From NCBI GenBank assembly GCA_947305865.1, contig CAMZEU010000006.1:1-32635 (forward strand): a stretch of 32,635 nt of DNA. Direction: 5' to 3'. This stretch comes from an uncultured Clostridia bacterium (GTDB taxonomy: Bacteria > Bacillota > Clostridia > Christensenellales > CAG-917). The notes beneath the pieces are model-generated. The model made no database searches, was not told where the DNA came from, and saw nothing but the letters and a program-made list of their open reading frames with translations. Below, one piece after another: positions 1 through 32,635 of the stretch; within the stretch, counting starts at the first letter, position 1, and each line of letters begins with the position of its first letter. Position numbers and translations under genes: made by a program.

Positions 1-437
1 TTTTACAAGGATTAGAGACTTTGTCTCTAAGATTAGAAAGACATGTATCCAATGCTCTTAAAGTTGTTGAATATTTAAAGAATCATCCACAAGTTGAGAG
101 AGTAAATCATCCATCTCAAGCAACAGGACATGAAAAAGAAATCTATGATAAATATTTCCCAAACGGTGCAGCATCCATTTTCACCTTTGATATTAAGGGA
201 GATAAAGAAAAAGCAAAGAAGTTTACAGAAAGTTTGAAGTTATTCTCACTTCTTGCAAACGTAGGAGATGTAAAGTCCCTAGTAATACATCCAGCATCTA
301 CAACACATAGTCAATCTACAGAAGAAGAATTACTTGAGGCTGGAATTAGACCAACAACAATAAGATTATCTATTGGCACAGAGCATATAGATGATATTAT
401 TGCAGACTTAGAACAAGCATTTGAAGCAGTAAAATAA
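1..437 (+). CDS. O-acetylhomoserine sulfhydrylase (aminocarboxypropyltransferase), C-terminal part
   Basis: The reading frame is already open at the window edge (first whole codon at 3) and ends at TAA 435-437, so only about 145 C-terminal residues are present. The frame starts LQGLETLSLRLERH, which matches the region after the PLP lysine in the Cys/Met-metabolism PLP enzyme family (PF01053). It continues with the family's C-terminal signature, including SLLANVGDVKSLVIHP, ASTTHSQ and GIRPTTIRLSIGTEHIDD. The GDVKSL and ASTTHSQ wording points to O-acetylhomoserine sulfhydrylase, which makes homocysteine (or methionine) from O-acetylhomoserine and sulfide, rather than to cystathionine gamma-synthase or lyase. 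It lies 15 nt before a cysteine synthase, so the two form a sulfide-assimilation pair. The catalytic lysine is outside the window. The family is firm; the exact substrate is inferred. Confidence 0.9.
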   Translation, partial: LQGLETLSLRLERHVSNALKVVEYLKNHPQVERVNHPSQATGHEKEIYDKYFPNGAASIFTFDIKGDKEKAKKFTESLKLFSLLANVGDVKSLVIHPASTTHSQSTEEELLEAGIRPTTIRLSIGTEHIDDIIADLEQAFEAVK

Positions 438-452
438 TTGGAGGACATATAA

Positions 453-1385
453 ATGAGCAAAGTATACACATCTGCAGATCAATTAATCGGTAAAACACCT
501 TTACTAGAATTAACACACATTGAAGCAAAATACGGATTAAAAGCAAAGATCTTAGCAAAACTAGAATATTTCAATCCAGCAGGTTCTGTAAAAGATAGAA
601 TTGCAAAAGCAATGATAGATGATGCAGAAAAGAAGGGTTTACTGAATAAAAATTCAGTAATTATTGAGCCAACATCAGGAAATACAGGTATTGGTCTCGC
701 ATCAGTTGCAGCTGCAAAGGGATACAAAATCATAATAGTTATGCCAGAGACTATGAGTGTTGAAAGAAGACAACTCATGAAAGCATACGGAGCAGAATTA
801 GTATTAACAGATGGAACAAAAGGAATGAAAGGAGCAATTGCTAAAGCAGCTGAACTCAAAGAACAAATTCCAAATAGTTTTATTCCAGGACAATTTGTTA
901 ATCCAGCAAACCCAGCAATCCATTTTGCTACAACAGGTCCAGAAATCTTTGAAGACACAGATGGCGCAGTAGACATTTTTGTAGCAGGTGTTGGTACTGG
1001 TGGAACAATTACAGGTGTTGGACAATACTTAAAAACAGTGAAAAAGAATGTAAAAGTAGTTGCAGTTGAACCAGCAACATCCGCAGTATTATCAACTGGT
1101 GTTCCAGGACCACACCAGATCCAAGGAATTGGTGCAGGATTCGTTCCAGATGTCCTTGATACAAAGGTTTATGATGAAATCATACCTATTGAAAATGAAG
1201 ATGCATTTGCAACAGGAAAAGAAATAGGAAGATTAGAAGGCGTATTAGTAGGTATTTCTTCTGGTGCAGCCTTAAAAGCAGCAATCAAATTAGCACAAAG
1301 AAAAGAAAACGAAGGCAAAACAATCGTAGTATTATTGCCAGATACAGGAGACAGATATTTATCAACACCTTTATTTGCAGATTAA
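453..1385 (+). CDS. cysK: Cysteine synthase A (O-acetylserine sulfhydrylase)
   Basis: This is a complete 310-residue fold-type II PLP enzyme that makes cysteine from O-acetylserine and sulfide. Visible motifs are GSVKDRIA with the likely Schiff-base lysine K47, the substrate loop TSGNTG (74-79), the phosphate-binding loop GTGGTITG (about 181-188) and the C-terminal [12 protein letters not shown]. The length is normal for CysK. A clear Shine-Dalgarno, TTGGAGG, precedes the ATG. It sits between the homocysteine-forming enzyme and a cysteine desulfurase whose ATG begins one base after this stop codon. The cysteine made here is therefore encoded next to the enzyme that consumes it for Fe-S cluster assembly. 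There is no CBS regulatory domain, so it is not a cystathionine beta-synthase. Confidence 0.95.
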
Positions 1386-1386
1386 T

Positions 1387-2577
1387 ATGAAGACAATTTA
1401 CGTAGACAATGCTGCGACAACGCAGACTAGTCAGAAAGTAATAGATGGGATGATTCCATATATGGGAGAAATATATGGGAACCCATCTAGTTTACATTCT
1501 GTAGGACAAAGAGCAAAAGAAGTGCTAGAAGAAGCACGAGAAAAAGTTGCACGATGTTTAAATGCAAATCCTAGTGAAATTTACTTCACATCTGGTGGTT
1601 CGGAATCAGACAACCAAGCGATTTTAAGTGCAGCCGAAATAGGCTTAAAAAAAGGTAAAAAACACATAATTTCTACTAAAGTAGAACACCATGCAGTTTT
1701 ACATACATTAAATAAACTTAAAAAGCAAGGTTTTGACATTCAATTATTAGATGTAGATTCTGAAGGATTTGTTACTCCAGAGCAAGTAAAAGAAGCTATA
1801 AGAGATGATACCTGTTTGGTTACTATAATGTATGCCAATAACGAAATTGGTACTATAATGCCAATTAAAGAGATTGGAAAGATCTGTAGAGAGAAAGGTG
1901 TTACATTCCATACAGATGCCGTACAAGCCGCTGGGCATTTAAAAATAGACGTAGTAGACCAAAATATAGATATGTTGTCCTTATCCGCACATAAGTTCCA
2001 TGGTCCAAAAGGAGTTGGAGCGTTATATGTGAAAAAGGGCATCTTTTTATCTAATTTAATTGAAGGTGGTGCTCAAGAAAGAAATCGTAGAGCTGGTACT
2101 GAGAATATTCCAGGAATAGTAGGACTCAGTATAGCACTTGAAGATGCGTGCAATAATTTAGAAGAAAATAATCATAAAATGATTATATTAAGAGATAAAT
2201 TAATAGATGGCTTATCCAAAATAGAACATTCTGCATTAAATGGACCAAGAGTAAATCGTTCAGCAAACAATGTAAATTTCTGTTTTGAAGGAATTGAAGG
2301 CGAAAGTTTATTATTACTCTTAGATGCAAAAGGAATTTGTGCAAGTTCTGGTAGTGCTTGTACATCTGGATCTTTAGATCCAAGTCATGTATTATTAGCT
2401 ATTGGAAGACCACATGAAGTTGCTCATGGCTCATTAAGACTCAGTTTAAGCGAAAATAACACTGAAGAAGAAATAGATTATATTATTGAGCAAGTAGAGC
2501 AAGTTGTATGTTATTTAAGAAGAATGTCTCCAGTTTGGAAGGAATTATTAACTGGAGAAAGAAAATTTATGTTATAA
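1387..2577 (+). CDS. nifS: Cysteine desulfurase (NifS/IscS family), paired with a NifU-like scaffold
   Basis: This 396-residue class V aminotransferase-fold enzyme removes sulfur from cysteine as a persulfide. It has the N-terminal YVDNAATT, the PLP lysine K203 in SAHKFHGPKG, the R-rich GAQERNRRAGTENIPG segment and the persulfide cysteine C325 in SSGSACTSG. I chose the ATG at 1387 (MKTIYVDNA) because it gives the standard family N-terminus; an in-frame TTG at 1375 would add four residues and overlap cysK. No good Shine-Dalgarno is visible, and the start follows the cysK stop by one base, so translational coupling is likely. The IscU/NifU scaffold gene follows at 2590, which marks this copy as the Fe-S assembly desulfurase, unlike the second one at 9337. 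Confidence 0.92.
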   Translation: MKTIYVDNAATTQTSQKVIDGMIPYMGEIYGNPSSLHSVGQRAKEVLEEAREKVARCLNANPSEIYFTSGGSESDNQAILSAAEIGLKKGKKHIISTKVEHHAVLHTLNKLKKQGFDIQLLDVDSEGFVTPEQVKEAIRDDTCLVTIMYANNEIGTIMPIKEIGKICREKGVTFHTDAVQAAGHLKIDVVDQNIDMLSLSAHKFHGPKGVGALYVKKGIFLSNLIEGGAQERNRRAGTENIPGIVGLSIALEDACNNLEENNHKMIILRDKLIDGLSKIEHSALNGPRVNRSANNVNFCFEGIEGESLLLLLDAKGICASSGSACTSGSLDPSHVLLAIGRPHEVAHGSLRLSLSENNTEEEIDYIIEQVEQVVCYLRRMSPVWKELLTGERKFML

Positions 2578-2589
2578 GAGGTATTTATT

Positions 2590-3024
2590 ATGGCATTATA
2601 TACAGAAACAGTTATGGATCACTTTATGAACCCAAGAAATGTAGGTTCTATAGAAAATGCAGATGGAATTGGTGAAGTCGGCAATGCAAAATGTGGCGAT
2701 ATTATGAAAATATATCTAAAAATCGAAGATAATATCATAAAAGATATTAAATTTGAGACATTTGGATGTGGAAGTGCCATTGCATCGTCCTCAATGGCCA
2801 CAGAAATGATTAAAGGAAAGACTATTGAAGAAGCATTAAAAGTAACTAATCAACAAGTTGTAGAGGCTTTAGGAGGTCTTCCAGTACATAAACTCCATTG
2901 CTCAGTTCTTGCAGAGGAGGCTGTAAAGTCTGCAATTAAGGATTATTATGATAAAAATAATATACCTTATGATAAGTCAATCCTTCCAGATAACATAGGT
3001 TGCGAAGGTTGTCACATGGTATAA
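2590..3024 (+). CDS. nifU: Fe-S cluster assembly scaffold, NifU/IscU N-terminal family
   Basis: This 144-residue scaffold receives sulfur from the desulfurase and builds a transient Fe-S cluster. The three canonical cluster cysteines are C35 in AKCGD (with D37), C60 in FGCGSAIASSS and C104 in KLHCSVLAEEA. LPVHKLHCS is diagnostic of the IscU fold. There is no ferredoxin-like or C-terminal NFU domain as in full-length NifU, so it is the single-domain form. The tail is slightly unusual, ending GCEGCHMV with an extra CxxC pair (C138, C141) and a histidine. It starts 12 nt after the desulfurase, with AAGAGG as ribosome binding site, and is followed by a hairpin terminator, so it is probably the last gene of this transcription unit. 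Confidence 0.92.
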   Translation: MALYTETVMDHFMNPRNVGSIENADGIGEVGNAKCGDIMKIYLKIEDNIIKDIKFETFGCGSAIASSSMATEMIKGKTIEEALKVTNQQVVEALGGLPVHKLHCSVLAEEAVKSAIKDYYDKNNIPYDKSILPDNIGCEGCHMV

Positions 3025-3056
3025 ATTGAAATAAATATTCTTCTTTTTTAGATATT

Positions 3057-3097
3057 TGGGCGGTTATTTTAATATATTCGCCCATTTATTTTTTATG
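3057..3097 (+). terminator. Intrinsic terminator after nifU
   Basis: TGGGCG (3057-3062) pairs with CGCCCA (3079-3084). Three more A-T pairs lie inside a one-base mismatch, closing a 6-nt loop. The run ATTTATTTTTT follows immediately. This is the most GC-rich hairpin in a very AT-rich gap and lies 33 nt after the nifU stop, so it should end the sulfur/Fe-S transcript. Confidence 0.75.
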
Positions 3098-3259
3098 TCA
3101 AAAATTATATGATTTAGCGCACTTTGGATGTTCATTTTATATAAAACTATTCTAAAAAACATAAAAAATTAGAATAAAAACATTAAAAATAGGCATTTTA
3201 ACGTACATTTTACTAGTCTTTGTTTGGAAACTGAGAATTACAAAACATTACTTGTTTTG
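3098..3259. other. AT-rich gene-free gap between nifU and pheS
   Basis: The full gene-free stretch is 3025-3345. Apart from the terminator and the promoter listed separately, it holds no open frame of note. It does contain an 8-bp inverted repeat, TATTCTAA (3148-3155) with TTAGAATA (3169-3176), around a 13-nt A-rich loop, and the ACAAAAC/GTTTTGT repeat next to the promoter. I looked for a T-box leader, common before pheS in Bacillota, and saw neither its specifier stem nor its conserved T-box sequence. Confidence 0.6.
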
Positions 3260-3260
3260 T
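3240..3260. promoter_or_regulatory. Inverted repeat touching the -35 box of the pheS promoter, possible operator
   Basis: ACAAAAC (3240-3246) and GTTTTGT (3254-3260) are perfect inverted repeats separated by 7 nt. The right arm ends on the first T of the -35 hexamer. The symmetry and position fit a dimeric repressor or activator site, but no regulator is identified and short A/T-rich repeats can arise by chance here. Confidence 0.35.
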
Positions 3261-3288
3261 TGACTATTTACTTGCTCTGTGTTAAAGT
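3260..3288 (+). promoter_or_regulatory. Sigma-A-type promoter for the pheS-pheT-mutS2 gene series
   Basis: TTGACT (3260-3265) and TAAAGT (3283-3288) are separated by exactly 17 nt. The -35 matches 5 of 6 and the -10 matches 4 of 6 consensus bases. Transcription would start near 3295, giving a leader of about 50 nt, too short for a T-box. Confidence 0.55.
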
Positions 3289-3334
3289 TGAACAGCATTT
3301 TTATATAAAATAAAAATTTACGCACATACACGTA

Positions 3335-3339
3335 TGGAG
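3335..3339 (+). promoter_or_regulatory. Ribosome binding site that sets the pheS start at 3346
   Basis: TGGAG lies 6 nt before the ATG at 3346. An in-frame ATG at 3334 overlaps this site and has no Shine-Dalgarno of its own, so 3346 is preferred. Confidence 0.7.
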
Positions 3340-3345
3340 AAAACA

Positions 3346-4368
3346 ATGAAAGAAAAATTAGAACAAATGAAAAACGAAGCTTTAGAAGCAATTACTAAGG
3401 CAAATGATTCTTCCTCATTGAATGACATCAGAGTACGTTATCTCGGAAAATCTGGAGAAATGACTCTATTGATGAGAGGTTTAGGATCTGTATCAAAAGA
3501 AGAAAGACCTGTTTTAGGTAAAATGTTCAATGATGTAAGAGCAGAGATTGAATCATCACTTGAAGCAAAGACATCTATTATTGTTGAACAAGAGAAGCAA
3601 GCAAGATTATTAGCTGAAGACATTGATGTAACACTTCCATCCTCATTTAAAGGCTTTGGAACTCTTCATCCTTTGTCAAAGACAAAGAAAGAGATAGTTG
3701 ATACATTCTTACAAATGGGATTTACAGTAGATGAAGGTCCAGAAATTGAGACTGATTTATTTAATTTCCAATTATTAAATGTACCAAAAGACCATCCAGC
3801 AAGAGAGATGCAAGATACATTCTATGTTGGAGAAGAAAAAGTATTACGTACACAAACTTCTTCAATGCAAGCAAGAATAATGACAACACAACAACCACCA
3901 ATCCGTGTTATTATACCTGGGAAGGTATATAGAAGTGATGATGACGTATCTCATAGTCCAATATTCCATCAAATTGAAGGACTTGCTGTGGATAAACACA
4001 TCACAATGGGTGATTTACAAGGATGTTTAGAAGCTTTTGCTGAGAAAGTTTTCTCACCAGAAACAAAAGTTCGTCTTCGTCCATCATATTTCCCATTCAC
4101 AGAACCATCTGTTGAAGTTGACGTTACATGTTCTGTATGTCATGGTAAAGGTTGTTCAGTATGTAAACATACTGGTTGGGTAGAAATTCTTGGTGCAGGT
4201 GTAGTTAATCCTGTAGTTCTCGATATGTGTGGTATAGATAGCAAAGAATATAGCGGTTTTGCATTCGGTCTCGGTGTAGAGCGTATTGCAATGATTAAAT
4301 ATGGAATTCCTAACATCAAACTTTTATATGAGAATGATGTACGTTTCCTGAATCAATTCGATAAATAG
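3346..4368 (+). CDS. pheS: Phenylalanyl-tRNA synthetase alpha subunit
   Basis: This is the catalytic subunit of the alpha2-beta2 enzyme that charges tRNA-Phe, 340 residues from the chosen start. The N-terminal ~85 residues form the tRNA-binding coiled coil. The class II core follows, with motif 2 around RTQTSSMQARIM and the conserved HSPIFHQIEGL, the phenylalanine pocket YFPFTEPSVEVDV, and motif 3 GLGVERIAMIKYGI near the end. Between the last two is a four-cysteine insertion (C262, C265, C270, C273: CSVCHGKGCSVC) that looks like a zinc knuckle; similar insertions occur in clostridial PheS. It heads the long plus-strand gene series, is preceded by its own promoter, and pheT follows after 13 nt with a strong AGGAGG site. 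Identity is secure. Confidence 0.97.
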   Translation: MKEKLEQMKNEALEAITKANDSSSLNDIRVRYLGKSGEMTLLMRGLGSVSKEERPVLGKMFNDVRAEIESSLEAKTSIIVEQEKQARLLAEDIDVTLPSSFKGFGTLHPLSKTKKEIVDTFLQMGFTVDEGPEIETDLFNFQLLNVPKDHPAREMQDTFYVGEEKVLRTQTSSMQARIMTTQQPPIRVIIPGKVYRSDDDVSHSPIFHQIEGLAVDKHITMGDLQGCLEAFAEKVFSPETKVRLRPSYFPFTEPSVEVDVTCSVCHGKGCSVCKHTGWVEILGAGVVNPVVLDMCGIDSKEYSGFAFGLGVERIAMIKYGIPNIKLLYENDVRFLNQFDK

Positions 4369-4381
4369 GAGGTAGACGAAG

Positions 4382-6769
4382 ATGTTAGCACCTATTTCAT
4401 GGTTAAAAGAATATGTAGATATAGATTGTTCAGTAAATCAACTTGTTAAGAAATTAGTTGGAATTGGTTTCGAAGTTGAAGACATTATATATCAAGATAA
4501 GAAAGTCAACAACGTTGTTGTTGGTAAGATAGTAAAAGTTGAACAACATCCAAATGCAGACAGATTAAGAGTTACACAAATCGACATTGGAACAAAGACA
4601 ATACAGGTTATTACAAATGTTCCAGTAGTTGGTGGAGAAGTTGTTGCTGTTTCTTTAGATGGTGCAGTTCTCGCAAATGGACAAGTTATTAAGAGTGGAG
4701 AATTAAGAGGTGTTCTTTCAGAAGGTATGCTTTGTGGTCTTGAAGAAGTAGGACTCACAGAAGGCGATGTAGATGGCCAAAAGAAAGGAGACATTTTAAG
4801 ATTCGCAGAAGGTACAACACTTGGTATGAATGCTTTACAAGCATTAGGACAAGATGATGTAGTCTTAGATGTTGCAATTACAGCAAATAGACCAGATTGT
4901 AACAGTATTTACAAACTTGCAAGAGAAGTTGCTGTTTGTTTAAACAAAGAATGCAAGAATCCACATATTAATTATGAGATTTCCAAGGATGCAGGAGACA
5001 TTTCTTCTTTAGTATCTGTAGAAGTTAAAGCACCAGACCTTTGTCCAAGATATATGGCAGCTGGTGTAAAGAATGTAAAGATATTTGAATCTGATCCAGT
5101 TATCAAGCATAGACTTAGAGCAGTTGGTATTAGACCAATCAATAATATCGTAGATATTACAAACTATGTTTTAACAGAAATCGGACAACCAATGCACTCA
5201 TTTGATGAAAGAGAACTTGGTGGAAAGAAGATAGTTGTAAGAAAAGCAAATCAAGGTGAACATATCATTTCTTTAGATGGAAAAGACAATGCATTAACAG
5301 AAAATATGCTTGTTATTTGTGATGCAAATAAACCTGTTGCTGTTGCTGGCATCATGGGTGGTGAAGAAAGTGGAATCAAAGATGATACATCAGCTGTTGT
5401 ATTTGAATCTGCTAAATTTGCTAGAGACAGTGTAAGAAGAACATCCAGAGCATTGAACTTAAGATCAGATAGTTCAGCAAGATTTGAAAAAGGAATAGAC
5501 TTTGCTTCTCAAGAGTTAGGATTAAAGAGAGCTTTAACAATGATTTATGAGAGCAAGAGTGGAGATATCACATCTGGAATTATAGATGTTAAGGTAGATT
5601 ATAAGACAGTTAAAGATATTTCTTTCACAACAAAAGATATCAAAGATATCTTAGGATGCAATGTTCCAAAGAAATCTTTAATTAACATTCTTTCAAAACT
5701 TGGAATTGAAACAAGTGAAAATGGAAAAGTTATAACAGCACACATCAAGGAAGACAGAGAAGATATTTATGGTATAAATGATATCGCAGAAGAATTCATT
5801 AGAGTATATGGATACAAGCATATTCAACCTACATTATTTGCATATTCACCTTTAACTAAAGGTGGAAAGCTTGCAAAGATTTCCAATGTAGACCATGCAA
5901 AAGATATTTTAGTATCTATGGGATTAAGTGAAGCAATTACATATTCATTTACATCACCAAAATATGTTGAAAAACTTGGATTAGACCCAGATACAAAACT
6001 CATTAAGATTATCAACCCACTTGGAGAAGACTTATCCGTAATGAGAACAGTTCTTGCTCATAATATGCTTGAAACATTAGCATTCAACATTTCTCACTTC
6101 AATAAGAAGGCAAAGTTATTTGAGATTGCTAAAGTATACATTCCAAACGAGCTTCCATTGAAAGATCTTCCAAAGGAAGAAGAAAAATTAGTTATTGGTA
6201 TGTATGGTGAAGGCGACTTCTATGATTTGAAGGGATATTTAGATGGATTATGCCAAGCACTTGGTGTAGAACCAACATATGCAAAGAAACAAGTATCTTA
6301 CTTACACATTGGTAGATCCGCATCCATCTCTGTTTGTGGACAAGAAATTGGTGTATTAGGTGAGGTTCATCCAGATGTTGCAGAGAAATATGGAGTAGAC
6401 GAACAAAGATTATATATTGCTGAAATCTCACTCGAGGAATTATTTAAGTGTATTAATCCAACAACAAAATTCAAGGCATTTAGTAAGTTCCCACCAATTG
6501 ATAGAGACCTTGCTGTTGTAGTAGATAAGAAGGTTGTTGCTGGTGATATGCTTGCAGCAATTAAGAACGGTAAAATTGCAAATCTTGCTGATGCAAACAT
6601 CTTTGATGTTTATGAAGGAGACAAGATTGGTAAAGATAAGAAGAGTATAGCACTTTCATTCACATTCACATCTAATGAAAGAACACTCAAAGACGATGAA
6701 ATTCAAGAAGCTATGGATAAGATACTTACAATCTTAAGTAGAAAATTCAAAGCTAAGATTCGTGGATAA
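4382..6769 (+). CDS. pheT: Phenylalanyl-tRNA synthetase beta subunit
   Basis: This 795-residue partner of PheS is of typical bacterial length. It begins MLAPISWLKEYVDI. An EMAP/tRNA-binding OB domain lies at about 39-150 (VVGKIVKVEQHPNADRLRV), followed by the B3/B4 editing region (about 210-375, including PRYMAAGVKNVKI and MGGEESGI), the B5 domain (about 400-470), the catalytic-like core and the C-terminal ferredoxin-like anticodon-binding domain (about 700-795, with KFPPIDRDLAVVVDK). The B3/B4 module is where the enzyme clears mischarged Tyr-tRNA-Phe. The frame is intact. An AGGAGG Shine-Dalgarno stands 8 nt before the ATG. mutS2 starts 2 nt after the stop, so the two genes are probably cotranscribed. 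Confidence 0.97.
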   Translation: MLAPISWLKEYVDIDCSVNQLVKKLVGIGFEVEDIIYQDKKVNNVVVGKIVKVEQHPNADRLRVTQIDIGTKTIQVITNVPVVGGEVVAVSLDGAVLANGQVIKSGELRGVLSEGMLCGLEEVGLTEGDVDGQKKGDILRFAEGTTLGMNALQALGQDDVVLDVAITANRPDCNSIYKLAREVAVCLNKECKNPHINYEISKDAGDISSLVSVEVKAPDLCPRYMAAGVKNVKIFESDPVIKHRLRAVGIRPINNIVDITNYVLTEIGQPMHSFDERELGGKKIVVRKANQGEHIISLDGKDNALTENMLVICDANKPVAVAGIMGGEESGIKDDTSAVVFESAKFARDSVRRTSRALNLRSDSSARFEKGIDFASQELGLKRALTMIYESKSGDITSGIIDVKVDYKTVKDISFTTKDIKDILGCNVPKKSLINILSKLGIETSENGKVITAHIKEDREDIYGINDIAEEFIRVYGYKHIQPTLFAYSPLTKGGKLAKISNVDHAKDILVSMGLSEAITYSFTSPKYVEKLGLDPDTKLIKIINPLGEDLSVMRTVLAHNMLETLAFNISHFNKKAKLFEIAKVYIPNELPLKDLPKEEEKLVIGMYGEGDFYDLKGYLDGLCQALGVEPTYAKKQVSYLHIGRSASISVCGQEIGVLGEVHPDVAEKYGVDEQRLYIAEISLEELFKCINPTTKFKAFSKFPPIDRDLAVVVDKKVVAGDMLAAIKNGKIANLADANIFDVYEGDKIGKDKKSIALSFTFTSNERTLKDDEIQEAMDKILTILSRKFKAKIRG

Positions 6770-6771
6770 TT

Positions 6772-8838
6772 ATGTTTGATGAAAAGTCATTAAAAACACT
6801 AGAGTATGATGTAATACTTGAACAGTTAGCATCATTCGCACAATCCAAAGGTGGAAAAGAGTTAGCATTAGCTCTTAGACCTGTTAATGATTTAACAGAA
6901 GCTACTAATTCGCTTGCTTTTACAACTGAGGCAGACCATGTGTTGTTTGATATCTCAGTTTCTCCATCTTTTGATGTAGTGGATATTAACGAAGCTGTTG
7001 GAAGAGTTATTAAGGGTGCGACATTATCTATTCCTGAGCTTATAGACATTGGAAGATGCTTAAGAGTTTCAAGAAAGATAATTGAAGCTATTACAAAAGT
7101 TCCAAATGTGCCTTTATTGATGTCTAAAGTGTCCTACCTTTATTCTAACAAGGAGCTTGAACAAATTATTTCAGATAGTTTTCTATCTGAAACAGAGGTC
7201 TCAGACAACGCCTCAAGTGAACTAAGATCTATCCGTATTAGAATTAGAAAGATAAACGAAAACATTAAGACAAAACTTCAAAGTTATATCAATTCAAGTA
7301 CATATTCCAAGATGCTCTCAGATGGAATTGTAACTGTAAGACAAGACAGATACGTAATTCCAGTAAAGAATGAGTATAGGGGACAAATCAACGGACTAGT
7401 TCATGACCAATCTGCATCCGGTTCAACAATTTATATTGAGCCAACAGTTGTAGTTGAGTTAAATAATGACTTACGTCAAGCACAATTCGACGAACAAAAA
7501 GAAATAGACAGAATCCTTAGAGGATTAACAGATAGAATTAGAAACTTTGCAGAACAACTCAAGTGGACATACGAAAATATTGTGGATTTAGACTTGGTAT
7601 TTGCTAAGGCACAACTTGCACATTCTCAGAAGGCAAATAAGCCAGAATTAAATGATAATGGATATATATCCATTAGAGAAGGAAGACATCCACTAATTCA
7701 AGCAAAGAAAGTTGTTCCAGTATCTTTAGAAGTTGGAAAGAATACAAATAGAATGCTCTTAATAACTGGACCAAACACAGGTGGTAAGACAGTTACACTA
7801 AAGATGGTTGGTTTATTTGTTTTAATGGCTGCATCTGGTTTATTTATTCCAGCAAAGACATCTTCAATTTCTATGTTTGATGGTGTTTTCTCAGATATTG
7901 GCGATGAGCAAAGTATAGAGCAATCCTTATCCACATTCTCAGCACACATGGTAAATACCTGTGATATATTCAAGAAGGTTACAAATAAATCTCTTGTATT
8001 GTTTGATGAATTGGGTTCAGGAACAGATCCATCCGAAGGTGCTGCTCTAGCTGTTTCTATAGTAAATTATCTTTTAAAGATAAATTGCGTATCTTTAGTT
8101 ACATCTCACTTTAATGATTTGAAGGAATTTGCTCTTATTACTCCTGGTGTAGTAACTGCATCTATGGAGTTTGATATAAAGACACTTTCTCCAACATTTA
8201 AGCTTGTTATGAATACTATTGGTTCATCCAATGCATTAGATATTGCATCCAAATTAGGATTAGATCCAGCAATTATAGAAGATGCAAGGTCTAGACTTTC
8301 TAAAGAAAAGAAGCAATTTGATTCAGTTATTATTGCAGCTGAGGCTACCAGAAAGAAAGCAGAACAATTAGTTCAAGATGCAATTGGAGATAGAGAACAA
8401 GCAGCTCTCTTAAGAGAGAATGCAGAGAAAGAGAAAAGAATTCTCCAAGAAAAGCAAGATAAGCTCAATGACAAGATTAGAAAAGAGACAAAGAAACTAA
8501 TTGAAAGGTCTGTAGATGAAGCAGATGAGATTATTGAGCAATTGAAAGAAATACTTTCAAAACCAGTAATTGAAACAAAAGATCTCTTTGAAGCAAGAGC
8601 ATTGAAGTCTAAACTTCAAAATATGGCTGCCGAATATGAAAGAGAGCCTGTAAATGAAGTAAAGACAGAAAGAGATGATTCACCATTAAAGGTTGGAGAT
8701 AACGTTTACGTTAAATCTTTAGACAAAGTTGGTGTATTAACAAGACTCACTCCAAAGGGAGATGGCGAAGTAACTCTTGGTAAGATTCATACAAAAGTTA
8801 AAGCAGGAGACTTCTACAAAGTAAAAGGAAAGAAATGA
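6772..8838 (+). CDS. mutS2: MutS2 ATPase lacking the C-terminal Smr domain
   Basis: MutS2 is a MutS-family ATPase that in Bacillota acts on recombination intermediates and collided ribosomes. The start MFDEKSLKTLEYDVILEQL is typical. The lever and clamp region runs to about residue 300, with DQSASGSTIYIEP. The ATPase has Walker A GPNTGGKT (333-340), the signature DIGDEQSIEQSLSTFSAHM, Walker B LVLFDELGSGTDPSEGA and TSHFNDLKE. A coiled-coil arm (about 510-600) and a KOW-like module (about 640-688, VGDNVYVKSL) follow. The protein then stops at 688 residues. The family usually has about 780, ending in an Smr nuclease domain, and no Smr sequence is seen downstream in any plus-strand frame. It starts 2 nt after pheT and overlaps the next gene by 4 nt. 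Confidence 0.93.
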   Translation: MFDEKSLKTLEYDVILEQLASFAQSKGGKELALALRPVNDLTEATNSLAFTTEADHVLFDISVSPSFDVVDINEAVGRVIKGATLSIPELIDIGRCLRVSRKIIEAITKVPNVPLLMSKVSYLYSNKELEQIISDSFLSETEVSDNASSELRSIRIRIRKINENIKTKLQSYINSSTYSKMLSDGIVTVRQDRYVIPVKNEYRGQINGLVHDQSASGSTIYIEPTVVVELNNDLRQAQFDEQKEIDRILRGLTDRIRNFAEQLKWTYENIVDLDLVFAKAQLAHSQKANKPELNDNGYISIREGRHPLIQAKKVVPVSLEVGKNTNRMLLITGPNTGGKTVTLKMVGLFVLMAASGLFIPAKTSSISMFDGVFSDIGDEQSIEQSLSTFSAHMVNTCDIFKKVTNKSLVLFDELGSGTDPSEGAALAVSIVNYLLKINCVSLVTSHFNDLKEFALITPGVVTASMEFDIKTLSPTFKLVMNTIGSSNALDIASKLGLDPAIIEDARSRLSKEKKQFDSVIIAAEATRKKAEQLVQDAIGDREQAALLRENAEKEKRILQEKQDKLNDKIRKETKKLIERSVDEADEIIEQLKEILSKPVIETKDLFEARALKSKLQNMAAEYEREPVNEVKTERDDSPLKVGDNVYVKSLDKVGVLTRLTPKGDGEVTLGKIHTKVKAGDFYKVKGKK

Positions 8839-9335
8839 GTATGGTAAATCCAAACTACATCCAAACAGAAAGAGTAGATCCATCTCGCAATTCTAATTCA
8901 TTGCGTATAATTGGAACTATTCTAGGGATTTTATCCCTAGGTTTCCTTATTTCAGCTTTCTATGTTTCATATTACATGTTCATAGGTTTTGGATTTTTAG
9001 CAGTTTCCGGATTCGTACTTATTGTTCTTCATAACAGAAGAGCTTTCTCATTTACATATGCAATAGACGATGTCTGCTTAGTAATAAGCAAGCAAGATAT
9101 GGTTAGAAAACAAAGCAGAATATTAATGCTAGAACTAAAGGATATAGAGGATTACTCAATATTCATGGATGTTGTAAACAAAGGAGACATTGTTGCATGT
9201 CCAGATACACAATCCACATTAGTAAAGCAAATAGTATTCAAAGAAATGAATGAGAATAAAAGATTATTATTCTCACCAGACACATATCTAGACTCGTTAA
9301 TAAAGATGTACATAGACCAAAGAAAATGGAAGTAA
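8835..9335 (+). CDS. Small two-helix membrane protein of unknown function (resembles DUF6106)
   Basis: The 166-residue product has a polar N-terminus, two close hydrophobic segments (about 23-43 and 46-67) and a soluble C-terminal domain of about 95 residues rich in alternating hydrophobic and charged residues, ending in LLFSPDTYLDSLIKMY. Two helices followed by a small beta-rich domain closing with an 'F-x-P-D' type motif recall DUF6106 proteins from Clostridia; this is from memory and unverified. No catalytic motif is visible. The ATG at 8835 overlaps the mutS2 stop (ATGA); ATG 8841 is a possible alternative, and AAAGGAAAG serves either. The desulfurase of the ThiI pair begins after one base, so it is embedded in the operon and likely cotranslated. 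The gene is real by context; its function is unknown. Confidence 0.75.
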   Translation: MSMVNPNYIQTERVDPSRNSNSLRIIGTILGILSLGFLISAFYVSYYMFIGFGFLAVSGFVLIVLHNRRAFSFTYAIDDVCLVISKQDMVRKQSRILMLELKDIEDYSIFMDVVNKGDIVACPDTQSTLVKQIVFKEMNENKRLLFSPDTYLDSLIKMYIDQRKWK

Positions 9336-9336
9336 A

Positions 9337-10476
9337 ATGGATTACATATATTTAGACAATGCAGCTACAACAAAGGCTTATCCAGAATGCTTGGATGAGA
9401 TTAAGAAGTTCAATGAATTGAATTATTTCAATCCATCTGCTTTATATAAGCCATCTGTAGATGTTTTTGTTGAATTAAATAATGCAAGAGAATATATCAA
9501 AAAGAGTCTTGGAGCACCTGATGGAGATTTAATTTTCTTATCTGGTGGTTCTGAAGCAGATAATACAGCACTTTTCTGCACAAAGAAAAAGAAAGGATGC
9601 AGAATAATAGTTGGTGGTGGAGAACATGATGCCATTAACAATTCTGCAAACCAATTAAAAGAGCAAGGTTATGATGTTGTATTTGCACCAATTAATGCAG
9701 ATGGTTCTATAAATATAGAAGAGTTTGAAAAATTAGTAACTCCACAAACAGAATTAGTATCCATTATGCATGTATCCAATGAAACTGGTGCTGTAAATGA
9801 TATTGCAAAACTTGTTCGTATTGTAAAGAGAGTAAATCCTAAAGCATTATTCCATTCAGATGGTGTACAAGCATTTGAAAAGATACCTGTAAACTTAAGA
9901 AGTTTAGGAGTAGACCTTTATTCCATTTCTGGGCATAAGATTCATGGACCAAAAGGAATTGGTGCTTTATATATAAAGAAAGGTGTAAGCGTAAAACCTC
10001 TTATATACGGTGGTGGTCAAGAGAAGGGTTATCGCTCAGGAACAGAGCCAACTGCGCTAATAATGGCATTTAAGAAGGCTGTGGAGATAAACAATGAGAG
10101 ATTTGATGCAAACATTGCAAAGACATCTGCATATGTAGAGCAATTAAGAAAATCATTATTGGAAAGAATAGATAATCTTAAGATTATAACTCCAGAAAAT
10201 GGATGTGGAAATATATTAACTGTGGCATTTGCAAAGGTTAGAGGTGAAGTACTTTTACACACATTAGAAAAATATGGAATTTTATGTGGTATTGGTTCAG
10301 CTTGTTCATCTCACCATGAAAGCAGATTCAAGAAATTATTAAAACTAGATGAAGACCACAGAGATGGAATTATTAGATTCAGTGTATCCGAATTCAATAA
10401 TCCAGAAGAAATAGAAAAAGTTGTGAATGCAGTCCAAAAAGAGTGGGAAGAACTTTGTAGGATTGGCAGAATATAG
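9337..10476 (+). CDS. Second cysteine desulfurase (NifS/IscS family), likely sulfur donor for ThiI
   Basis: This is a 379-residue class V PLP enzyme: N-terminal YLDNAATTKAYPE, FLSGGSEADNTAL, PLP lysine K201 in SGHKIHGPKG, GGQEKGYRSGTEP, and the persulfide cysteine C323 in CGIGSACSS. It is clearly diverged from the desulfurase at 1387: shorter, with CSSHHES where the other has CTSGSLDPS after the catalytic cysteine. Its stop codon overlaps the Shine-Dalgarno of thiI, and a desulfurase-thiI pair is a known arrangement in Bacillota (NifZ-ThiI of Bacillus subtilis) that supplies sulfur for 4-thiouridine in tRNA. The pairing with ThiI is inferred from position. The ATG at 9337 follows the preceding stop by one base. 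Confidence 0.92.
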   Translation: MDYIYLDNAATTKAYPECLDEIKKFNELNYFNPSALYKPSVDVFVELNNAREYIKKSLGAPDGDLIFLSGGSEADNTALFCTKKKKGCRIIVGGGEHDAINNSANQLKEQGYDVVFAPINADGSINIEEFEKLVTPQTELVSIMHVSNETGAVNDIAKLVRIVKRVNPKALFHSDGVQAFEKIPVNLRSLGVDLYSISGHKIHGPKGIGALYIKKGVSVKPLIYGGGQEKGYRSGTEPTALIMAFKKAVEINNERFDANIAKTSAYVEQLRKSLLERIDNLKIITPENGCGNILTVAFAKVRGEVLLHTLEKYGILCGIGSACSSHHESRFKKLLKLDEDHRDGIIRFSVSEFNNPEEIEKVVNAVQKEWEELCRIGRI

Positions 10477-10479
10477 GAG
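10475..10479 (+). promoter_or_regulatory. Ribosome binding site that sets the thiI start at 10484
   Basis: AGGAG lies 4 nt before ATG 10484 and includes the last two bases of the preceding TAG stop. A longer in-frame start at 10427 would lie inside the desulfurase gene and add 19 residues unlike any ThiI N-terminus. Confidence 0.7.
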
Positions 10480-10483
10480 CAAA

Positions 10484-11668
10484 ATGGAAAGAGTAATTAT
10501 TATTAGATATGGAGAGATTTTCCTAAAAGGAAAAAACAGGGATTATTTTGAGAGTTTATTAATCCACAATATTAAAGATTCTTTGCAAGGATTAGAGTAT
10601 ACTTTCACAAAATCTCAAGGAAGATATTTCATTGAAAATTACGCACTAGATATAGAGGATGAACTTGTAGACAGAATTATTAAAGTATTTGGTGTCTATT
10701 CAATTTCAATTGGACAAAAGGTTCCAACAAATGAAGAAGGAAACTACGAAGAAATAAGAAAGGCACTTGTTCAACTTGCTATTGAAACAGTAGAGAGCAC
10801 ATACAAGAAAGATCCAACATTTAGAGTTACAGTAAAGAGAGCAGATAAGAAGTTGAAGATGAATTCAGCTGAGATTGCTGCTTTTGTTGCTGGAGACATA
10901 TTAAGAGCAATACCAGAATTTAAAGTAGACTTAGAAAGTCATGATTTTGAGTTCTTTGTAGATATTAGAGAAAACGGAAAAGCATTTGTATACTGTGGTG
11001 TTATTCCAGGACCTGGTGGATTACCAGTTGGTTGTTCAGATAAGGGATTAGTACTTATTTCTGGTGGAATAGACTCACCAGTTGCAACATATATGATGGC
11101 AAAGAGAGGTATGAAATTAGTTGCAATTCACTTTGCATCACCACCATACACATCTGAAAAAGCAAAAGAGAAAGTCGTAGAACTTAGAAACATAGTTTCT
11201 AAATATGCTACAAGTATTAAGATGTATGTTGTAAACTTCACAGATATTCAAGTTGCAATACACGAAAAATGTCCAGCTGAACTCATGATAACAATTATGA
11301 GAAGATTCATGATGAGAATTGCTACAGAAGTTGCAAAGAGAGAAAAGTGTGGTGCTATTATCACTGGTGAATCTCTAGGACAAGTTGCTTCTCAAACTGT
11401 ACAAAGTATTACTTGTACAAATGCAGTAACAACAACTCCTGTATTCAGACCTTTAATTGGTATGGACAAAGAAGAAATCATGGCAATTGCTAGAAAGATA
11501 GGAACATTTGAAACATCCATTCTTCCATATGAAGATTGTTGTACAATATTCCTTCCAAAGCAACCAGCAATTCGTCCAAAGTTAGATTACGTAGAAAAAG
11601 TAGAGAAGAATATAGACAATGCAGAAGAACTAATGCAAAAGGCATTAGATGAAATGGAAATATTATAA
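10484..11668 (+). CDS. thiI: tRNA 4-thiouridine synthase ThiI
   Basis: ThiI adenylates U8 of tRNA and replaces its oxygen with sulfur; in some species it also serves thiazole synthesis. The chosen start gives 394 residues: N-terminal ferredoxin-like plus THUMP domain (MERVIIIRYGEIFLKG, and the THUMP region to about 165), then the PP-loop ATPase with SGGIDSP (from residue 193), the VAIHFASPPYTSEKA segment, ITGESLGQVASQT and EDCCTIFLPKQP. The C-terminal rhodanese domain of Escherichia coli ThiI is absent, as in Bacillus, so persulfide must come directly from a partner desulfurase, for which the gene just upstream is the obvious candidate. The stop overlaps the miaB start by one base (TAATG). 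Confidence 0.96.
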   Translation: MERVIIIRYGEIFLKGKNRDYFESLLIHNIKDSLQGLEYTFTKSQGRYFIENYALDIEDELVDRIIKVFGVYSISIGQKVPTNEEGNYEEIRKALVQLAIETVESTYKKDPTFRVTVKRADKKLKMNSAEIAAFVAGDILRAIPEFKVDLESHDFEFFVDIRENGKAFVYCGVIPGPGGLPVGCSDKGLVLISGGIDSPVATYMMAKRGMKLVAIHFASPPYTSEKAKEKVVELRNIVSKYATSIKMYVVNFTDIQVAIHEKCPAELMITIMRRFMMRIATEVAKREKCGAIITGESLGQVASQTVQSITCTNAVTTTPVFRPLIGMDKEEIMAIARKIGTFETSILPYEDCCTIFLPKQPAIRPKLDYVEKVEKNIDNAEELMQKALDEMEIL

Positions 11669-13011
11669 TGGAAAAGTTGTACAAAGTAATGACTTATGGA
11701 TGTCAGATGAACGTCCATGAAAGTGAAAAGATAGCTGGTATTCTAGAAGAACTAGGATATAAAGATGCTGGAGAGAATATCCCAGATATTTATGTTTTCA
11801 ATACTTGCTGTATTAGAGATACTGCAGAGAAACATATCTTTGGAAATCTTGGAGTTGTAAAGACAGAAAAGAAAAACAAGAAGGATATGATAGTTGCTGT
11901 AGTAGGTTGTATGACTCAACAGGAAGGATATGACAAAATACTAAAAGAGAAATATCCATATGTGGATATTGTGCTTGGAACAAGGAATCTAGATCAACTC
12001 AAAGAAGCCATTTTGAATGTGTTAGAATCACGAAAAAAGGAAAAAGAGAAGAGATATAGATATATGTCTCAAGAGATGGTTCAAGATTATCTTGAAACGG
12101 ATGATGCAATACCAGTTACTCGTACATCTTATCCAAATGCATGGGTAAACATCATATATGGATGTAACAATTTCTGCACATATTGCATAGTTCCATATGT
12201 AAGAGGAAGAGAACTTTCTCGTCCTATGGATGCTATTGTAGATGAAGTTAGAAAGTGTTTGGATGAAGGATACAAAGAAATAACACTTTTAGGCCAAAAC
12301 GTTAACTCATATGGAAACGATATTAAAGATGGACACACTAATTTTGCAAATCTTCTAAAAGAAGTTGGTGCACTGGATTATGATTTCCGTCTTCGTTTCA
12401 TGACCAATCATCCAAAAGACTTAACTGAGGATGTAGTTGAGGCTATGGCTTCATCTAGCAAGATATGTAATAACATACACCTTCCAGTACAATCTGGTTC
12501 AAACAAGGTGTTAAAAGACATGAATAGGCATTACACAAGAGAGAAATATTTCTCACTTATAGAAATGCTTAGAAAAGCAATGCCAGATATTGGTATTACA
12601 TCTGATATTATGGTTGGTTTTCCTACGGAAACAGAGGAAGATTTTCAAGACACAATGGATTTAGTAGAGCAAGTAAGATATTCCAATGCTTTCACATTCA
12701 TTTATTCTCCAAGACAAGGAACACCAGCTGCAAGTATGGTTCAAATTCCATACGAGATTAAAAAGAGAAGAATTGGAGAGTTAATTAAGCTCCAAAACAA
12801 GATTACAAAAGAGTTGTCCAACGAATATGTTGGTAATGTATATAGAGTTCTTGCTGAAGATGTTGCTCCTAAATTAGAAGGAATGGTTTGTGGAAGAACA
12901 GAAAGTGGAAGACTTGTAAACTTTGCTGGAAGCAAAGAAGATGTAGGAACATTCTTCAATGTAAGAATTGAACAATCCAAGTCTGCATCATTATTTGGCA
13001 AGAAGGAGTGA
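11668..13011 (+). CDS. miaB: tRNA-2-methylthio-N6-dimethylallyladenosine synthase MiaB
   Basis: MiaB is a radical-SAM methylthiotransferase that turns i6A37 into ms2i6A37 in tRNAs reading UNN codons. The 447 residues show the UPF0004 domain with cluster cysteines C12 (YGCQMN), C47 (NTCCIR) and C81 (VVGCM). The radical-SAM motif follows: C166, C170 and C173 in YGCNNFCTYC, then IVPYVRGRELSRP. LGQNVNSYG is typical of MiaB rather than RimO or MtaB. A TRAM domain closes the protein (about 380-445). It is coupled to thiI by TAATG. miaA, encoding the preceding step of the same pathway, lies downstream after mutS and mutL. Identity is secure. Confidence 0.96.
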   Translation: MEKLYKVMTYGCQMNVHESEKIAGILEELGYKDAGENIPDIYVFNTCCIRDTAEKHIFGNLGVVKTEKKNKKDMIVAVVGCMTQQEGYDKILKEKYPYVDIVLGTRNLDQLKEAILNVLESRKKEKEKRYRYMSQEMVQDYLETDDAIPVTRTSYPNAWVNIIYGCNNFCTYCIVPYVRGRELSRPMDAIVDEVRKCLDEGYKEITLLGQNVNSYGNDIKDGHTNFANLLKEVGALDYDFRLRFMTNHPKDLTEDVVEAMASSSKICNNIHLPVQSGSNKVLKDMNRHYTREKYFSLIEMLRKAMPDIGITSDIMVGFPTETEEDFQDTMDLVEQVRYSNAFTFIYSPRQGTPAASMVQIPYEIKKRRIGELIKLQNKITKELSNEYVGNVYRVLAEDVAPKLEGMVCGRTESGRLVNFAGSKEDVGTFFNVRIEQSKSASLFGKKE

Positions 13012-13013
13012 GG
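13003..13013 (+). promoter_or_regulatory. Ribosome binding site region that sets the mutS start at 13019
   Basis: AAGGAG (13003-13008) and GAGG (13010-13013) lie 10 and 5 nt before ATG 13019. Upstream in-frame starts (12968) fall inside miaB and yield 17 residues that do not belong to MutS. Confidence 0.6.
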
Positions 13014-13018
13014 TAGAA

Positions 13019-15649
13019 ATGAATATAGATATGTCTAAAATCTCTCCAATGATGAGAAAATACTTTGAAATGAAGGAACAATACCCAGATTGTATTATGT
13101 TCTTCAGAGTTGGAGACTTTTATGAGATGTTCTTTGAAGATGCAGAAACAGCTTCAAGAGTTCTAGACTTAGTCTTAACAGGAAAGGATTGTGGACTAGA
13201 ACAAAGAGCACCTATGTGTGGTGTTCCATTCCATGCTGTAGATGTATATATAAGAAAGCTTATAGAGAACGGATTCAGAGTTGCTATTTGTGAACAAATA
13301 GAAGACCCAGCAACAGCTAAAGGATTAGTTGAAAGAGATGTTATTCGTGTTGTAACTCCAGGAACCGTTATGGAAGAAGACATCTTAGATGAAAAATCAT
13401 CTAATTACCTCGCATCTGTATATACAAATGACACAACTTTTGGTATTGCTTGGACTGATATTTCTACTGGTGAGTTCAATTTATATGAATATGAAGGTGC
13501 CAACTATTTAGACAGACTTTCAGATATTTTAGGAACAATTAAGCCAGAAGAAGTTATTTCCAATGACCATTTTGCAAGAATTTATTATGAACTCAATTTC
13601 TTTAAAAACAATGGAATGAAGTGTAGATGCTATCATGAATTTGCATATGCATATGACTACGCTCTTAAGAAATTGACAGCTCTTTTAAATGTTGCAACAC
13701 TAGATGCCTTTGAGTGTAAGGATAAGAAGTGTGCAATTTCTGCCTCTGGTGGATTGATGGAATATTTATTCCAAACACAAAAGAGAGCAATGTCTCATAT
13801 TAATAAACTTACATACATTAAAGACAATTCCTTCATGATTCTAGACCAAGCAACAAGACGTAATCTTGAGTTAACATCTAGAGCAAAAGATGGAAAGAGA
13901 CAAGGTTCATTAATTAATGTCATAGACAAGACAGTTACTGCAGTTGGTGCAAGAACTATTAGAAGATGGATAGAACAACCACTTCAAGACTTAAATGAAA
14001 TCAATGCAAGATTAGATGCAGTTGGATTATTCATAGAAAACAAGCCTGTAAGAGAGAATTTAAGAGAATTATTATCTGGATTTAGAGACCTAGAAAGACT
14101 TGCTGGACGTATTGCATTTGGTAATGCAAATCCAAAGGATTTGTTAGCTATAGCAGATACTCTTACAATACTCCCAGATATTAAGGCAAGCTTAGTTGGA
14201 TCTGACTCTTCTTTAATTAAGAAAATCAATGCAAATATTCATATCTTAAAGAACGAATGCAAAGAACTCACAAAAGCATTAGATAGAGATATGCCAGCAA
14301 ACTTCAAACTCGGTGGATTCATTCAAAGAGGATATTCAAAGCAATTAGATGAATTAAGAGACATTAAGAATGTTGGAAAAGATTGGTTACTTAACTTAGA
14401 AAACACAGAAAAAGAGAAGACTGGTATTAAAACACTTAAAGTTGGATACAACAAAGTCTTTGGATATTACATTGAAGTAAGCAATTCATTCAAAGATAAA
14501 GTACCACTAGATTATATTAGAAAGCAAACACTCGTTGGTGGTGAAAGATTTATCACTCCAGAGCTCAAAGAAATAGAGGATAAGATACTCTCAGCCGATG
14601 AAAATGCTATGAAGATAGAAAATTCTATCTTTGAGTCACTCAAAGATATGCTTTACAAAGTCCTTAATGAGCTACAAACAACGGCAAGAGCAATTGGGAT
14701 ACTTGATTCAATCTTATCTCTAGCACAGGTTGCAGCGTCTAATAAATACTCTCGTCCAATAATGAACAAGAAGGTAAAGGGTATTAATATCGTTGGTGGA
14801 AGACATCCAGTTGTAGAGCAAATTTTAGAGAAAGGCCAATATGTTCCAAATGATACATCACTAGATTCAGATGAAAATAGAACTATGGTTATAACTGGTC
14901 CTAATATGGCTGGTAAGAGTACATACATGAGACAAGTTGCTCTAATAGTCTTAATGGCTCACATTGGAAGTTTTGTTCCTGCAGAGAGTGCAGAGATAGC
15001 TTTAACAGATAGAATATTTACAAGAATTGGAGCAAGTGATGACCTTTCTGGTGGACAATCTACCTTTATGGTAGAAATGATAGAAGTTGCAACAATTTTG
15101 AATTATGCAACAACAAATTCATTATTAATACTAGATGAGATTGGAAGAGGAACATCTACATTTGATGGACTATCCATTGCTTGGTCTGTTCTTGAATATA
15201 TAACAAAGAATTTAAGAGCAAAGACATTATTTGCAACACATTTCCATGAACTTACAGAACTTGAAGGATTGGAAGGTGTAAAGAATTACAGAGTACTTGT
15301 TAGAGAAACGTCAGACACAATTATATTCTTACACAAGATTGTTAGAGGTGGTGCTTCACGTAGTTTCGGTATTGAAGTTGCATCTTTAGCTGGTGTAAAG
15401 AAGGAAGTTGTAGATAATGCAAAGACTATAATGAAGAAGCTTGAAAGTGAATCTAAAGACAGAGATACAAACTCACTTTTAATTTCAGTTTCTGGCAAGA
15501 ATTCTAAGACTGAACAAATAAATTTGTTCGATACTCCAGAGCAAGACAAAATAAGAGATATATTAAAGGACTTAGATCTAAACAATATAACTCCATTACA
15601 AGCTCTCACAATATTACAAGATTTGAAGAGAGAAGTTGAGGATAAATAA
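13019..15649 (+). CDS. mutS: DNA mismatch repair protein MutS
   Basis: MutS recognises mispaired bases and starts repair together with MutL. The 876 residues show the mismatch-recognition motif F34-Y35-E36 in VGDFYEMFF. The connector, core and clamp domains follow, and then the ATPase with Walker A GPNMAGKS (627-634), the signature around RIGASDDLSGGQSTFMVEM, Walker B LLILDEIGRGTSTFDG and ATHFHELTEL. The C-terminal tail ends with NITPLQALTILQDL, the usual MutS dimerisation/tetramerisation end. Length and motifs are normal, so this is the true mismatch-repair MutS1, distinct from MutS2 at 6772. It begins 7 nt after miaB and overlaps mutL by one base (TAATG). Confidence 0.97.
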   Translation: MNIDMSKISPMMRKYFEMKEQYPDCIMFFRVGDFYEMFFEDAETASRVLDLVLTGKDCGLEQRAPMCGVPFHAVDVYIRKLIENGFRVAICEQIEDPATAKGLVERDVIRVVTPGTVMEEDILDEKSSNYLASVYTNDTTFGIAWTDISTGEFNLYEYEGANYLDRLSDILGTIKPEEVISNDHFARIYYELNFFKNNGMKCRCYHEFAYAYDYALKKLTALLNVATLDAFECKDKKCAISASGGLMEYLFQTQKRAMSHINKLTYIKDNSFMILDQATRRNLELTSRAKDGKRQGSLINVIDKTVTAVGARTIRRWIEQPLQDLNEINARLDAVGLFIENKPVRENLRELLSGFRDLERLAGRIAFGNANPKDLLAIADTLTILPDIKASLVGSDSSLIKKINANIHILKNECKELTKALDRDMPANFKLGGFIQRGYSKQLDELRDIKNVGKDWLLNLENTEKEKTGIKTLKVGYNKVFGYYIEVSNSFKDKVPLDYIRKQTLVGGERFITPELKEIEDKILSADENAMKIENSIFESLKDMLYKVLNELQTTARAIGILDSILSLAQVAASNKYSRPIMNKKVKGINIVGGRHPVVEQILEKGQYVPNDTSLDSDENRTMVITGPNMAGKSTYMRQVALIVLMAHIGSFVPAESAEIALTDRIFTRIGASDDLSGGQSTFMVEMIEVATILNYATTNSLLILDEIGRGTSTFDGLSIAWSVLEYITKNLRAKTLFATHFHELTELEGLEGVKNYRVLVRETSDTIIFLHKIVRGGASRSFGIEVASLAGVKKEVVDNAKTIMKKLESESKDRDTNSLLISVSGKNSKTEQINLFDTPEQDKIRDILKDLDLNNITPLQALTILQDLKREVEDK

Positions 15650-17529
15650 TGGGAAAGATTAACCAATTAAAACCTGAAGTTTTTAACATGATAGCAGCTG
15701 GCGAGGTTGTAGAAAGACCTGCCTCAGTTGTTAAGGAATTAGTTGAAAACGCAATAGATGCTGGTTCCAGAAGTGTTGAGATTAGCATTGTTGAAGGTGG
15801 AATTAAGAAGATAACTGTATCAGATGATGGTTCTGGTATTTTACCAGATGATATGAGACTTGCATTTACGCCTCATGCAACAAGTAAAATCAAAGATTTT
15901 AATGATATAGATGTTTTATCCACACTAGGTTTTAGAGGTGAAGCTCTTGCATCCATTGCATCCGTTTCGGAAGTAACTTTAACAACAGCCACAAAGAGTG
16001 GAGAGTGTTCAACGATTTCACTTAAAGGTGGTGAAGTAATATCTGAAGGATTTGCATCTCGTTCACAAGGAACAACAATAGAAGTTCAAAACCTTTTCTA
16101 CAATACACCTGCAAGATTGAAGTTCTTAAAAAAGAGTTCATCTGAAGCCAATATGGTTATAGATATTGTAAGAAAATTGATGCTTGCAAACCCAGAAATC
16201 GCTATTAAATTGATAGTAGATGGAAAGGAAATTTTTGAGCAACAAAGTGGCACTTTAGAAGATTCCATATACTCTGTATATGACGCAAAGACAATGCAAG
16301 GTTTGATGCCTATTGATGAAGATTATAATGGAATAAGAATTAATGGCTTTATTTCAAAGATTGAATTCACAAAAGCAAATAGAACATACCAAACAATTAT
16401 AATCAACGGAAGATGTGTTGAGAGCCAAGTTGTACAAACAGCTGTTGAGCAAGGATATTCAGGATTCTTAATGAAGAGATGTTATCCGGTTTATGTTTTG
16501 AATATAATAATGCCATTTGATCAACTAGATGTAAACGTACATCCAAGAAAGGCAGAGGTAAGATTTTCTAACCAACAAGCAGTATTTAGTGCAGTTTATC
16601 ATGCAATTAATAATAACATTATTAAATATGCAAAAGATATTGCTGTAAACTTTGCAAATTCAACTCAAGGAATTCTTGAGCAAGAACAATATCGCAAAAA
16701 AGCCGAAGGCATTAAAACTGAACAAACAGCTTTTGATACATCGGTTTTGCATCAAGTTCAAATTAGACAAAAACCAGATTATTTGCCAAATTTAGCTAAG
16801 CAAAATCAATCCGAAAACGATCTAAATTCATTAGATTCTACTCTTCAAAATTCTTTTGATAACTTTTCGCAAAATCCTATTCAAAATGAAACACCAGAGT
16901 ATTCTAAATTTGAGTATTCTATTTCTAATGATTCTTTAGAATCAACTCCAATTTTTGATGGCGAAATTATTGGTCAACTATTTGATACATATATTTTAGT
17001 TGAACAAGGCGAAATTGCGTATTTAATTGATCAACATGCTGCACATGAAAGAATTTTATATGAAAAAATCAAAAAGAATCTTGACAAAATGGATTCTCAA
17101 CCTTTATTGGTACCATACACGATATATTTGAGTGGAACAGAGAGTGATTATTTTGTACAGATTATACCAAAACTCGAATCTATGGGTTTTGATGTACAAA
17201 AAGAAGGAGAAACTAGATTTACGTTTTATGCAGTTCCAGAAATATTGGTAGGAATAGATATCAAGAAATTTATGGGAAATTTATTTGAAGATATGATTTC
17301 AGATGAAGATCTCAATATGGAAGTCATAGTAAAAGATAAAATTTCACAACAAGCATGTAAAGCTGCTATTAAGGGTGGAAATGAATTCAGTCCAGCTCAA
17401 TTAAAGCAAGTTGTACAAGCTTTAATAGATGAACAAGGCAATTTACCGGGAAAATGTCCACATGGCAGACCAACGGTTGTTGCAATCTCTAAAAAGGATA
17501 TCGAGAAATTATTTAAGAGAATAGTATGA
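15649..17529 (+). CDS. mutL: DNA mismatch repair protein MutL (endonuclease type)
   Basis: MutL couples MutS recognition to strand incision. The GHKL ATPase is complete: MIAAGEVVERPASVVKELVENAIDAG, DDGSGI, FRGEALASIASV and the SQGTTIEVQNLFYNTPARL segment. A low-complexity, Asn/Ser/Gln-rich linker (about 340-430) leads to the C-terminal dimerisation domain. That domain carries the endonuclease motif DQHA(x2)E(x4)E beginning at D461, plus ACKAAIKGG and CPHGRPTV. The presence of this metal site fits an organism without MutH. The length of 626 is typical. Lysine AAA and glycine GGC codons become noticeably more frequent after about 16,620, roughly where the linker begins. It overlaps mutS by 1 nt and miaA by 4 nt. 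Confidence 0.97.
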   Translation: MGKINQLKPEVFNMIAAGEVVERPASVVKELVENAIDAGSRSVEISIVEGGIKKITVSDDGSGILPDDMRLAFTPHATSKIKDFNDIDVLSTLGFRGEALASIASVSEVTLTTATKSGECSTISLKGGEVISEGFASRSQGTTIEVQNLFYNTPARLKFLKKSSSEANMVIDIVRKLMLANPEIAIKLIVDGKEIFEQQSGTLEDSIYSVYDAKTMQGLMPIDEDYNGIRINGFISKIEFTKANRTYQTIIINGRCVESQVVQTAVEQGYSGFLMKRCYPVYVLNIIMPFDQLDVNVHPRKAEVRFSNQQAVFSAVYHAINNNIIKYAKDIAVNFANSTQGILEQEQYRKKAEGIKTEQTAFDTSVLHQVQIRQKPDYLPNLAKQNQSENDLNSLDSTLQNSFDNFSQNPIQNETPEYSKFEYSISNDSLESTPIFDGEIIGQLFDTYILVEQGEIAYLIDQHAAHERILYEKIKKNLDKMDSQPLLVPYTIYLSGTESDYFVQIIPKLESMGFDVQKEGETRFTFYAVPEILVGIDIKKFMGNLFEDMISDEDLNMEVIVKDKISQQACKAAIKGGNEFSPAQLKQVVQALIDEQGNLPGKCPHGRPTVVAISKKDIEKLFKRIV

Positions 17530-18437
17530 AGATAGTTGTGCCAAGTCAAAATCTAGAACCAATCTTTGTTGCTGGACCTACTGCGTCTGGCAAATCTGAT
17601 TTTGCGTATTATCTTGCAGATTTATTCGAATCTCAAATTATTTCTTGTGATTCAATGCAAATTTACAAGGGTTTAGATGTTGGCACAGCAAAAGATCCAA
17701 AAGAAATTAGAGATAAATACAATGTTAAGATGGTAGATATTGTGCCACTTGATTATGACTATTCAGTTGCCGAATATGCTGAAAATGCAAAAAAAGAGAT
17801 AGAAATTGCCATTAAAAATGGCAAATTGCCAATAATTGTTGGTGGAACTGGACTTTATTTTGAATCTCTTTTATATCCAATGAGTTTTGGCGAAGCACCA
17901 AAGGATGCAACTGTACGTGCTAGATACGAGCAAGAGCTAAAAGAGAAAGGAAATGAGTATTTATATGACAAATTACTCAAAATGGACCCTGAGGCTGCTA
18001 CAGTAATTCATTTGGCAGATAACAAAAGAATTGTTCGAGCACTTGAAATAATGGAGCTTACAAACAAGAAATGGAGCGAAGTTAAGGATAAAAAGCCAGA
18101 AATCAATCCAATTATGGTTGCTTTTAACACTGAAAGAGCTTCATTATACGAAAGAATTAACCAAAGAGTAGATAAAATGATGTCTCTTGGGCTCTTGAAT
18201 GAGGTTAAAAAAGTAAATAATTTCACATATAATTCCATGAAAGCAATTGGATATCGTGAATTTATCGACTATACCGGAGATAATTTAGAGCAAATTGTAG
18301 ATAAAATTAAGCAAGACACTAGAAATTATGCAAAACGCCAACTTACCTGGTTTAGAAAATATCCATTCGTTCACTGGGTTGAAATTGGAGATTACGAAGA
18401 TGCTCTATCTTATATAAGATCAAGGCTCAAAATATGA
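17526..18437 (+). CDS. miaA: tRNA dimethylallyltransferase MiaA
   Basis: MiaA adds the dimethylallyl group to A37 of tRNAs that read UNN codons, making i6A37, the substrate of MiaB encoded upstream. The 303-residue protein has the P-loop GPTASGKS (17-24), the catalytic and substrate motif SCDSMQIYKGLDVGTAK, IVGGTGLYFESLLY, and the C-terminal AIGYREF and RQLTWFRK. The order mutS-mutL-miaA is common in Bacillota; there hfq often follows, but here a YnbB-type gene does. The start overlaps the mutL stop (ATGA). Codon choice is like the end of mutL and unlike pheS-mutS. Confidence 0.96.
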   Translation: MKIVVPSQNLEPIFVAGPTASGKSDFAYYLADLFESQIISCDSMQIYKGLDVGTAKDPKEIRDKYNVKMVDIVPLDYDYSVAEYAENAKKEIEIAIKNGKLPIIVGGTGLYFESLLYPMSFGEAPKDATVRARYEQELKEKGNEYLYDKLLKMDPEAATVIHLADNKRIVRALEIMELTNKKWSEVKDKKPEINPIMVAFNTERASLYERINQRVDKMMSLGLLNEVKKVNNFTYNSMKAIGYREFIDYTGDNLEQIVDKIKQDTRNYAKRQLTWFRKYPFVHWVEIGDYEDALSYIRSRLKI

Positions 18438-18493
18438 TAACAATTTAAAAAACGCAAAAATATAGAATACTTTAATGGAGAAAATACAGAAAA

Positions 18494-19738
18494 ATGGCCG
18501 AAAATAAAGCAAAATTAATAATTAAAGAAAGTGAGCAAGAATTAAATAATCAGTTCGCAAGAATTGATGAAATAGCGCTTTTTAACCAAGAAAAAGTCTT
18601 AAATGCATTCAAAAAGAACCAAATTCAAGCCAGACATTTCAATGGATCTACTGGTTATGGATACGGAGATGACTCAAGAGACACGCTTGGAAAGGTATTT
18701 GCAGACATTTTTAAGGCCGAATCTGCATTAGTTTCTCCATTAATTTCGTCTGGAACACATGCTTTAACGTTAATGTTATTCGCAGTTTGCAAGGCTGGAG
18801 ACAAGATTTTATCTGTAACTGGCGAGCCTTATGACACATTAATGGACGTAATTCAAGGCGAAAACTGTGGTTCTTTAAAGGATTATGGCGTTTCTTTTGA
18901 AGCAATTGATTTGGATATTGATGAAAATGGCGATCCACATTTCAGATATAATGAAATTAAAGAAAAAATCCAAAAGGAGAACATTAAAGCCATATTTATG
19001 CAAAGAAGTCGTGGATATTGCTGGAAACAACCATTAACAATTGCAAATATCAAAGATATTTGTGAGTTCGTAAAATCCATTAAAAACGATATTATAATCA
19101 TTGTTGATAACTGTTATGGCGAATTTGTTAATGAAAAAGAACCAATTGAAGTTGGAGCAACGCTTTGTGCTGGATCTTTAATCAAAAATCCTGGTGGTGG
19201 CATCGCACCAACTGGTGGTTATGTTGTTGGAAGGTCCGATTTAGTTGAAAAAGCTGCTCAAAGATTGACTTGTCCTGGTGTTGGAAGCGAAATTGGCTCA
19301 GATTTAGCATCTTATTTACCATTTTATCAAGGCTTATTCTTAGCTCCAGTTACTGTAAAAAACGCACTAAAAGGCTCACTTTTGTTTGCCAGAGCTTATT
19401 CTAAACTCGGATTAGAGACACTTCCAAAGCAAGGATACGAACCTAACGATATCGTGACAAGCATAAAATTCAATAATAAAGACAATTTGATAGCTTTTTG
19501 CAGATCAATTCAAGAAATTTCGCCAATTGACTCAAATGTAACGCTAGAACCATGGGATATGCCTGGTTATCAAGACCAAGTAATTATGGCTGCTGGAACG
19601 TTTATTGGTGGCGCTTCGATAGAATTAAGTGCAGATTCGCCAATTCGTGAACCATTTATAGCATATGTTCAAGGTGGATTAACTTATGAACATGTTAAAT
19701 TAGCTGTCGAATATTCATTAAATAAAATTTTAAAGTAA
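18494..19738 (+). CDS. ynbB: YnbB-type PLP enzyme (methionine gamma-lyase-like, 'aluminum resistance' family)
   Basis: This 414-residue protein is of the PF06838 family, fold-type I PLP enzymes related to cystathionine and methionine gamma-lyases. Signature segments include ARHFNGSTGYGYGDD near residue 50, the PLP-phosphate region SPLISSGTHALTLML, SRGYCWKQPLTI, VDNCYGEFV, and the likely Schiff-base lysine K231 in GSLIKNPGGGIAP. YnbB lies close to miaA in Bacillus too, so the neighbourhood is conserved although the physiological reaction is not settled; carbon-sulfur lyase activity is the family guess. The best Shine-Dalgarno (TGGAG) is 13 nt from the ATG, unusually far. It is the last plus-strand gene, 56 nt after miaA. 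Its codon usage (many AAA and GGC) differs from the first part of the operon. Confidence 0.88.
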   Translation: MAENKAKLIIKESEQELNNQFARIDEIALFNQEKVLNAFKKNQIQARHFNGSTGYGYGDDSRDTLGKVFADIFKAESALVSPLISSGTHALTLMLFAVCKAGDKILSVTGEPYDTLMDVIQGENCGSLKDYGVSFEAIDLDIDENGDPHFRYNEIKEKIQKENIKAIFMQRSRGYCWKQPLTIANIKDICEFVKSIKNDIIIIVDNCYGEFVNEKEPIEVGATLCAGSLIKNPGGGIAPTGGYVVGRSDLVEKAAQRLTCPGVGSEIGSDLASYLPFYQGLFLAPVTVKNALKGSLLFARAYSKLGLETLPKQGYEPNDIVTSIKFNNKDNLIAFCRSIQEISPIDSNVTLEPWDMPGYQDQVIMAAGTFIGGASIELSADSPIREPFIAYVQGGLTYEHVKLAVEYSLNKILK

Positions 19739-19866
19739 ATATTTGACAAATCAAAAAGTCAAGAAAAAGCGAAAAATAATTCAAAAACCGAAAACAATTG
19801 GTCGGATAAAGAATTTTAGCAAAAAATATAAAATACTCTAAAAAAGCAAAAATATTTTTATTTCAT

Positions 19867-19890
19867 TTCGCAAAAGAAGTATTTTGCGAA
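19867..19890. terminator. Hairpin between the converging operons, possible weak bidirectional terminator
   Basis: TTCGCAAAA (19867-19875) and TTTTGCGAA (19882-19890) form a perfect 9-bp stem with a 6-nt loop, midway between the ends of ynbB (+) and the endonuclease IV-like gene (-). Neither side has an immediate T run: the nearest on the minus strand begins about 17 nt later. It may therefore act as an RNA 3'-end stabiliser rather than a classical terminator. The rest of 19739-19955 is A/T-rich with no open frame. Confidence 0.4.
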
Positions 19891-19955
19891 TAGTTATAAA
19901 TAGAGAATTTACTCCTATACTCTCACTATTTTTTCTTAAAATTTCTTGATGGAAA

Positions 19956-20804
19956 TTATAATGAATTGAAGATTCTCTTCATCTCAGCTGCATCTTCTGC
20001 TTGTGTTCCTGCTGATTCTGATAAGATATATGGTTCTAATTTATATTCTTTTAAAGCAACAGCTAATGGTTCGAATTCTGGACCATATTCTGTGTCTTCA
20101 AATGTTAAGTGCTTAATCTCACCTTTTGCACCATATTGAATTTTGGAAAAATGTACGTGCATGATTCTAGCTTTTTCGTAACCCAATTGGTCTATAATTG
20201 GATCTAAAACGATTCTCTTATAGTCATCAGTTGTCTTTAAAGCACCTTGTAATAAGGAATTTACATGGCCAAAATCTACACATGGTATAATATTTTTATG
20301 TATCTTACATAAATCTATAACTTCTTGGACTGTTCCGATTTGTCCTTGCTTGCCCATTGTTTCTGGACAAATATATACATCGTCATATCCAGCATCTAAT
20401 AATTTTTGCATTGTGTTTTCTACACCAGCTTTAACTTTGTTAAAAGCAAAATCTCTATCTTGTTTCATTTGTGCACCGGAATGGAAAACTACTCTGTTTC
20501 CACCAAAACATTTTTCAATTTTGACAGAATTTAAGATGTAATTATATGAATTTTCAATTTTCTCTTGTTCAAGAGCTGCAAAGTTAATAAAGTATGGCGC
20601 ATGCGCTGTGATTTCTATGTTGTTAGCTTTAGCTATCTTTCCAAGCTCTGTAGCGGTCTCTGCTGAAATTAAGATACCTCTACCGAATGAATACTCGAAT
20701 ATCTCTAAATTACGCTTAGAAAGCCACTCAGGCATTTCCTTTGTGTGCTTATATCCTTCTCTAGCAAATGATTCTGAATTTCCAGATGGACCAAACTTTA
20801 TCAT
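19956..20804 (-). CDS. Endonuclease IV-like TIM-barrel protein (AP endonuclease family 2)
   Basis: The 282-residue protein of the xylose-isomerase/endonuclease IV barrel superfamily starts IKFGPSGNSESF. Candidate zinc ligands can be read in order: H68 (AHAPY), H108 (VVFHSG), E148 (CPETMG), D177 and H180 (VDFGHVN), H216 or H218 (MHVHFSK) and E263 (SESAGT). The second Asp-x-His pair of classical Nfo (D229/H231 in Escherichia coli) is not evident; the matching region reads GEIKHLTFEDTEYGP. It is thus a diverged relative for which AP-site cleavage is likely but not certain. The ribosome binding site AAGAGG precedes the ATG, and it follows ribF by 9 nt as the last gene of the minus-strand operon. 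Confidence 0.82.
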   Translation of the reverse strand: MIKFGPSGNSESFAREGYKHTKEMPEWLSKRNLEIFEYSFGRGILISAETATELGKIAKANNIEITAHAPYFINFAALEQEKIENSYNYILNSVKIEKCFGGNRVVFHSGAQMKQDRDFAFNKVKAGVENTMQKLLDAGYDDVYICPETMGKQGQIGTVQEVIDLCKIHKNIIPCVDFGHVNSLLQGALKTTDDYKRIVLDPIIDQLGYEKARIMHVHFSKIQYGAKGEIKHLTFEDTEYGPEFEPLAVALKEYKLEPYILSESAGTQAEDAAEMKRIFNSL

Positions 20805-20813
20805 ATTAACCTC

Positions 20814-21722
20814 TTATAAATTGAAATAAGTTATAGCTTCTTGTCTGTCTTTCTCTATTTGTCTTTGGAGATCTGGGACATTTTTGAACTTTTTGATGTT
20901 CCTTATCTTCTTATAGAAGATTAATTTGATGTCTTTACCATATAAATCTCCACTGAAATTGAGTAAATTTGTTTCTATTGTGTAATTATTGTTTCCAAAT
21001 GTTGGCTTTTTGCCCACATTGGTTATGGAATAATATTTATTCTTATTAATGATTACAGATGTGAGATATACACCTTCACTTAACTTAAGTCTATCATTTT
21101 CAAATGGGAGATTTGCTGTTGGGAATCCTAAGAATCTTCCTCTACCTTCGTCATGGTTTACTTTTCCAACTATGAAATAGTTCTCTGTTAATAAACTATT
21201 AACTAGTTCCATCTCTCCATTCTTAATATATGTCTTAATCTTGGTTGCAGAAACTTTACCACCATTCTTGGATACAAATGGCATAACCTTAAAGGTTATG
21301 TGTTTCTCTTGTAAGTATTTTCTTATCTCTTCTATTCCAAATTCTGCATTTCTTCCACATCTATAATCCTTTCCTACAACGATACATCTAATATTGAATG
21401 TTCTTGCAAGTCTATCTAGGAAGATGTTTCCAGGTAAAGATGCAAACAAAGGATCCATAGTTGCTACTATCATATTGTCCATACCATAGTTTTGTGCAGC
21501 TTCTATTCTCTCTTTAATTGTGTAGATTTGTCTTTCTTTTGTTCCAAATGTGATGTTTATATCGTTGCCAAAGGTCAAAAGTGCTGTCTCATAGCCCTTT
21601 TCTTTTGCAATTGCTTTGCATTCGTCTAGTAAAGCTTTGTGTCCAATATGAAGACAATCGAAAAATCCTAGTGCTAATACTAGTGGTTTGTCATATTTAG
21701 TTTCAAATTTAAGAACGTTCAT
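20814..21722 (-). CDS. ribF: Bifunctional riboflavin kinase / FAD synthetase
   Basis: RibF converts riboflavin to FMN and then FAD. The 302 residues contain the nucleotidyltransferase half (about 1-180) with LALGFFDCLHIGH, whose HIGH-like motif is H25-H28, and VVGKDYRCGRNAEFG. The C-terminal flavokinase half (about 185-300) has GRGRFLGFPTANL, the SEGVY segment, and NVGKKPTFG with ETNLLNF. The length is normal. The start overlaps the truB stop by 4 nt (ATGA), the classic truB-ribF coupling at the end of the nusA-infB operon. No FMN riboswitch is present upstream; expression presumably depends on the operon promoter. Confidence 0.96.
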   Translation of the reverse strand: MNVLKFETKYDKPLVLALGFFDCLHIGHKALLDECKAIAKEKGYETALLTFGNDINITFGTKERQIYTIKERIEAAQNYGMDNMIVATMDPLFASLPGNIFLDRLARTFNIRCIVVGKDYRCGRNAEFGIEEIRKYLQEKHITFKVMPFVSKNGGKVSATKIKTYIKNGEMELVNSLLTENYFIVGKVNHDEGRGRFLGFPTANLPFENDRLKLSEGVYLTSVIINKNKYYSITNVGKKPTFGNNNYTIETNLLNFSGDLYGKDIKLIFYKKIRNIKKFKNVPDLQRQIEKDRQEAITYFNL

Positions 21723-22603
21723 CTTACTCTTTCCTTTAATACTAGTTTTCCATCTTCACTTTTATATCCTAAGGATATAAGGTAACCTTGATATCTTACT
21801 AAGAATAATCCATCTGGAAGATTATCGCATTTCTCTGGTATTCCATTTAAGCAATGAGTTGCTATTTCTTCTGGAAGTTCAACCTGAGGAATATCAAATC
21901 TCTTCATGGCATCATCTACACTTATAACATATTTGCCAGGCTCAGCATTAAGTTCATCAAAGGTTGCTGTTTCAGAAATATCAAACTCTCCTACTTTAGT
22001 TCTCTTTAAATCGGACATATATCCAATTGTTCCTAATGCCTTGGCGAAATCTCTTGCAAGTGATCTTATATAAGTTCCACCTGCACACTTGATTTCAAAT
22101 GAATATGTGTTTTCGTTTATTTGTTCAAGTAGTTTTATATATTCTATATAAACTTTTCTACTTGGTATGTCTGGTGTTTGTCCGTGTCTTACTAGCTTGT
22201 ATGCTTTAACACCATTTATGTTTATTGCAGAAAGTCCTGGTGGTACTTGGTCTATCTCACCTTCAAACTGAGGAATGGCTTTTAAGATTTCTTCTTTAGT
22301 TGGAATCTTTCCACCTTTTTCAGTTATCTCGCCTTCTGTATCTAGAGTTGCAGTTGTTTCACCAAAGGTGAACTGAGCAACATATATCTTTGTTTTTCCA
22401 CCAAGTATTTGGAATAATCTAGCTGCTTTCCCTATTGCAATTAGTAATACTCCATCTACGTTTGGATCTAGAGTTCCGCAATGTCCGACCTTGATATTCT
22501 TGTTTCCAGTATATCTTTTATATATCCCTCTTACCTTTACAACGGCATTATTTGAGGTCATACCTCTTGGTTTATATACATTTACGAACCCGTTTAATTC
22601 CAT
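21719..22603 (-). CDS. truB: tRNA pseudouridine-55 synthase TruB
   Basis: TruB isomerises U55 in the T-loop of nearly all tRNAs. The 294-residue product has NVYKPRGMTSNNAV, the catalytic aspartate D46 in GHCGTLDPNVDGVL, the conserved GVKAYKLVRHG, and CAGGTYIRSLARDF. A short C-terminal extension of about 50 residues may be a PUA-like remnant. The frame is intact. The start overlaps nrnA by one base (TAATG), and ribF overlaps its end, so translation through nrnA-truB-ribF is probably coupled. Confidence 0.96.
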   Translation of the reverse strand: MELNGFVNVYKPRGMTSNNAVVKVRGIYKRYTGNKNIKVGHCGTLDPNVDGVLLIAIGKAARLFQILGGKTKIYVAQFTFGETTATLDTEGEITEKGGKIPTKEEILKAIPQFEGEIDQVPPGLSAININGVKAYKLVRHGQTPDIPSRKVYIEYIKLLEQINENTYSFEIKCAGGTYIRSLARDFAKALGTIGYMSDLKRTKVGEFDISETATFDELNAEPGKYVISVDDAMKRFDIPQVELPEEIATHCLNGIPEKCDNLPDGLFLVRYQGYLISLGYKSEDGKLVLKERVR

Positions 22604-23604
22604 TACATGTAATCTCTAACAACTTTTAGTATTCTTTCTAGGACATCTTCATAGTATCCAGAGATTCTGCATCCAGATGCTCCTTTGTGTCCACCACCAC
22701 CGAATACAGCTGCCATTGCAGATACGTCTATATCTCCAACACCTCTGAAACTAATCTTCCAAGAAAGGTTTTCTGTTTCGCAAATGGAAACTGCAACTTT
22801 AATTCCCATGATGTTTCTAACAGATGAGATAATTCCTTCTGTATGCATTTGGTTTGTTCCAGTTGCTTCAAAGTCTTCTTTTCTGTATGTTATAATACCT
22901 ATGGTATTATTGTCATAGAACTTAACTTTGTTTAATACTCTTTGCTTAAGATTAAATACATTCATACCTATGCTTGAGAAAGCATTGTAGATAATCTCTT
23001 GTGGATCAAGTTTGAATTTTCTTAACTCTTGTACAATAGAAAGAGTTTCATTTGTTGTGTTTGAGAATTGGAAGCAACCTGTATCTGTAATTATTGCTGT
23101 GAATAACATGGCTGCTATTTCATCATCTAATCCTCTAAGATATTGGACGAATTTGAAGATTATTTCTCCACAAGCAGCTGCATGAGCATCTATTAATGCT
23201 ATATCTGCAAACTTACCACGAGATACATGATGGTCTATCATGATTTGTTTCTTTGCAGACATATATGGAGATATTCCACCACCCATTCTATCCAAAGATG
23301 CGATATCTACAGAAATTGCCAAATCTGCCTTGCCTTGGTGTTCACTAGTTTTTTTAATGTAATCCAAGTAAGGAAGATAATTGAATTTGTCTGGAATTTC
23401 GTCATCACAATATACAAAAGAGGTCTTTCCCATCTTAACAAGTTGTCTGCATAATGCAAGACCACTACCTATACAATCTCCATCTGGATTGACATGGATA
23501 AAGATAGAAATGGTTTCAGCTTTGTCTATCTCTTTCTTGATGACAAACATTCTCTCTTTTTGATAGCTTTCTGCTGTCTTAAATATTGGTTGTTTCTTAT
23601 CCAT
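22603..23604 (-). CDS. nrnA: DHH-family oligoribonuclease / pAp phosphatase NrnA
   Basis: NrnA degrades 2-5-nt RNAs and can dephosphorylate 3'-phosphoadenosine 5'-phosphate. The 333 residues display the DHH metal motifs: H37 with D41 and D43 in HVNPDGDCIGS, the DHH triad D124-H125-H126, and FTAIITDTGCF with its aspartate. The DHHA1 substrate-binding domain ends with GGGGHKGASGC near the C-terminus. Its place between rbfA and truB is conserved in Clostridia. It overlaps rbfA and truB by one base each. Confidence 0.94.
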   Translation of the reverse strand: MDKKQPIFKTAESYQKERMFVIKKEIDKAETISIFIHVNPDGDCIGSGLALCRQLVKMGKTSFVYCDDEIPDKFNYLPYLDYIKKTSEHQGKADLAISVDIASLDRMGGGISPYMSAKKQIMIDHHVSRGKFADIALIDAHAAACGEIIFKFVQYLRGLDDEIAAMLFTAIITDTGCFQFSNTTNETLSIVQELRKFKLDPQEIIYNAFSSIGMNVFNLKQRVLNKVKFYDNNTIGIITYRKEDFEATGTNQMHTEGIISSVRNIMGIKVAVSICETENLSWKISFRGVGDIDVSAMAAVFGGGGHKGASGCRISGYYEDVLERILKVVRDYM

Positions 23605-23981
23605 TATTTATTATCCTCATCCGCTGGAGGTATATTTAAACCTCTAAGTATCTCGTCTATTCTTGAACCTTCTTCCTCTACTGTATCTAGTACGAAATTG
23701 AGTTCTGGAATATTTCTAATCTTGACCCTAGTCTTTAATGCATTACGAATATACAATGCAGAACGAACAACTGTGTCAAAAGATTCTTTTTGTTGCTCCT
23801 TGTTATTGTCTTTTGTATAAACGCTAATGTATACCTTGGCATACTTCAAATCTGGAGTAGTCTTAACTTTGGTTACACTAATAATAGCAGTTCCAATTCT
23901 TGGATCTTTAATATCTTCAGATATTATTATAGAAATCTGTCTTTGTAATTCTGAATTAATTCTATCTACTTTTACGTTCAT
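23604..23981 (-). CDS. rbfA: 30S ribosome-binding factor A
   Basis: RbfA is a small KH-fold protein that matures the 30S subunit and helps with 17S rRNA processing and cold growth. The 125 residues follow the family pattern: MNVKVDRINSELQRQIS, DPRIG followed by ISVTKVKTTPDLKYAKVYISV, and the C-terminal LNFVLDTVEEEGSRIDEIL. The ATG begins one base after the infB stop, with the ribosome binding site (GAGGAAATAG) lying inside the infB end. Identity is secure from motifs and operon position. Confidence 0.94.
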   Translation of the reverse strand: MNVKVDRINSELQRQISIIISEDIKDPRIGTAIISVTKVKTTPDLKYAKVYISVYTKDNNKEQQKESFDTVVRSALYIRNALKTRVKIRNIPELNFVLDTVEEEGSRIDEILRGLNIPPADEDNK

Positions 23982-23982
23982 A

Positions 23983-26697
23983 TTAGTCTACTATTTCCTC
24001 TTCTGAGTATGATTCAATGATGTCTCCAACTAAGATGTCTTCAAAGTTATGTAATTGAATACCACAATCCCAACCTTCTTTAATTTCTTTAACATCATCT
24101 TTGTTATGCTTTAAGGAATCAATCTTTGTATTAACAATGACTTCATCACCTCTTAATACTCTTGCCTTGCTGCCTCTTGTGATAATACCGTTAATAACGT
24201 GAGAACCTGCAATAACACCAGCACCAGTGATGTTGAAGATTTGTCTAACTTCTGCTTGGCCGTTAACAACTTCTCTATACTTAGGTGCAACCATTCCTTT
24301 AACTGCGAACTTAACATCATTAATTGCATCATAAATAACGTTGTAACTCTTAATTTCAACACCAATCTTAGCTGCAGCATTCTTTTGTGCTTCGGTAATA
24401 CCGAGGTTGAATCCAATAATGATTGCCTTTGCTGTGAGAGCGAGATTGATATCATTATCTGTTACAGCACCAACTGCTTTATGGATAATTTCAACTTTAA
24501 CTTCTTCGTTTCCAAGAGGTTGTAATGAATTACATACTGCTTCTACAGAACCTTGTACGTCTGCTTTTACAATAAGTTTCAAGCTCTTTAACTCACCTGC
24601 TTTAATCTTTGCAAAGATATCTGCAAGAGATGTTGCGCCAGCATTTTGTGCTTCTTTGTTGAGCTTATTCTTTCTTTCTTCGATTAAGTCTTTAGCGAAT
24701 TTATCATTTTGAACAACTATGATTTGGTCTCCAGCTGCTGGAACTTCAACAAAACCTGATACAGATACTGGAATACTTGGTCCAGCTGTCTTAACAGCTT
24801 TGTTCTTGTCGTCTGTCATGGATCTAATCTTTCCATAACATGTTCCTGCTACAACTACATCTCCAACCTTAAGAGTTCCTTTTTGTACAAGAATTGTAGC
24901 GATAGGACCTTTACCTTTATCCAATCTAGATTCAATAATAGTACCACTTGCTTTTCTGTCTGGGTTTGCTTCAAGATTCATATCTTCTGCAACGAGTGTA
25001 ACTGTTTCAAGTAATTCATCAATACCAAAACCAGTCTTAGCTGATACTCTAACTACTGGAACTTCGCCACCCCATTCAGCTGGTTGTACTTCGTGTTGAG
25101 CAAGTTGTTGTAATACTCTATCTGGATTTGCACCTGGTCTATCCATCTTATTAAGAGCAACAATCATTCTTACACCTGCATTCTTTGCATGGTTAATAGA
25201 TTCTATTGTTTGAGGCATTATACCGTCGTCTGCAGCTACAACAAGAATTGCTATATCTGTTACTTGGCTACCTCTTGCTCTCATTGCTGTGAATGCTTCG
25301 TGACCTGGAGTATCAATAAATGTAACGAGTTTGTCGTCTACTTTTACTGTGTAAGCACCAATTGCTTGTGTAATACCACCTGCTTCCTTGCTTGCTACGT
25401 TAGCTTTTCTAATGTAGTCTAACAATGAAGTCTTACCATGGTCTACGTGACCCATTACAGTGATGATTGGAGGACGTGGTTGAAGCTTATCTAATTCTTC
25501 AATATCATCATTCTCTTGTTGTGATGAAAGCACAGATTCTGTTGTTATCTCTGGCTTATATTCAATATTAATATTGAATTCTGTTGCAATTAATTGTGCT
25601 GTTTCAATATCTATATTGTCATTAATTGTCTTAATAATACCAAGCATGAATAACTTCTTAATGATTTCTGTTGCAGGAATACCTGTCTTAGAACAAAGAG
25701 TCTTCATTGGAACGATTTCAGTTGTAATTACGCAGCTTTGAGGAGTATTGTCTGCTTTTTGTGCAACTGATTCGGATTGGTGTTTAACCTTTCTTTGTCT
25801 TACGTATCCGTTTTCATCTTCGTCGTCATAGCCATCGTAGTTTCCACGATGTTTTGTATCTACAACATAACCTTTTCTAAGTTTTTCTTTTTCGGATTTA
25901 ACTGTCTTTTCATCTCCACTGAACTTATTCTTCTTACCCTTCTTTGTTTCTTCTATCTTTGGAGGATAATTTACTGGAGCAGCTGCTTGGCCAGGTCTTT
26001 GTGGTTGTTGTGGTCTTGGACCCTTATCTGTACCTTGACCTCTTTGTTGTCTCTTTCCATCATCCTTTCCAAATACTTTAGTAATTGTGGTAGCTGGTTT
26101 GGATTTGTCTGGCTTTTCTGGCTTTGGCTCTGGCTTTGGAGAGATAAATACTCTCTTGATGTCGCCATTTGCTGTTCTAACTGTAGCAATATTTCCTTCA
26201 ATAGAAATAACTTCGTCTTTTGGTTCTTCTTTTTTAGGCTCTTGTTTAGGTTCAGCTTTTTGTTTTTTACTTGGTTTTTCTGGCTCTTGAGTTGGCTCAG
26301 TTGTTTCAACTGTTTCTTCCTTCTTTTCTTCTACAACAGGAGCAGGAGCTGGTTCTTCGACCTTGGCTTCTTCAGCTGCCTTTGCTGCAGCTTCTTCCTC
26401 TTTGGCCTTTTGTGCAGCTTCTTGTTCAGCCTTTAATCTTGCTTCTTCAGCTGCCTTTGCCTCTGCTTCTTGCTTAGCCTTAAATTCTTCAATAGCCTTT
26501 TGATAAGCTTCTGCTTCAGCAGCTTGTTCAGCCTCTTTCTTAGCTATTAATTCAGCTTCTTTGGCATCATACTTATCTTTGATAACCTTAAGTTTATCCT
26601 TAGCTAGGCTAATTCTATCCATTAACTCCTCTAACTTTGTTAGAGTGTTTTGAATATCATTTGGTGAAAATTTATTATTGTTATTATTTTCTGCCAT
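23983..26697 (-). CDS. infB: Translation initiation factor IF-2
   Basis: IF2 is the GTPase that positions fMet-tRNA and joins the ribosomal subunits. The 904-residue protein has a long, highly charged N-terminus: an Ala/Glu/Lys-rich coiled coil (about 30-115), then a Pro/Glu/Lys-rich and Gln/Gly-rich disordered stretch to about 310. An IF2-N domain follows (about 325-380). The G domain (about 405-575) has GHVDHGKTS, GGITQAIGAY, DTPGHEAFTAMRARGS and NKMDRPG. Domains II, III and the C-terminal fMet-tRNA-binding domain complete it. A good AGGAG stands before the ATG. Shorter IF2 isoforms from internal starts are possible but I see no strong internal site. It follows ylxQ by 12 nt. Confidence 0.97.
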   Translation of the reverse strand: MAENNNNNKFSPNDIQNTLTKLEELMDRISLAKDKLKVIKDKYDAKEAELIAKKEAEQAAEAEAYQKAIEEFKAKQEAEAKAAEEARLKAEQEAAQKAKEEEAAAKAAEEAKVEEPAPAPVVEEKKEETVETTEPTQEPEKPSKKQKAEPKQEPKKEEPKDEVISIEGNIATVRTANGDIKRVFISPKPEPKPEKPDKSKPATTITKVFGKDDGKRQQRGQGTDKGPRPQQPQRPGQAAAPVNYPPKIEETKKGKKNKFSGDEKTVKSEKEKLRKGYVVDTKHRGNYDGYDDEDENGYVRQRKVKHQSESVAQKADNTPQSCVITTEIVPMKTLCSKTGIPATEIIKKLFMLGIIKTINDNIDIETAQLIATEFNINIEYKPEITTESVLSSQQENDDIEELDKLQPRPPIITVMGHVDHGKTSLLDYIRKANVASKEAGGITQAIGAYTVKVDDKLVTFIDTPGHEAFTAMRARGSQVTDIAILVVAADDGIMPQTIESINHAKNAGVRMIVALNKMDRPGANPDRVLQQLAQHEVQPAEWGGEVPVVRVSAKTGFGIDELLETVTLVAEDMNLEANPDRKASGTIIESRLDKGKGPIATILVQKGTLKVGDVVVAGTCYGKIRSMTDDKNKAVKTAGPSIPVSVSGFVEVPAAGDQIIVVQNDKFAKDLIEERKNKLNKEAQNAGATSLADIFAKIKAGELKSLKLIVKADVQGSVEAVCNSLQPLGNEEVKVEIIHKAVGAVTDNDINLALTAKAIIIGFNLGITEAQKNAAAKIGVEIKSYNVIYDAINDVKFAVKGMVAPKYREVVNGQAEVRQIFNITGAGVIAGSHVINGIITRGSKARVLRGDEVIVNTKIDSLKHNKDDVKEIKEGWDCGIQLHNFEDILVGDIIESYSEEEIVD

Positions 26698-26709
26698 TTG
26701 TTTCTCCTA

Positions 26710-26991
26710 TTAATTCTGTAAGTCTTCTTTAATTCCCTTTGCAAGATTTACATCTAGTATTGCAAGCGAATGAACATTTGGTCTGTGAGTTAAAGATGGT
26801 AAATCTTCGATTTCTATTACATCATTTGATTTAGCAAATCTTCTTACTCTTTCTTTGTACTTGTCTGATGAAGAACTATCTATAATAACTAATGCTTCCT
26901 TAGTTAATGTTTTAATTTGGTCTTCGCCAAAAACTATTTTTCTAGATTTAATGGCAAATCCTATTAAAGTTTCGATTTTTCTTCTATTCAT
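26710..26991 (-). CDS. ylxQ: YlxQ, L7Ae/L30e-family RNA-binding protein
   Basis: This small protein (93 residues) has the L7Ae/L30e/S12e fold. The N-terminal RKIETLIGFAIKSRKIVFGE matches the typical 'lgLarraGklv-G' opening, and ALVIIDSSSSDKYKERV is the central strand-helix. The tail LAILDVNLAKGIKEDL is the usual 'd-nfAk-i' end. Members bind kink-turn RNA. It is always found between rnpM (ylxR) and infB in this operon. Its start overlaps the end of rnpM by 8 nt. Confidence 0.9.
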   Translation of the reverse strand: MNRRKIETLIGFAIKSRKIVFGEDQIKTLTKEALVIIDSSSSDKYKERVRRFAKSNDVIEIEDLPSLTHRPNVHSLAILDVNLAKGIKEDLQN

Positions 26992-27244
26992 TTGTTATCT
27001 CTTTTATGACTATGTCATAAATATCTAGATTATTGTTTATTTTAAGAGCTCTATTAATAATGTTCTTCTTCTTTGCAATCTTTACACAATTCAAATCTTT
27101 GCAAATGTATACGCCTCTACCTTCCATCTTGAATTCTCTGTCTATTACAACAATTTCATCTTGTATTGTAAGACGGATTAATTCATTTTTATTTTTGTGG
27201 CATCTGCATGCACAACATTGTCTTGTAAAGGCTTGGTTCCTCAT
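26984..27244 (-). CDS. rnpM: RnpM (YlxR, DUF448) RNA-binding protein
   Basis: The 86-residue DUF448 protein has the family pattern: FTRQCCACRCHKNKNELIRL at the N-terminus with paired cysteines, the invariant GRGVYIC segment, and a basic KKKNIINRAL helix. In Bacillus, YlxR has been renamed RnpM because it binds and inhibits the RNase P RNA. The start is 9 nt after nusA. No close Shine-Dalgarno is visible (GGGAG lies about 14 nt upstream), so coupling to nusA translation is likely. It overlaps ylxQ. Confidence 0.9.
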   Translation of the reverse strand: MRNQAFTRQCCACRCHKNKNELIRLTIQDEIVVIDREFKMEGRGVYICKDLNCVKIAKKKNIINRALKINNNLDIYDIVIKEITNE

Positions 27245-27253
27245 TAATTAATA

Positions 27254-28393
27254 TTATTCTCCCTTGTCTTCCTCTTTGTTTTCTAATGTAGATGAGAATG
27301 GTTTAACATCAATCTTGTAACCTGTTAATTTAGCTGCAAGTCTTGCATTTTGTCCATTTCTACCAATAGCAAGAGAAAGTTTTTCATCTGCTACGATAAC
27401 TTTTGCTGTCTTTGCATCTGGATCAACAGAAACAACCAAAGGTTGAGCTGGTGATAGTGCTCTGAAAATATATTCGTTTGGATCTTCACTGTATTCGATG
27501 ATATCAACTTTTTCGCCACCGATATCGGAAACGATTTCGTTAATACGAACACCTTTTGGTCCAATACATGCTGAAACAGGATCGATATTAGGATCATCTG
27601 AAGAAACAGCTATCTTTGTTCTACCGCCACCTTCACGAACTATATTAACAATCTTTACTAATCCAACTCTGATTTCTGGAATTTCTGTCATCATTAATGC
27701 TCTAACATATCCAGCTGCTGATCTTGAAACGAAGATTTGTGAACCACGGTTATTGGATGTGGATTCCTTAATGTTCTTGATATAAACTTTGAGAACATCA
27801 CCAACATTGTATCTTTCGCTCTTGATTTGGTCTCCTGGTAATAAAATACCCTCAACTTGTTGTTCTGGGAAATCTACATAAACTGCTGGACCTTCTTTTC
27901 TTCTGATAACAGAATTCATGATAGTTCCTTTCTTATTAGACATCTCATTAAGAACATATTGATTTCTTGTTTCGAGAATCTTTGAGAGTATCAGTTGCTT
28001 TGCAACTGTAGAAGCACTTCTTGAGAATGTTTCTGGGTGGATTTCTTCTAATAATACATCACCAACTTTATATTCTTTTGGTGGATCCATTTTAGCACCC
28101 TTTTCATTTGCTTCTTCCAAAAGGATTTGCTTTTCCTCATCTTCAACGTTATCTACTACATCTCTGTAGGAATAAACTGAGAGAGTTTGTTTTGTTTCGT
28201 TCATAACGATTGCGATTTGTACAGATTCGCCTTTGTCTTTCTTGTATGCAGCTTGGAAACTGGATGCAAGGATTTCTTTCATCTTTTCTTGATCGATTCT
28301 GTAATCTCTTTCGATTTCGTTGATTGCTTCGAACATTGCTTTTACATCAAGCATTGGTTCTTGCTTTACTTCTGCTTTCTTTCTTCTTGCCAT
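27254..28393 (-). CDS. nusA: Transcription termination/antitermination factor NusA
   Basis: NusA binds RNA polymerase and modulates pausing and intrinsic termination. The 379 residues comprise the N-terminal polymerase-binding domain (about 1-140), an S1 domain (about 150-220, GTIMNSVIRRKEGPAVYVD) and two KH domains. These include CIGPKGVRINEI in KH1 and AIGRNGQNARLAAKLTGYKI in KH2. The Escherichia coli-type acidic repeats are absent, as usual in Gram-positives. A very strong AGAGGAGG site precedes the ATG, stronger than that of its neighbours. It lies 12 nt after rimP. The hairpin in the rimP leader may be the target of NusA autoregulation. Confidence 0.97.
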   Translation of the reverse strand: MARRKKAEVKQEPMLDVKAMFEAINEIERDYRIDQEKMKEILASSFQAAYKKDKGESVQIAIVMNETKQTLSVYSYRDVVDNVEDEEKQILLEEANEKGAKMDPPKEYKVGDVLLEEIHPETFSRSASTVAKQLILSKILETRNQYVLNEMSNKKGTIMNSVIRRKEGPAVYVDFPEQQVEGILLPGDQIKSERYNVGDVLKVYIKNIKESTSNNRGSQIFVSRSAAGYVRALMMTEIPEIRVGLVKIVNIVREGGGRTKIAVSSDDPNIDPVSACIGPKGVRINEIVSDIGGEKVDIIEYSEDPNEYIFRALSPAQPLVVSVDPDAKTAKVIVADEKLSLAIGRNGQNARLAAKLTGYKIDVKPFSSTLENKEEDKGE

Positions 28394-28405
28394 TGTTTTC
28401 CTCCT

Positions 28406-28900
28406 CTAAAACTCAATGTACGGAAGTACCTTATTTATTTTTGTTTTATTTATTGTTATTTCTTTTTTATTTTTACCACCGATAATTGTTACATCATCAC
28501 TTGTATATGCTTTTAATTCTCCGTGGATTTTTTCTTTTTTGCCATTTTCTTCGTAGAAGATCTCAATTACTTCTCCAAGATTTCTTCTGTAGTCATCGTC
28601 ATCTACGATTGGTCTATCTAAACCTGGAGATGAGATATTGAGTTGATACTCTGATGGGAAGTCTGCCTCATACAAATCTAGTTCATCACTAACTGCATTA
28701 TGTAGTACTTCTAAGTCATCAATTTGTATTCCACCTTTCTTCCAAACAAAGATAGTTAATGATGGATGTTTGTATTCTTTGAAATATTTTATTTCAACTA
28801 CTTCATATCCGTTGGTTTCTGCTATTCTGCAAATAACCTCATTAACGCTTACTCTAACGTCTTCTCTAATTGGAAATTGTGTGCTATATGTTTCTTTCAT
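28406..28900 (-). CDS. rimP: Ribosome maturation factor RimP
   Basis: RimP binds free 30S subunits and is needed for their assembly. From the ATG at 28900 the product has 164 residues, a normal length. The N-terminal alpha/beta domain includes EVVEIKYFKEYKHPSLTIFV and the hallmark YQLNISSPGLDRP, followed by an SH3-like C-terminal domain (RRNLGEVIEIFYEE to the end). A longer in-frame start at 28954 would run through the leader hairpin and add 18 residues unlike RimP, so I reject it; AAAGGA lies 9 nt before the chosen ATG. It is the first gene after the internal operon promoter. Confidence 0.93.
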   Translation of the reverse strand: MKETYSTQFPIREDVRVSVNEVICRIAETNGYEVVEIKYFKEYKHPSLTIFVWKKGGIQIDDLEVLHNAVSDELDLYEADFPSEYQLNISSPGLDRPIVDDDDYRRNLGEVIEIFYEENGKKEKIHGELKAYTSDDVTIIGGKNKKEITINKTKINKVLPYIEF

Positions 28901-28909
28901 TTTTCTTTG

Positions 28910-28915
28910 TCCTTT
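28910..28915 (-). promoter_or_regulatory. Ribosome binding site that sets the rimP start at 28900
   Basis: AAAGGA lies 9 nt before the ATG on the minus strand, just after the interrupted U tract of the leader hairpin. If that hairpin terminated transcription, this site would be lost. Confidence 0.6.
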
Positions 28916-28920
28916 TTTTA

Positions 28921-28952
28921 TATAACAAGAGTGAGTCGTTTCCGGCTCACTC
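28921..28952 (-). promoter_or_regulatory. Leader hairpin before rimP-nusA, candidate NusA-dependent attenuator
   Basis: On the minus strand a 10-bp stem (28943-28952 with 28929-28938, nine Watson-Crick pairs and one G-U) closes a GAAA tetraloop. TTGTTATAT follows directly, a U tract broken by G and A residues. It lies about 20 nt after the predicted transcription start. A strong stem with a poor U tract is how NusA-dependent intrinsic terminators look in Bacillus subtilis, where nusA is reported to be autoregulated in its leader. It could also end transcripts coming from the polC-locus gene upstream. Confidence 0.55.
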
Positions 28953-28978
28953 AAGAATTACATATTCATGATGTGTGT

Positions 28979-29007
28979 ATTTTAATGTTTATTTTTAAAA
29001 TAAGCAA
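28979..29007 (-). promoter_or_regulatory. Sigma-A-type promoter for rimP-nusA-infB operon
   Basis: Read on the minus strand, TTGCTT (29007-29002) and TAAAAT (28984-28979) are separated by exactly 17 nt; the -10 matches 5 of 6 consensus bases and the -35 only 3 of 6. An almost pure A/T tract at 29012-29036, including the inverted repeat AATTATA/TATAATT, lies where an UP element would. The predicted start is near 28972, giving a leader of about 70 nt. Confidence 0.5.
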
Positions 29008-29036
29008 CTAAAATTATATAATATTATAATTATTAT

Positions 29037-30644
29037 TTATCTTTTATCCATTTCGACAGCCAAAATCTTTAATACTTCAGCTGTTGCAAGGACGTCTGCA
29101 AGTGCTCTATGTGCATCATTATGTGAGATGTGATAGTCTGCAGATAATTCAGTTAATCTATATCCCTTTCTGTTAGGAAGTAATTCTTTAGCTTTTACGA
29201 TGGTGTCAAATGTTTCGTTGTTAAACTTATATGAATACTTTCTAGCAATATTTTCTACAAATGGAAAATCGAAAGAACCAATATTATGGCCTACTAATGT
29301 ATAGTCTTTACAGAACAATAAGAAGTCTGGCAATATCTTTGATATTGGTGGACAATATTGAACCATATCATTTGTAATATGTGTGATTTCACTAATTTGT
29401 GGTGGGATAGGTTTTGATGGCTTTACAAGTGTTTGGAAAGTTTCTGTAACTAAACCATTAACCATCTTGCATGCACCAATTTCTATAATTTCGTCTTTAG
29501 TTGTGTCTAATCCTGTAGTTTCTAAGTCAAAAATAACATAAGTTTTATCTTTTAACAGGCTTGGAACTTCAACATCTTGGTCATCTAATAATGATAAAGA
29601 TGCAACTGTAAATACTGGATCGTTATATGGTTGTGGAGATACAGTTTGATATTCAAGTGGTAAATCTTTTGTCTTTTTATACTTGATGGAAGAATAATCT
29701 ATATCACATCTTCCAATTGCATCTACCATAGCCTTAACCTTTCCCTTATTCATCATGTCATCTTGAACTTGGCCTTTAACAAGAACTTCATCTCCATCAT
29801 GAATTAGTGAGAAACAAATAATATCTTTCTCTTCTGGGAATATTACACAATTAATTCTTCCTGTTGTATCATTGATGTTAAACGAGACGAGTTTTTTCAT
29901 CTCTGGACCTGATTTGGGGTTGTTAGAATCATACTTTTTGTTCTTATACTCTTTAATTAAGAACTCTGAAACCTTGCCACAAAGAACACAATTTTGACCT
30001 GCTCTTGAGCTTGCATTTACGATATAAGTTGGCATTTCAGCAATGCCTTTTATACCTCTTTTTCCATATACCATGCTAAAGTTATTTACTGTGATTAAAC
30101 CAACATCATCACTTTGTTGAATAAGTCTTGGAGTATACTCGGATACTTTCATTCCTTTCTTTTCTGTAATATTAATGATAATGTTTTGTATAAAGTTCAT
30201 ATCTAAATAATCTTTGAATGGATCTAAGAATTGAATGCTGCTTACCATTAAATAAATAGGTGTATCAAATGTGAAATCAATAATAATATTTTGTTCATCT
30301 ACACTTATTTTAAGGTTATCATCGGATATTTCTTTAAGTAAAATTGAGTTGTTTGAATTTAAAAATTCAATTATTTTATTTTTTACAACTTTTTCATCTG
30401 CGAAAGCCTTAACATAAGAAACATTTACTTTTAGTCCATTAGTAACAATTTTAGATACAATAGACTCCACTTCTTGCTTTTGGTCTTCTGTGAAGTTCTT
30501 TATATCAATTGGTGAAATCATGAACTTAATTTCTAGTTCAGTATCACCTTCAGTTTTTCTTATATAATCAGCTGATTGGAATTTAATCATTGGGAATTTC
30601 CCATTAGCTAATCTTTCAAATTCTTCTACAAACTTAATACTCAT
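29037..30644 (-). CDS. PolC-locus protein: PolC-like N-terminus, OB fold and DEDDh exonuclease, no polymerase
   Basis: This 535-residue protein occupies the slot where Bacillota carry full-length polC (about 1,440 residues), between ispG and rimP. Residues 1-~190 resemble the PolC N-terminal region in layout. Residues ~215-313 look like an OB fold (FNINDTTGRINCVIF, DGDEVLVKGQVQDD) and contain one CxxC pair (C219, C222). After a linker without recognisable PHP sequence comes a complete DEDDh 3'-5' exonuclease (about 367-530). Its residues are D373 and E375 (FDLETTGL), D459 (GHNIGSFDF), H512 and D517 (AHRALADVLAT). Translation ends right after this domain; PHP, palm, fingers and thumb are missing and no fragments follow. 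The start overlaps the ispG stop (TAATG). A proofreading or repair exonuclease role is inferred. It is not a functional polymerase. Confidence 0.85.
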   Translation of the reverse strand: MSIKFVEEFERLANGKFPMIKFQSADYIRKTEGDTELEIKFMISPIDIKNFTEDQKQEVESIVSKIVTNGLKVNVSYVKAFADEKVVKNKIIEFLNSNNSILLKEISDDNLKISVDEQNIIIDFTFDTPIYLMVSSIQFLDPFKDYLDMNFIQNIIINITEKKGMKVSEYTPRLIQQSDDVGLITVNNFSMVYGKRGIKGIAEMPTYIVNASSRAGQNCVLCGKVSEFLIKEYKNKKYDSNNPKSGPEMKKLVSFNINDTTGRINCVIFPEEKDIICFSLIHDGDEVLVKGQVQDDMMNKGKVKAMVDAIGRCDIDYSSIKYKKTKDLPLEYQTVSPQPYNDPVFTVASLSLLDDQDVEVPSLLKDKTYVIFDLETTGLDTTKDEIIEIGACKMVNGLVTETFQTLVKPSKPIPPQISEITHITNDMVQYCPPISKILPDFLLFCKDYTLVGHNIGSFDFPFVENIARKYSYKFNNETFDTIVKAKELLPNRKGYRLTELSADYHISHNDAHRALADVLATAEVLKILAVEMDKR

Positions 30645-31696
30645 TATTCTTCCTTAAGGTAGTTATTCACATATTTCATAAACTCTTCTACCAAATTTTC
30701 ATTACTAATTCTGGCAACTTGTTTGCCTTTCACAAATATTATAGACTCTTTTTCTCCACCAGCGATACCTAAATCTGCGCCTTTTCCTTCATCAATCCCA
30801 TTTATGGGACATCCCATGACCGCGATCTTTATATTTTTGTTGATTTTCGCTAATTCTTTCTCAATTTTCTCGGAAAGAAGTGGTACATTTATCTTTGTTC
30901 TGGCACAAGTTGGACAAGAAACAAGTTCTGGAACATCATTTCTAAGACCTAGGCTCTTTAATATCGTCTTAGCAGCAATTACTTCTTCAACTGGAGAATT
31001 AGACAAGGATACACGTACAGTGTCTCCTATGCCTTGTTCAAGCAGTCTAGAGATAGCAATACTGGACTTAACCAATCCTTCTCTTAATGGACCAGATTCT
31101 GTTAGGCCAATGTGCATAGGATAATCGCATATTTTAGCAATTTTTTCGTTGCATTCTATTGTCGTTTGGATGTTAGAAGATTTAAGCCCTAAAACTATAT
31201 CATGAAAACCAAGGTTTTCAAAGACAGATAAACAATCCATTGTAGAGTTAACAATTTTATCCACTTCACTTTGATTTTCATAGCTTTTATTTATAGATCC
31301 AGCATTGACACCAATTCTTATGCAAGCATGATTATTTTTGAGTTCTGAAACAAGCTTATCTATTTTAGAAAAGTCTGGCATATTGCCTGGATTCATTCTT
31401 ATTTTCTTTGCACCTGCTTCTAGAACTTTATATGCGAGTTCATAACTATAATGAATATCTGCAATTAGAGGTATATTAGTATTCTTTTGCAATGTTACGA
31501 ATGTTTCTAAACTCTTATCATCTGGAACTGAAACTCTAATTAAATCACAATGAACCTCTTCAAGTTCCTTGATTTGCGTTAAGCAAGCATCCACATCTGT
31601 GTTCTTTGTTTTTAACATAGATTGAATTGAAATAGGATAATTGCTTCCTATTCCTACGCTTCCTATATTGAAATTGCGAGTAATTCTTCTTCCCAT
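30644..31696 (-). CDS. ispG: 4-hydroxy-3-methylbut-2-en-1-yl diphosphate synthase (flavodoxin) IspG
   Basis: IspG (GcpE) catalyses the penultimate step of the MEP isoprenoid pathway using a 4Fe-4S cluster. From ATG 31696 there are 350 residues: the TIM-barrel start RRITRNFNIGSVGIG with SIQSM, LIADIHYSYELA, KIRMNPGNM, then the cluster domain with C261 and C264 (SCPTCART), C296 (MGCPING) and the fourth ligand E303 (IDEGKGADLGIAGG). The longer in-frame start at 31750 would overlap rseP and add 18 hydrophobic residues unlike IspG; AGAGG lies 4 nt before 31696. It follows rseP by 7 nt in the standard rseP-ispG-polC order. Confidence 0.95.
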   Translation of the reverse strand: MGRRITRNFNIGSVGIGSNYPISIQSMLKTKNTDVDACLTQIKELEEVHCDLIRVSVPDDKSLETFVTLQKNTNIPLIADIHYSYELAYKVLEAGAKKIRMNPGNMPDFSKIDKLVSELKNNHACIRIGVNAGSINKSYENQSEVDKIVNSTMDCLSVFENLGFHDIVLGLKSSNIQTTIECNEKIAKICDYPMHIGLTESGPLREGLVKSSIAISRLLEQGIGDTVRVSLSNSPVEEVIAAKTILKSLGLRNDVPELVSCPTCARTKINVPLLSEKIEKELAKINKNIKIAVMGCPINGIDEGKGADLGIAGGEKESIIFVKGKQVARISNENLVEEFMKYVNNYLKEE

Positions 31697-31703
31697 AACA
31701 CCT

Positions 31704-32635
31704 CTAACCTGATACCAAGTGGAATATATCAAAGAAAACAGCCAAAGCAACTAATATAACTAGACCTACTGTATGTATTATTGCTTCTATTTTTCTCGGT
31801 ACTGGTTTTCTAAAAATCCACTCTATTGTTGTAAACACCATTCTAGATCCATCTAGTGCAGGAATTGGTAGTAAGTTAAATACTGCAAGGTTTGCAGATA
31901 TTATTGAAATAATATAAAGTAGATAACTAAATCCACCAAGTTGTGTGCCTTCAGCCATAATTTTAATGGTTGTAATTGTTCCACCTACAGCTGTTGCGCC
32001 AAGTTTTCCTGTAATTAATGCACCAAGTGTTGCCAATATCTTAAATACTACAAAGAAACAGAATCCAAATGCTCTACCAAGTGCTTTGTCATATGAAAGT
32101 TTTTGAGCAACTATTGTTCTTGTAATACCGAAACCATATGAATAGTAACCTGTGGTACTTACATTTCCAGTATCTGAACTTACCTTACTTACATATGCTG
32201 CAACAGGTATTCCATCTTCTTCACATACTACGATATGTTGGTCTGTATCTGTTATATGAGCATCTAATTCACCAAAGGTGAACTTTTCACTTTCTTCTAA
32301 TTCCTTGTCATCTAATTGGATTACTACATCTGTATCATTAAATGGTTTGTAATAACCTTTTGATGCTGTGATAGTTACATCTTTTCCATCTCTTAAGACT
32401 TTAAATGTTCCACTATCTTCAACCTTGTTAAATAAGTTGTTTATGTCATCTGCAAGTAAAATATTTACTTGTTTGTTATTAATTCTAAGTATTACATCTC
32501 CATCTTGGAATGTTGCTGGAGCACCTTCTAAATCATGAACATTTGTTACTTTTGGAAGGAATTGTCCGTATGTTGCAAAATATATTGAAATAACAATAAT
32601 TGCAAATAAGAAATTGAATCCAGCACCAGCGAATT
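31704..32635 (-). CDS. rseP: Site-2 intramembrane zinc metalloprotease RseP, C-terminal part
   Basis: The minus-strand frame is open from the window edge to the TAG at 31704-31706, about 310 residues, and has no in-frame ATG between the edge and 31960, so the start and the HExxH active site lie outside. Reading inward from the edge: a membrane segment with FAGAGFN, the conserved motif before the periplasmic part; a PDZ domain (for example GAPATFQDGDVILRINNK); a beta-rich extracytoplasmic region; then three or so membrane segments. These carry NLLPIPALDGSRM, which contains the third zinc ligand in LDG. RseP (RasP) cleaves anti-sigma factors and signal-peptide remnants. It is next to ispG, as in many bacteria. 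Confidence 0.92.
   Translation of the reverse strand, partial: FAGAGFNFLFAIIVISIYFATYGQFLPKVTNVHDLEGAPATFQDGDVILRINNKQVNILLADDINNLFNKVEDSGTFKVLRDGKDVTITASKGYYKPFNDTDVVIQLDDKELEESEKFTFGELDAHITDTDQHIVVCEEDGIPVAAYVSKVSSDTGNVSTTGYYSYGFGITRTIVAQKLSYDKALGRAFGFCFFVVFKILATLGALITGKLGATAVGGTITTIKIMAEGTQLGGFSYLLYIISIISANLAVFNLLPIPALDGSRMVFTTIEWIFRKPVPRKIEAIIHTVGLVILVALAVFFDIFHLVSG

Follow-up and report, generated by a model that had tools for sequence, protein, structure and literature searches.

A probable NusA-responsive attenuator of the rimP-leader type, with a changed stem, in an uncultured Clostridia lineage

The window analyzed here is a stretch of 32,635 nt (contig CAMZEU010000006.1, positions 1-32,635, assembly GCA_947305865.1) from an uncultured Clostridia bacterium (GTDB Bacteria; Bacillota; Clostridia; Christensenellales; CAG-917). 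On its minus strand, rimP and nusA open an operon that continues through ylxR and infB to rbfA, the last being recognized from its translation (cf. Table 1). At the position of ylxQ (L7Ae-like), between ylxR and infB, there is a 93-aa protein (26710-26991, minus strand), which matched no Pfam or NCBIfam model and, judged by its position, is perhaps a diverged YlxQ. A 535-aa protein (29037-30644, minus strand) occupies the classical polC position and has, of PolC, no more than the OB part and the DnaQ-like exonuclease part; a similar exonuclease gene is present upstream of rimP in much of the family. Since the assembly yielded a single polymerase III alpha domain, which belongs to a separate 1215-aa open frame, the polymerase part of PolC seems to have been lost in this organism. 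The rimP leader sits on the minus strand between the end of the exonuclease gene (29037) and the rimP ATG (28900).

Table 1. Genes and leader elements of the rimP-nusA locus, in window coordinates.
Feature	Position	Strand	Basis or remark
infB, operon continuation, rbfA after it	23983..26697	-	ORF translation, by eye; no domain scan
ylxR, operon continuation	26984..27244	-	PF04296
nusA, 379 aa	27254..28393	-	NusA_N, KH_5; TIGR01953 above cut-off
rimP (ylxS), 164 aa	28406..28900	-	RimP_N + DUF150_C; ATG at 28900
rimP Shine-Dalgarno AAAGGA, not part of the hairpin	28910..28915	-	sequence
Interrupted U tract UUGUUAUAU, termination expected about here	28920..28928	-	sequence; interruption kept in family and phylum
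P2, rimP-leader terminator-type hairpin GAGUGAG-C-CG-GAAA-CG-A-CUCACUC	28929..28952	-	sequence, folding, conservation, covariance model
P1, short hairpin GAAT-atgta-ATTC at the predicted transcript 5' end	28955..28967	-	family shuffle test
-10 element TAAAAT, 17-nt spacer	28979..28984	-	sequence; spacing to hairpin kept in family
-35 element TTGCTT, rimP operon promoter	29002..29007	-	sequence; TTGCNN at the same place in most family leaders

An earlier note on this DNA had proposed a promoter with 17-nt spacing, followed about 20 nt later by a GAAA-capped hairpin of 10 bp, a broken U tract and the rimP ribosome binding site. The promoter was found on the minus strand as TTGCTT-17-TAAAAT (29007-28979). 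Its predicted start lies at about 28972, some 72 nt from the rimP ATG, and the hairpin does begin about 20 nt after it. Taken alone, the pair of elements is only a moderate match, and the promoter is credible mainly because relatives have it at a constant spacing to the hairpin: in 62% of family leaders, a simple scorer placed a -10 element 24 to 30 nt upstream of the hairpin, as compared with 15% of shuffles. The family form is TTGCNN-17-TANNNT, often with TGN ahead of the -10 element, and by eye it was seen in more leaders than the scorer's 62%, since the scorer sometimes picked another site.

The main hairpin, P2, has the DNA sequence GAGTGAGCCGGAAACGACTCACTC (28952-28929, minus strand), i.e. 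GAGTGAG-C-CG-GAAA-CG-A-CTCACTC. Its stem comprises 7 bp, a C.A mismatch and 2 further bp, closed by a GNRA-type GAAA loop. Hence, the GAAA cap and the position given in the earlier note stood, whereas the count of 10 bp had included the mismatch and is corrected to nine pairs. The leader folds at -19.9 kcal/mol, in comparison with -10.3 +/- 2.6 kcal/mol for dinucleotide shuffles (z -3.8; 1 of 200 shuffles as good). The hairpin alone folds at -12.1 kcal/mol, so that its strength is moderate rather than weak. In the 1.32-Mb assembly it is unique even when up to 3 mismatches are allowed. An extended lower stem in the window fold (UAUGUAAU/GUUAUAUA) was dropped, as inspection showed it to be absent from the other two members of the genus. 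No larger antiterminator or riboswitch-like element is visible in the window leader, where only the small P1 lies upstream of the hairpin. Directly behind the hairpin comes the broken tract TTGTTATAT (28928-28920), in which 6 of 9 positions are U, enough to count as a U stretch, and the ribosome binding site AAAGGA follows, as the earlier note had described. From the end of the hairpin to the rimP ATG there are 28 nt, which falls within the published range of 4-130 nt. The C.A mismatch of the genus hairpin counts against reading the element as an attenuator.

The hairpin was present at the same place in 35 of 35 family leaders with enough sequence (L005-L033 and L176-L181), including both other genomes of the genus; the sole exception in the family, L034, offers just 63 nt before its contig end. 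Within the family, the consensus reads GAGUGAGC-loop-GCUCACUC-UUUGUUUUA, with many different loop sequences. Outside the family, in the order, class and phylum, GAGUGGG...CCC(A/G)CUC was found at the same place in 76 of 87 leaders. The remaining 11 carry related or different hairpins (e.g. AAGUGGGC/GCCCACUU and GGGAGCGG/CCGCUCCC). The search pattern permitted G or A at the variable pair, and all its matches outside the family have G there; one leader that does not match it, L059, reads GAGUGAGCC/GGUUCGCUC. Family and outsiders thus differ at a single pair, where a compensated change has turned G-C into A-U; the family members L026-L028 show the expected G-U intermediate (GGGC...GCUC). In an alignment of 35 leaders from the family and outside it, this pair is A-U in 20, G-C in 12 and G-U in 3, 96.4% of cells are paired, and the covariation exceeds that of all 500 shuffles and of every slid version. 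These results supply the alignment of relatives that the earlier note had named as a check, and both the compensatory change and the poor U tract that it looked for were found; likewise, the stem is conserved, an absence of which would have spoken against the proposal.

Within the order but outside the family, a strong hairpin was detected in 40 of 42 leaders (4.8 expected from shuffles, maximum 9), and in about ten of these 40 the stem sequence is a different one. Six order-level leaders (L051, L182, L184, L186, L192 and L193) have a stem unlike GAGUGGG/CCCACUC and retain the hairpin. Since the stem sequence is replaced while the hairpin stays, it appears to be the structure that is kept. This bears on the idea that an operon-encoded protein (RimP, YlxR or NusA through its KH domains) recognizes the stem by sequence and acts on translation or mRNA stability, not on termination. 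Over most of the phylum GAGUGGG/CCCACUC is almost invariant, which exceeds what a plain terminator requires and makes a protein that recognizes the stem conceivable, and Naville and Gautheret have argued for a protein recognizing the rimP-leader motif (PMC2965389). However, in several lineages of the order the stem has been replaced with the hairpin kept (GGGAGCGG, GCGACUGC, GAGAACGG), the Shine-Dalgarno sequence lies outside the hairpin, and a U-rich tract stands behind it in nearly all leaders, so we consider a binding site of this kind improbable.

The U tract was then compared position by position, counting from the last G-C pair. In the phylum leaders, U occupies positions 1-3 in 93-95% of cases, position 4 in 21%, position 5 in 17% and positions 6-9 in 70%, 38%, 88% and 87%, respectively; in the family leaders, the values for positions 1-9 are 93, 97, 66, 31, 90, 72, 97, 86 and 14%. 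Of the leaders starting with UUU, 17% in the phylum (n = 65) and 6% in the family (n = 17) have U at position 4, which is thus non-U in 83% and 94%, as opposed to 85% U (n = 13) and 87% U (n = 23), i.e. 13-15% non-U, in UUU-starting control terminators, which are small, mechanically defined sets of hairpins behind genes from the same groups. In one family genome (G039), the ordinary terminators found by the model end in at least six U, and the rimP leader tract is TTCTCATTAT. This comparative evidence suggests that the interruption may be a selected feature, a point that is open to testing. In the window's genus, ordinary terminators likewise have short or broken U runs; therefore, the window's broken tract alone is weak evidence for NusA dependence, and the case rests on the wider comparison. 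A NusA-dependent intrinsic terminator, as defined in B. subtilis, has a weak hairpin and/or an interrupted U tract, and the window's element would belong to this class by its tract. In NusG-dependent terminators, the non-template strand carries the pause motif TTNTTT at a set distance from the 3' end; in a comparison that covered the letters of the motif, the family tract TTTGTTTT includes TTGTTT, and the window has TTGTTA, one mismatch from the motif.

A terminator of fixed efficiency would offer a simpler account, in which the hairpin keeps the output of the operon constantly low and stops read-through from the upstream exonuclease gene, with no feedback by NusA. It would fit the observations that no other G+C-containing hairpin is visible between 29037 and rimP and that terminators of the ordinary kind appear about as weak in this genus. 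Yet the hairpin is preceded by a promoter, which lies downstream of the exonuclease gene and, in most of the family, keeps a nearly constant distance to the hairpin; the hairpin therefore belongs to the rimP leader. As the interruption of the U tract is also kept across the phylum and NusA feedback has been reported for B. subtilis (review, PMC12288461), we regard a fixed terminator as rather unlikely.

The accessory hairpin P1 was found in many family members between the promoter and the main hairpin, directly ahead of the latter. It reads GAATA-tgt-TATTC in the genus relatives, and the window copy has 4 bp. Because of register shifts, column counts on the MAFFT alignment are weak for P1, and a shuffle test independent of register was used in their place: 16 of 27 distinct family leaders had a stem of no fewer than 5 bp, whereas shuffles gave 3.7, with a maximum of 9 in 500 rounds. 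The sequence of P1 varies (AGUAG/CUACU, AUAGUA/UACUAU, UAAGUAA/UUACUUA, GAAUA/UAUUC). Stabilization of the RNA 5' end or help to the main hairpin are the obvious candidates for its role. One might also suppose that the main hairpin serves solely to protect the mRNA from decay or to mark a processing site, since the hairpin is near the 5' end and many family members have P1 ahead of it. We find this highly improbable, as it leaves unexplained both the conserved U-rich tract and the termination observed in S. agalactiae (PMC4448216).

Profile searches were performed with two covariance models. R2, made from family leaders with the window's genus excluded, had its best match in the window's genome at 28917-28957 (24.1 bits, E 5e-4), and on 800 kb of control DNA it gave nothing below E 0.5. 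R1, built only from leaders outside the family, finds most family members and is too strict for the window, where it gave no match at E up to 10; the window's tie to the non-family leaders consequently runs through the family. Other model matches in family genomes showed no sign of a regulon; most of them were ordinary terminators located behind genes and ending in long runs of U. A single-sequence scan of named genomes matched only records of uncultured Clostridia or Christensenella-type bacteria, a Candidatus Onthoplasma and three Sphingobium. Rfam contains a rimP entry, namely the gammaproteobacterial rimP leader. Searches of Rfam with the window and the rimP-nusA loci of 38 relatives (among L003-L033 and L035-L120) yielded no match at the gathering score and chance matches only at E up to 10, although nearly all of the relatives' loci carry the motif, so a model of the Bacillota rimP-leader seems to be missing from this database.

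The element resembles a published one. Naville and Gautheret described the rimP-leader in 2010, calling it "the most ubiquitous transcription attenuator" and placing it at the top of the predicted attenuators; its stem is GGGc(...)gCCC, it lacks an antiterminator, and NusA was considered the strongest candidate for its regulator (PMC2965389). The window's element agrees with it in gene and place, in a terminator-type hairpin whose 5' arm is rich in G and whose 3' arm is rich in C, in the U stretch and in the distance to the gene (PMC2965389). It differs in having GAGC...ACUC in place of the GGGc(...)gCCC signature, a family-wide change, in the C.A mismatch above a 7-bp stem and the GAAA loop of the genus, and in the small upstream hairpin P1 of many family members. 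Since the GGG/CCC signature is absent but the compensated change links the two by descent, the element is, as judged from the alignments, a sequence variant of the rimP-leader and not a literal match. The B. subtilis ylxS(rimP)-nusA leader likewise has a terminator-type hairpin ahead of the NusA-encoding operon; it is about 180 nt long by its published description, in contrast to about 72 nt, from a predicted start, in the window. In S. agalactiae, RNA-seq revealed a short RNA ending 31 nt past the start of the rimP-nusA operon, at an intrinsic terminator, and its authors proposed NusA feedback (PMC4448216). This gbs0413-gbs0418 leader is like the window's in the intrinsic terminator close behind the rimP-nusA-infB start, although the former was seen by RNA-seq and the latter is predicted from sequence. 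The gammaproteobacterial leader shares the operon and the idea, but it has a tandem form with terminator and antiterminator (PMC2965389), and no antiterminator is visible in the window.

For B. subtilis, it is reported that NusA controls its own synthesis by stimulating termination in the leader of its operon (Mondal et al. 2016, as cited in a 2025 review, PMC12288461). Terminators whose hairpin is suboptimal or whose U tract is interrupted are stimulated by NusA and NusG in this species (PMC8060035). As the conserved stem with its compensatory change, the kept poor tract, the place close to the promoter and the operon itself fit the published rimP-leader, the B. subtilis autoregulation and the S. 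agalactiae termination, the NusA mechanism of the earlier note appears, by homology, to be the best supported. We think it likely that the window carries a promoter-proximal intrinsic-terminator attenuator of the Bacillota rimP-leader type, responsive to NusA and with a compensated stem change. Transcription would start about 20 nt upstream of the hairpin, and RNA polymerase would pause in the poor U tract, where NusA, possibly with NusG, would help the hairpin to close and release the polymerase, leaving a leader RNA about 50 nt long. An abundance of free NusA would lower the number of polymerases that enter rimP-nusA-ylxR-infB-rbfA, and a shortage would raise it. Termination in the leader in vivo and its stimulation by NusA are taken from relatives, and we infer them for the window's organism.

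The type of element is already known, and apart from a slightly changed stem this one is ordinary. Its modest novelty lies in this lineage's altered stem, in the stem replacements that recur within the order, in a U tract whose break is conserved when set against controls, and in P1. We put forward, tentatively and with some doubt, that selection keeps the hairpin and an interrupted U tract tuned for NusA-dependent termination, and not the GGG/CCC sequence; the order would then amount to a natural experiment, with several replacements of the stem sequence, a lasting hairpin and poor tract and, in some cases, an added P1. Rfam detected the rimP-leader in none of the Bacillota loci searched, and the present comparison extends the most widespread predicted bacterial attenuator to an uncultured lineage. 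The comparison also supplies evidence on two points open to testing. One is that the poor U tract is selected; the other is that the hairpin can persist when its well-known stem sequence is exchanged, and this argues for termination, and not sequence-specific binding, as the core function.
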